Assembly: GCA_017625835.1 (NCBI GenBank)
Contig: JAGAKF010000086.1
Span: forward strand, 1 to 48,744
Reading direction: 5' to 3'
From: Clostridia bacterium
Lineage (GTDB): Bacteria > Bacillota > Clostridia > Oscillospirales > Acutalibacteraceae
DNA: 48,744 nt
Position 1 is the stretch's first letter. Every line of letters starts with the position of its first letter. The notes beneath the pieces are model-generated. The model did no database searches and was not told the DNA's origin. It saw nothing but the letters and a program-made list of their open reading frames with translations. This document shows, piece by piece, positions 1 to 48,744 of this stretch. The translations under genes and the position numbers were made by a program.

Positions 1-36
1 ACGGGTTTCCCGTCCCACTAGATACGGTGCAATTTT

Positions 37-62
37 GCGGGAGGCGAAACGCCTCCCCTACA
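37..62. repeat. REP-like palindrome with GTAGGG flank
   Basis: An 8-bp perfect stem (GGGAGGCG / CGCCTCCC, 39-57) with an AAA loop is followed on its right by CCTAC. Read on the minus strand this is GTAGGG followed by a GC-rich hairpin, the same layout as the two repeat copies found inside the RAYT transposase gene at 16820 and 16983. There is no U-tract, so a terminator role is unlikely. The REP interpretation is inferred from shape and from the presence of a RAYT gene in the window. Confidence 0.6.
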
Positions 63-111
63 GGCACTATCAAAGTCGAGGTGTTATATTTTAGCGTCGC
101 AGACCCTTAAT

Positions 112-200
112 GTTTGCAATGCAAACACATCATTCGCGTAGAGAACATCATTCATCATATCCGCACAGCGGATGCATCATTGCAAAGGCATCGCCTTTGC
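112..200. repeat. Cluster of short hairpins separated by CATCATT boxes
   Basis: Three perfect small palindromes occur in 90 bases: 112-126 (GTTTGCA/TGCAAAC), 159-173 (ATCCGC/GCGGAT) and 182-200 (GCAAAGGC/GCCTTTGC). An imperfect one lies near 133-145. CATCATT or a close variant occupies the spaces between them. The arm sequences all differ while the spacer is constant. No reading frame spans the region. The role is unknown; it resembles a dispersed non-coding repeat family more than a gene or terminator. Confidence 0.6.
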
Positions 201-256
201 TCAACAAACCCGAGTTTATAGAATAGTTTTACGATATTATCTGATTACAAAATCTC

Positions 257-285
257 TTGAACGCATTTGGGTTATGTGATATGAT
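257..285 (+). promoter_or_regulatory. Sigma-70-type promoter of the glycosidase pair
   Basis: TTGAAC (257-262) and TATGAT (280-285) are separated by exactly 17 bases. They lie about 60 bases upstream of the GH78 start at 344, which has a good AAAGGAG ribosome binding site. No operator palindrome was recognised beside it. Confidence 0.6.
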
Positions 286-343
286 GAAAACATAAAATTA
301 TAGGCTTTTATGGTGAAGAAATGTTTTCCGAAAGGAGAAGAAT

Positions 344-2551
344 ATGACACAAGAGTATTTTTTTCACAATGCAAAATGGGTGGGTGCAAAAGACCGCACT
401 GCAGACAGCTTTGCTGTTTTAAGGAACAGCTTCAATCTTGAAAAAGCTGAAAAAGTTACGCTTAATGTTCTTGGACTCGGCTTTTTTAAATGCTATATCA
501 ACGGCAAATGCATCAATCCTGATACGTTTCTGCCTCTTTCATCGGATTTCGAAGATACCTGCGACCCCGTTGACGAGGTAATCTCGGGACACAGGGTATA
601 CGTGCCTGAGTTTGATATAACCGAGCTTGTGAAAGACGGAAAAAACAGCATTGCGATTCACTACGGCGGTGGCTGGTACACTTACATAAACCGTATCTTC
701 GGCTTGCCGAAAGCGATTTACTGCATAAAGGCGGAGGGAGAAAAAGGAACGGAGTATTTTGTATCCGATGAGAATTGCCGTGTCGGCAAAAGCTTTGTCT
801 GCCAATATAACTTCACATGGGAAGAGCACCACGATTGTTCGGACTATGAGGATTGTTTCGGTACTGATTTTGATGATTCTTTGTGGCCGAATGCCGTATG
901 CACGGAAAGCCTTGAAACAGAATATTGCAGAACGGATTGCCCGTGGGACAAGCTGATTGAAAAACTTCCCGTAAGAAAAATCAAGGATAACGGTTCCGGG
1001 GCAGTCTACGATAGCGGTGTAAACACAACAGGCTATCCCATTTTGAAGGTTACAGCGGAAAAAGGAGAAAAAATCACCGTCAGCTTTGCGGAAGAAATCA
1101 CCGAGGACGGAAACCTTGACCCGACCCATATTCACGGTCAGATCTTTACTTTTGTTTCTGACGGCAACGAGGCTGTCATCCAGCCTGAATTCACCTGGTT
1201 CGGTTTCAGATTTTTTGAAGTTGTCGGAAATGCTGAGCCTGAATGTGTGAAGGTAATTTATTCTGATGTGTCTGTTTCCTCGACTTTTGACTGTGACAAT
1301 GAAACACTGAACTGGATTTACAAAACCTTTATGCATACAATGCATTGCAATATGCACACGGGACATCCGTCGGACTGCCCACATCTTGAAAGAAGGGGAT
1401 ATACGGGTGACGGTCAGCTTACGTGTCATGCTGTTCTTACGACAATGGATGCAAAGAAACTGTACGAAAAATGGATGCAGGATATCGCGGATAGCCAGGA
1501 CGTTTTAAGCGGTCATATTCAGTACACGGCACCGTATGTAAGAAGCGGCGGCGGCCCCGGAGGTTGGGGCTGTGCGATTGTTGAAGTTCCGTATCAGCTG
1601 TACAAGCATTACGGGGATAAAACAGTCCTTGAAAAATACTACGGCAATATGCGCCGTTACATTGACTATCTTGAATCCCATTCCGAATACGGTGTTGTTA
1701 CGAGCGACAAAAAAGGTGAATGGTGCCTCGGTGACTGGTGCGGACCGAATATACTCTATCCCGACAGGGACATAACCTCGCACAATCAGCAGGTCGTTCT
1801 TCCTGCGCCGATGGTCAATACCTATTTTATGGTTAAGTCTTTAAAGCAGATGTGCGAAATCGCAAAGATTATCGGCAAGGATGAAGACGTCTCCGAATAT
1901 GAAGAAAAAATCAATTACCGTAAGGGCGCAATAACTGCGGCATATTTCAACACTTTTGACGATAATTTCATTATGAATGTTCAGGGTGCCAACTCTTTTG
2001 CTGTCGACATCGGTCTCGGCAATGAAAATACATATGAGAATATGAAAAATTACTACAAAAAGCTCGGTCATTATGATACAGGAATTTTCGCAACAGACAT
2101 TGTAACGCGTCTTCTTTTTGAAAAAGGGGACAGCGACCTTGCCGTTGACCTGCTCACGCACGACGGCGATCAGGGCTACGAGCATTGGAGAAAGAACGGT
2201 GCGACAACATTCCACGAATATTGGGACAGCAACCGCAGCCGTTCGCACAGCCACCCGATGTTCGGCGCTCCCGTTGCTTATCTTTTCGAGTACCTTCTCG
2301 GAATAAAACAGACCGAGGATTCGGCAGGGTATAAATCACTTGTGATTGCGCCGAAGTCTGTTGACCGATTTAAAAGAATGTCGGGAAGTATCACAACACC
2401 GCAGGGAATTGTTGCCGTAAGCTATGACAATGAAAACGGAAACGTAAGCTTCAGCATTACAGTTCCGCAGAATACGAAAGCTGTGTTCTGCTTCGCGGGT
2501 AAAGAGATTTCCCTTAACGAAGGCGAAAATAAATTTGATTCAGCGCAATAA
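344..2551 (+). CDS. GH78-like alpha-L-rhamnosidase (six-hairpin glycosidase)
   Basis: Predicted to remove terminal alpha-L-rhamnose from plant or bacterial glycans. The 735-residue protein begins with beta-rich carbohydrate-binding modules (about residues 1-310) and continues into an (alpha/alpha)6 barrel. The family acid/base region is visible as DCPHLERRGYTGDGQ, with D344 and E349. A later GEWCLGDWCGP stretch and TTFHEYWDSN (E625) match the GH78 catalytic segments. A C-terminal beta domain follows. There is no signal peptide, so it acts in the cytoplasm on imported oligosaccharides. It is 14 bases upstream of a beta-mannosidase gene and probably co-transcribed with it. The family assignment is firm; exact substrate is inferred, since GH78 also holds divergent members. 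Confidence 0.82.
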   Translation: MTQEYFFHNAKWVGAKDRTADSFAVLRNSFNLEKAEKVTLNVLGLGFFKCYINGKCINPDTFLPLSSDFEDTCDPVDEVISGHRVYVPEFDITELVKDGKNSIAIHYGGGWYTYINRIFGLPKAIYCIKAEGEKGTEYFVSDENCRVGKSFVCQYNFTWEEHHDCSDYEDCFGTDFDDSLWPNAVCTESLETEYCRTDCPWDKLIEKLPVRKIKDNGSGAVYDSGVNTTGYPILKVTAEKGEKITVSFAEEITEDGNLDPTHIHGQIFTFVSDGNEAVIQPEFTWFGFRFFEVVGNAEPECVKVIYSDVSVSSTFDCDNETLNWIYKTFMHTMHCNMHTGHPSDCPHLERRGYTGDGQLTCHAVLTTMDAKKLYEKWMQDIADSQDVLSGHIQYTAPYVRSGGGPGGWGCAIVEVPYQLYKHYGDKTVLEKYYGNMRRYIDYLESHSEYGVVTSDKKGEWCLGDWCGPNILYPDRDITSHNQQVVLPAPMVNTYFMVKSLKQMCEIAKIIGKDEDVSEYEEKINYRKGAITAAYFNTFDDNFIMNVQGANSFAVDIGLGNENTYENMKNYYKKLGHYDTGIFATDIVTRLLFEKGDSDLAVDLLTHDGDQGYEHWRKNGATTFHEYWDSNRSRSHSHPMFGAPVAYLFEYLLGIKQTEDSAGYKSLVIAPKSVDRFKRMSGSITTPQGIVAVSYDNENGNVSFSITVPQNTKAVFCFAGKEISLNEGENKFDSAQ

Positions 2552-2565
2552 AGCTCAGCGAGGTA

Positions 2566-5010
2566 ATGTCTATGAATTGCATGAATCTCAACGGCTGCTG
2601 GCAGGGCGAATGCTTTGCGGCAGACGGAACAAAAAAGTTTGGTTTTTCGGGAACTGTGCCGGGTTGTGTGCACACAGATCTTGCAGGTGACCGTATTCCC
2701 GAGGATATATTTTACCGCGACAATGCAGACGAATGTCAGTGGATCGAAACCTGCGACTGGAAGTATACAAAAACTTTCACGTTAAATGAACTTCCGTCTC
2801 AGGCGAAGCTTGTTTTCGATGGACTTGATACTTATGCGGAAATTTGCCTTAACGGCCGACACATCGCATCGACGGATAATATGTTCATTTCTCACTCTTT
2901 CAGCGTGGCAGATGCTCTTAATGAAGGAGAGAACACTCTTTCTGTTTATTTCCGTTCGCCCGTGCGCGAGGTCGAAGGACTTGAAAAGAGAGACGGTGCA
3001 TTCACGACCGAGCGTATGCATACCCGCCGTATTCAGTGCACTTACGGTTGGGACTGGGTGGCAAGGTTTGTTACCTGCGGAATCTGGCGCGACGTTTACC
3101 TTGATATGAACGACGGCTTCGGCGTAAAGAACGCGTACATCTACACCGAAAATGTTATCGGAACAACGGCACAGATTGTCGTCGAAGCGGAGTTTGAAAA
3201 TTACTCCGACGGCGGTTATGCCGATATGGAAATCATCGCTCCTGACGACAAAACGGTTTATCGTCACCGTTGGTACCGAAAAGAGGCTTTTCTTAAAGAA
3301 TATATTGATATTCCGCATGCGGAACTCTGGTATCCGACGGGTTACGGCAGTCAGCCGATTTACACTTTGAAGCTTTGCAACAAAGAATACCGCTTCGGTA
3401 TACGCACGGTTACAGTTCTTCAGGTCTCCGACGAAAAGGGAAGCGAATATTATAACAAATGCCTTGAAATCAAGGATAGCGTCAGTGGCAGAATATACGA
3501 CAAAAACGAGGAATTTTCAGGCTTTCAGCTTTTTGTAAACGGCACACCGATTATGTGCAAGGGTGCAAACTGGGTGCCGAGCGAGCCGTTCCCGTCAGCA
3601 GAGAGCGACAAAAAGATTTCACGTTTACTTTCTCTTGCTGTTGAAGCAGGGGTGAATATGCTCCGTGTCTGGGGCGGCGGGATTTTTGAAAAACAGCATT
3701 TTTACGATGAATGTGACCGTCTCGGAATTCTCGTTACTCAGGATTTCCTTATGGCTTGCGGTCATTATCCTGAGGAAAAGGCGGAATTCATTGAGCAACT
3801 TAAAAAGGAAACAGAATTCGCAGCTTATGCGCTCAGAAATCATCCGTCACTTGTCTGGTGGTCGGGGGACAATGAAAACGCAGTCTGGGGTTCTGACGAG
3901 GATGAGGACTATAAGGGGCGCACTGCGGTTCACGAGGGAATTATGCCCGTGCTTTTGCGCCTTGACCCGAAGCGAAGATTTATGCTTTCCAGCCCTTGCG
4001 GCGGCAAAACCTTTGCTTCGAAAACTGTCGGCACAACCCATAATACACAGTATCTCGGAGATTCGATTTTTCCTTACATCCGCGAAACGGATATGACGGA
4101 TTACAAGGAATTTTTTGCCTCTCTGCTTGCGCGTTTTATTGCGGAAGAGCCAACAAGCGGTGCGGTTTCTCTGCCGTCGTTGCGCAAGTTTATGACGGAC
4201 GAAGATATTTTTGATTCCGACGAAATGTGGCAGTACCATACCAAAAGCAACCCTTGCCTTGATTTCACTCTTTTTGATTTGTTGCTTGATTTCTCACACA
4301 AAGTGTTGGGAGATTTCGTGGACGGTAAGGACAGATATTTCAAAATGAAGTATGCGCAGTATGAGTGGATACGCGTGTCGATGGAAAATATCCGCCGTAA
4401 CCGAGGATTTATCAACGGAATTGTTTACTGGATGTGGAACGATTGTTGGTCAGCTTCAAGCGGTTGGGCGTTTGTTGATTATTATTGCTTGCCGAAAGCA
4501 TCGTTTTACAGCTTCAAGCGTTGCGCGGCGCCGCTTCTTGTTTCAATCGACAAAAAAGAGGACTACGAAATTTACCTTTGCAACGACAGCCTTTCGGAAA
4601 AAACGGTCAGCCTTTCACTCAGTTATATTCTTGACGGTCAGGCTGTGCCGATTACCGAGGCAGAAGCTGTCATACCGTCGGCAAAATCGGAAAAGGTATT
4701 TTCTTTGCCTGCTTCGGCAGTGCCCGAGGGTGCGGTTCTTGTCTGCGATGCAGATTGTGACAGAGCGTTTTACAAGTCGGGTGCGCTGAACATTGTTCCG
4801 ACCGATGCTGTTCAGGTTGTTGCTCAGTCGTCGGATAGTATTACGCTCAGGGCGAAGAGCTATGTTCACGCGGTCGAGCTTGAGGGCGAGTTCGTTTTTG
4901 AGGATAATTATTTCTCACTCTTGCCCAATGAAGAAAGAACGGTAACCTTCCGCAGGACTGAGGATTCTTCGAGCGAAGAGCTGACTGTGACAGGGTACAC
5001 AATCAAGTAA
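2566..5010 (+). CDS. GH2 beta-mannosidase
   Basis: An 814-residue retaining glycosidase of family 2, predicted to release mannose from beta-mannosides. The N-terminal sugar-binding domain shows the mannosidase-type VPGCVHTDL and the ECQWIETCDWKYTKTF segments. An Ig-like domain follows, then the TIM barrel with MLRVWGGGIFE. E437 in WWSGDNENA is the expected acid/base. E527 in FIAEEPTSG sits where SEFG-type enzymes carry the nucleophile, although the surrounding residues diverge. There is no signal peptide, so it is cytoplasmic. The start is the ATG at 2566, close behind a GCGAGG site; a second ATG lies two codons later. It forms a pair with the GH78 gene, suggesting use of mannose- and rhamnose-containing oligosaccharides. 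No clear terminator was seen after it. Confidence 0.85.
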   Translation: MSMNCMNLNGCWQGECFAADGTKKFGFSGTVPGCVHTDLAGDRIPEDIFYRDNADECQWIETCDWKYTKTFTLNELPSQAKLVFDGLDTYAEICLNGRHIASTDNMFISHSFSVADALNEGENTLSVYFRSPVREVEGLEKRDGAFTTERMHTRRIQCTYGWDWVARFVTCGIWRDVYLDMNDGFGVKNAYIYTENVIGTTAQIVVEAEFENYSDGGYADMEIIAPDDKTVYRHRWYRKEAFLKEYIDIPHAELWYPTGYGSQPIYTLKLCNKEYRFGIRTVTVLQVSDEKGSEYYNKCLEIKDSVSGRIYDKNEEFSGFQLFVNGTPIMCKGANWVPSEPFPSAESDKKISRLLSLAVEAGVNMLRVWGGGIFEKQHFYDECDRLGILVTQDFLMACGHYPEEKAEFIEQLKKETEFAAYALRNHPSLVWWSGDNENAVWGSDEDEDYKGRTAVHEGIMPVLLRLDPKRRFMLSSPCGGKTFASKTVGTTHNTQYLGDSIFPYIRETDMTDYKEFFASLLARFIAEEPTSGAVSLPSLRKFMTDEDIFDSDEMWQYHTKSNPCLDFTLFDLLLDFSHKVLGDFVDGKDRYFKMKYAQYEWIRVSMENIRRNRGFINGIVYWMWNDCWSASSGWAFVDYYCLPKASFYSFKRCAAPLLVSIDKKEDYEIYLCNDSLSEKTVSLSLSYILDGQAVPITEAEAVIPSAKSEKVFSLPASAVPEGAVLVCDADCDRAFYKSGALNIVPTDAVQVVAQSSDSITLRAKSYVHAVELEGEFVFEDNYFSLLPNEERTVTFRRTEDSSSEELTVTGYTIK

Positions 5011-5074
5011 AAAATAGTAAAACGTTAAACTAAAAATTTCTAAAATAAACATTTAGTCTTATACAAAATAACCA

Positions 5075-5103
5075 ATGACAAAACATCTCTTTTGTGCTAT
5101 ACT
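5075..5103 (+). promoter_or_regulatory. Promoter of the antiporter gene
   Basis: ATGACA (5075-5080) and TATACT (5098-5103) are spaced by 17 bases. The predicted transcript starts near 5110, only about 20 bases ahead of the ATG at 5131, and carries the AAAGGAG site. Confidence 0.5.
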
Positions 5104-5130
5104 AACAGCCGCAAAGGAGATGTATTTTTT

Positions 5131-6429
5131 ATGCAAACTTTAATGAGCTTATCTGTCTGCCTTTTTGCAGGCCTTGTGCTCTCTCGTGTAGCTAAACTCG
5201 TAAAGCTTCCTGCCGTTACGGCTTACCTAGTTGCAGGCATTCTTGTCGGTCCGTATGTACTCGGTTCTTTCGGTGTACCGGGTCTCGGATTTATCAGTAT
5301 GGAAGATATTAAATCATATGAACTTATTCCCGATGTTGCTCTCGGATTTATCGCTTTTCTTATCGGTAACGAATTCCGCCTTGCTCAGCTTAAAGCAACG
5401 GGCAAGCAAGCAACGGTTATCGGTATTGTTCAGGCAGTGTTTACAACTCTTGTTGTTGATGCGGCACTTATCGGACTTCATTTTCTTATTCCCGATAAAC
5501 TTCCGCTTACTGCAGCAATTGTACTCGGTGCGGTCGCATCCGCAACAGCTCCTGCGGCAACGCTCATGGTTGTCAAGCAGTATAAGGCAAAAGGACCTTT
5601 GACGGATATTCTTCTTCCGATTGTTGCTCTTGACGATGCTGTCGGTCTTGTTCTTTTTGCAATATCATTCGGTGTTGCAAAGGCACTCATTCACGGTTCG
5701 GTTGATATGCTTTCAATCGTAGTTGAGCCGATTCTCGAGGTTGTACTTTCACTTCTTCTCGGTTTTGTTATGGGTGTTGTTTTCACTTTTACGGAAAAGT
5801 TCTTCCACTCACGCTCAAAACGTCTTGCGGTTTCCGTCGCTTTCGTATTCTTCACTGTTGCTGTTTCAATGCTTGAGTTTAAAATCGGCGGTGTACATAT
5901 TGCCTTCTCTTCGCTTCTTTCGTGCATGATGCTCGGCACGGTCTTCTGCAACATGTGTGATTTCTCCGAAGAGCTTATGGACAGAATCGACCGTTGGACA
6001 GCTCCGCTTTTTGTTCTCTTCTTTGTAATCAGCGGTGCAGAGCTTGAACTTGCAACCTTCAAAGATCTTGTCGTTGTCTGCATCGGTGTTGCATATATTC
6101 TCTTCCGTTCACTCGGTAAATACTTCGGTGCAAGATTTAGTTCGAAGGCTGTTAAGTGTGACGATCACATCGTCAAGTACCTAGGTATAACACTTCTGCC
6201 GCAGGCAGGCGTTGCCCTCGGTATGGCACTCAAGGCTGAAACCCTCGGAGCAGAAGGCACAATCGTAACAAACATTATTCTTTTCTCCGTTCTTATTTAC
6301 GAGCTTGTTGGCCCGTTCCTTACGAAGGTTGCACTTACAAAGGCAGGCGAAATCAAGCCCGACGGAGCAGTCAGCGCAAGAACGCCTGATGTCATTGCTC
6401 CTGAGCTCAGAAAGAACCAAGTAAAATAA
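5131..6429 (+). CDS. CPA2-type cation:proton antiporter (Kef/Nha-like)
   Basis: A 432-residue polytopic membrane protein with about twelve hydrophobic segments, of the monovalent cation:proton antiporter 2 superfamily. Characteristic parts are RVAKLVKLPAVTAYLVAGILVGP near the N-terminus and VALDDAVGLVLF in the middle, where the paired aspartates are the probable ion-coordinating residues. It stops shortly after the last membrane helix and lacks the cytosolic TrkA-N/KTN domain of full KefB/KefC proteins, so it is more likely a simple exchanger than a glutathione-gated potassium channel. The upstream in-frame ATG at 5092 overlaps the -10 element. The ATG at 5131 follows AAAGGAG at a good distance and is the chosen start. 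It is monocistronic, with a promoter before and a terminator after it. Ion specificity is not visible. Confidence 0.82.
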   Translation: MQTLMSLSVCLFAGLVLSRVAKLVKLPAVTAYLVAGILVGPYVLGSFGVPGLGFISMEDIKSYELIPDVALGFIAFLIGNEFRLAQLKATGKQATVIGIVQAVFTTLVVDAALIGLHFLIPDKLPLTAAIVLGAVASATAPAATLMVVKQYKAKGPLTDILLPIVALDDAVGLVLFAISFGVAKALIHGSVDMLSIVVEPILEVVLSLLLGFVMGVVFTFTEKFFHSRSKRLAVSVAFVFFTVAVSMLEFKIGGVHIAFSSLLSCMMLGTVFCNMCDFSEELMDRIDRWTAPLFVLFFVISGAELELATFKDLVVVCIGVAYILFRSLGKYFGARFSSKAVKCDDHIVKYLGITLLPQAGVALGMALKAETLGAEGTIVTNIILFSVLIYELVGPFLTKVALTKAGEIKPDGAVSARTPDVIAPELRKNQVK

Positions 6430-6434
6430 ACTCA

Positions 6435-6466
6435 GAGATCCCGATTTTTTCGGGATTTCTTTTTTG
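6435..6466 (+). terminator. Intrinsic terminator after the antiporter gene
   Basis: GATCCCGA and TCGGGATT form a short GC-containing hairpin with a T-rich loop, followed by a run of T at 6458-6465. Confidence 0.75.
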
Positions 6467-6477
6467 TAAAAATACAC

Positions 6478-6506
6478 TTCACAATGAACCGAAGTTATGA
6501 TACAAT
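6478..6506 (+). promoter_or_regulatory. Promoter of the peptidase-transporter pair
   Basis: TTCACA (6478-6483) and TACAAT (6501-6506) are separated by 17 bases, about 35 bases upstream of the start codon at 6541. Confidence 0.55.
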
Positions 6507-6540
6507 GGGTAATCATTGAGATTTGTAAAGGGGTGACGGT

Positions 6541-7860
6541 ATGTCGGACAAGAGAAACAGCGTCTATGCCGAAAGGCTTTCGAGGCTGATTCAGGCTGAA
6601 ACAATTTCAACCTACAACCAGACGGATAAAACTAAATTCTACCGTTTTCACGATATTCTGCGCGAAATGTTTCCGTCTCTCTTTGCTGTCTGCTCCTTTG
6701 AGGATTTTGATGGAAGCTTTATGATGAAATGGAAAGGCAACACCGACGGACAACCTGTGATGTTTATGAACCACCACGACGTCGTTGAAGTTACGGGCGA
6801 ATGGAAGCATCCTCCGTTTTCGGGTGCGATTGCCGACGGCAAGGTCTGGGGACGCGGAACGCTGGATACAAAGGGCGGGCTGTGGGCGATGCTTCAGGCG
6901 GCTGACGAACTTGCCGCAGAGAGATTTATCCCGAAAAGGGATATATATTTCGTTTCTGCCTGCACGGAAGAATGTGACGGTTCGGGTGCCGATGCAATTT
7001 CGGACGAGCTTGTGCGCCGCGGAATCCGTTTCCATATGGTGCTTGACGAGGGCGGAATGATCCTTGAAGAACCGATCGGCGGAGCTAAGGGTACGTATGC
7101 TATGATCGGCGTCGGCGAAAAAGGCTGTGCGGATTTAAAATTCATTGCACGTTCTTCGGGTGGCCACGCATCAACTCCGGGCAAGGACACACCGCTTGTA
7201 CGCCTCGGAAAATTTATGGCTGAGGTCGAAAAGAAAAATCTTTTTGAGGCAAAGATTTCACCGACTGTGGCAAAAACCTTTTCAAGCGTTGCCGAGTCAA
7301 TGTCGGGTCCGCTTAAGTTTATTCTTGCAAACTCGCGACTGTTTGCACCGTTGCTTAAGGTGGTTATGCCTTCGGTTTCTTCGGCAGGAAACGCGATGCT
7401 CAGAACAACGCTTGCCTTTACAATGGCTTCGGGCTCTGAGGGCACCAACGTGCTGCCGCAGGAAGCGTGGGTGGTTGGCAATATGCGTTTCTCTCCACAC
7501 CAGGGAGGCAAGTCCAGCATCGAAGAGATTACACGTCTTGCAGAAAAGTTTAATATAGAAACCGAAGTCCTTGATCCGGGTATGGATTCGGGAGTTACGG
7601 ATTATAATTCAGCACAGTTCAAGCTGATTGAAAAAGCAGTTGACGCTGTTTTTCAGGGTGTACGTACAGCTCCGTGGATAATGACGGGAGCGAGCGACAG
7701 CCGATATATGTGCCGTGTCAGCGACCATTGCGTTCGTTTTGCACCGTTCCTTATGAAAGACGAACAGGTTGAAAGCATACACGGAATAAATGAATACGTT
7801 GCGGTTGAATCCCTTGCGCCTGCAGTTGATTTTTACCGCTATGTGATAAAGGAAGTGTAG
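6541..7860 (+). CDS. M20 family zinc metallopeptidase / amidohydrolase
   Basis: A 439-residue cytoplasmic enzyme of the ArgE/DapE/CPG2/ACY1 group, predicted to hydrolyse a peptide or N-acyl amino acid amide bond with two metal ions. Visible metal and catalytic residues are H78 and D80 in NHHDVVEV, D109 in WGRGTLDTKGG, and E143/E144 in CTEECDGSGAD. The middle holds the lid (dimerisation) domain with a GHASTPG segment, as usual for the family. The start follows AAAGGGGTGA. The gene is two bases from a YfcC-type transporter gene, so the pair probably imports and then cleaves a small peptide or acylated amino acid. Substrate cannot be read from the sequence. Confidence 0.85.
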   Translation: MSDKRNSVYAERLSRLIQAETISTYNQTDKTKFYRFHDILREMFPSLFAVCSFEDFDGSFMMKWKGNTDGQPVMFMNHHDVVEVTGEWKHPPFSGAIADGKVWGRGTLDTKGGLWAMLQAADELAAERFIPKRDIYFVSACTEECDGSGADAISDELVRRGIRFHMVLDEGGMILEEPIGGAKGTYAMIGVGEKGCADLKFIARSSGGHASTPGKDTPLVRLGKFMAEVEKKNLFEAKISPTVAKTFSSVAESMSGPLKFILANSRLFAPLLKVVMPSVSSAGNAMLRTTLAFTMASGSEGTNVLPQEAWVVGNMRFSPHQGGKSSIEEITRLAEKFNIETEVLDPGMDSGVTDYNSAQFKLIEKAVDAVFQGVRTAPWIMTGASDSRYMCRVSDHCVRFAPFLMKDEQVESIHGINEYVAVESLAPAVDFYRYVIKEV

Positions 7861-7861
7861 T

Positions 7862-9262
7862 ATGTCTGAAAAAGAAAAAGGCGGACTTAACATAAACGCG
7901 AAGTCCTTCATAACGGCGATTGTGGTTATATTTGTGCTTATGGTCGGTTCATATATTTTGACATTGGTTATCCCGGGCGGAGAATATGCCTACGCTCTGG
8001 ATACGTACGGCAATACGATTATCGACGTTAACGGATATTCACCTGCTGAGGGCGGAATTCCTTTCTGGAAATGGATTCTTTCTCCGTTTCTCGTGCTTGG
8101 TGCGGAGGGTAACGGTACATTGATTGCCGTTATTGCGTTCCTACTTGTAATCGGCGGTATTTTCAACAGTCTCAACAAGTCGGGAATTATGAAATATATG
8201 CTCGACAAAATGGTAAAGCGCTTTGGTGCCGTTCGTTACAGGCTCCTTGCCGTCGTTACGTTTTTCTTTATGGCAATGGGCTCGATGATAGGCTCCTTTG
8301 AGGAAGTTGTTCCGCTTGTGCCGATTGTTGTCGCGCTTGCAATCAATCTCGGCTGGAATTCGCTTACAGGTGTCGGAATGAGTATTCTTGCGGCAGGCTG
8401 TGGATTCGCTTCGGGTGTGTGCAATCCGTTTACGATCGGTGTTGCGCAGGAGCTTGCAGGCCTTCCGATGTTTTCAGGAGCGTGGCTCCGCATTGTTTCC
8501 TTTGTGCTGATTTATGCTTTGCTTATGGCGTTTCTTACCCTGTATGCAAAGAAGCACGAAAAGCCGATTTCACAAAGCAGCGGAATTGAATCTTTTGTTG
8601 CGGACAAGAAAATGGACAAGGCGCTTATCTGCTTCGTTTCAATCCTCGGTGCAGGAATTCTTATGATTCTTCTTTCGGGCTTCATTTCTGCTCTTCAGGA
8701 TTATACAATGATTATCGTTGCCGTAATGTTCCTTGTTGCGGGCATTGTTTCCACCCTCGTTTCGGGAATGCAGGGCAAGGTTCTTGCGAAAACATCTTGG
8801 CAGGGCGTTACAAGCATTTTCCCTGCAGTTCTGATGATTCTTATGGCTTCTTCAATCAAGTACACTCTTGAGGAAGCAAACATTCTTGATACAATTCTGC
8901 ACGAGGCTGTCGGTCTTGCTTCCGATATGCCGAAGTGGTCTGTAATTCTCTTTATTTACCTCATCGTTCTTGTGATGAATTTCTTTATCCCGTCGGGTTC
9001 GGCAAAAGCATTTATGCTCATTCCGCTGATTGTTCCGATGGCGCAGATCTTCGGAATTTCAACTCAGCTTTGCGTGGTTGCTTTTGCTTTCGGTGACGGT
9101 TTTTCGAACGTCTTTTATCCGACGAATCCCGTCCTTCTCATAAGCATCGGTCTTGCCGACGTAAGCTACAGCAAGTGGGTTAAATTCAGCTGGAAGTTCC
9201 AGGCTTTGAATATCATTCTTACAAGCGCAATTCTTCTTTTCGGACTTGTGGTTGGTTACTGA
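7862..9262 (+). CDS. YfcC-family membrane transporter
   Basis: A 466-residue polytopic protein with about twelve membrane segments, belonging to the YfcC/DcuC-like (C4-dicarboxylate anaerobic carrier-like) branch of the ion transporter superfamily. Characteristic stretches are VIPGGEYAY after the first helix, GMSILAAGCGFASGVCNPFTIG in the middle, and NFFIPSGSAKAFMLIPLIVP and FGDGFSNVFYPTNPVLL near the end. Such proteins commonly sit next to M20 peptidase genes and are thought to carry amino acids, peptides or carboxylates; the exact cargo is unknown. It starts two bases after the peptidase stop codon, so translation is probably coupled. Confidence 0.8.
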   Translation: MSEKEKGGLNINAKSFITAIVVIFVLMVGSYILTLVIPGGEYAYALDTYGNTIIDVNGYSPAEGGIPFWKWILSPFLVLGAEGNGTLIAVIAFLLVIGGIFNSLNKSGIMKYMLDKMVKRFGAVRYRLLAVVTFFFMAMGSMIGSFEEVVPLVPIVVALAINLGWNSLTGVGMSILAAGCGFASGVCNPFTIGVAQELAGLPMFSGAWLRIVSFVLIYALLMAFLTLYAKKHEKPISQSSGIESFVADKKMDKALICFVSILGAGILMILLSGFISALQDYTMIIVAVMFLVAGIVSTLVSGMQGKVLAKTSWQGVTSIFPAVLMILMASSIKYTLEEANILDTILHEAVGLASDMPKWSVILFIYLIVLVMNFFIPSGSAKAFMLIPLIVPMAQIFGISTQLCVVAFAFGDGFSNVFYPTNPVLLISIGLADVSYSKWVKFSWKFQALNIILTSAILLFGLVVGY

Positions 9263-9356
9263 TGTTTTAAGCCCCAAAAACGTATTGATGCTTTTATTGT
9301 ATTAATTCACGGGAGCAGCATAATCGAAGACAGAAAAGTAATTTAAAAAATGTTCG

Positions 9357-9390
9357 ACCTGACTCTGTGCCAAACGGAGTCAGGTTTTTA
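9357..9390 (+). terminator. Intrinsic terminator after the transporter gene
   Basis: A perfect 9-bp stem, ACCTGACTC / GAGTCAGGT, encloses a loop of about 11 bases and is followed by TTTTT. It lies about 95 bases beyond the stop codon of the YfcC gene. The rest of the 317-base gap (9263-9579) holds only the promoter and leader of the next gene. Confidence 0.85.
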
Positions 9391-9441
9391 AAATGGGAAT
9401 GTTTGTCGGGTGAATCAAAAAACCATATGCTTTTTGCAGTC

Positions 9442-9470
9442 TTGAAAGAAAAAGGACAATGTGATATTAT
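9442..9470 (+). promoter_or_regulatory. Promoter of the sugar-transfer gene pair
   Basis: TTGAAA (9442-9447) and TATTAT (9465-9470) are spaced by 17 bases. An overlapping TATAAT at 9470-9475 gives a 22-base spacing and is less likely. A leader of about 100 bases follows, with no recognised regulatory structure. Confidence 0.5.
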
Positions 9471-9579
9471 ATAATAAACACAATGGGTGTTTGTTTACTG
9501 AAAGATAGAAATCTGCAAACAGAGATTGAAGTTTATCATCCGATAAATTATTATCTGCTTGCTGCAAAGGTGAAAAGAA

Positions 9580-10536
9580 ATGAAAAAAATATCAGTCGTT
9601 GTACCTTGCTATAATGAATCACAGGTGTTGGAAATATTCTATAAAGCTGTTACTGCGGAATTAATTAAAATTCCGGAATGTGATTATGAACTGTTATTTG
9701 TTGATGACGGTTCGTCTGATGACACTCTGAAAATTATGAAATCGTTGTCGGAAAAAGACGATAAGGTGCTGTATATTTCATTGTCAAGAAATTTTGGCAA
9801 GGAGGCTGCGATGTACGCAGGTATGCAGAAGTCAACGGGCGATTACGTAGTAATAATGGATGCAGATTTGCAGGATCCGCCTGAGTTGATTCCGCAGATG
9901 TTGTCTGCACTGGAAAATGAAGGGTATGACTGCGCAGGTTCACGCCGGGTTACCAGAAAAGGCGAACCGCCGATACGATCCTTTTTTGCAAGACTTTTCT
10001 ATAAAATTATCAATAAGATGTCTGATGCTGAGATTGTAGACGGAGCAAGAGACTTCCAGATGATGTCAAGAAAAGTAGTGGATTCAATACTTATGTTAAA
10101 GGAGTATAACAGATTTTCTAAAGGTATATTTGGTTGGATCGGATTTAAAAAGAAATGGTTTGAGTACGAGAATGTTGAGCGAGCAGCAGGAGAAACAAAG
10201 TGGAGTTTCTGGAAACTTTTTATGTATGCTCTTCAGGGAATAGTTGCTTTTTCGACAGCACCCCTTGTTTTTGCTTCATTTTTTGGCCTTCTGTGTTGTG
10301 TTCTTGCAATTTTATTGATTTTTGTAACGATATTCAGAACGTTAGTTTTCGGAGATCCGACTGCAGGCTGGCCTTCTTTAGTTTGTATAATTCTGTTGCT
10401 TAGCGGAATTCAGATGTTTGGAATAGGCATCCTGGGTCAATACCTTGCAAAAACGTATCTTGAAACAAAGAACAGACCGATCTATTTGATTTCAGAAACA
10501 AATATTAATAAGAACGAAGGGCAGGCTAAGGACTAA
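9580..10536 (+). CDS. GtrB/DPM1-like polyprenyl-phosphate glycosyltransferase (GT2)
   Basis: A 318-residue family 2 glycosyltransferase predicted to move a sugar from a nucleotide donor to polyprenyl phosphate on the inner face of the membrane. The GT-A part shows ISVVVPCYNES at residues 4-14, FVDDGSSDDT, and DADLQDPPELIPQM (the metal-binding DXD region), then the GARDFQMMSRKVVD and RFSKGIFGWIGF segments typical of the GtrB/YkcC group. Two hydrophobic hairpin segments at the C-terminus anchor it. The next gene overlaps it by one base and encodes a GtrII-like transferase, the usual partner. The DNA is visibly richer in A and T than the flanking genes, which suggests acquisition. Confidence 0.88.
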   Translation: MKKISVVVPCYNESQVLEIFYKAVTAELIKIPECDYELLFVDDGSSDDTLKIMKSLSEKDDKVLYISLSRNFGKEAAMYAGMQKSTGDYVVIMDADLQDPPELIPQMLSALENEGYDCAGSRRVTRKGEPPIRSFFARLFYKIINKMSDAEIVDGARDFQMMSRKVVDSILMLKEYNRFSKGIFGWIGFKKKWFEYENVERAAGETKWSFWKLFMYALQGIVAFSTAPLVFASFFGLLCCVLAILLIFVTIFRTLVFGDPTAGWPSLVCIILLLSGIQMFGIGILGQYLAKTYLETKNRPIYLISETNINKNEGQAKD

Positions 10537-12128
10537 TGAATTTTATAGAAGCAATCAAAGAAAAATATATGAAAAACAAGGAAACTTTCAATTTTTGTTT
10601 GATTGTGACTTTTGTTTTGGGTTTGATAACCCATGCCTATATGTTTTTTCAGGATTCTTTTTCCCATGACGGATTAAACGAGCTGAATGCTGATATATTT
10701 GGCAATGAGTGGAGAATTCAGCTTGGAAGATTTGCAGTTCCTTTATACAGGGCTTTAACCAGAGGTAATATGTCCGTACCGTGGTTAATTGGAGTTATTT
10801 CTCTTTTATGGATTGCACTGTCGGTGTATCTGACTGTTAAAATTTTTGATATAAAAACTAAACCTCTTATTGTATTAACTGCAGGAATTTTTGCTACAAA
10901 TGTCGCAGTAATAGCTACAACGGCAACATATATACACGATCTGGATTCCAATATGTTTGCGTTGTTTTTATCTGTATGTGCTGTTTACCTGTGGAAAAAG
11001 TATAAGTTTGGTTTTCTTGTTGCAATACCTATTGTAACGATTTCATTGGGTATGTATCAAGCCTATGTTTCCGTTACAATAACATTAATAATTATTCATT
11101 TGATTCTTGATCTGTTGAAAGGATCTAAATTTCAAGATGTTTTTGTCAAAGGAATAAAAGGTGTTACATCGCTTGCTGTGGGTGGCATAATATATTTTGT
11201 TCTTTATAAAGCCATACTTTTTTTGACGGAAATTCCTGAGGTGCAAGGGAAATACAATACTATGGATCAGTTGGGTTCCGGTGGCATTTTAGGAATAATT
11301 AAAACTTCAGTATATGTATTCAAAGCAACTTTATATGCTTTCTTTTTTCCAAAGAATGCAATTTCAAAGAATTTGGTTTTTATTTTGATTGTGTTGTCGT
11401 TCGTAACAGCAGCAATTATTATATGCCTGAAAATATTCAGTAAAAAAATAGGGATTTTAGAAAAGGTATTGTTGCTGGCGTTGGTTGCTGTGATGCCGAT
11501 CGGGATGGGCATCTCAGGAATATTATCCGGAAATTTGGGCCACGATTTGATGCGATTTTCTGACTGGTTGATTTTTTTGTTTGTTCTGTTGTTGGTTTAT
11601 AGTGTTTCTGACGTTAATTCGGAGAATAGAGAGAAAAACAAAAAAGGTATATGGCTGTTTTTAAGTAAGGCTATATGTATTGTTACAGTTGTTGTTATTC
11701 TTATGGGTAACGTTGTATCTGCCAATGAGATTTATTTAAAAAAAGATCTGGAACAAGACTCTAATCTGGTTTTCTTCACTCGCGTAGTAGACAGAATGGA
11801 TTGTTTGGAAGGATATGACAGAAAAACCAATAGAGTTGTATTTGTCGGAAGACCAGACTATTATGATGAGAACACTGCTGGTTTTAATAACGGGTATGAA
11901 ATAGTGGGCGCAACCGGAAATTATGTTTTAGGTGCTGCCGGAGTAGGTTGGTATCAAAGGTATTTTGAATACAAGCTCCATTATCCGATTACTATGGTTG
12001 AAGCTACAGAGGTTGAGGAATATTCTAAAAAAGATTTTGTTAAAGAAATGCCGACGTTCCCTGATGAAGGCTGTATGCAGATGGTCGATGATGTTCTTGT
12101 AGTAAAGCTTGGAGAAATAAAAGATTAA
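10536..12128 (+). CDS. GtrII-like membrane glucosyltransferase domain protein
   Basis: A 530-residue polytopic membrane protein with about ten hydrophobic segments. The N-terminal FSHDGLNELNADIFGNEWRIQLGR region resembles the loop containing acidic residues in the GtrII (Glucos_trans_II) family. Members take a sugar from the polyprenyl-phosphate carrier made by GtrB and attach it to a surface glycan on the outside of the membrane. The last 130 residues form a soluble extracellular domain (FFTRVVDRMDCLEGYDRKTNRVVFVGRPDYYD). It overlaps the GtrB-like gene by one base, so the two are translationally coupled. A third (flippase) component was not found. The acceptor, whether teichoic acid, capsule or another glycan, is unknown. 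Base composition is AT-rich. Confidence 0.72.
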   Translation: MNFIEAIKEKYMKNKETFNFCLIVTFVLGLITHAYMFFQDSFSHDGLNELNADIFGNEWRIQLGRFAVPLYRALTRGNMSVPWLIGVISLLWIALSVYLTVKIFDIKTKPLIVLTAGIFATNVAVIATTATYIHDLDSNMFALFLSVCAVYLWKKYKFGFLVAIPIVTISLGMYQAYVSVTITLIIIHLILDLLKGSKFQDVFVKGIKGVTSLAVGGIIYFVLYKAILFLTEIPEVQGKYNTMDQLGSGGILGIIKTSVYVFKATLYAFFFPKNAISKNLVFILIVLSFVTAAIIICLKIFSKKIGILEKVLLLALVAVMPIGMGISGILSGNLGHDLMRFSDWLIFLFVLLLVYSVSDVNSENREKNKKGIWLFLSKAICIVTVVVILMGNVVSANEIYLKKDLEQDSNLVFFTRVVDRMDCLEGYDRKTNRVVFVGRPDYYDENTAGFNNGYEIVGATGNYVLGAAGVGWYQRYFEYKLHYPITMVEATEVEEYSKKDFVKEMPTFPDEGCMQMVDDVLVVKLGEIKD

Positions 12129-12168
12129 AAGAACTATGAACAGGTAAAATCTGTTGTTCGCAATAACA

Positions 12169-12203
12169 AAAGCCCTGAAAGCGTTTGCTTTCGGGGCTTT
12201 TTT
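12169..12203. terminator. Bidirectional terminator between convergent genes
   Basis: AAAGCCCTGAAAGC and GCTTTCGGGGCTTT pair with one wobble, with A-runs on the left and T-runs on the right. It can end both the plus-strand sugar-transfer operon and the minus-strand MATE gene whose stop is at 12221. Confidence 0.85.
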
Positions 12204-12220
12204 CGGAAATTATGAAGTGC

Positions 12221-13600
12221 TTATGCAACGATTTTTTTGATCCATTTTTCTTTCTTTACAAAGTAAAGACCGAGCGCGGCTTTCAGCGCGTTCATTGCCT
12301 GACAGCAGGCGAAAATCGGAATAATCGTAAGCCCTGTGAACGTGCAGAGAACAAAGGCGAGGGGAGCCATCGTTACCCATACGAAGCCTGAATCGAAGAT
12401 AATTGTGATAATAGCCTGTCCTCCCGAACGAAGTGTAAAGTAGGAAGCGTTGGCGATCGCGTCAAACGGAATTGCAAGAGCACAGATCTGCATAAGACGT
12501 GTTGCAAGGATCCTGACGTCGGGATCAAGCTTGTAAAGGTCGGGAATAAATTCGGCACTGACGAAAAACGCCACCATAACAATAAGGCTTATGAAAACCG
12601 AAAAAGCAATAAGCTTGACGGACGACTCCTTCACGTCTTTGATTTTGCCTGCGCCGAGAAGCTGGCCGAGGACAATGCCGATCGAAACGCCGACAGCCTG
12701 GAAAGCAACGGCAAAAACGTTGAAGAACGTCTGCACAATATTGTTCGCGGCAACGACTGCAAGGCCTTCTTCCGAATAGCACTGGTTAACGAATGCAAGG
12801 CCTGCCGCCCACATTGTTTCATTGAGCATAAGCGGAAGACCCTTCTGCGCAATTTTCTTGACAAGGTCAAGCGGAACGCGGAAGCTTATGTAAGCGCCGA
12901 TGATGAATTTGTTGGTTTCTTTATTTTTGTGTGTCCAGATTGCAACAATCGCGAGCTCAACAAAACGTGAAAATACCGTTGCAATCGCTGCGCCGACAAC
13001 GCCGAGCTTCGGAGCGCCGAAGTGACCGAAAATGAGAATGTAATTAAAAACAAGGTTTACGCCAACGGCAATAAGTCCTGCGACCATCGGAGGCATCGTT
13101 TTGCCTGTTTCGCGCAGTGTACTCGAATAACACTGAACCAAAGAAGCAGGGATAAGACCAACGAGCATTACGTTAAGGTAATCACGGCCTGCACGGAAAG
13201 AAAGCGCAACGTCGTCTGCCGACCCTTCGCCTTTTAAATAAAGGTTAATTAAAAAATCACCGCCGAAGAAGAAAAGCAGGATTACGCCTGCCGTCAGCGA
13301 GGTGCAGAAAATCACCTTGAAACGGAAAGTATCGCGCAGACCCTTTGTGTCTCCGCTACCGACAAACTGTGCGCCGAAGATGCCCGCGCCCGAAACTGCA
13401 CCGAAAATGCAGAGGTTGAAAACGAATATCAACTGGTTTGCAACCGAAACGCCGATCATTTCCGTCTGTCCGACCTGACCGACCATAAGGTTGTCGAGCA
13501 TATTCACAAAGTTTGTTATTCCGTTCTGAATAAGTATTGGTATCATCAGGGTGAAAACCTGCTTGTAAAAAAGCTTGTCACCAATAAATTTTTTCAACAT
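12221..13600 (-). CDS. MATE family multidrug / sodium antiporter
   Basis: A 459-residue integral membrane protein with twelve predicted helices in two similar halves, as in MATE exporters that expel drugs or metabolites in exchange for sodium ions or protons. Typical parts are the start (FTLMIPILIQNGITNFVNMLDNLMVGQVG), the AGIFGAQFVGSGD region, and the mid-protein AVGVSIGIVLGQLLGAGK repeat of the same theme. The reading frame is open up to 13774. A GGAGG site places the start at the ATG at 13600 or 13603, and spacing favours 13600. It is a single gene divergent from the hydrolase at 13721. Substrate is unknown. Confidence 0.85.
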   Translation of the reverse strand: MLKKFIGDKLFYKQVFTLMIPILIQNGITNFVNMLDNLMVGQVGQTEMIGVSVANQLIFVFNLCIFGAVSGAGIFGAQFVGSGDTKGLRDTFRFKVIFCTSLTAGVILLFFFGGDFLINLYLKGEGSADDVALSFRAGRDYLNVMLVGLIPASLVQCYSSTLRETGKTMPPMVAGLIAVGVNLVFNYILIFGHFGAPKLGVVGAAIATVFSRFVELAIVAIWTHKNKETNKFIIGAYISFRVPLDLVKKIAQKGLPLMLNETMWAAGLAFVNQCYSEEGLAVVAANNIVQTFFNVFAVAFQAVGVSIGIVLGQLLGAGKIKDVKESSVKLIAFSVFISLIVMVAFFVSAEFIPDLYKLDPDVRILATRLMQICALAIPFDAIANASYFTLRSGGQAIITIIFDSGFVWVTMAPLAFVLCTFTGLTIIPIFACCQAMNALKAALGLYFVKKEKWIKKIVA

Positions 13601-13720
13601 CATAAGCCTCCACTGAATTATAGCAACGCAAATTTTAACACAAAACAGTCTTATTATCAATAGATAAAACTTTTCTTTTTGACTGTGCCGTGATATAATG
13701 CAGGAAGTGAGGTGTTGACG

Positions 13721-14449
13721 ATGAAAGAACTTTGGCACGGATTTGAATGTGAAGAATTTGAGTTCGAGGGTCACGATGCAACCGTAGTTTTCCCGAAGGT
13801 TAAACCCGTTGGTAAAATTGCAATAAAGGTTGAGTATTGGAACGCTTTTCCAGACGTTGAGATAAAGCTTCTTGAACGAGGCTTTTACGTCGTAGGGGTG
13901 GATAATATTTCACGTTTCGCGACGAAAGAGGACTGCGATATCAAGGCAAGATTTCTTGAACACATCGCAAAAGAATACGGAATAAAAGGCAAATGTGTTC
14001 CCGTAGGAATGAGCTGCGGAGGCGCACACGCGTTGCGCTTTGCAGGGTTTTATCCCGAGCTCGTTTCCTGCATTTTCATCGATGCACCCGTTCTGAATTA
14101 TTGTAGCTTCCCCGGCAAAATCGGTAATGAAGATTGCGAAGGAGTATGGAAAAGAGAGTTTATAAAAGCATACCCGGGAATTAAAAGATCTAAGCTTCTG
14201 AATTTCCCCGAGCATCCGCTGAATATGGCAGATGTGCTTATTGAAAATAAAATCCCTGTCATAATGGTTTACGGCTCGGATGATAAAACCGTTATCTACG
14301 AAGAAAACGGCAAGCTTTTAGAGGATGCTTTTGACGGTACGGATTTGCTCAAAACAATCCGCGTCGGTTGTCGCGGACATCATCCGCACGGAATGATAGA
14401 CCTTGAGGATAGTAAAACAATAGCCGATTGGATAGCTGAACACAGTTGA
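13721..14449 (+). CDS. Alpha/beta-hydrolase fold protein
   Basis: A 242-residue cytoplasmic protein with an alpha/beta-hydrolase fold. The nucleophile elbow is VGMSCGGAHALRF (G-x-S-x-G form). VIMVYGSDDKTV supplies a plausible acidic residue, and GHHPHGMID near the C-terminus supplies the histidine. These give a complete Ser-Asp-His set, so an esterase or peptidase activity is likely but unspecified. The upstream GTG at 13712 lies inside the ribosome binding region. The ATG at 13721 follows GAGG at eight bases and was chosen. A TATAAT lies at 13694-13699, without a good -35 at the right distance. It opens a same-strand run of ten genes that ends at 20837. Confidence 0.68.
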   Translation: MKELWHGFECEEFEFEGHDATVVFPKVKPVGKIAIKVEYWNAFPDVEIKLLERGFYVVGVDNISRFATKEDCDIKARFLEHIAKEYGIKGKCVPVGMSCGGAHALRFAGFYPELVSCIFIDAPVLNYCSFPGKIGNEDCEGVWKREFIKAYPGIKRSKLLNFPEHPLNMADVLIENKIPVIMVYGSDDKTVIYEENGKLLEDAFDGTDLLKTIRVGCRGHHPHGMIDLEDSKTIADWIAEHS

Positions 14450-14458
14450 GGAGAGAAA

Positions 14459-14953
14459 ATGGACTTTCGATATCTTGATAAGAAAAAATTCATAGATGTA
14501 TCGCGGCAGATTTTTGATATTCTGGCTGATAATATGTCCGTAATTGCTCCTACGGGAAACAGCAGAGAAGAAGATTACAACTGTTGGGTTTCAGCCGTCA
14601 GTGACGGTCTTGCACGCGAAGAAAGACAGATAATCTTGATTTGCAACGATACGGAAATAATCGGATTTTTTCAGTATTACACAAATGAAGATATACTTAT
14701 GATGGAAGAAATACAGTTAAAGCCTGAGTTCCACGGCAAGGGAAATATATTCAGAAATCTTTATGGCTTTCTTCTTGAAAACGTTCCAGATAATCTCAAA
14801 TATGTTAAAGCTTATGCAAATAAACAAAACGAAAAATCAATCGGAATTCTGCAAAGGATGAATTTGAAAATTGACGGGGAAAACAAAAACTCAAAAAGTT
14901 GGTCGTTTTGCGGAAATTTTGCAGATTTGTTATGTTGGTATAAAGGAGAATAA
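14459..14953 (+). CDS. GNAT-family N-acetyltransferase
   Basis: A 164-residue protein with the GCN5-related acetyltransferase pattern. IILICNDTEIIGFFQYY forms the central strands, and IQLKPEFHGKGNIFRNLYGFLLE holds a Q/H-x-x-G-x-G acetyl-CoA pyrophosphate-binding loop (HGKGNI). The next strand, YVKAYANKQNEKSIGILQRMNL, is the usual family end. The acceptor substrate is unknown. The gene lies 9 bases after the hydrolase and 2 bases before the GH35 gene and has a GAGGAGAG site, so it belongs to the same operon. Confidence 0.78.
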   Translation: MDFRYLDKKKFIDVSRQIFDILADNMSVIAPTGNSREEDYNCWVSAVSDGLAREERQIILICNDTEIIGFFQYYTNEDILMMEEIQLKPEFHGKGNIFRNLYGFLLENVPDNLKYVKAYANKQNEKSIGILQRMNLKIDGENKNSKSWSFCGNFADLLCWYKGE

Positions 14954-14955
14954 TA

Positions 14956-16695
14956 ATGACTTTTGAAATAAAAAACGGAAATTTCGTAAAAGACGGAAAA
15001 GAAATCAAGCTCATCTCGGGCGCGGTGCATTATTTCCGTAATATGCCTGATACATGGAGAGATATTTTCAAGAAAATGCGTGCAATGGGATGCAACTGTG
15101 TTGAGACCTACTGCGCCTGGAATATGCACGAAAAAAAGCCTGAGATTTACGATTTCAAGGACAATCTCGATATCGCGACTTTCCTTAAAATTGCAGGTGA
15201 AGAGGGGCTTATGGCGATCGTGCGTCCCGGTCCGTACATCTGCTCCGAATGGGAATTCGGCGGTCTGCCGTGGTGGCTTCAGACGGACGAAAGCCTTGAG
15301 ATCCGCTGTATGAACGAAGCTTACATCAAGCATTTTGACCGTTATCTTGACCGTATGTGTGACGAGATCCGTCCTCTTCTTTGCACAAACGGCGGTAATG
15401 TTATTATGGTGCAGTGCGAAAATGAATACGGCTATTACGGCGATGATAAAGAATATCTCGCATATCTTCGCGACGGCTTTATAAGAAGAGGTATCGATGT
15501 TCCTCTCTTTACATCAGACGGAACGAGCGAGGACGATCTGCTTGACGGTACCGTTGAAGGTTGCCTTGCAACGCTTAATTTCGGCAGCAGAGTAGAGGAG
15601 AATTTCGTTGCGCACGACAAGCTTTTCCCGGATATGCCGAAAATGTGTATGGAAATGTGGAACGGTTGGTTCGATGCGTGGGGTGACGAAAAGCATCATA
15701 CAACCTCTGCCGAGGATTATGCAAAGGTCGTTGACGATATGCTTAAGCGCGGCAGTCTTAATATGTATATGTTCATCGGCGGAACGAATTTCGGTTTCAC
15801 TTCAGGCGCTAATCACTATGAAAAATTTCTTCCCGATGTAACAAGCTATGATTACGATGCGATGCTTTCCGAATGTGGAGATGTAACGGCGAAATACTAT
15901 GCCGTCCGTGATGTGATAAAAAAATATGTTGACGAGCCTCTGCCCGAGGTACCTGCGAATAGAGAGAAAAAGGCTTACGGCAAGGTTACTCTTACCGAAT
16001 GTGCAGGCTTTTTTGAAAGCCTTCCGAAGCTTTCTGCTCCGATTCATTCCGATGTGCCAAAGTGTATGGAAATGTACGGCACAGGCTACGGATACATAGC
16101 TTATCAGACCGTTCTCAACAGAAATTATAACGATACGGAGCTTGAGTTTGCCGAGCTTGGCGACAGAGCGCAGGTTTATATCAATAAGGATTTGGTCGGC
16201 ATTGTATATGTCAATGACGATGAGCTTAAGCTTAAGTTTTCTGCAAAGAAAGGCGACGTTATGACGATTCTTTGCGAGAATATGGGCAGAGCAAACTTCG
16301 GCGCAAAGATGATGCGCAAAAAGGGTATTGCAGGAAGATGTCTGCTTGACGACAGAATCCATTTCAACTGGAATGTTTATCCGTTGCCGATGGACAACCT
16401 TGACAAGCTTGATTTTTCAAAGGAAATTCCTGCAGAAAAAAGTGTTTTCTACAAGGGATATTTCAATGTTGATGATGCAAAAGACACTTTCCTTAAAACG
16501 GATAATTTTACAAAAGGCTTCGTGACGGTAAACGGTTTTAATATCGGCAGATATTGGGAAATCGGACCGCAGAAAACTCTCTATATCCCTGCTTCTCTTC
16601 TTAAAAAGGGCGAAAACGAAATCGTGATTTTTGAATCCGACGGAATAAAGGGCGCACCTGAAATCGAATTCTGCGACACACCTGTTCTGGAGTAA
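14956..16695 (+). CDS. GH35 beta-galactosidase
   Basis: A 579-residue family 35 glycosidase predicted to hydrolyse terminal beta-galactosides. The TIM barrel starts at once with the LISGAVHYFR, RPGPYICSEWEFGGLPWWL and VETYCAWNMHE signatures. E157 in VQCENEYG is the expected acid/base, and E233 in CMEMWNGWFDAWG the nucleophile. The remaining 250 residues are beta-sandwich domains, ending with the FNIGRYWEIGPQKTLYIP segment typical of the family. No signal peptide is present, so it acts on imported oligosaccharides. The start ATG follows AAAGGAG. Its stop codon is four bases from the RAYT gene, whose ribosome binding site lies inside this coding sequence. Confidence 0.92.
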   Translation: MTFEIKNGNFVKDGKEIKLISGAVHYFRNMPDTWRDIFKKMRAMGCNCVETYCAWNMHEKKPEIYDFKDNLDIATFLKIAGEEGLMAIVRPGPYICSEWEFGGLPWWLQTDESLEIRCMNEAYIKHFDRYLDRMCDEIRPLLCTNGGNVIMVQCENEYGYYGDDKEYLAYLRDGFIRRGIDVPLFTSDGTSEDDLLDGTVEGCLATLNFGSRVEENFVAHDKLFPDMPKMCMEMWNGWFDAWGDEKHHTTSAEDYAKVVDDMLKRGSLNMYMFIGGTNFGFTSGANHYEKFLPDVTSYDYDAMLSECGDVTAKYYAVRDVIKKYVDEPLPEVPANREKKAYGKVTLTECAGFFESLPKLSAPIHSDVPKCMEMYGTGYGYIAYQTVLNRNYNDTELEFAELGDRAQVYINKDLVGIVYVNDDELKLKFSAKKGDVMTILCENMGRANFGAKMMRKKGIAGRCLLDDRIHFNWNVYPLPMDNLDKLDFSKEIPAEKSVFYKGYFNVDDAKDTFLKTDNFTKGFVTVNGFNIGRYWEIGPQKTLYIPASLLKKGENEIVIFESDGIKGAPEIEFCDTPVLE

Positions 16696-16699
16696 AAGA

Positions 16700-17203
16700 A
16701 TGGAAACAAATCAACCTAAAAGAAAAAGAATTCATCTGAAAGATTATGACTATAGCTCAGAGGGTATTTACTTTGTAACGATATCTGTTCACAACAGACA
16801 AAATCTTCTTTCAAAGGTTGTAGGGCGGGGGCTTGCTCCCGCCGAAGTTGAATATACAGCTTACGGTAAAGAGGCTGAAAGACAGTTGTTGTTACTGGAA
16901 GAAAGATACCCTTTTTTGAGAATAGAATCGTATGTTATTATGCCTGATCATATTCATATGATGTTAGCTTTCGGAGAAAAAACGGCGGGAGCAAGCCCCC
17001 GCCCTACGCTGTACGATGTCGTCTGTGCGTACAAGTCTCTGACAACCAGAGAATGTAAGAGGATATATCCTGTTGAAAAACTGTTTCAGACATCGTTTTA
17101 TGAGCATATTATCCGAGATCAGGAAGACTATAACGAAAAAGCAAGATATATAGAAGAAAATCCTTTGAGGTGGATGTTAAAAAACAAAGATATCGGGTGG
17201 TGA
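16700..17203 (+). CDS. RAYT (REP-associated tyrosine transposase, IS200-like)
   Basis: A 167-residue Y1 HUH-type single-strand DNA transposase. The metal-binding HUH motif is H84-I-H86 in IMPDHIHMMLAF. The probable nucleophile is Y150 in ARYIEENPLRW. It stands alone within an operon, without IS ends or a second gene, as is usual for domesticated RAYTs, which are linked to short palindromic REP elements rather than to whole-element mobility. Unusually, two copies of a 25-bp REP-like sequence lie in opposite orientation and in frame inside the gene (see repeats), encoding VGRGLAPA (41-48) and TAGASPRPTL (95-104). It starts four bases after the GH35 stop. Activity cannot be judged from sequence. 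Confidence 0.88.
   Translation: METNQPKRKRIHLKDYDYSSEGIYFVTISVHNRQNLLSKVVGRGLAPAEVEYTAYGKEAERQLLLLEERYPFLRIESYVIMPDHIHMMLAFGEKTAGASPRPTLYDVVCAYKSLTTRECKRIYPVEKLFQTSFYEHIIRDQEDYNEKARYIEENPLRWMLKNKDIGW
16820..16844 (+). repeat. REP-like copy A inside the transposase gene
   Basis: A 25-base unit beginning GTAGGGCGGG and ending TCCCGCCG, with GGCGGG and CCCGCC able to pair. It is the exact reverse complement of 16983-17007; identity stops at both outer bases. It is translated in frame as part of VGRGLAPA. Confidence 0.85.
16983..17007 (-). repeat. REP-like copy B inside the transposase gene, inverted
   Basis: The exact reverse complement of copy A at 16820-16844, with all 25 bases matching. It is translated in frame as part of TAGASPRPTL. 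The two copies bracket the codons of the HUH motif, and their mRNA could form a very stable 25-bp hairpin across the catalytic core. Confidence 0.85.
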
Positions 17204-17207
17204 TATT

Positions 17208-17888
17208 ATGCCGAACTTCTGGACTTATATAACTAACGGAAAATATTCTGTCGGATGCACAGGACAAACAGTTTATGTTTACGATAAAGACGGAAATGAA
17301 AAAGCAAAATTTAAGGATTTAACGTATGCGTATTATGCTGAAATATCACCAGATTCAAAAACACTTGCAGTCAAAACAACTGACGGAAGATTTGCGGTAT
17401 ATTCACTCGAAGAAATGAAATTGATAAAGAAGTTCCGTTTTTCAAAAGTTGATGGCGGACAGCATGAGGGTTTCTGCTTTTCTGTTGACGGGAAGTTTTT
17501 ATTTAATCTTGAAAGTCACGGTGATGGCAGAAAATATTGTTTGTCTGTATATGAAACCGAAAATTTCACACTTGTTAAAAGATTGTTTTCTGATGAAAAT
17601 ATGTATATTTCCTGCATCGAGTATGACAAGGTTTTTGATTCATATTTCGTCATAGGAATTTTATATCGCAAATTCAGAAAGAACAAATATTTTGCGGCTG
17701 AGTTCAAAGATGATGAATTGAAAAACGTAACTGACATAAAAGAGAAGGAATACGCTTTTTATAATAAATTCAAGGATCTTGAAAAAAGCGGTTTCACAAA
17801 AAAGAAATACAGATGGTCTTATATGGATGAAAGTCTTGAAGACTTATCTTCTCAGAAACGAAAGATTTCTGATTTGGTTAAAAGATAA
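17208..17888 (+). CDS. Uncharacterised WD40/YVTN-like beta-propeller protein
   Basis: A 226-residue protein without a family I can name with certainty. Successive units look like propeller blades: YSVGCTGQTVYVYDKDGNEKAKF, AEISPDSKTLAVKTTDGRFAVYSLEEMKLIKKF, and CFSVDGKFLFNLESHGDGRKYCLSVYETENF. These give about four blades, too few for a closed propeller, so it may be a fragment of the fold or may oligomerise. The C-terminus (residues 175-226) is highly charged and lysine-rich. There is no signal peptide or membrane helix. It sits in the operon four bases after the RAYT gene and fifteen before a transporter gene. A function cannot be assigned. Confidence 0.6.
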   Translation: MPNFWTYITNGKYSVGCTGQTVYVYDKDGNEKAKFKDLTYAYYAEISPDSKTLAVKTTDGRFAVYSLEEMKLIKKFRFSKVDGGQHEGFCFSVDGKFLFNLESHGDGRKYCLSVYETENFTLVKRLFSDENMYISCIEYDKVFDSYFVIGILYRKFRKNKYFAAEFKDDELKNVTDIKEKEYAFYNKFKDLEKSGFTKKKYRWSYMDESLEDLSSQKRKISDLVKR

Positions 17889-17903
17889 AAGAGGAGGATA
17901 TAT

Positions 17904-18755
17904 TTGTATTACACAATGGTTATGGCGGCGGTCGTAATGTTTGGTCTGCAGTTTTTCTGCAATCAGCAATATGAACGCGAATGTAAAAGCAGTTTCACAT
18001 CTTCAATGATGTTTATTTTCGGCGGCGCGTTGGCTGGTCTCGTTGTGCTGTTTATCGTAAACGGCTTCAAGTGGGAGTTTACTCCGTTCACCTTGTTTAT
18101 GGCTTCGCTTGCGGCGCTCGACGGAATGATTTTTAATTTCTGCAGCATGAAAGCGTTGGGAAAGATCAATCTTTCTCTTTATTCGCTTTTCTCTATGCTC
18201 GGCGGAATGGTACTTCCTTTCTGCCTAGGCGTTTTCTTCTTTGATGAAAAGTTCACTCTCGGCAAGGCGATCTGCCTTGTTGCCGTGATTGTTGCATTGA
18301 GCCTGAGCGTTGAAAAGGGTAAAAGCAAGGGTGGCGCGATTTATTACATAGGTGTTTTTGTTTTCAACGGTCTTTCGGGAGTTATTTCGAAATTCTTTCA
18401 GGCAAGCGATTTTGCAAAAACGAGCGAAGCGGCATATTCCGTATGGACTGCTGTCGTTACGGCGGTTCTTTCGGGCGCATTTCTTCTTTTCTCGTTCCGA
18501 AAATCTCCGATGAAACTGAGCTTCAAGGCTGTTTTATGTATGTCGGGCAACGGTATTCTCAACCGTGTTGCGAATTATCTTTTATTGCTTTCGCTTGCGT
18601 TTCTCCCTGCCTCGGTGCAGTATCCGATGATTACGGGCGGCGTTATGATCGTCTCGACGTTACTCAGCTACTTTACACCGAATAAACCTAAGGTGAAAGA
18701 ATGGATTTCAATCGCACTTTCTTTTGCAGGAATAATGGCGATGATTCTGATTTAA
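17904..18755 (+). CDS. DMT superfamily (EamA-like) transporter
   Basis: A 283-residue inner-membrane protein with ten predicted helices arranged as two repeats of five, as in drug/metabolite transporters. The start used is TTG at 17904, because GAGGAGG ends seven bases upstream; the first ATG (17916) would be 18 bases away. Typical parts are the CSMKALGKINLSLYSLFSMLGGMVLPFCLGVFFFDEKF stretch (end of the first repeat) and its partner ASVQYPMITGGVMIVSTLLSYFTPNKP near the C-terminus. Cargo is unknown. It lies in the run of genes between 13721 and 20837. Confidence 0.78.
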   Translation: MYYTMVMAAVVMFGLQFFCNQQYERECKSSFTSSMMFIFGGALAGLVVLFIVNGFKWEFTPFTLFMASLAALDGMIFNFCSMKALGKINLSLYSLFSMLGGMVLPFCLGVFFFDEKFTLGKAICLVAVIVALSLSVEKGKSKGGAIYYIGVFVFNGLSGVISKFFQASDFAKTSEAAYSVWTAVVTAVLSGAFLLFSFRKSPMKLSFKAVLCMSGNGILNRVANYLLLLSLAFLPASVQYPMITGGVMIVSTLLSYFTPNKPKVKEWISIALSFAGIMAMILI

Positions 18756-18768
18756 AGGCGGTGTTTGG

Positions 18769-19290
18769 ATGGATCTGTATATAATAAGACACGGCGAATC
18801 GCAGGGGAATGTCGGACACGATGTTGAAAACCCTGAGCTTACCGAGCTTGGGCAAAAGCAAGCGGAGCTTCTTGCTCTGCGCCTTAGAAACATAAAGTTT
18901 GATGCGATTCTTTCAAGCCCCTTAAAGCGCGCCATTCAGACGGCAACACCGCTGTCGGAGCTTCGCAACACACCGATAACGGTTATGGAAAATCTTTACG
19001 AAGTCGGAACTTACGGTGAAGAAACACTTTCGGACGTTCAGAAACGAGCGAAGAATGTCGTCAGCGAAATCCGTGGAAAATACGGCGAGAAAGAAAACGT
19101 TATTGCCTTTGCACACGGAACTTTTAATAATCATTTTATCAAAGCCGCCTGCGGAATAACGAGCGGCGAAGATTTTAATTTCTGCCAGGAAAATACGGGC
19201 GTGACCATTGTCCGTTTTATAATCGATAACGGTCAGCCGAGAATAAAGCTTGAGCTTGCCAACGATGCAAGACATTTGGAATTTAATTAA
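18769..19290 (+). CDS. Histidine phosphatase superfamily (phosphoglycerate mutase-like)
   Basis: A 173-residue cytoplasmic phosphatase. The catalytic RHGES motif is at the N-terminus (YIIRHGESQGN), with the phospho-accepting histidine at residue 8. ILSSPLKRAIQTA supplies the second arginine, and AFAHGTFNNHF the second active-site histidine. At 173 residues it is shorter than glycolytic dPGM (about 230-250), so a broad-specificity or cobalamin-pathway-like phosphatase role fits better than glycolysis. No cobalamin gene is nearby. It is 13 bases after the transporter gene and 13 before the deaminase gene. Confidence 0.82.
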   Translation: MDLYIIRHGESQGNVGHDVENPELTELGQKQAELLALRLRNIKFDAILSSPLKRAIQTATPLSELRNTPITVMENLYEVGTYGEETLSDVQKRAKNVVSEIRGKYGEKENVIAFAHGTFNNHFIKAACGITSGEDFNFCQENTGVTIVRFIIDNGQPRIKLELANDARHLEFN

Positions 19291-19303
19291 CTGAGGTGAA
19301 CTT

Positions 19304-19789
19304 ATGGTTTATCCCGAGAAAAACAGTCGGGTTTCAAAACCTGATACTTATCTGAACTGTGCCGAGGTTTTTGCATACCGAAGCACTTGCCTTAAAAGAA
19401 AATACGGTGCAGTAATTGTCAAGGACGACGTTGTTATTTCAACGGGCTACAACGGCTCGCCGAGAGGCTTTGAGAATTGCTGCGAAATCGGATCTTGTAA
19501 GCGTATAGAAAAAGATATGCATCAGGGTGAAGGCTACGGAATCTGCCGTGCCGTTCACGCGGAGATGAACGCGCTTCTGAACTGCTCACGTCAGCAGACA
19601 ATCGGTGCGGATCTCTATCTTGTCGGAATAAATCCGTCGGACAATTCCGTTCACAATGCCAAACCCTGTCCCGTTTGCGCAAGACAGATTATTCAGGCAG
19701 GTATACGCAACGTTTACCTGCGTGTCGGCGACGGCGCAGAGAATTATATAATGATTCCTGCCAACGAGCTTAAATGGCTGCAGGATTAA
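19304..19789 (+). CDS. dCMP deaminase (ComEB-type cytidine deaminase family)
   Basis: A 161-residue zinc deaminase predicted to convert dCMP to dUMP for thymidylate synthesis. The zinc site is complete: HAEMNALL supplies the histidine and catalytic glutamate, and PCPVCARQII the two cysteines. An upstream YGAVIVKDDVVISTGYNGSPRG segment is typical of dCMP deaminases, and a cysteine/histidine-rich insertion (NCCEIGSCKRIEKDMHQGEG) matches the second-zinc region of this group. The start follows GAGGTGA. It lies in the long plus-strand run, without other nucleotide genes beside it. Confidence 0.85.
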   Translation: MVYPEKNSRVSKPDTYLNCAEVFAYRSTCLKRKYGAVIVKDDVVISTGYNGSPRGFENCCEIGSCKRIEKDMHQGEGYGICRAVHAEMNALLNCSRQQTIGADLYLVGINPSDNSVHNAKPCPVCARQIIQAGIRNVYLRVGDGAENYIMIPANELKWLQD

Positions 19790-19806
19790 ATGAGAGGAAG
19801 AAGATA

Positions 19807-20112
19807 ATGTCTGAAATTTTAGAGATAATTATGATTGTCAGCTTTGGTGCTTCGTGGCCGATGAATGTTATGAAATCGTACAAAGCACGCACGGCGAAAG
19901 GCAAGAGCCTCGCTTTTCTGCTCCTTATTTTCTTCGGATATATTGCGGGCATCGCGTCCAAATTCCTTAACGAAGCCTATATGGCATCTTTCGGGGAGAA
20001 GTGGTATGTCCTTTTCTTTTACTTCCTGAATCTTTTTATGGTCGGAACAGATCTGGTTCTTTATTTCCGAAACAAAAAGCTTGATAAACAGCGTGAGGGT
20101 GAAACAAAATGA
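19807..20112 (+). CDS. Small three-helix PQ-loop / SemiSWEET-like membrane protein
   Basis: A 101-residue protein with three hydrophobic segments, the size of a SemiSWEET half-transporter. The first helix ends in FGASWPMNVMKSYKARTAKGKSLAFLLL, which resembles the PQ-loop pattern (proline in helix 1, then a basic loop and the start of helix 2). Such proteins dimerise to move sugars or other small solutes. The frame is open from 19774 inside the preceding gene, but GAGAGGAAG supports the ATG at 19807. Its stop codon overlaps the next start in ATGA. Assignment rests on size and motif only. Confidence 0.55.
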   Translation: MSEILEIIMIVSFGASWPMNVMKSYKARTAKGKSLAFLLLIFFGYIAGIASKFLNEAYMASFGEKWYVLFFYFLNLFMVGTDLVLYFRNKKLDKQREGETK

Positions 20113-20837
20113 AGATTCTTTCGATAGGTAACAGCTTTTCCGAGGATGCTCACCGTTGGCTTAATTCTCTTGCGGCTTCGCAGGGGGTGGATATTCAGAC
20201 GGCGAATCTTTACATCGGCGGTTGCAGTCTTGAAACACATTGGATAAATGAAAAAGAAAACAATGCTTTTTATGACTATCAGGTAAACGGTAACGATGCC
20301 GAGGAGAAAATCAGCATCAATGAAGCGCTTCACCGCGACGACTGGGATATCGTGACCCTTCAGCAGGTCAGCGACTTAAGCGGAATTACCGAAAGCTATG
20401 AACCGTATATTTCCGAGCTTTTAGCAAAAGTGAAAACGGCTCTTCCGAATGCGGAAGTATATCTTCACCGCACCTGGGCTTATGAGATTGATGCCGAGCA
20501 TCCGGGCTTTGCAAATTACGGATGCAATCAGCAGGAAATGTATCTGAAAATTCAGCAGGCAACAAAGGCTGTTGCCCAAAAGCTGAATGTAAAAATTATT
20601 CCTACGGGAGATGTCGTTCAGAACCTTCGTGAAAATGAGCCTGAATTTGATTATCGCAACGGAGGAGTTTCTCTTTGCCGTGACGGATACCACCTGACGT
20701 ATGATATAGGTCGTTTTGCCGCATCTGCAACGTGGTTTGTGACTCTGACAGGAAGAAAAATAAACCTTACGGAATTTAAAAATTTTGATAAAAAGCTTCT
20801 TTCAAAAATTATTTCTACTGTTAATTCAACTTTATAA
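20109..20837 (+). CDS. DUF4886-type SGNH hydrolase
   Basis: A 242-residue protein of the DUF4886 group within the SGNH/GDSL esterase fold. The nucleophile block is LSIGNSFSEDAHRWL near the N-terminus. The aspartate-histidine block is CRDGYHLTYDIGRFAA toward the C-terminus. LQQVSDLSGI and LHRTWAYE lie at the positions of the oxyanion segments. There is no signal peptide, so a cytoplasmic esterase acting on acetylated sugars or similar compounds is plausible in this glycosidase-rich genome; the substrate is not known. It overlaps the PQ-loop gene by four bases and closes the operon before the terminator. Confidence 0.75.
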   Translation: MKILSIGNSFSEDAHRWLNSLAASQGVDIQTANLYIGGCSLETHWINEKENNAFYDYQVNGNDAEEKISINEALHRDDWDIVTLQQVSDLSGITESYEPYISELLAKVKTALPNAEVYLHRTWAYEIDAEHPGFANYGCNQQEMYLKIQQATKAVAQKLNVKIIPTGDVVQNLRENEPEFDYRNGGVSLCRDGYHLTYDIGRFAASATWFVTLTGRKINLTEFKNFDKKLLSKIISTVNSTL

Positions 20838-20843
20838 AGTAAA

Positions 20844-20877
20844 AGCCGTCAGCAATAAGCTGACGGCTGATTTTATT
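20844..20877 (+). terminator. Strong terminator ending the 13.7-20.8 kb gene run
   Basis: A perfect 10-bp stem, AGCCGTCAGC / GCTGACGGCT, with the loop AATAA is followed by GATTTTATTT. The minus-strand gene that ends at 20873 runs into the same structure, so it may serve both strands. Confidence 0.88.
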
Positions 20878-22546
20878 TAATGGGTGTTATTTCGTAGAAT
20901 ACAACTGCATTCGGATCAAGTGTTATGTCGAGCTTCACCTTTCCGTTTTTAACCTCTGCCTCAGAAGTTACGGGATCAAGACGTGAACATTCTTTGTATT
21001 TATCCTTAAGCTCGGTGAAGTAAATTTCTCTTGCCCAGTCTGCGTTGAGAGTTGTCGGATTGTCGAGCAACGGGTCATCGGGGGACCATGCGAAGCAATC
21101 ATCGCCGATGCCGTATTTGATTCTGTCCTCCTGCCACTCGTCAAAGTAGTTGCAATCGTCGTCGATTACATAAGCGGTAACCTGAACCTTGTCGCAGTCG
21201 AATTGCGGAACTTTAACCTTGAATTTAAGGTTTGCGCAACGCTCATATTCAACATCATTTTTGAAGTTGTATGCCATAATACGAACAGTTTCGTTTTCTT
21301 CGTCATAAGCGGAAACAGCGTCAACTTCGATGTTCGGAAGAAGAGCACGCAAGGTTCTCTTTGTCCTTGCGAGTTTTGTGTCGCTGAACTTGGCAACATT
21401 TTTTGCAACGTGATAGCTTACGGTCGGGTTCCCGTCGAGAAGTCCGTTTGAAAGGTAGTACCACGAAGAGAAATAGTTTATATCATTATAGAACATTGTG
21501 CGGTACATTCTTGCGTCGTATGCCGCCTGGTAGGTGAAGCCTGCCGTACGGGAAAGAAGGTCTGCACCAACTGTTCCGCTGCTGTTTCCTGAAAGAATTC
21601 TGCCTTCGTCAAAGCCGAAAATAAGGTTTTTAAGTCCTGCTTCTTCCGCAGCTTCTCTCAAATGGTCGATGGTTTCCTTGATCGTGAATCCGTGTGTTTC
21701 TTCGCCCGGTCTCATATCATAAAATGAGGCTGCAATGTAACAGATACGGCTTCCTTTTTCGCCTGTTTTATAGTTTGTGCCGTTTGCACAGTGGTTGATG
21801 AAAAGTCTTTCGTCCCAATGTCCCTCGGTAACTGTCATTGAGTGTGCGCCGACGAAAACATCCTTGCCGATAACTTCCATAAGTGCCGCAACGGTGTAAT
21901 CGTAAAGCTTACAGTATTCAACAAAAGCGTCGTCAGGGTTTTCGCTGTTTGCCATGAACCACTGAGCATTTTCGTATTCGGTCATAACGCCGTAACGCCA
22001 GGTAAGAAGCTCCTCTTTGCCGAATTCGTCAACAAGAGCCTGTGCGAGCGCAACCATATAGTTGTAATATACGTTGTAATCGTCGGGCGGATAGATGTTT
22101 GTTCCGAAGTCTTCGTCTTCGCTTGACTTTGCGGAGTATTTGAGAGGAACACTGCCGAGCTTGAGCATCGGCTTTGCGCCAAGCTGAAGAATACCCTTAC
22201 AGTTTTCAATAAGCGGAGTGAAATTGTAATCGTCAAGAACGGTTCTGTCGTGCGGATCGATAAAGAGATCGCGGTATGAGTTACCGCCCGAGCACTGCAT
22301 AAGCTGAACGTATTCAACAAATTCGAAAACGTTGTACTCCTCGTTTATTTTTACGCCGACAAACGGATTGCCCTGCAACGACCATACGTTTACGTTGCTT
22401 ACGGGGTTTGCTAGTACTTCACCGAGCTCCGCTGTGTCTACGGTGAATGAATAGTTGTTAATGAGTTCGACTCCTGCGTCCCATACCGTGCTGAAGAAAG
22501 TGATAATTGCGGTAAAAACAGCAACGATAGATTTAAAAATTCCCAT
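20873..22546 (-). CDS. Secreted putative clan GH-A glycosidase (GH39-like)
   Basis: A 557-residue protein that begins with a hydrophobic segment (IFKSIVAVFTAIITFFSTVWDAGVELI), a likely export signal or membrane anchor. The body resembles a retaining (beta/alpha)8 glycosidase: LTWRYGVMTEYENAQWF sits where the family acid/base is expected, and LIFGFDEGRILSGN could carry the nucleophile. A beta-sandwich C-terminal part ends with LDITLDPNAVVFYEITPIK, as in GH39-like xylosidases and iduronidase relatives. A TTG two codons upstream is too close to AGGAG; the ATG at 22546 has correct spacing and was chosen. It is monocistronic and divergent from the nitroreductase gene. Fold assignment is moderate; substrate is unknown. 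Confidence 0.55.
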   Translation of the reverse strand: MGIFKSIVAVFTAIITFFSTVWDAGVELINNYSFTVDTAELGEVLANPVSNVNVWSLQGNPFVGVKINEEYNVFEFVEYVQLMQCSGGNSYRDLFIDPHDRTVLDDYNFTPLIENCKGILQLGAKPMLKLGSVPLKYSAKSSEDEDFGTNIYPPDDYNVYYNYMVALAQALVDEFGKEELLTWRYGVMTEYENAQWFMANSENPDDAFVEYCKLYDYTVAALMEVIGKDVFVGAHSMTVTEGHWDERLFINHCANGTNYKTGEKGSRICYIAASFYDMRPGEETHGFTIKETIDHLREAAEEAGLKNLIFGFDEGRILSGNSSGTVGADLLSRTAGFTYQAAYDARMYRTMFYNDINYFSSWYYLSNGLLDGNPTVSYHVAKNVAKFSDTKLARTKRTLRALLPNIEVDAVSAYDEENETVRIMAYNFKNDVEYERCANLKFKVKVPQFDCDKVQVTAYVIDDDCNYFDEWQEDRIKYGIGDDCFAWSPDDPLLDNPTTLNADWAREIYFTELKDKYKECSRLDPVTSEAEVKNGKVKLDITLDPNAVVFYEITPIK

Positions 22547-22694
22547 ATTCAATCTCCTCTCGGAAAACTTTTCTATATTATATCAAATGTAACGAATTCT
22601 TTCAATGTAAATTTGTTTTTCTCGTTTTACAAAAAACTGTTTATTTTTACATATTGATATGCTATAATCGAAATATTATACGGGAGGTGCGTTT

Positions 22695-23357
22695 ATGACT
22701 CTTAATGAAGCTATTATTGCACGTCACTCAGTACGAAAATATACGGACAGAAAAATTGATCAGGAAACAGCTGCAGAGCTGCAAAAAATTATTGCTGAAT
22801 GTAATGAAAAAAGCGGTGTCAGCTTTCAGCTTCAGCTGAATGAACCCGGGGCTTTCGGCTCGGGAATGGCAACTTACGGAAAGTTTGAAAACTGTACGGA
22901 TTACATAGCCGTAGTCGGCAAAAAGGAAGATGAAGAAGCTTGTGGTTATTACGGAGAGAAGATCGTTCTCCGTGCGCAGCAGCTCGGGCTTAATACCTGC
23001 TGGGTTGCGCTGACCTGTAATAAATCAAAGGTTGTTTATGAAGCGAAGAAGGGCGAAAAACTTATTATCGTAATTGCCCTTGGTTACGGTCAGACTCAGG
23101 GACATCCGCGCCCGACGAAGCCGATTGAGGATCTTTGCAAAATCAAAAACCCGGAGATGCCCGAATGGTTCAGGACGGCGATGGAAGCGGTTCAGCTTGC
23201 GCCGACGGCAGTTAATCAGCAGAAATTTGTTTTCTGTCTTGACGGTAACGACGTCGAAGCAAAAACCCTTCTGGGATTCTATGCGAGAATTGATCTCGGC
23301 ATTGCAAAATACCACTTTGAAATCGGCGCAGGAACAACATTCTTTAAGTGGAAATAA
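22695..23357 (+). CDS. Nitroreductase-family flavoprotein (TM1586-like)
   Basis: A 220-residue protein of the FMN-binding nitroreductase superfamily, opening with the standard EAIIARHSVRKYTDRKI. Instead of the usual dimeric layout it shows the two-copy-like arrangement of TM1586-type proteins: EKIVLRAQQLGLNTCWVALTCNK and PEWFRTAMEAVQLAPTAVNQQKFVF both resemble parts of the flavin pocket. An NAD(P)H-dependent reductase activity is likely; substrate is unknown. A TATAAT lies at 22663-22668, with a weak -35. It ends 30 bases before the promoter of the structured RNA. There is no clear terminator between, so read-through into the RNA is possible. Confidence 0.8.
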   Translation: MTLNEAIIARHSVRKYTDRKIDQETAAELQKIIAECNEKSGVSFQLQLNEPGAFGSGMATYGKFENCTDYIAVVGKKEDEEACGYYGEKIVLRAQQLGLNTCWVALTCNKSKVVYEAKKGEKLIIVIALGYGQTQGHPRPTKPIEDLCKIKNPEMPEWFRTAMEAVQLAPTAVNQQKFVFCLDGNDVEAKTLLGFYARIDLGIAKYHFEIGAGTTFFKWK

Positions 23358-23386
23358 AAGATTGACAAAAAATAAACAATTAAATA

Positions 23387-23415
23387 TTGACCTTTTGAAA
23401 TACATATAGTATAAT
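23387..23415 (+). promoter_or_regulatory. Strong promoter of the structured RNA
   Basis: TTGACC (23387-23392) and a perfect TATAAT (23410-23415) are separated by exactly 17 bases in an A/T-rich context, among the best promoter matches in the window. Transcription should start near 23422. It precedes the structured RNA, and no other promoter was recognised before the hydrogenase-maturation operon. Confidence 0.8.
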
Positions 23416-23421
23416 AACTAT

Positions 23422-23688
23422 ACAAAGTTTGTACCTGACATAAAGTTAGGGTAGAGATGGCTAAATGCTGCATGGTTTTGGAAGAAAATTTCCGTTTCGA
23501 CATCGTCAAAACAAAAAATTTTATCTTACAAAACTGCTATGCACCTAAATTCCTGTAACTAGCTGTGTTACGATGCCACAGTCGCATTTCAACCTAGAAA
23601 ATTGGTTTGATATGATTGTCTTTAGGCATGCAGAATTCAGCCATCTCCACCCTGTTCTGACTGAAAGGTGACGGCTGAATTTTTTCAA
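23422..23688 (+). ncRNA. Large structured non-coding RNA / leader (possibly raiA-type)
   Basis: No reading frame is present, but the helices are numerous. A 5' hairpin lies at 23434-23451 (CCTGAC/GTTAGG). A closing stem P1 pairs 23449-23462 with 23639-23652 (13 of 14 pairs), and is continued by CTGCATG (23468-23474) with CATGCAG (23627-23633). Inside are GTTTTG/CAAAAC (23475/23507), CCTAAA/TTTAGG (23544/23621), AACC/GGTT (23591/23604), and two interleaved helices, GTAAC/GTTAC (23555/23567) and CTGTG/CACAG (23563/23577), which would form a pseudoknot or alternate. Size, multi-branch shape and host group suit the raiA RNA class, but I cannot confirm its consensus. It is not rod-like as 6S RNA is, and lacks tmRNA, RNase P and SRP signatures. 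Confidence 0.75.
23634..23686 (+). terminator. Terminator T1, overlapping the closing stem of the RNA
   Basis: AATTCAGCC (23634-23642) pairs with GGCTGAATT (23673-23681), with an inner CACC/GGTG, followed by TTTTTC. Its left arm shares bases 23639-23652 with the 3' strand of P1, so P1 and T1 exclude one another. Confidence 0.75.
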
Positions 23689-23698
23689 AAGATTACTC

Positions 23699-23736
23699 TT
23701 GCCGCACCCTTTTTGTCGGGGTGCGGTAATTTTTTT
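23699..23736 (+). terminator. Terminator T2, abutting the RBS of the hyd operon
   Basis: An 11-bp stem, TTGCCGCACCC / GGGTGCGGTAA (one G-U), is followed by seven T. The U-tract runs straight into GGAGG and the ATG at 23747. A terminator in this position must be passed, or a cryptic promoter used, for the operon to be expressed, so it may be an attenuator. Confidence 0.82.
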
Positions 23737-23746
23737 GGAGGCTGTT

Positions 23747-24004
23747 ATGGAAACAAGAGTTGCAGTTATGAGCATTATCGTGGAAAAAGGGGAGACGGTT
23801 GAAAAGCTTAACTCTGTTCTTCACGACTACGGCGACTATATCATCGGAAGAATGGGTATCCCTTACCGCCGTAAGAATATAAATATCATAAGCATCGCGA
23901 TTGATGCGCCTCAGGATACGATAGCGGCCCTTTCGGGTAAGATCGGCAGACTTGAAGGCGTCAGCGTTAAAACAGCCTATTCGGGTGTGATTACGAATGA
24001 ATAA
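23747..24004 (+). CDS. TM1266-family iron-only hydrogenase system regulator
   Basis: An 85-residue ACT/NikR-C-like protein (beta-alpha-beta-beta-alpha-beta), the putative regulator regularly found with [FeFe]-hydrogenase maturation genes. Visible features are the initial strand TRVAVMSIIVEKGE, the central YGDYIIGRMGIPYRRKNINIISIAID, and the terminal GKIGRLEGVSVKTAYSG. It has no DNA-binding domain, so it probably senses a ligand or acts through a partner; its biochemical role is not established. The start is fixed by GGAGG immediately after terminator T2. Its end overlaps the hydE start by eight bases, so translation of the two is coupled. Confidence 0.88.
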   Translation: METRVAVMSIIVEKGETVEKLNSVLHDYGDYIIGRMGIPYRRKNINIISIAIDAPQDTIAALSGKIGRLEGVSVKTAYSGVITNE

Positions 24005-25043
24005 ACTTTTGAGTTTAATTGAAAAGCTTGAAACAGAACATTCTCTGTCGCTTGACGAGTATGTTTGCCTGATTGAGAACCGAACCGAAGAATCGGCACA
24101 GCTTCTCAGAGAAAAAGCGGACAAAGTCCGTCGCGAGATTTACGGCAATACCGTTTTTATCCGCGGACTTATAGAAATAAGCAATTTTTGCAAAAACGAC
24201 TGTCTTTACTGCGGAATAAGACGTTCGAATAAAAACTGCGACCGCTACCGCCTTACAAAAGAAGAGATTCTTGAATGTTGCGACGAAGGTTACGGGCTTG
24301 GATTCCGTACCTTTGTTATGCAGGGCGGTGAAGATGCTTTTTACAGCGACGAGCTCCTTTGCGGAATCGTAAGCAGAATCAAGGAAAAATACCCCGACTG
24401 CGCGGTCACCCTTTCACTCGGTGAAAGGAGCGAGGAAAGCTACCGTAAACTTTATGAGGCAGGTGCCGACCGTTATCTTTTACGTCACGAAACGGCAGAC
24501 AGCGGACACTATGCGAAGCTTCATCCTGAAAAAATGTCGTTTGAAACGAGGATGAACTGCCTGAAAACTCTTAAAAAAATCGGTTTCCAGACAGGTTGCG
24601 GGTTTATGGTCGGTTCGCCGTACCAGACAACGGAAATGATTGCGAAGGATTTGAAATTTATTGAAGAATTCAAACCCGATATGTGTGGAATCGGACCGTT
24701 TGTGCCCCATAAAGATACTCCGTTTGCGAACGAAAAAGGTGGCTCGGCAGAGCTTACCTGCTATCTTTTGTCAATAATACGCTTGATTCATCCTGCGGTA
24801 CTTCTGCCGTCGACAACAGCACTCGGTACGATTGACGGAAACGGACGTGAAAAGGGGATTCTTGCGGGCGCAAATGTTGTAATGCCGAATCTTTCACCGA
24901 CTTCGGTCAGGAAGAAATACGAGCTTTATAACAACAAGCTCTCCGACGGAAACGAATCTGCGCAGAGCAAAGCAAACCTTGCAAAGCGAATTGAATCGAT
25001 CGGATACAGAATTGTGACCGACCGTGGTGATATAAAGAAATAA
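23997..25043 (+). CDS. hydE: [FeFe]-hydrogenase maturase HydE (radical SAM)
   Basis: A 348-residue radical SAM enzyme of H-cluster assembly; HydE acts on the HydG-derived iron-cyanide-carbonyl synthon on the way to the diiron subcluster carrying the azadithiolate bridge. The [4Fe-4S] site is C65-x3-C69-x2-C72 in SNFCKNDCLYCGIRRSN. Next come FRTFVMQGGEDAFY (the glycine-rich GGE SAM-binding motif) and LRHETADSGHYAKLHP, which is diagnostic of HydE. The related biotin synthase and PylB lack the same downstream motifs. It lies between the TM1266 regulator (8-base overlap) and hydG (16-base gap). No structural hydrogenase gene is in the window. Confidence 0.95.
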   Translation: MNKLLSLIEKLETEHSLSLDEYVCLIENRTEESAQLLREKADKVRREIYGNTVFIRGLIEISNFCKNDCLYCGIRRSNKNCDRYRLTKEEILECCDEGYGLGFRTFVMQGGEDAFYSDELLCGIVSRIKEKYPDCAVTLSLGERSEESYRKLYEAGADRYLLRHETADSGHYAKLHPEKMSFETRMNCLKTLKKIGFQTGCGFMVGSPYQTTEMIAKDLKFIEEFKPDMCGIGPFVPHKDTPFANEKGGSAELTCYLLSIIRLIHPAVLLPSTTALGTIDGNGREKGILAGANVVMPNLSPTSVRKKYELYNNKLSDGNESAQSKANLAKRIESIGYRIVTDRGDIKK

Positions 25044-25059
25044 GAAAGAAGGAATAATA

Positions 25060-26508
25060 ATGGCTGAATATAATCCTAAATCATTAAAAGCTGAAGAATT
25101 TATAAACGACGGTGAAATTCTTGCGACACTCGAATACGCGGAAGCAAACAAAAACAACCGCGAGCTTATTGACGAAATCCTTGAAAAAGCACGTCCGAAA
25201 AAGACGGAGACAGGTTGCGTCTGCAGTGGTCTTTCTCACCGTGAAGCTTCTGTGCTTCTTGCGTGCGAGGATCCCGAGGTGCTTGAAAAAATCTATGCAA
25301 TCGCGGAAGAAATCAAGCTTGCATTCTACGGCAACCGTATCGTAATTTTTGCGCCGCTTTATCTTTCAAACTATTGCATAAACGGCTGTGTTTACTGCCC
25401 ATATCACAGACAGAACAAGTGCATCAAAAGAAAGAAGCTCACTCAGGAAGAGGTCAAGGCGGAGGTTATTGCCCTCCAGGATATGGGACACAAGCGCCTT
25501 GCAATTGAAGCAGGCGAAGACCCGAAAAACAACCCGATTGAATATATCCTTGAATGTATCAACACAATTTACAGCGTTAACCACAAAAACGGTGCAATCC
25601 GCCGTGTTAACGTAAACATTGCCGCAACAACGGTTGAAAACTACCGCAAGCTTAAGGATGCAGGAATCGGTACTTACATCCTCTTCCAGGAAACTTACCA
25701 CAAGGAAAGCTACGAAAAGCTTCATCCGTCGGGACCGAAGAGCGATTACAGATACCATACGGAAGCTATGGACAGAGCAATGGAAGGCGGTATCGACGAC
25801 GTTGGCCTCGGTGTACTTTTCGGACTCGAGCTTTACAAGTATGAATTTGCAGGACTTCTTATGCACGCTGAGCACCTTGAGGCTGTTCACGGTGTAGGTC
25901 CTCATACGATCAGCGTTCCGCGAATCAAGCACGCAGATGATATTGATCCCAATGCTTTCGACAACTCAATTTCTGACGAAACATTTGCAAAGATTACGGC
26001 TTGTATTCGCCTTGCAGTTCCGTATACGGGAATTATTATTTCAACAAGAGAAAGCGAAGCTGTACGTTCAAAGCTTCTTCGCCTCGGCGTTTCTCAGGTT
26101 AGCGGCGGTTCGAGAACATCTGTCGGTGGTTACACTCAGGAGGAAAGACCGCACGACACAGAGCAGTTTGACGTTTCCGACCAGCGTACACTCGATGAAG
26201 TTGTTCACTGGCTTATGGAAAACGGTCATATTCCGTCATTCTGTACGGCTTGTTACCGCGAAGGCAGAACGGGCGACCGCTTTATGAGCCTTTGCAAGAG
26301 CGGTCAGATTCTCAACTGCTGCCACCCGAATGCGCTTATGACTCTTACGGAATACCTTACGGACTATGCTTCCGAGAAAACAAAGGAAAAGGGCTTTGAG
26401 GTTATCGAAAGAGAGCTTACAAGAATCCCGAAGGAAAAAGTAAGACAGATTGCGGAAGATAATATCAGAGATATCAAAAATTCAAACAGAAGAGATTTCA
26501 GATTCTGA
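25060..26508 (+). CDS. hydG: [FeFe]-hydrogenase maturase HydG (tyrosine lyase, radical SAM)
   Basis: A 482-residue radical SAM enzyme that cleaves tyrosine to p-cresol and dehydroglycine and makes CO and cyanide ligands for the H-cluster. The SAM cluster site is C106-x3-C110-x2-C113 in NYCINGCVYCPYH. The C-terminal second cluster motif C395-x2-C398-x22-C421 (CTACYREG ... NCCHPN) is intact, which separates HydG from the related thiamine enzyme ThiH. FQETYHKESYEKLHPSGPKSDY is another HydG hallmark. Full length matches the family, and the start ATG follows AAGAAAGGA. It is placed between hydE and hydF, 12 bases ahead of the latter. Confidence 0.96.
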   Translation: MAEYNPKSLKAEEFINDGEILATLEYAEANKNNRELIDEILEKARPKKTETGCVCSGLSHREASVLLACEDPEVLEKIYAIAEEIKLAFYGNRIVIFAPLYLSNYCINGCVYCPYHRQNKCIKRKKLTQEEVKAEVIALQDMGHKRLAIEAGEDPKNNPIEYILECINTIYSVNHKNGAIRRVNVNIAATTVENYRKLKDAGIGTYILFQETYHKESYEKLHPSGPKSDYRYHTEAMDRAMEGGIDDVGLGVLFGLELYKYEFAGLLMHAEHLEAVHGVGPHTISVPRIKHADDIDPNAFDNSISDETFAKITACIRLAVPYTGIIISTRESEAVRSKLLRLGVSQVSGGSRTSVGGYTQEERPHDTEQFDVSDQRTLDEVVHWLMENGHIPSFCTACYREGRTGDRFMSLCKSGQILNCCHPNALMTLTEYLTDYASEKTKEKGFEVIERELTRIPKEKVRQIAEDNIRDIKNSNRRDFRF

Positions 26509-26520
26509 GAGGTGCTCGTT

Positions 26521-27726
26521 ATGGGACTTAACGATACTGTTTCCGCTGAAAGAGTTCATATCGGATTTTTCGGCAAACGTAATGCGGGCAAATCAAGCGT
26601 TGTCAATGCCGTAACGGGTCAGGAGCTGGCTGTTGTTTCGGCTGTAAAGGGAACGACGACGGATCCCGTGAAGAAAGCGATGGAGCTTTTGCCGATCGGC
26701 CCTGTTGTGATAATCGACACACCGGGCATTGACGATGAAGGCGACCTCGGTGAACTCCGCGTCAAAAAGACAAAGCAGATCCTTGCAAAGACGGATGTTG
26801 CAATTCTTGTTGTCGACGGTGAAAAAGGTCTTGAAGACGCTGACAATGAGCTGATTAAACTTTTTGAGGAACGTAAGATTCCTTATCTCATCGTTTACAA
26901 CAAATCGGATTTATTGAAAGACACTCCGTGCGACGACGAAAAATCAATTTACGTCAGCGCGGTTAAAAAATCAAATATCGAAGAGTTGAAAGATAGAATC
27001 GGCAGTCTTGCAAAAACCAAAGAAAACAAGAAGCAGATTGTAGCTGACCTTATTGAAGACGGCGACGTTGTTGTGCTTGTTACGCCGATTGACGAATCAG
27101 CGCCGAAAGGCAGGCTTATCCTGCCGCAACAGCAGACGATACGCGATATTCTTGATGCGCACTGCACAGTTGTCTGCTGTCAGGACACGGAGCTTACTTC
27201 AACTCTCAGAGCGCTTGCAGTAAAGCCAAAGCTTGTTATAACAGATTCGCAGGCTTTCGGCAGAGTTTCCAAGGATACTCCCGACGACATAATGCTGACG
27301 TCTTTCTCGATTCTTTTTGCACGTTACAAAGGCGACCTTGCGGCACTTGTCGACGGAGCTGCAAAGCTTGCGAAAATAAAAGACGGGGACAAGGTGCTTA
27401 TCTCCGAGGGCTGCACGCACCACAGGCAGTGTAACGATATCGGTACGGTGAAAATGCCGGGCTGGATTAAAAATTATTCACAGTCCGAGCCGGATTTCCG
27501 TTTCACATCAGGCGGCGACTTCCCCGAGGATATTTCAGAGTTTTCTTTGGTTGTCCATTGCGGCGGCTGTATGCTTAATGAAAAGGAAATGCAACGCAGA
27601 ATCGCAGTAGCCCAGGAGGCAGGCGTACCGATTGTCAATTACGGAATTGCCATTGCGCAGATGCACTCAATCCTTCGCCGAAGCCTCGAACCGTTCCCTG
27701 AAATTTTAAAAATTCTTGATAAATAA
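26521..27726 (+). CDS. hydF: [FeFe]-hydrogenase maturation GTPase HydF
   Basis: A 401-residue scaffold protein that receives the diiron precursor from HydE/HydG and delivers it to apo-hydrogenase. The N-terminal GTPase domain has GKRNAGKSS (P-loop, residues 18-26), a G2 threonine in GTTTDP, DTPGIDD (G3) and NKSD (G4). The C-terminal iron-sulfur site is C298-x-H300 (GCTHHRQ) with H346-C347-x2-C350 (HCGGC), the CxHx45HCxxC form seen in the family, so all ligands are present. An upstream in-frame GTG at 26512 falls in the ribosome binding site; the ATG at 26521 was chosen. It is the last gene of the operon and is followed by a strong terminator. Confidence 0.96.
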   Translation: MGLNDTVSAERVHIGFFGKRNAGKSSVVNAVTGQELAVVSAVKGTTTDPVKKAMELLPIGPVVIIDTPGIDDEGDLGELRVKKTKQILAKTDVAILVVDGEKGLEDADNELIKLFEERKIPYLIVYNKSDLLKDTPCDDEKSIYVSAVKKSNIEELKDRIGSLAKTKENKKQIVADLIEDGDVVVLVTPIDESAPKGRLILPQQQTIRDILDAHCTVVCCQDTELTSTLRALAVKPKLVITDSQAFGRVSKDTPDDIMLTSFSILFARYKGDLAALVDGAAKLAKIKDGDKVLISEGCTHHRQCNDIGTVKMPGWIKNYSQSEPDFRFTSGGDFPEDISEFSLVVHCGGCMLNEKEMQRRIAVAQEAGVPIVNYGIAIAQMHSILRRSLEPFPEILKILDK

Positions 27727-27740
27727 GTTTCAATAAACAC

Positions 27741-27787
27741 AAAAGCAACGATAGTACCGTGTGTGCACTTTCGTTGCTTTTATTTTT
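27741..27787 (+). terminator. Terminator after hydF
   Basis: AAAAGCAACGA (27741-27751) and TCGTTGCTTTT (27771-27781) form an 11-bp stem, followed by ATTTTT. It ends the hydrogenase-maturation operon. Confidence 0.88.
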
Positions 27788-27821
27788 CTTTTGGGCTTCA
27801 AATTCCTTGTCTTTAAGTAAA

Positions 27822-27864
27822 ACAAAAAAGCAACCACGATACTAAAAGTATCATAGTTGCTTTT
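27822..27864 (-). terminator. Terminator after tRNA-Ser(GCU)
   Basis: On the minus strand GCAAC-TAT-GATACT pairs with AGTATC-GTG-GTTGC around a short internal loop, and a run of T follows at lower coordinates (27822-27830). It lies directly below the tRNA 3' end and ends that transcript. A T-run on the opposite side suggests weak activity on the plus strand as well. Confidence 0.8.
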
Positions 27865-27865
27865 C

Positions 27866-27955
27866 TGGCGGAGGACAAGGGATTTGAACCCTCGCGCCGG
27901 TTACCCGACCTACTCCCTTAGCAGGGGAGCCTCTTCACCACTTGAGTAATCCTCC
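27866..27955 (-). tRNA. tRNA-Ser (anticodon GCU)
   Basis: A 90-base class II tRNA with an encoded CCA end. The acceptor stem pairs GGAGGAT with GTCCTCC. The anticodon arm is CTCCC-CTGCTAA-GGGAG, with anticodon GCU, which reads AGC/AGU serine codons. It has a long variable arm (GTAGGTCGGGTAACCGGCGC) and the T-loop GGTTCAAATCC. It is one of two adjacent serine tRNAs on the minus strand. Confidence 0.95.
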
Positions 27956-27992
27956 ATTGGTGAACAAAACCAAAATATTCTGTTCTTTACAA

Positions 27993-28021
27993 GTAAGACT
28001 TCCTTTGAAAGGAAGTCTTAC
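27993..28021. repeat. Perfect 13-bp inverted repeat between the two tRNA genes
   Basis: GTAAGACTTCCTT and AAGGAAGTCTTAC are exact complements with a TGA loop. It lies just downstream (minus strand) of tRNA-Ser(UGA). Only TTGT follows it rather than a U-run, so it may be a weak terminator or a processing signal between tandem tRNAs. Confidence 0.75.
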
Positions 28022-28027
28022 TCAGTG

Positions 28028-28116
28028 TGGCGGAGAGAGTGGGATTCGAACCCACGGTACGTTGCCGTACGACGGTTTTCAAGACCGTTCCGTTATAACC
28101 ACTTCGGTATCTCTCC
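28028..28116 (-). tRNA. tRNA-Ser (anticodon UGA)
   Basis: An 89-base class II tRNA with an encoded CCA. The acceptor stem pairs GGAGAGA with TCTCTCC. The anticodon arm is CGGTC-TTGAAAA-CCG-like, with anticodon UGA (reads UCN serine codons). The variable arm CGTACGGCAACGTAC is long and self-pairing, and the T-loop is GGTTCGAATCC. It is upstream of tRNA-Ser(GCU) on the same strand, about 70 bases away. Confidence 0.95.
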
Positions 28117-28205
28117 GAATGCTCAAATATAATATCATATGTTTTTAGTCTTGTCAATAGCAATTTTGAGAAATTTGCATTTTTTAAAAGTAATTTTTCA
28201 AATAA

Positions 28206-28237
28206 AAAAGGAAGAAATCGTAAGACCTCTTCCTTTA
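28206..28237 (-). terminator. Terminator after the SGNH esterase gene
   Basis: On the minus strand AAAGGAAGA pairs with TCTTCCTTT and is followed by TTT. It lies 12 bases below the stop codon at 28249 and closes the ttcA-PPTase-esterase operon. Confidence 0.78.
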
Positions 28238-28248
28238 TAAATTTTCGT

Positions 28249-28884
28249 TTATTCAGCCTGTGAATGAACTTCCTCGATGACTTCGGATACATAGTCAGCA
28301 TAGATATGACCGATGAAATCTGCACCGATGGAATATGTCGGATGAACGCCGTCCTCTGAGAAGGCTTTCCAGTCTGTTTTGACGCAAGCGGCGGCAAGGA
28401 TTCCGTCAAGAGGAATGAAGAGGTCTGCATATTCTCTTGCGAGCTTGCGGACGATCTGAATCTTCGGGTCAAGGTCTTCGCGGAAATAAAGCTTATCCTC
28501 AGCGGGAAGAAGGAATTGCTCAATCATAACGATTTTTGCGTTAGTTTCCTTTTTGATTGCATCGAGAACGGTTCTGTATCTCTTCTCAAATTCTTCGTTC
28601 GGGAGCCATTCTCTGCTTTCTGCTCTGTGCCATGTATCATTAACACCGATGAGGATTGAAACAATGTCCGGCTGTATATCAATAAAATCTTTTTCAAGCC
28701 TTTCGACAAGGTTGATGGTCTGATCGCCGCTTATGCCTAAATCGATGAATTCAAAATCCATTCCCGGGAAATAGTCCGTAAGATATTTTGCGGCATATTT
28801 CGGATATCCGTTTCCGAGGTCGTGGATGTCGTCTCTGTTACGGTCAGCATCAGTAATGCTGTCACCCTGAAATAAAATTCTCAT
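28249..28884 (-). CDS. SGNH/GDSL-family esterase
   Basis: A 211-residue cytoplasmic hydrolase. Block I is LFQGDSITDADR, with the nucleophile serine at residue 9. Block II glycine lies in LGISGDQTINL. Block III is IGVNDTWH (the GxND oxyanion asparagine). Block V is SEDGVHPT, giving the aspartate and histidine. All catalytic blocks are intact. Relatives act on acetylated sugars, lysophospholipids or other small esters; no signal peptide means an internal substrate, perhaps acetylated oligosaccharides. Its ATG overlaps the stop codon of the phosphopantetheinyl transferase gene by four bases, so it is the last cistron of a three-gene operon. Confidence 0.85.
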   Translation of the reverse strand: MRILFQGDSITDADRNRDDIHDLGNGYPKYAAKYLTDYFPGMDFEFIDLGISGDQTINLVERLEKDFIDIQPDIVSILIGVNDTWHRAESREWLPNEEFEKRYRTVLDAIKKETNAKIVMIEQFLLPAEDKLYFREDLDPKIQIVRKLAREYADLFIPLDGILAAACVKTDWKAFSEDGVHPTYSIGADFIGHIYADYVSEVIEEVHSQAE

Positions 28885-29495
28885 AAAAGTTCCTCCGTTT
28901 TTATTTCAATTATTTTAAAAAACTCTTTCTCTCCGCAGACGGAAATAAAAAGATTTTTTCTTTCAAAAGTTGTAAAAACTTTTCCGTATTTTTCGAAAGT
29001 TTTTTCTTTTTCTTCGAAGCAATAATTTTTTAAATTTCCTATGGTTTCAGCGTTGCATTTAACAGCACTTTCTTTGAGCGTCCACAGTCTTGTAAATTCT
29101 TTTTCGGGTGAAGGTGAAGAATAGATTGTTTCTTTTTCCGCCTGTGAAAAGCATCTCTCAATAACTGCGTTTTTTGCTTCAAGAATGTCCTGAATATCAA
29201 TACCTACGGGCGTTTCGGACACGGCGACGGCAACGCCTGAGGCTGTGTGGCTGATATTGAAAAAGATGTTTTCGCAATCCTTTAAAAACGGTTTTCCGTT
29301 TTCGCCGATAACAACTTCAAAATTTTCAATGCCGAAAAATTTCAATGCTTTTTTCAAAAGAAGGTAAGAAACAACGCAGTTTTCTTTATCTCTTTTCAGT
29401 TTCAATTTTTCAAATTTTTCTCTGCGTTTTTCAGGAAGAAAATCCGAAAAATTTTCGCAGGAAAAATTCTCATAATCATCAAAAAAATAAATCAT
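28881..29495 (-). CDS. Sfp-type 4'-phosphopantetheinyl transferase
   Basis: A 204-residue enzyme that moves the phosphopantetheine arm of coenzyme A onto a carrier-protein serine. Diagnostic motifs are FNISHTASGVAVAVS, VGIDIQD (metal-binding D100) and LWTLKESAVKCNAE (W138, K141-E142, K146), in the order and spacing of the Sfp group rather than the shorter AcpS group. The frame is open to 29555, but the ATG at 29495 lies just after the ttcA stop, with GAGAG upstream, and gives a normal-length protein; an ATG near 29513 is an alternative. No PKS or NRPS genes are in the window, so it may serve fatty-acid ACP or a distant cluster. Confidence 0.85.
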   Translation of the reverse strand: MIYFFDDYENFSCENFSDFLPEKRREKFEKLKLKRDKENCVVSYLLLKKALKFFGIENFEVVIGENGKPFLKDCENIFFNISHTASGVAVAVSETPVGIDIQDILEAKNAVIERCFSQAEKETIYSSPSPEKEFTRLWTLKESAVKCNAETIGNLKNYCFEEKEKTFEKYGKVFTTFERKNLFISVCGEKEFFKIIEIKTEELL

Positions 29496-29499
29496 TTTT

Positions 29500-30333
29500 T
29501 CAGCTCTCATCATAATGCTCTGTGAAGAGGTGAACATCACCGCCGTCTCGTTCACGGTAGCCTATTATTGTTGCAAGGTTAACATTGTGAATGCTTCTGA
29601 AAATATTCATATCAACCTTGTCGTTTTCTTCGGTTAGTTTTCTTATAAGTTCCTTGATCTCCTGTCGCTTTGAACCGTCGCAGGTTTCGGCATCCTTTTT
29701 TGTAACGCTGCAAGCGCAACGGATAAACTCAAGCTCATTATACCTTGCCCAGGAAATTATGTCTCTTTCTCTGACCATATAAAGAGGACGAATGAGTTCC
29801 ATTCCCTCAAAGTTTGTGCTTTTGAGCTTTGGCATCATTGTCTTTATTTCCGCACCGTAGAGCATACTCATAAGCGTTGTTTCAATAGCATCGTCAAAAT
29901 GGTGGCCGAGGGCGATTTTGTTGCACCCCATATCCTGGGCCTGCTTGTAAAGATAGCCTCGCCTCATCCTTGCGCAAAGGTAGCAGGGTGAACCGCCGCC
30001 GACATTTGAAACAGAGTTGAAAATAGGAGAATTGAAAACAGTTATCGGCAGGTCGAGGGTCTTGGCGTTTTCAATAATTTTTTGTCTGTTTTCTTCGTGA
30101 TAACCGGGGTCCATAACGATGTATTCAACGCTGAAGTCAAAATCGCTGTATTTCTGCAGATGTTGCATACATTTTGCAAGGAGCATCGAGTCTTTTCCGC
30201 CTGAAATGCAGACGCCGATCTTGTCGCCGGGTTTAATTAGCTGATAATCCTTGATTGCGGCAACGAAGTTGTTCCATATAGTTTTACGGTATTTTTTGAT
30301 AATGCTTCTTTCAATAAGCTGGTGTTTTTCCAT
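29500..30333 (-). CDS. ttcA: TtcA-like tRNA 2-thiocytidine synthetase
   Basis: A 277-residue PP-loop ATPase predicted to thiolate cytidine 32 of tRNA. The ATP pyrophosphatase motif is S44-G-G-K-D-S49 in VCISGGKDSMLLAK. The CxxC pair C117/C120 lies in GGGSPCYLCARMRRGYLY, followed by ALGHHFDDAIETTLM and RPLYMVRERDI, all typical of TtcA rather than of TilS. CACSVTKKDAETCDGSKR supplies the further conserved cysteine for the iron-sulfur cluster. It is the first gene of a minus-strand operon with the PPTase and an esterase, transcribed away from lon. Related PP-loop proteins of unknown target exist in Clostridia, so the exact nucleoside is inferred. Confidence 0.85.
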   Translation of the reverse strand: MEKHQLIERSIIKKYRKTIWNNFVAAIKDYQLIKPGDKIGVCISGGKDSMLLAKCMQHLQKYSDFDFSVEYIVMDPGYHEENRQKIIENAKTLDLPITVFNSPIFNSVSNVGGGSPCYLCARMRRGYLYKQAQDMGCNKIALGHHFDDAIETTLMSMLYGAEIKTMMPKLKSTNFEGMELIRPLYMVRERDIISWARYNELEFIRCACSVTKKDAETCDGSKRQEIKELIRKLTEENDKVDMNIFRSIHNVNLATIIGYRERDGGDVHLFTEHYDES

Positions 30334-30362
30334 AAATAACTCTCTTTATTGTAATTAACTTT

Positions 30363-30391
30363 ATTTTATCACCACTTTTGACAATTTACAA
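30363..30391 (-). promoter_or_regulatory. Promoter of the ttcA operon (minus strand)
   Basis: Read on the minus strand, TTGTAA (30386-30391) and TAAAAT (30363-30368) are spaced by 17 bases, 30 bases ahead of the ttcA start. Confidence 0.55.
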
Positions 30392-30413
30392 CAGTACATA
30401 CAAAGTTTTTAGG

Positions 30414-30442
30414 TTGAAAAAGTGAGAAATTTAATGTATAAT
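30414..30442 (+). promoter_or_regulatory. Promoter of lon-engB
   Basis: TTGAAA (30414-30419) and a perfect TATAAT (30437-30442) are spaced by 17 bases. The predicted transcript starts near 30449, giving a leader of only about 22 bases. A palindrome ACTCCA-N8-TGGAGT (30444-30463) covers the start point and may be an operator. Confidence 0.7.
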
Positions 30443-30470
30443 GACTCCATATATTTTTGGAGTTGATTTT

Positions 30471-32873
30471 TTGAACAGATTGAATGATTATAAAGTTATG
30501 CCGACGGTGGCTCTCCGCGGTCTTGTTATTTTCCCCGGGATGACGCTGAATTTCGATGTCGGCAGACAACGCTCAATAGATGCGATAAAGGCCGCAATGG
30601 CAGATACGAGAGAGGTTTTTCTTGTTGCGCAGAAGGATGTGCGCGATGATGAGCCTGAATTTGACCAGATTTTTAAAATGGGTACGGTTGCCAGAATCAG
30701 CCATATTCTTAAAATGCCTAACAGCGATACGATCAGAATTTCAGTTGAGGGTCTCTATCGCGCGGCTCTCGTTGATATGCTGCAGACTCAGCCGTATCTC
30801 ATTGCGGATGTAAAGACGAGAAAAAGTACGGCAATAAAGGCTGAAGACAAGGATTATGAAATTGCACTCGTAAGGCAGACAAAGGATTTCTTTGAAGATT
30901 ATGCGGATGTCGCTCCGCAGATGCCCGGTGATCTCATCCTTGAGGTTCTTGAGAAAAATTCAGCAGGTGAGCTTGCCGATTATATCGCAGGCAATATAAT
31001 GCTCGAATATAAGAAGCGCCAGACTATTCTCAACGAGGTCAATCCTCTTCGCAGGCTTGAAAAGGTTTGCTGCCTTCTTGCAAAAGAGGGCGACCTTATG
31101 CGCCTTGAAAACGATATAAACAGGAAAGTTCAGGAAAATATCGATAAAAGCCAGCGCGAGTATTATCTTCACGAGCAGATGAGAGTTATTTCCGACGAGC
31201 TGAATGACGGGCTCTCTCTTCTTGATGAATGTGAAGATTTCAGAGAGAAAATCAAGGCTCTTGCTCTTGATGAAGAGAGTGAGAAAAAACTTCTTAAGGA
31301 GTGTGCACGCCTTGAAAGAATGGCGCCGACCTCTCCTGAAGCTACGGTCAGCAGAGTTTACATCGAAACCTGCATTGACCTGCCGTGGAACAAGCTTACT
31401 CAGGATAATCTTAACATTGCAAATGCAAAAAAGGTGCTTGACCGTGACCATTACGGAATGGAGAAGGTCAAAGAGAGAATTGTTGAAGCTCTTGCTGTCA
31501 GAAAGCTTTCAGACGGCGGCTACGGTCAGACGCTTTGCTTCGTAGGCCCTCCGGGTGTCGGTAAAACATCGATCGCGAAGAGTGTTGCCGAGGCTATGGG
31601 TAGAAAATTTTCCCGTGTTTCTCTCGGCGGTGTTCACGATGAGGCTGAAATAAGAGGTCACAGAAAAACTTATATCGGCTCGATGCCGGGCAGAATTATC
31701 TCTGCCGTAAAATCAGCAGGCACCAGAAATCCGATTATTCTTCTTGATGAAATTGATAAGCTCGGCTCTGATTATAAAGGTGACCCGTCATCGGCGCTTC
31801 TTGAGGTGCTTGACGGCGAGCAGAATGCAACCTTTACAGATCACTATATTGATATGCCGTTTGACCTGAGCAAGGTTATGTTTATTACGACGGCTAATGA
31901 TAAATCAACGATTCCTGCGCCTCTTCTTGACAGAATGGAGGTCATTGAGCTTCCAAGCTATACTCACGAGGAGAAATTCAATATCGCTAAAAAACACCTC
32001 GTACCCAAGCAGGTAAAGCTTCACGGACTTGATGCAAAAACCTTTAAAATCAACGATAAGGCTCTGCGAGATGTTATTGACGGTTATACCCGTGAAGCAG
32101 GTGTAAGACGCCTTGAACAGCAGATTGCAGCTCTTTGCAGAAAGGGCGCGGCGGCTATTGTTTCAGGTGAGGAGAAAGCTGTTTCGGTTAAGGTGACTAG
32201 TCTTGAAAAAATGCTCGGACCGAAAAAATATATGCCCGAAACGATTGATGAGGACTATGCAGTCGGCGTAGTTAACGGGCTTGCGTGGACAAGTGTCGGC
32301 GGCGAAATGCTTCAGGTCGAGGTTGCAGTGCTTGACGGTACGGGCAAGGTTGAGCTTACAGGTTCACTGGGTGATGTTATGAAGGAATCTGCTATGGCCG
32401 CAATCAGCTTTATCAGAAGCAGAGCTGAAAAATACGGAATTAATCCGAATTTCTATAAAGAAAAAGATATTCATATCCATGTGCCGGAGGGTGCGGTACC
32501 AAAGGACGGCCCGTCTGCAGGTGTGACGATGGCAACTGCTTTGCTCTCTGCGTTGACAGATACTCCTGTTGACAGTTATACGGCGATGACGGGTGAAATC
32601 TCCCTTCGAGGAAGAGTTATGCCTATCGGCGGTCTTCGTGAAAAGACAATGGCGGCGTACCGTATGGGCATCAGAAAAGTTATTATCCCGAAAAAGAATG
32701 TGCCTGACCTTGCTGAGGTTGACCTAAAGGTAAAGAATTCAATAGAGTTTGTTTCTGCTGCCAGCCTTGACGATGTTTTTGAAAACGCACTTGTGAAGAA
32801 GAATGATGGTAAAAAAGCAGTTGCGGCAATGGCGACGGAAAAGAAGGTCGGCTATAACATTATGAGAACCTGA
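30471..32873 (+). CDS. lon: ATP-dependent protease Lon
   Basis: An 800-residue AAA+ serine protease that degrades misfolded and regulatory proteins in the cytoplasm. The N-terminal substrate domain opens with MPTVALRGLVIFPGMTLNFDVGR. A coiled segment follows (about 190-290), then the ATPase with Walker A GPPGVGKTS (about 359-367) and Walker B ILLDEIDK. The protease domain has the catalytic dyad S682 (PKDGPSAG) and K725 (GGLREKTM), 43 residues apart as in E. coli Lon. An in-frame ATG at 30441 overlaps the -10 element and cannot be the start. TTG at 30471 lies eight bases after GGAG and was chosen. The engB gene follows 11 bases later, the standard Firmicutes order. Confidence 0.95.
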   Translation: MNRLNDYKVMPTVALRGLVIFPGMTLNFDVGRQRSIDAIKAAMADTREVFLVAQKDVRDDEPEFDQIFKMGTVARISHILKMPNSDTIRISVEGLYRAALVDMLQTQPYLIADVKTRKSTAIKAEDKDYEIALVRQTKDFFEDYADVAPQMPGDLILEVLEKNSAGELADYIAGNIMLEYKKRQTILNEVNPLRRLEKVCCLLAKEGDLMRLENDINRKVQENIDKSQREYYLHEQMRVISDELNDGLSLLDECEDFREKIKALALDEESEKKLLKECARLERMAPTSPEATVSRVYIETCIDLPWNKLTQDNLNIANAKKVLDRDHYGMEKVKERIVEALAVRKLSDGGYGQTLCFVGPPGVGKTSIAKSVAEAMGRKFSRVSLGGVHDEAEIRGHRKTYIGSMPGRIISAVKSAGTRNPIILLDEIDKLGSDYKGDPSSALLEVLDGEQNATFTDHYIDMPFDLSKVMFITTANDKSTIPAPLLDRMEVIELPSYTHEEKFNIAKKHLVPKQVKLHGLDAKTFKINDKALRDVIDGYTREAGVRRLEQQIAALCRKGAAAIVSGEEKAVSVKVTSLEKMLGPKKYMPETIDEDYAVGVVNGLAWTSVGGEMLQVEVAVLDGTGKVELTGSLGDVMKESAMAAISFIRSRAEKYGINPNFYKEKDIHIHVPEGAVPKDGPSAGVTMATALLSALTDTPVDSYTAMTGEISLRGRVMPIGGLREKTMAAYRMGIRKVIIPKKNVPDLAEVDLKVKNSIEFVSAASLDDVFENALVKKNDGKKAVAAMATEKKVGYNIMRT

Positions 32874-32884
32874 GGAGGCAGATT

Positions 32885-33472
32885 ATGAGATTTGATAAGG
32901 TTAAATACGAAGCATCTTACGGTACATCTGCTCAGTTGCCGAAAAGCGAGGCTGTTGAAATTGCCTTTGCAGGGCGTTCGAATGTCGGCAAATCCTCTAT
33001 GCTCAATAAGGTTCTTAACAGAAAGAATCTTGCGCGCGTCAGCTCCGTTCCGGGGAAGACGGTTACTGTCAATTTCTTTGACTGTGACGGTGTGAAGCTC
33101 GTTGACCTTCCCGGTTACGGCTATGCTAAGGTTAATTTCAACGAGAAAAAACGCTGGGCAGACCTTATGGAGGGTTATTTCAACTCAGGAAGAAATATCC
33201 GTCTGGTCGTTCAACTGACGGATATGCGCCATCCGCCGACGAAGGATGACCTTGATATGATGCGCTTTCTCAAGGATGCAGGCTTCAGCTTCATCGTTGT
33301 GATGACGAAGAGTGATAAGCTCAACAAAACCGAGAGGAATAAACGCCTTGAAGCTATTAAGGAAGAGCTTGCGGAGTTTGGCGATGTTGAAGCGATTCCT
33401 TTTTCAGCACAGAATGGAGAGGGAGCTGAAAAAATCCGCGAAGCGATTGAAAAATTCTCCGTAAACGAATAA
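32885..33472 (+). CDS. engB: Ribosome biogenesis GTPase EngB (YsxC/YihA)
   Basis: A 195-residue TrmE-Era-like GTPase needed for late assembly of the large ribosomal subunit. The P-loop is GRSNVGKSSML, then DLPGYGYAKV (G3) and MTKSDK (G4), with PFSAQNGEG at the G5 position. VSSVPGKTVTVNFF is the characteristic switch I segment. The size is normal. The start follows GAGGAGGCAG 11 bases after lon, so both are made from one transcript. Confidence 0.95.
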   Translation: MRFDKVKYEASYGTSAQLPKSEAVEIAFAGRSNVGKSSMLNKVLNRKNLARVSSVPGKTVTVNFFDCDGVKLVDLPGYGYAKVNFNEKKRWADLMEGYFNSGRNIRLVVQLTDMRHPPTKDDLDMMRFLKDAGFSFIVVMTKSDKLNKTERNKRLEAIKEELAEFGDVEAIPFSAQNGEGAEKIREAIEKFSVNE

Positions 33473-33477
33473 AAATG

Positions 33478-33511
33478 AAGCCTGTTGCTGAAAAGCAACA
33501 GGCTTATTTGC
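33478..33511. terminator. Terminator between engB and the LRR gene
   Basis: A perfect 12-bp stem, AAGCCTGTTGCT / AGCAACAGGCTT, with a GAAA tetraloop is followed by ATTTG. Convergent genes flank it (engB ends at 33472, the LRR gene at 33524), so it probably serves both strands. Confidence 0.82.
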
Positions 33512-33523
33512 TGTTAGTATATT

Positions 33524-35287
33524 TTAAATGATTGCGATATTTCTGCTGATCCAACCGAAGAGGAAGTCAAAAATCTGAGTAAAAATATTTGACAAGAAAA
33601 TCGCAACTCTTTCGAAGAAGCCAAGTTTATCAACAAATTCATAATTTGTAACATCGTTGTTTTCGTCCTCAGCGTAATCAACCATAGTGTCTGAACTTGC
33701 CGAATGCTTAACAAGCTCAAATGTAACATTTTGGCAACCGTTAAAGGCGTTTTCTGCAATGTATTCAACGGTTTTGGAAATGTAAACTCTTTCAAGAGAC
33801 GGGCAGTTTGCAAAGATATATTCGTTAATTGCGCCTACTCCATCGTTGAAGTTAACTCTTTTGAGAGACGGGCAGTTTGCAAATGCGCTTTCAAAAACTT
33901 CGCAATAATCACCGCCGATGGAAATTTCCGTAATTGCCGTGTTTGAAAAGGCGAGACCGCCGATGAAAGCGATGTCTGAACCGAAGGTTACATCTTTGAG
34001 CTTTTCGCAGTTTTCAAAAGCTGAAGAGTCAATACTGTAAACATTGCTCAAATCGGCCGATGTCAGGTTTTTGCATCCGCTGAATGAATGGTAACCGACA
34101 TATGATACTTTTGAAAAATCAATTTTTTCGATTCCGCTGTTTGTGAATGCGTATTCCCATACTTCGACGGGTGCGGTGAGAATGACTTCTTTAAGGTTCT
34201 TGCATCCGTTGAAAGCATATGCACCGATTACAGTAACGCTTTCGGGAACGGTGAAGCTGGTTTGGTCTGATGTACGGATGAAATGCTCGAGATATGATTC
34301 TGTATAAACGGTGCCGTCATAATCTTCGTATGAATAAGTGTAATAAAGAGCGTCGCCGTCAAAATGATAATTTTCATTATCCTCGCTGATGATGAATTTG
34401 CTGAGGCTGTTACATTCGTTGAATGCGCCGGCTACATCAAAGATAGAGCTGCCGAGATAGATTTCTTCAATAGCTGTGTTTTTGAAAGCGTCAACATAGA
34501 TGTATTCAAGTGAGTCGCCAAGGTTGACTTCTTTGAGGTTTGAACAATCGGCAAAAGCACCCGTTGCGATATCCGTAACGCTGTCAGGAATCGTAACTTC
34601 CTTAAGATTTCTGCAGCTTGCAAATGCAAAAGAGGGGATAGAATAAATATTATCGGTCAGTGTGATTTCTTCGATGCCTGACATAAAGAAGCAGTAATCG
34701 GCAATGAAATCAATTTCTTCGGGAACGGTATAGGATTTCTCGTTTCCGAGGTAAGCATAAAGAACATTCTGGCCGAGAATTATTTCGCCGTTGTCAGAGT
34801 TTTCTGCGAAGTAGCCGAGAACGGGTGTGTATTCAAAAACACCTTCGCCGAAATAAACAAACATTGCTGTTTCGGGGATGACTACCTTCTCAAGGTGTGA
34901 AGCGCCTGAAAAAGCGTAATCGTAAATGCAATCGATCGTTTCGGGAAGAACGATTTCTCTGATATCGTAGCAATCAGCAAAAGCCATAAAGCCGATTTCT
35001 GTAACTGTTGCCTCGATATCCTCATAAAGGATTGTTTCTGGGATTGTTACGCAGGCGTCGAGGGTGGGATATCCTTCCTCGTCAAGCTCATAGCCGGAAA
35101 CGGTGGCGTATGAATATTCGTTGCTGATGGTGAGATCGTAGTAAATGCCGTCCTGAATCATCGAGGTGTAGAAATAATCATCCTCGCTGTAGTCGTCCTC
35201 GTATGCAGTTGCACTTACTGCAAACACAGACATTGTTAAGATTGCCGCAATAATGATTGCTAAGATTTTTTTAGAGATACCTTTCAT
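33524..35287 (-). CDS. Secreted BspA-like leucine-rich-repeat (LRR_5) protein
   Basis: A 587-residue exported protein. The N-terminus is a classical signal peptide (KKILAIIIAAILTMSVFAVSATAYE). The body is a run of about a dozen LRR_5 repeats of roughly 23 residues built on the theme AFxxCxxLKEVxIPxSVxxIxxxAF; clear copies include FASCRNLKEVTIPDSVTDIA and FADCSNLKEVNLGDSLEYI. The end holds a hydrophobic segment (RVAIFLSNIFTQIFDFLFGWIS) that could anchor it in the membrane; there is no LPXTG motif. Such proteins of gut Clostridia are thought to mediate adhesion or binding of host or bacterial partners. It is a single gene with a possible promoter TTGAAT-17-TATGTT about 90 bases upstream. Confidence 0.88.
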   Translation of the reverse strand: MKGISKKILAIIIAAILTMSVFAVSATAYEDDYSEDDYFYTSMIQDGIYYDLTISNEYSYATVSGYELDEEGYPTLDACVTIPETILYEDIEATVTEIGFMAFADCYDIREIVLPETIDCIYDYAFSGASHLEKVVIPETAMFVYFGEGVFEYTPVLGYFAENSDNGEIILGQNVLYAYLGNEKSYTVPEEIDFIADYCFFMSGIEEITLTDNIYSIPSFAFASCRNLKEVTIPDSVTDIATGAFADCSNLKEVNLGDSLEYIYVDAFKNTAIEEIYLGSSIFDVAGAFNECNSLSKFIISEDNENYHFDGDALYYTYSYEDYDGTVYTESYLEHFIRTSDQTSFTVPESVTVIGAYAFNGCKNLKEVILTAPVEVWEYAFTNSGIEKIDFSKVSYVGYHSFSGCKNLTSADLSNVYSIDSSAFENCEKLKDVTFGSDIAFIGGLAFSNTAITEISIGGDYCEVFESAFANCPSLKRVNFNDGVGAINEYIFANCPSLERVYISKTVEYIAENAFNGCQNVTFELVKHSASSDTMVDYAEDENNDVTNYEFVDKLGFFERVAIFLSNIFTQIFDFLFGWISRNIAII

Positions 35288-35411
35288 AATAATAACCTCT
35301 CCCTTTGTTTTTCAGATTTCTGATCTGTGGCTTAAACATACTCCTTTTTTTGGTAACATTCAAGGTTTTTTTGGTTAAAAATGGTTACAGTTTGGGGTCT
35401 AAAAGTAACAG

Positions 35412-35456
35412 AAAAGCCGTCGTGACCATTAAATGGTTACAACGGCTTGAATTTTT
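35412..35456. terminator. Terminator downstream of argS
   Basis: AAGCCGTCGTGACCAT and ATGGTTACAACGGCTT pair with two mismatches or wobbles, with T-runs on both sides (a strong one on the plus strand at 35452-35457, and TTTTC on the minus strand). It lies just below the argS stop and ends the ddl operon. Confidence 0.78.
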
Positions 35457-35469
35457 TGTTATTGATTCA

Positions 35470-37215
35470 TCACATTGACTCGGGAACTGTGATTCTGAGC
35501 ATTTCAAGGATGTTTTTGATAGTGTCTTTAACGCAGATGCAGAGGTAGAGTCTTGCCTGCATAAGTTTTTCATCCTCGCAGTTAACACGGCAGGAATTAT
35601 AGAACTTGTGGAAAAGCGTTGCCAGATCGACCACATAACGAGTTATTTTTGCAGGGTCATAATTCCTTGCGGCAACAACTATCTCGTTTGTAAGGCCCGC
35701 TAAATGACGAATTAACTCGCGTTCTTCGCTTTCTTTGAGCATCTCAAGCTCTTCTGATGAGCAATCACGGGCAGAAATACCTTCACTTTCAAGCTTTTTG
35801 ATGATTGAACAGATTCTTGCGTGTGCATACTGACAGTAGTAAACGGGGTTCTGTGAGCTCTGCTCAACTGCAAGGTCAAGGTCAAATTCCATCTGCGAAC
35901 CGGGCTCTCTCATATTGAAAAGGAAGCGGACTGCATCAATAGGAATTTCTTCGAGAAGGTCAACAAGTGTGATGGCTTTACCTGTTCTCTTGGACATACG
36001 GACAACCTCACCGTCACGGGTAAGACGGACGAGCTGCATAAGAATAACATCGAGCTTGTCTCCGCCGACGCCGATTGCATCGAGCGCACCCTGCATTCTT
36101 GCAACATGGCCGTGGTGGTCAGCGCCCCAGATATCGATTGCGATGTCAAAATTTCTGACTGCAAGCTTGTTACGGTGATATGCGATATCTGCTGCGAAAT
36201 AGGTCGGGTTTCCGTTTGCACGGATGAGAACATCGTCCTTGAGCTCAAGCTTGTCGATATCCTCCTGAGAGTAACCCTGCTTCTGAAGTCTTGCTGTCTG
36301 AACTTCAATATTCTTGTACCAGAGAGCACCGTCCTTTTCGTAAGTAAGACCCTTCTGCTTCATAAGCTCAAGAGTGTCTTTAAGCTCCGAACCGTTATGA
36401 AGGGTGCTTTCGTGGAACCATGTATCGTATTCAATACGGTATTTTGTAAGGTTATCCTGCATAGCCTTGATGTTTTTGGGCAAAGCGAAGTCAACGAGAG
36501 CCTTTCTTCTTTCTGCCTCGGGAGCTTCGATATACTTATCGCCGTAAACATCGGCAAATTCCTGGGCTCTGACTTTGATGTCTTCGCCGTGGTAGCTGTC
36601 CTCGGGAAGCTCGATTGCATCTTCACCCTTATAAATCTGCTGATATCTGATATCAAGAGAAAGTGCGAATTTATCTATCTGGTTGCCTGCATCGTTTATG
36701 TAAAATTCGCGACTCACTTCGTACCCTGCGTAATCAAGCACTGCGGCAAGACAGTCACCGAGGGCGCCGCCTCTTGCATTACCCATATGCATCGGGCCTG
36801 TCGGGTTAGCGGAAACAAATTCAACATTGATTCTCTTTCCTTTACCGTAATCTGAACGGCCGTAGTTATTGCCTTTTTCGCGGATATCCTTGAGGATGTC
36901 TGCATAGTAGCTGTCGCTGAGGTAGAAATTCATAAATCCCGGGCCTGCAACCTCCGCACGAAGGAAATATGTACCGTCAAGAGAGATGTTTTCCATAATT
37001 GTATCTGCAATCTTTCTCGGAGCAGAGTGAAGCTCTCTTGCCCAAACCATAGCGGCATTTGCAGAAAAATCGCCGTTTGCGCGGTCTGCAGGGATTTCAA
37101 CCTTGAATTCTGCCGTCGGCATCTGTGCAAATGCACCGTTGTTAACAGCAGCTTCAACTGCTGAATAAACTGCGTTTTTAAGCTGTTCCTGAACTTTATT
37201 AACAATATAAGACAT
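35470..37215 (-). CDS. argS: Arginyl-tRNA synthetase
   Basis: A 581-residue class I synthetase that charges tRNA-Arg. The N-terminal Add-1 domain (to about 115) recognises the tRNA D-loop. The HIGH motif is NPTGPMHMGNARGGALGD, and the KMSKS equivalent is VRMSKRTG, as in other ArgRS. The DALR anticodon-binding domain at the C-terminus starts near YCQYAHARICSIIKK and closes with LRITVPESM. Full length is normal. Its ATG shares one base with the stop of the DUF1934 gene (TGATG), with GGAGG upstream, so the two are coupled. There is no T-box leader in the operon. Confidence 0.96.
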   Translation of the reverse strand: MSYIVNKVQEQLKNAVYSAVEAAVNNGAFAQMPTAEFKVEIPADRANGDFSANAAMVWARELHSAPRKIADTIMENISLDGTYFLRAEVAGPGFMNFYLSDSYYADILKDIREKGNNYGRSDYGKGKRINVEFVSANPTGPMHMGNARGGALGDCLAAVLDYAGYEVSREFYINDAGNQIDKFALSLDIRYQQIYKGEDAIELPEDSYHGEDIKVRAQEFADVYGDKYIEAPEAERRKALVDFALPKNIKAMQDNLTKYRIEYDTWFHESTLHNGSELKDTLELMKQKGLTYEKDGALWYKNIEVQTARLQKQGYSQEDIDKLELKDDVLIRANGNPTYFAADIAYHRNKLAVRNFDIAIDIWGADHHGHVARMQGALDAIGVGGDKLDVILMQLVRLTRDGEVVRMSKRTGKAITLVDLLEEIPIDAVRFLFNMREPGSQMEFDLDLAVEQSSQNPVYYCQYAHARICSIIKKLESEGISARDCSSEELEMLKESEERELIRHLAGLTNEIVVAARNYDPAKITRYVVDLATLFHKFYNSCRVNCEDEKLMQARLYLCICVKDTIKNILEMLRITVPESM

Positions 37216-37649
37216 CAGCTTACCTCCTTAAAGTTAGCGGTGATTTTGATTCTGTTTTTGTTGAGAAGCTCGTTGTTGAAATCGAGCGAATATGAAAAAT
37301 CAAGAACGATTTTTTCGTTCTCTTTGAATTCAGAACGGACAGAAGATGTAAAAACCCCCATCATAATCTGACCTACGGGTGTGTTGTAACAGCAGAGGTT
37401 GCGCTTGCCCTTCTCCATTTTAAGCTCCGTGTTATATGCTCCTTTACGCGAAACGGTAACACGGTTAGAATTTTCGACCCGTATCGTCGTTGTGCAACCC
37501 ATAAGCTCCTCAGACTGCTCCTTATAAATAACGGAATAATCGTCAGCAGTACCGAAAATTTCTGCGGTTGTCGTAAGCTCGGATTTTTCTCGCTGTCCCT
37601 GAACATCGTGATAATCGTGAATGGTTATAAGGCAGTTCATCCGTTCCAT
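37215..37649 (-). CDS. DUF1934 (YwiB-like) beta-barrel protein
   Basis: A 144-residue protein of the DUF1934 family, which has a calycin-like beta-barrel fold and no settled function. Recognisable parts are ITIHDYHDVQGQREKSELTTTAEIFG, the central strands YSVIYKEQSEELMGCTTTIRVE, and FSYSLDFNNELLNKNRIKITANF. In many Firmicutes this gene lies directly before argS, as here (ywiB-argS). It overlaps ddl by 13 bases and argS by one base, so it is the middle cistron of a tight three-gene operon. Confidence 0.82.
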   Translation of the reverse strand: MERMNCLITIHDYHDVQGQREKSELTTTAEIFGTADDYSVIYKEQSEELMGCTTTIRVENSNRVTVSRKGAYNTELKMEKGKRNLCCYNTPVGQIMMGVFTSSVRSEFKENEKIVLDFSYSLDFNNELLNKNRIKITANFKEVS

Positions 37650-38707
37650 CTCTCCATTGCGATAGTAAGAAGTCTGTCTATAAGCTCAGTGTAGGGGACG
37701 CCTGAGGCGGCAAACATTTTCGGATACATACTGATTGATGTGAAACCGGGAATGGTGTTCGGCTCGTTGAGCATAACAAGACCGTCAGATTTCCGAACGA
37801 AGAAGTCAACTCTTGCGAGACCGCCGCAGCCGAGAGCTTTGTAAGCGTTTCTTGCCGCCGCGCGGACTTCCTCGTGCTTTTCGTCAGAAAGTCTTGCGGG
37901 GATATGAAGCTCGCTTGCGGGATTAACATACTTCGCTTCGTAATCGTAGAAATCGTTGCAGGGGACAACCTCACCGCAGACTGATGCAACAGGCTCGTCA
38001 TAGCCCATAACTGCACATTCAACCTCAATGCCGTCAATGCCTTCTTCAAGGACGAGTCTTGAATCTTCTCTGAAGGCCTTTTCGATTGCGGCGGCAAGAG
38101 CCTCTTTACTGTCTGCTTTGCTTACACCGACGGATGAACCTGCGTTTGCGGGCTTTACGAAAATAGGGAAGCCGAGGTAGTCGGCAGCCTTTTCGATGTA
38201 TTTTTCAGGTTCTTTGCCGTAATCGTAAGAGTTGAAGCCTATCCACTTCGCCTGGGGAATACCTGCGGCGTCGGCAAGTGTATTTGTCATAATTTTATCC
38301 ATACAGCAAGCAGATGAGAGCATATCGCATCCTACATAGGGGATGCCTGCAACCTGCATAAAGCCCTGAATTGTACCGTCTTCGCCGTTTCTTCCGTGAA
38401 GTACGGGGAAAACAACATCGATATGAATAACCTTTGCACCGTCGTCCTCAAAGACGATAAGACCGTGGTCATTTCTGTCCGGTGAGAGGACTGCTTTTGT
38501 AAGATTTTCGGTGTCTTCAAGCCATTTATCATCGGGAAGATTTGCAACATCGCCGTCGTATCTGAACCAGCGGCCGTCCTTGCTTATGCCGAGCATAATG
38601 ATGTTATATTTATCTCGGGGAGTGTTTTCAATAACTGATTTTGCGGAAACGACGGATACATCGTGTTCGCTTGAAACACCGCCGAAAATTATGAGCGCGT
38701 TTTTCAT
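37637..38707 (-). CDS. ddl: D-alanine--D-alanine ligase
   Basis: A 356-residue ATP-grasp enzyme that joins two D-alanines for peptidoglycan precursors. The opening is IIFGGVSSEHDVSVVSA. FPVLHGRNGEDGTIQGFMQVAGIPYVG is the substrate-binding serine/glutamate region, and VKPANAGSSVGVSKADS the ATP-binding loop. The omega-loop DFYDYEAKY carries tyrosine, as in D-Ala-D-Ala ligases; D-lactate ligases have phenylalanine, so this host is expected to make vancomycin-sensitive termini. LARVDFFVRKSDGLVMLNEPNTIPGFT holds the metal ligands. It is the first gene of the ddl-DUF1934-argS operon. Confidence 0.95.
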   Translation of the reverse strand: MKNALIIFGGVSSEHDVSVVSAKSVIENTPRDKYNIIMLGISKDGRWFRYDGDVANLPDDKWLEDTENLTKAVLSPDRNDHGLIVFEDDGAKVIHIDVVFPVLHGRNGEDGTIQGFMQVAGIPYVGCDMLSSACCMDKIMTNTLADAAGIPQAKWIGFNSYDYGKEPEKYIEKAADYLGFPIFVKPANAGSSVGVSKADSKEALAAAIEKAFREDSRLVLEEGIDGIEVECAVMGYDEPVASVCGEVVPCNDFYDYEAKYVNPASELHIPARLSDEKHEEVRAAARNAYKALGCGGLARVDFFVRKSDGLVMLNEPNTIPGFTSISMYPKMFAASGVPYTELIDRLLTIAMERWNG

Positions 38708-38745
38708 TTTACAACATCTCCATTTGCATTATTAGTCAATTTAAC

Positions 38746-38774
38746 ATACTAGCATAGTTTTTGGTTCAAGTCAA
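38746..38774 (-). promoter_or_regulatory. Promoter of the ddl-argS operon (minus strand)
   Basis: Read on the minus strand, TTGACT (38769-38774) and TAGTAT (38746-38751) are spaced by 17 bases, about 40 bases upstream of the ddl ATG. Confidence 0.62.
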
Positions 38775-38828
38775 GAAAAATCAAGGTTTTTAAGGGTTCA
38801 AAAAGTGAAAATTTAATGCAAAAAAATA

Positions 38829-38857
38829 GTGACAAAACGCTATTATTATGATATAAT
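38829..38857 (+). promoter_or_regulatory. Promoter of the gyrBA operon
   Basis: GTGACA (38829-38834) and a perfect TATAAT (38852-38857) are spaced by 17 bases, about 50 bases ahead of the gene at 38909. The 201-base divergent region to ddl holds both promoters and nothing else that I recognise. Confidence 0.62.
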
Positions 38858-38908
38858 TACTTTAATTATTGACTAGTATTATAATTATAGCATAAGGAGC
38901 TTCGAAAT

Positions 38909-41781
<2,873 letters not shown>

Positions 41782-41801
41782 GAAAGGAGGAGGATTGACA
41801 C

Positions 41802-44342
41802 ATGGCTAAAGAAATTACACATAACGACGAAGATTTTAAAGCCAATCTCGCCGAAACAAAGATATATAATGTAGACATCAACAAGGAAGTCAGGAAATCG
41901 TTCCTGGACTATTCAATGTCAGTTATTGTTTCCCGTGCGCTTCCCGATGTCCGAGACGGTCTAAAGCCCGTTCATCGCCGTATTCTCTACACGATGTATG
42001 AGAACAATCTTACTCCGGATAAGGCATACCGTAAATGTGCGGACACCGTCGGTTCCGTTCTCGGTCGTTACCATCCTCACGGTGACGCATCTGTTTACGA
42101 CGCAATGGTTCGTCTTGCGCAGAATTTCTCAATGAGATATATGCTGGTTGACGGTCACGGTAACTTCGGTTCAGTTGACGGTGACCCACCGGCAGCTTAT
42201 CGATACACTGAGTCAAGAATGAGCAAGATGGCTCTTAAAATGCTTACGGATATCGATAAGGATACAATTGATTTTACAACTAACTATGACGACAGACTTA
42301 AAGAGCCGACGGTTCTTCCGTCCCGTTTCCCGAATCTTCTCGTAAACGGCTCAATGGGTATTGCTGTCGGTATGGCAACGAACATTCCGCCGCACAACCT
42401 TAAGGAAGTTATTAACGGTATGTGCTGCCTTATTGATAACCCTGATGCTTCTCTTGAAGATCTTATGGAGCATATCAAGGGACCTGACTTCCCGACTCAC
42501 GGTATCATTATGGGCCGTGCAGGACTTCGCGCAGCATATGCAACGGGTCGCGGCAAGGTTATCGTAAGAGCAAGAGCAGAAATCGTTGAAAAGAAAAACG
42601 GCAGATTTGAAATTAAAGTTACGGAAATTCCGTACAATGTAAATAAAGCAAGACTTATTGAAAGCATTGCAGAGCTTGTTAAGGATAAGAAAATCGAAGG
42701 TATTTCGGATATCAACGATTATTCTTCAAAAGCAGGTATGCATATTTCAATCGACCTTAAGAGAGATGCTAATCCTCAGGTTGTTCTCAATCAGCTTTAT
42801 TCTTTTACACAGCTTCAGACAACATTCGGCGTAATTATGATCGCTATCGTAAACGGCGAGCCGAAGGTTCTTACTCTTAAAGAAATTTTGCGTCATTATA
42901 TCGACTTCCAGCAGGAGGTTGTTACAAGACGCACACAGTTTGACCTCAAAAAGGCTCAGGACAGAGCGCATATTCTTGAAGGTCTTCTTACAGCTCTTGA
43001 TTTTATCGACGAGGTTATCAATATTCTTCGTTCTTCAAAGAGTATCAATGAAGGTAAAGAAGCTCTTATGGAACGCTTCGGTCTTGATGATGTTCAGGCA
43101 CAGGCTATCGTGCAGATGCGTCTCGGCCAGTTGACAGGTCTTGAAAGAGTTAAGATTGAAGATGAACTCGGTGAGCTCAAGGAGAAGATTGCTTACTTCC
43201 TCGACCTTCTTTCAGACGAAACAAAGCTTCTCGGCGTTGTTAAGGAAGAGGCTCTTGAAATTGCTGATAAGTATGGCGACGATCGCCGTACTGAAATCGT
43301 TAATGTTTCAGGTGAGGTTGATATTGAAGATCTTATTCCTGAAGAAACGTGCGTATTCACATTCACAGATTTCGGTTACATCAAACGCATTCCTATGAAT
43401 GAGTATCAGACTCAGCGCCGCGGCGGACGAGGCGTCAAGGGTCTGACAAGAAGAGAAGACGATATCGTAAGGACGATGTTTACCGCATCAACGCACGATT
43501 TCATCTCGTTCTTCACAACAAAGGGACGCACATTCAAGCTAAAAGGCTATGAAATCCCTGAAGGCTCAAGAACAAGCAAGGGTATGAACATTGTCAATCT
43601 TCTCCCTCTTGAAGCAGACGAAAAGGTTTCTTCAATGATCCGTTTTACTGCTGCGGATGAAGAGAGCGGATATCTTTGTATGTTTACCCGTAATGGTATC
43701 ATCAAGCGTTCAAGCCTTGAAGAGTATAAATCAATCCGCCGTGCAGGTGTTCTTGCTATCACTCTTGACGAGGGTGACGAGCTTGCATGGGTAACAACTA
43801 CAACGGGTAACGACGACCTTATCGTTGCAACCAAGAAGGGTATGTGCATTCGTTTCAACGAAAACGATGCCCGTCCTATCGGCAGAACAGCACGAGGCGT
43901 TAAGGCAATCGAGCTTAAGGAAGGCGACGAAGTTGTCGGTATGACCGTTGTTGAAGAGGGCAAGACAATTCTTACCGTCAGCGAGACAGGCTACGGAAGA
44001 AAGAGCGATTTTGACAACTACCGTGTTCAGTCAAGAGGCGGTAAGGGTCTTATCAACTACCATGTTGAGAAATACGGCGACATTGCTGCGGTTACATCCG
44101 TCAGCGATGATGACGATATTATTCTTATTGCATCAGACGGTATTATTATCCGTATCCCTGCAGATTCAATCAGCACATTTGCCCGTCCGTCAAAGGGCGT
44201 TCGCGTAATGAGAGTTACTGAGGGCGAAAAGCTTATCACAATTACTCCCGTTGAGCATGAAGATGCAGAGGATAATGCAGAAACAGCAGAAGCGGCAGAG
44301 AATGCAGAGGCTCCTGCTGAAGCGACACAGGAAAAGGAATAA
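41802..44342 (+). CDS. gyrA: DNA gyrase subunit A
   Basis: An 846-residue DNA breakage-reunion subunit. The catalytic tyrosine is Y135 in [12 protein letters not shown]. The quinolone-resistance region reads [11 protein letters not shown], with alanine where E. coli has Ser83 and serine at the next position, as in Mycobacterium tuberculosis. The GyrA box [13 protein letters not shown] is intact in the C-terminal beta-pinwheel, which identifies gyrase rather than ParC. The last 30 residues form an acidic Ala/Glu-rich tail ([19 protein letters not shown]). The start follows AGGAGGAGG. It is the last gene of the operon with clear housekeeping base composition; an AT-rich gene follows 12-21 bases later. 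Confidence 0.97.
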
Positions 44343-44363
44343 TAAAGTAAAAGGGTGAGGGAT

Positions 44364-45896
44364 TTGTCGAATGTAGCTAAGCAAACAAATAAAACTAGAA
44401 TTAAACCGGTAGCTAATAAGTTTTACGATATCTGTACTTTTATTATAATTTTTGTTTCCACGGTATGCGTTTCTCTGAATGTCGAATTGTTTAGTGATGA
44501 TTTCACCTATAAACAAGCAGGTGTTTGCGGTTTTGATCAGATAGTAGAATTTTTAAAATGGCATGTAACGAGTTACAACGGAAGAACGCTGATTCATTTT
44601 ATGGAAATGATGATGCTCAGGTATGATTTCGGGTTTTTAATATGGAAACTTTTTACAGGTTTGTTGGTTTATATTTTTTGTTTTGTCAGTTCAAGAATTA
44701 CAGTTAATGACAAATCGGATTATACAAAAGCTATTCTATTATCAGCGTTGTGTTTTTTTGGAATCAATCCGTGCATTTGGAATGAATCTGTTTTTTGGGT
44801 TTCGGGATCGTTTAACTACTTTATTCCTACGATGATGCTTATAGGTTTGATGTTTTTAGTCAGGCGTAATCCTGAATCAAAATGGATTTTTCCAATCGGT
44901 TTTATCTGCGGAGCAACTACCGAACAGGTCGGAATGATGACCTTTGGCTTTTTTGTGATTTTATTGCTTGAGCATATTGTCAGGGCGCGAAAAGTGTCAG
45001 TCAGATATTTGGTTTGCTGTTTGATATCTGCGGCAGGATATGCAACCGTTTTATTTTCACCCGGCACATCTTCCAGAGTAGAAACGCAGAATGAGGTTAC
45101 TATTAAAGTATTGATAGAAAACATTATTACAATTCTTCAAGAAAACTGGTTCGGAAATACAAATCTTTTTACTGTGATTATACCAACAACCATTTTGATT
45201 AGTTATTTGGTTCTGAAACATAGAAAAATTAACAATGTTCTGGACAAAGCTAGTGTACCGGCAATCGTAATTTTATGGATTTTGACCTTTTTTAACATAG
45301 GTATTAAAGGTATATCTGTGTTAAATGAAGGTTTAGGTCTCAACATAGCGTTTCCACAAAAAGTAAATATGATATTTTTTGTGTTATGGTTAGTTTATGT
45401 GTTTATCTATTTTGCAGTATTTCTTTTAGCAACGGTTTTGATATATAAGCAAAAATCAGACATTATGCCTTTTGTATTTTTTATTTTAGGTTTTGGGTCA
45501 CAGATTATGATGTCTGTAGCAGGAAAGAGTTATTTCAGAACTTGCTTACCTATGCTGTTTATGATTATTCTTTTTGAGGTTTATTCAGCGTTGATACTGT
45601 TTAAAGATATTAAAAACACCGGTTTTGTTAAGAAAATTAAGTTTTTAAACGGCAAAAAGGGTATGGTTATTGCAATTTCTTTGTTGATATGCATATGTGC
45701 TGTTTTTGTTGTTTTTGCAATACCGAACCTTTATAATACGGAAGAACACAAGGTCGGTATCGAAATAGTTGCGTTAAGTAGCGAGGAATTAAAGGAATTT
45801 ACTGATGATTTGGATGAAGCATATATAAAATATTATTCAAATCCAAAATCAGACTGGAACAGAAGAAAAGATATAATGGATTTTTCAAAATATTAA
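44364..45896 (+). CDS. Polytopic membrane protein, DUF6056-like, possible glycosyltransferase
   Basis: A 510-residue protein with about eleven membrane segments. The first extracellular loop (NVELFSDDFTYKQAGVCGFDQIVEFLKWHVTSYNGRTLIHF) holds paired aspartates followed by a GR motif, the pattern seen in DUF6056 and other GT-C-like membrane glycosyltransferases. FWVSGSFNYFIPTMM is another typical segment. A short soluble C-terminus ends in KSDWNRRKDIMDFSKY. The start is uncertain: GTG at 44355 overlaps the ribosome binding region, while TTG at 44364 has AAGGG at a good distance and was used. The gene is markedly more AT-rich than gyrA and mgsA around it, so it is a probable insertion. Function is inferred only. 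Confidence 0.65.
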   Translation: MSNVAKQTNKTRIKPVANKFYDICTFIIIFVSTVCVSLNVELFSDDFTYKQAGVCGFDQIVEFLKWHVTSYNGRTLIHFMEMMMLRYDFGFLIWKLFTGLLVYIFCFVSSRITVNDKSDYTKAILLSALCFFGINPCIWNESVFWVSGSFNYFIPTMMLIGLMFLVRRNPESKWIFPIGFICGATTEQVGMMTFGFFVILLLEHIVRARKVSVRYLVCCLISAAGYATVLFSPGTSSRVETQNEVTIKVLIENIITILQENWFGNTNLFTVIIPTTILISYLVLKHRKINNVLDKASVPAIVILWILTFFNIGIKGISVLNEGLGLNIAFPQKVNMIFFVLWLVYVFIYFAVFLLATVLIYKQKSDIMPFVFFILGFGSQIMMSVAGKSYFRTCLPMLFMIILFEVYSALILFKDIKNTGFVKKIKFLNGKKGMVIAISLLICICAVFVVFAIPNLYNTEEHKVGIEIVALSSEELKEFTDDLDEAYIKYYSNPKSDWNRRKDIMDFSKY

Positions 45897-45909
45897 ATGG
45901 AGGTATAAT

Positions 45910-46314
45910 ATGAACATTGCAATTATTGCACACGATGCGAAAAAAGAACTTATGACCCAGTTTTGCATTGCGTACTGCGGTATTTTGAGCCGACACAAGC
46001 TTTTTGCAACGGGTACAACAGGTAAGCTCGTAGCTGACGCAACAGGTCTTGAAATCGTAAGATTTTTGTGCGGTGCTCAGGGCGGCGACCAGCAGATTGG
46101 CTCGCTTATTGCTTGTAATGAGATTGATATGCTTCTTATTTTCAGCGATCCTCTCGATCCGAAGGAGCACGAGCCGAATGTAAACAGCCTGCTTCGTATC
46201 TGCGATGTGCATAATGTACCTGCAGCAACGAATATTGCAACGGCTGAGGCTCTTATCCATAGCCTTGACAGAGGCGATCTCGATTGGAGAGACATCGTTA
46301 ACCCGAAGCACTGA
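45910..46314 (+). CDS. mgsA: Methylglyoxal synthase
   Basis: A 134-residue enzyme that converts dihydroxyacetone phosphate to methylglyoxal and phosphate, a bypass that relieves sugar-phosphate stress. Visible active-site parts are IAHDAKK (phosphate and catalytic region), FATGTTGKLV (phosphate-binding), and FLCGAQGGDQQIGSLI, followed by IFSDPLDPKEHEPNVNSLLRIC with the conserved aspartates and histidine; the catalytic aspartate of the family lies in the GGDQQIG motif. Length is normal. The start follows GGAGG 13 bases after the preceding gene. The location before hisS is not one I know as standard. Confidence 0.93.
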   Translation: MNIAIIAHDAKKELMTQFCIAYCGILSRHKLFATGTTGKLVADATGLEIVRFLCGAQGGDQQIGSLIACNEIDMLLIFSDPLDPKEHEPNVNSLLRICDVHNVPAATNIATAEALIHSLDRGDLDWRDIVNPKH

Positions 46315-46334
46315 TTAATTTAAAATTTCAGCAG

Positions 46335-46373
46335 GAATAACTGCCGATTGTTAAAAACGGTCGGTGGTTATTC
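46335..46373 (+). other. Long hairpin in the mgsA-hisS gap
   Basis: GAATAACTGCCGATTG can pair along all 16 positions (with several G-U pairs) with CGGTCGGTGGTTATTC around a 7-base loop. No U-run follows directly; a TTTTTT occurs 32 bases later at 46405-46410. It may be a weak terminator for mgsA or a leader element for hisS. The AGGGTGG/ACCGCG core of a T-box is absent. Confidence 0.6.
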
Positions 46374-46432
46374 GGTGCGTTTACCGACATTGATTTTGTT
46401 GGTATTTTTTCGATAAACAAGGAGATTTTTCT

Positions 46433-47782
46433 ATGGCATTAATAACAAAAGCTGTCAAGGGAACGCTTGATGTTCTACCAGCAGACAGCCACAAAAATCA
46501 GTTTGTGGAAAGAACTGTGCTTGAGATTGCAAACGAGTTCGGTTTCAGAGAAATAAGAACTCCCGTTTTCGAGCATACTGAGCTTTTCACCCGTTCTGTC
46601 GGCGATACAACAGATGTCGTGCAGAAAGAAATGTATACTTTTGAAGATAAAGGCGGCCGCTCAATTACCCTTCGTCCCGAAGGAACGGCAGGCGCGGCAA
46701 GAGCTTTCCTTGAACACGGCCTTACCAACGAGGCTATGCCTCAGAAGGTAAGCTACATAACATCCTGCTACCGTTACGAAAAGCCTCAGGCAGGCAGACT
46801 GCGTGAATTCCACCAGTTCGGAATCGAGTGCTACGGCACAGCATCTCCTGCGGCTGATGCAGAGGTTATCTCTGTTGCAAATGAAGTATTCGGTTTCCTC
46901 GGAATTGACAGAATCCGCCTTGAAATAAATTCAATCGGCTGTCCTAAATGCCGCAAGGAATATCACGCGGCGCTCAAAGCTTATTTCGAATCGCGCAAGG
47001 GCGAGCTTTGCGGAACCTGCCTTGACAGACTGGACAGAAATCCGATGAGAATTCTTGACTGTAAGAGCCCTATCTGCCACGAAATTGCGGCAGATGCCCC
47101 GATTATTCTTGATTTCCTTTGCGATGAATGTAAAGACCATTTTGAAAAGGTAAAGATGTACCTTGATAATATGGGTATCGTTTACGAGGTCAATCCCCAC
47201 ATCGTAAGAGGACTTGATTATTATACGAGAACAGTTTTTGAATTCCTTACTGATTCTCTTGGTGCGCAGAGCGCAGTTTGCGCAGGCGGTCGTTATGACG
47301 GACTTGTTGAAGAAATCGGCGGCCCTCATGTACCGGCGCTTGGCTTCGGTATGGGTATTGAAAGACTTCTTCTTTTGCTCGAAGCTCAGGGTATCAACCT
47401 TCCTGAAGCAAAGAAGTGCGAAATATATATTGCGAACATCGGCGAAGAGGCGTCTCTGAAAGCCGCTTCAATGGCAACGGAGCTTCGTCAGTCAGGAATG
47501 TTTGCAGAGTTTGATGTTGTCGGCCGTTCTCTTAAGGCTCAGATGAAATATGCTGACAAGATCGGCGCAAGATTCACAACCGTTATCGGTGAGGATGACA
47601 TCAAAGCTAATATAGCTAAAGTTAAAAATATGCAGACAGGTGAAATCACTGAGCTTGCAATTGATGACTTTGCAGATACATTTATGGAGCTTTCGCTTCA
47701 AAATGCTGCAAGTGATTTGCAGGACTTGGTAAGTAACTCCGAAGCAATTGATTTAAGCAAATTTTTGGGAGGCATAATGTAA
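46433..47782 (+). CDS. hisS: Histidyl-tRNA synthetase
   Basis: A 449-residue class II synthetase that charges tRNA-His. Motif 1 lies near FGFREIRTPVFEHTELF. Motif 2 is TLRPEGTAGAARAF with the following CYRYEKPQAGRLREFHQFG. The histidine-specific loops are VRGLDYYTRTVFEF and CAGGRYDGLVEEIGG, and motif 3 is LGFGMGIERLLLLL. The anticodon-binding domain starts at about residue 325 (CEIYIANIGEEASLKA). A 30-residue tail beyond the usual end (SLQNAASDLQDLVSNSEAIDLSKFLGG) is unusual. Its stop codon shares one base with the aspS start, the common hisS-aspS order of Firmicutes. Confidence 0.96.
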   Translation: MALITKAVKGTLDVLPADSHKNQFVERTVLEIANEFGFREIRTPVFEHTELFTRSVGDTTDVVQKEMYTFEDKGGRSITLRPEGTAGAARAFLEHGLTNEAMPQKVSYITSCYRYEKPQAGRLREFHQFGIECYGTASPAADAEVISVANEVFGFLGIDRIRLEINSIGCPKCRKEYHAALKAYFESRKGELCGTCLDRLDRNPMRILDCKSPICHEIAADAPIILDFLCDECKDHFEKVKMYLDNMGIVYEVNPHIVRGLDYYTRTVFEFLTDSLGAQSAVCAGGRYDGLVEEIGGPHVPALGFGMGIERLLLLLEAQGINLPEAKKCEIYIANIGEEASLKAASMATELRQSGMFAEFDVVGRSLKAQMKYADKIGARFTTVIGEDDIKANIAKVKNMQTGEITELAIDDFADTFMELSLQNAASDLQDLVSNSEAIDLSKFLGGIM

Positions 47783-48744
47783 TGGATTTTATGACAGGTT
47801 TGAAGCGCACAAATTATTGTGGCGACCTCAGAATTACAGATGCAGGCAAGGAAGTAACCGTTGCAGGTTGGGTTCAGCGTCAGCGTGACCTCGGCGCACT
47901 CATTTTCATCGACCTTCGTGACAGAACGGGCATCGTTCAGCTTGCATTTGACGAAAACACAGATAAGGAAATTTTTGAAAAGGCTTTTGCGGCAAGAAGT
48001 GAATTTGTTCTTATGGCAAAGGGCGTTGTCCGCGAGCGTTCATCAAAGAATAAGGATATCCCGACAGGCGATATAGAAATCGATGTAAAGGATCTGAGAG
48101 TGCTCGGCAAGAGTGAAACTCCTCCGTTTGAAATCGTTGAGAATTGCCAGACATCTGAGCTTACAAGGCTTAAATATCGTTATCTTGACCTTCGCCGTCC
48201 CGACTTGCAGAAGAATATCATTATGCGTCATAAGATCTGCAAGATTACGCGCGACTATTTTGACGAGAACGGCTTTATCGAAATCGAAACACCGATTCTT
48301 ATTAAGTCAACTCCCGAGGGCGCAAGAGACTTCCTTGTTCCCAGCCGTATTCATAACGGAACATTTTATGCTCTTCCGCAGTCACCTCAGCTTTATAAGC
48401 AGCTTTCAATGGTAGCAGGCTTTGACAGATATATGCAGATTGCCCGTTGCTTCCGTGACGAGGACCTTCGTGCTGACCGTCAGCCTGAATTTACACAGAT
48501 CGACCTTGAAATGTCTTTTGTTGATATGGAAGATGTTCTTGCGATCGGTGAAGGTTATATGAAGAGAGTTTTCAAAGAAGCTCTCGGCGTGGAAATTGAA
48601 ACTCCGATTCCTCGCCTTACATATAAAGAGGCTATGGACCGTTACGGCTCAGATAAGCCCGATACCCGTTATGGTATGGAGCTTTATGACCTGAGCGATA
48701 TCGTTAAGGATTGCGGCTTCGGCGTATTCAGCGGCCCCGTTGCA
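47782..48744 (+). CDS. aspS: Aspartyl-tRNA synthetase, 3' end beyond the window
   Basis: The first 321 residues of a class II synthetase, open at the window edge. The N-terminal OB-fold anticodon domain covers about residues 20-105 (VTVAGWVQRQRDLGALIFIDLRDRTGIVQLAF). Then come RYRYLDLRRPDLQ-type residues, motif 1 (NGFIEIETPILIKSTPEGARDF) and motif 2 (ARCFRDEDLRADRQPEFTQIDLEMSF). The sequence ends in the bacterial GAD insertion domain. The ATG at 47782 overlaps the hisS stop by one base and has GGGAGG at a suitable distance; the ATG at 47791 is too far from it. The enzyme charges tRNA-Asp, and possibly tRNA-Asn in species lacking AsnRS. Confidence 0.95.
   Translation, partial: MDFMTGLKRTNYCGDLRITDAGKEVTVAGWVQRQRDLGALIFIDLRDRTGIVQLAFDENTDKEIFEKAFAARSEFVLMAKGVVRERSSKNKDIPTGDIEIDVKDLRVLGKSETPPFEIVENCQTSELTRLKYRYLDLRRPDLQKNIIMRHKICKITRDYFDENGFIEIETPILIKSTPEGARDFLVPSRIHNGTFYALPQSPQLYKQLSMVAGFDRYMQIARCFRDEDLRADRQPEFTQIDLEMSFVDMEDVLAIGEGYMKRVFKEALGVEIETPIPRLTYKEAMDRYGSDKPDTRYGMELYDLSDIVKDCGFGVFSGPVA

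Follow-up and report, generated by a model that had tools for sequence, protein, structure and literature searches.

Tungsten-cofactor (Wco) riboswitches have been reported to precede certain ferredoxin hydrogenase genes (in the accessible part of PMC9481103), and the accessible parts of the literature searched (including PMC11109978, PMC8632094, PMC9481103 and PMC2864571) contained no account of [FeFe]-hydrogenase maturation being controlled by an RNA. The protein family annotated as 'iron-only hydrogenase system putative regulator' (TIGR03959; PDB 2NZC), to which the gene lying directly 3' of the RNA described here belongs, is given neither target nor mechanism in the records consulted, and its link to RNA is a proposal of the present analysis. 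Here we examine the leader of a TM1266-hydE-hydG-hydF operon within a stretch of 48,744 nucleotides (the window; contig JAGAKF010000086.1 of a Clostridia bacterium), for which the original prediction was control by a large structured RNA and tandem terminators.

The operon starts at 23747 on the plus strand and its content was predicted correctly, as all four products score over their own NCBIfam cut-offs: the TM1266 family protein (23747..24004, 85 aa; TIGR03959 at 117 bits, PF21699; a relative of PDB 2NZC), HydE (23997..25043; TIGR03956, 580 bits), HydG (25060..26508; TIGR03955, 909 bits) and HydF (26512..27726; TIGR03918, 569 bits). The TM1266 protein is covered almost end to end by a single Pfam domain and is without a recognised DNA-binding domain. 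The near-consensus promoter was recovered as a sigma-70-type TTGACC-17-TATAAT (23387..23415, plus strand) that matches 11/12 in the promoter scan and has a -10-like box at the same place in congeners. In keeping with the remark that no other promoter was seen for the genes, the stretch from the terminator to 23747 contains no promoter-like plus-strand site by the scan, the sole other such site of the leader (23607-23636, 9/12) being located inside the insertion described below. Upstream of the promoter, an inverted repeat (TTGACAAAAAATAAACAA, 23362..23379, plus strand; also found in congeners) resembles a Rex-type operator, and it is possible that redox control is added to the attenuator.

The predicted pair of terminators was reduced to one. 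The downstream hairpin, T2 (GCCGCACC/GGTGCGGT with a U-run, 23699..23736, hairpin 23699-23729, plus strand), was detected by the terminator scan, is found in 8/8 aligned leaders (window counted) and has, as described, a U-run abutting the Shine-Dalgarno sequence of TM1266 (GGAGG, 23737..23741, plus strand). The upstream one, T1 (23634..23681, plus strand), pairs 23634-23642 with 23673-23681 across a loop of 30 nt and is not listed by the scan, which allows loops no longer than 8. As it joins the end of the insertion to host sequence, it is impossible in the uninserted relatives; we dropped it as a candidate, and it probably does not function as a terminator. The expectation of a structured RNA was borne out energetically, since the RNA between promoter and terminator folds better than all of its shuffles (sets of 200 and 100), with z-scores of -6.2 for 23423-23746 and -4.5 for 23423-23694.

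Taken at face value, this low folding energy (z -4.5) favours the reading first proposed, in which the whole of 23423-23690 forms one purpose-built riboswitch in this organism. A search of 60 relatives with the DNA of 23380-23760 retrieved orthologous leaders that match at both ends and miss the middle, and 23449-23652 is missing from the corresponding leaders of six congeners (G013, G004, G006, G010, G014 and G003), which align with the window minus the insert as one continuous leader. The 204 bp in question (23449..23652, plus strand) end in the inverted repeats GGGTAGAGATGGC...GCCATCTCCACCC and are flanked by TA on the left (23447-23448) and TG on the right (23653-23654); in a search of the genus (the window's genome counted), 5/18 genomes matched the window piece and 7/18 matched one full copy. 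Thus, on account of the empty sites and the related elements scattered elsewhere, the long closing stem and most of the internal helices (23449-23652) belong to an inserted MITE-like element, the large structure was abandoned as an elaborate RNA in its own right, and the whole-structure riboswitch is refuted by the empty sites to the point of being practically untenable.

The full copies of the element are mostly 278-288 bp long, with inverted-repeat ends and TA-rich flanks, and in these features they resemble MITEs with TA-type targets; the flanks are TA/TG in the window copy and TA-like in the other copies, and an empty site is demonstrated for the window copy alone. Unlike in such MITEs, the arms differ between copies (L031, L038, L044, L051, L056 and others) while retaining their complementarity (AATTTCCAACA/TGTTGGAAATT, AATTGTCAACA/TGTTGACAATT), as if they were mutually corrected or selected as a stem, and the window copy is the shorter one (204 bp). 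Two further leaders were found to be visited by the same family: in G002 (L053/L068) another copy lies between the promoter and the motif, and in L066 a truncated piece of approximately 100 nt follows the terminator.

In the congeners the conserved part consists of GTACCTGACAYAAAG, a short loop and CTGANTGAAAGG, and the terminator comes next. This 'hyd motif' (approximately 35 nt) reads CUGA-[P2, 3-4 bp]-AAAG-[P3 hairpin]-CUGA-[P2']-AAAG, and is composed of the helices P1 (CU/AG), P2 (3-4 bp) and P3 (a hairpin), which enclose two near-identical internal loops (CUGA/AAAG). In the window, comparison with these leaders places its 5' half (the 5' strands of P1, P2 and P3; GTACCTGACATAAAG) at 23431..23445 and its 3' half (CTGACTGAAAGGTGACGGC) at 23657..23675, both on the plus strand, the insertion having split the copy in the P3 loop. 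It counts against the motif reading that this copy is interrupted, with a score of 14.1 bits (E 0.09) by the model R1 introduced below. The model R3 gives four matches in the window's own genome (best E 0.18). Given that the lowest-energy structure predicted for the window RNA still contains P1, P2 and P3, the last being lengthened by the insert, and that the insert's own inverted repeat could hold the two halves together, the switch may still work in this genome. By analogy, 23657-23675 is also the predicted antiterminator strand (the test of terminator pairing reported below was made on other leaders, the window lying outside it).

Among the first 14 leaders the motif was too conserved for any covariation to show. 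In the broader alignment A4 we counted 20 doubly changed cells against 5.8 after shuffling, with the third pair of P3 occurring as AU (19), GC (8), CG (2) and GU (1; 3 cells unpaired) and that of P2 as UG (15), CG (8), GC (4) and AU (1; 7 cells unpaired). In A6, pairing reached 93.5% against 72.0 in shuffles, doubly changed cells numbered 44 against 13.3, and the four P2 positions varied as pairs, while 60 cores yielded 175 P2 pairs against 136.8 (sd 4.9); the A6 rows and the 60 cores were partly selected by eye, the shuffles ignore phylogeny and the model searches favour paired matches. Alignment A5, in which 3- and 4-bp P2 helices were misaligned, was set aside. The linked R3 cores from outside the training rows formed all four P2 pairs in 19/20 cases, with 11 different helices, in a set that excludes L228, L232-L235 and the unlinked matches and was retrieved by a search that itself favours pairing; L228 does not form the same P2. 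By these comparisons P2 and P3 covary, as in a conserved, structured aptamer.

The linkage of the motif to H-cluster assembly genes was examined by pattern and model searches. A pattern scan of 84,980 species returned 13 loci, all (13/13) upstream of a TM1266 gene, with hydE present in the piece examined in 11, one cut by the end of the piece and one accompanied by transporter genes. R1, a covariance model made from 14 leaders, matched 32 of the 394 genomes of the order; among the 30 loci examined, 19 lay directly upstream of TM1266-hydE or hydE, one (L081) stands at the head of a gene row with hydE 2.3 kb downstream, one (L074) precedes a TM1266-like gene and one (L096) lies at a contig end. 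A match from outside these 30 (G047) is by coordinates 375 nt upstream of hydE. With R2 (35 leaders; 7 family genomes and 1 class genome are already in the model) 11/13 loci of the class and 24/25 of the family were linked, L137 being ambiguous, and with R3 (19 rows with a 4-bp P2, 17 of them from the 29 hydE loci considered below) 16/30 examined loci of the phylum were linked, including 14 of the best 16. Weak matches were often unlinked (order: 8/30, L082, L086, L094 and L099-L103; class: 2/13, L114 and L115; phylum: 14/30, L188, L191, L195 and L198-L208), and some of these, where ORFs were listed, fell inside or opposite an ORF. Up to the phylum level, the motif was encountered before TM1266-hydE/hydG, before hydE or hydG alone and before aspA-hydF, the last in two genomes of the genus of G607. 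AspA, a known neighbour of hydF, is able to supply ammonium for the H-cluster bridge (in the accessible part of PMC11736057).

The reverse question was addressed with loci chosen independently of the motif. HydE is present in 169/394 genomes of the order and an R1 match lies upstream in only about 20; as that search was strict and scored few candidates per genome, it gives neither absence nor true frequency. In the 29 hydE loci (the best-scoring of the 169 hydE genomes), R2 produced same-strand upstream matches in 11 (L164 being from a training genome and L169 at E 0.99 only), and reading of the remaining ones revealed the same architecture, P2 being 4 bp long (CUGA-NNNN-AAAG-loop-CUGA-NNNN-AAAG). 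With R2 and R3 together, 26/27 loci with TM1266 have a motif match at E<=1 (24 at E<=0.13; L152 and L169 at E near 1 only), a figure that is a description and not an independent test because R3 was trained on 17 of these loci; neither model found a motif in L158 or in the two loci without TM1266, so that L158, L163 and L170 stand without one. Two loci carry more than a single copy: in L148 a tandem pair precedes TM1266-hydE (2849-2937), and in L160 a second R3 match (1448-1487, 26 bits, operon strand), perhaps a hydG-proximal copy, is situated just past the downstream end of hydE. As to whether the RNA might be a free-standing gene apart from hyd operons, it is the insert that occurs alone elsewhere, and the motif split by it that is linked to them. 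RNA-based control of the maturation operon by an undescribed, hyd-linked class is thereby supported comparatively; the anatomy originally given to it did not hold, the conserved RNA being the motif of approximately 35 nt that the insert interrupts.

The expression platforms point to how such control might operate. A terminator-like hairpin was detected within 150 nt in 54/60 leaders, and the 3' strand of the motif is more complementary to the 5' arm of the terminator in the same leader (19.06) than to those of swapped partners (15.50, sd 0.40; 0/2000 swaps reach it); the 16 nt preceding the motif, taken as a control, scored 9.81. The complementary stretch comprises AAAGG and the following bases, as exemplified by AAAGGCACGG with CCGTGCCTTT in L085 and L088. 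At seven loci (L179, L181, L182, L184, L189, L194 and L222) the motif precedes hydG and ends 12-15 nt ahead of its start codon, with a Shine-Dalgarno sequence AAAGGA in six of them and AAAGAGAGG in L194, and G607 possesses copies of both the terminator type and the hydG start-site type.

An alternative view would take the box for a DNA operator, i.e. two CTGA-N-AAAG direct repeats bound by a transcription factor, as its position just downstream of the promoter and the near-identity of the repeats would permit. This we regard as very unlikely, for the N positions, where they vary, change together so as to keep base pairs across a loop, the 3' strand fits its own terminator and copies occur within operons at the hydG ribosome-binding site. 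We consider instead that the TM1266-hydEGF leader very probably holds one conserved cis-regulatory RNA, the hyd motif, which by its sequence would serve as an attenuator (a riboswitch-like OFF switch) of H-cluster assembly. We infer that the aptamer fold and the antitermination pairing compete. With the RNA folded (effector bound), the 3' strand would be hidden, the terminator would form and transcription would stop before TM1266, while in the unfolded RNA the 3' strand would pair with the terminator arm and the operon would be read. In other bacteria, where the same RNA ends at the hydG Shine-Dalgarno sequence, it would act on translation. Two leading candidates present themselves as effector: a small molecule (or ion) belonging to the pathway, and the TM1266 protein, which might itself carry a ligand.

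In the former case, both CUGA/AAAG loops would be bound, without a protein, by a ligand from the H-cluster pathway, whether an ion or a small molecule (iron, a CO/CN-bearing iron synthon or an amino-acid precursor). The compactness and strong conservation of the loops, the fact that the RNA is found with a terminator as well as at the hydG start site, and the presence of the motif before FecCD-type and NMT1/SsuA-like transport genes, as with many riboswitches, speak for such direct binding. Furthermore, eight TM1266 genes situated away from the motif are without a motif of their own, so the RNA is more than a leader of TM1266. Given that the motif and a TM1266-like gene adjoin even where no hyd maturase follows, we hold direct binding to be a serious candidate that falls somewhat short of an even chance.

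In the latter case, TM1266 would itself be the RNA-binding effector, in cis and in trans, and the near-symmetric RNA would suit an oligomer. The protein was found in 11/12 motif genomes tested, in eight on a different contig from the motif copy (G269, with the motif at a contig end, being a ninth), and the hydE loci follow the same trend (26/27 with TM1266 have the motif at E<=1, two of them near E 1, against 0/2 without it), with the reservation that 17 of the 26 motif-bearing loci trained R3. Motif and TM1266-like gene also stand together beside transport genes in L074, L193, L227 and L064, and in L171 and L064 an ABC ATPase carries the TM1266 domain as a fusion, an arrangement reminiscent of the ligand-sensing domain of MetN. 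On the other side, G1300 (94% complete) has the motif and no TM1266 was found in it; of 12 TM1266 loci examined, 8 free-standing ones and the fused L220 showed no R2 or R3 match in the piece examined (L217 and L218 have weak matches beside the gene); and the change between a 3- and a 4-bp P2 would alter the geometry offered to a protein. Protein binding is likewise plausible at a little under one half, and since the motif-less free-standing TM1266 genes weigh against tight pairing, we rank a small-molecule riboswitch and TM1266 with a ligand about equal.

The transport contexts bear on both. In L193 and L064 the motif and the TM1266-like gene lie beside a FecCD permease and an ATPase (identified partly by sequence only), in L227 beside a gene for an NMT1/SsuA-like substrate-binding lipoprotein, and in L074/L172 the TM1266-like gene that follows the motif adjoins one for a hydrophobic protein without Pfam or NCBIfam match (G423 is absent from the order's hydE genomes). 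In L228 and, weakly, in L234, the motif precedes an NMT1/SsuA-like binding-protein gene with no adjoining TM1266; the NMT1/SsuA-like context (L227, L228, L234) could point to the effector. A motif-led row in L171 (2620-13430, G349) comprises a FecCD permease, the ABC ATPase with the fused TM1266 domain, HydE, a NifH-like protein, two nitrogenase-component-1-like proteins, a binding protein, HydF and a flavodiiron-like protein, so that a nitrogenase-like set accompanies H-cluster maturases and HydG is missing from the row. More tentatively than either binding mode, we suggest that TM1266 might be a ligand-sensing RNA-binding protein that forms with the hyd motif a sensor-RNA system, coupling H-cluster assembly (transcription of the hydE/hydF operons, translation of hydG) and the uptake of pathway nutrients to the state of maturation.

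With its occurrence ahead of hydE, hydG and aspA-hydF up to the phylum level, such an RNA would show that H-cluster assembly is metered by the cell. What cells sense could then be assayed directly by means of the hyd motif, which would also suggest what the orphan regulator TM1266 does and open a way to influence the hydrogen metabolism of gut bacteria and acetogens.

The remark that no described riboswitch class was known for this operon was upheld by Rfam 15, which at the gathering score matched only tRNAs (two of them in the window) across the window, the element copies and the leaders of 18 + 18 loci (scanned sets of 10, 18 and 18); matches obtained under permissive thresholds were chance-like and were rejected. 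The hyd motif shares with the Wco riboswitches the condition of a hydrogenase-linked RNA leader; the latter are placed before hydrogenase genes and not before maturases (in the accessible part of PMC9481103), and no such Rfam family was matched here. It also differs from the known riboswitches and attenuators at large in matching no Rfam 15 family. In its design, the hyd motif is nevertheless akin to transcription-terminating riboswitches and protein-dependent attenuators (e.g., PyrR sites, ribosomal leaders): like them it is a short structured RNA after the promoter, its 3' strand would be common to the conserved fold and to an alternative pairing with the terminator, and it exists as well in a form adjacent to the Shine-Dalgarno sequence.
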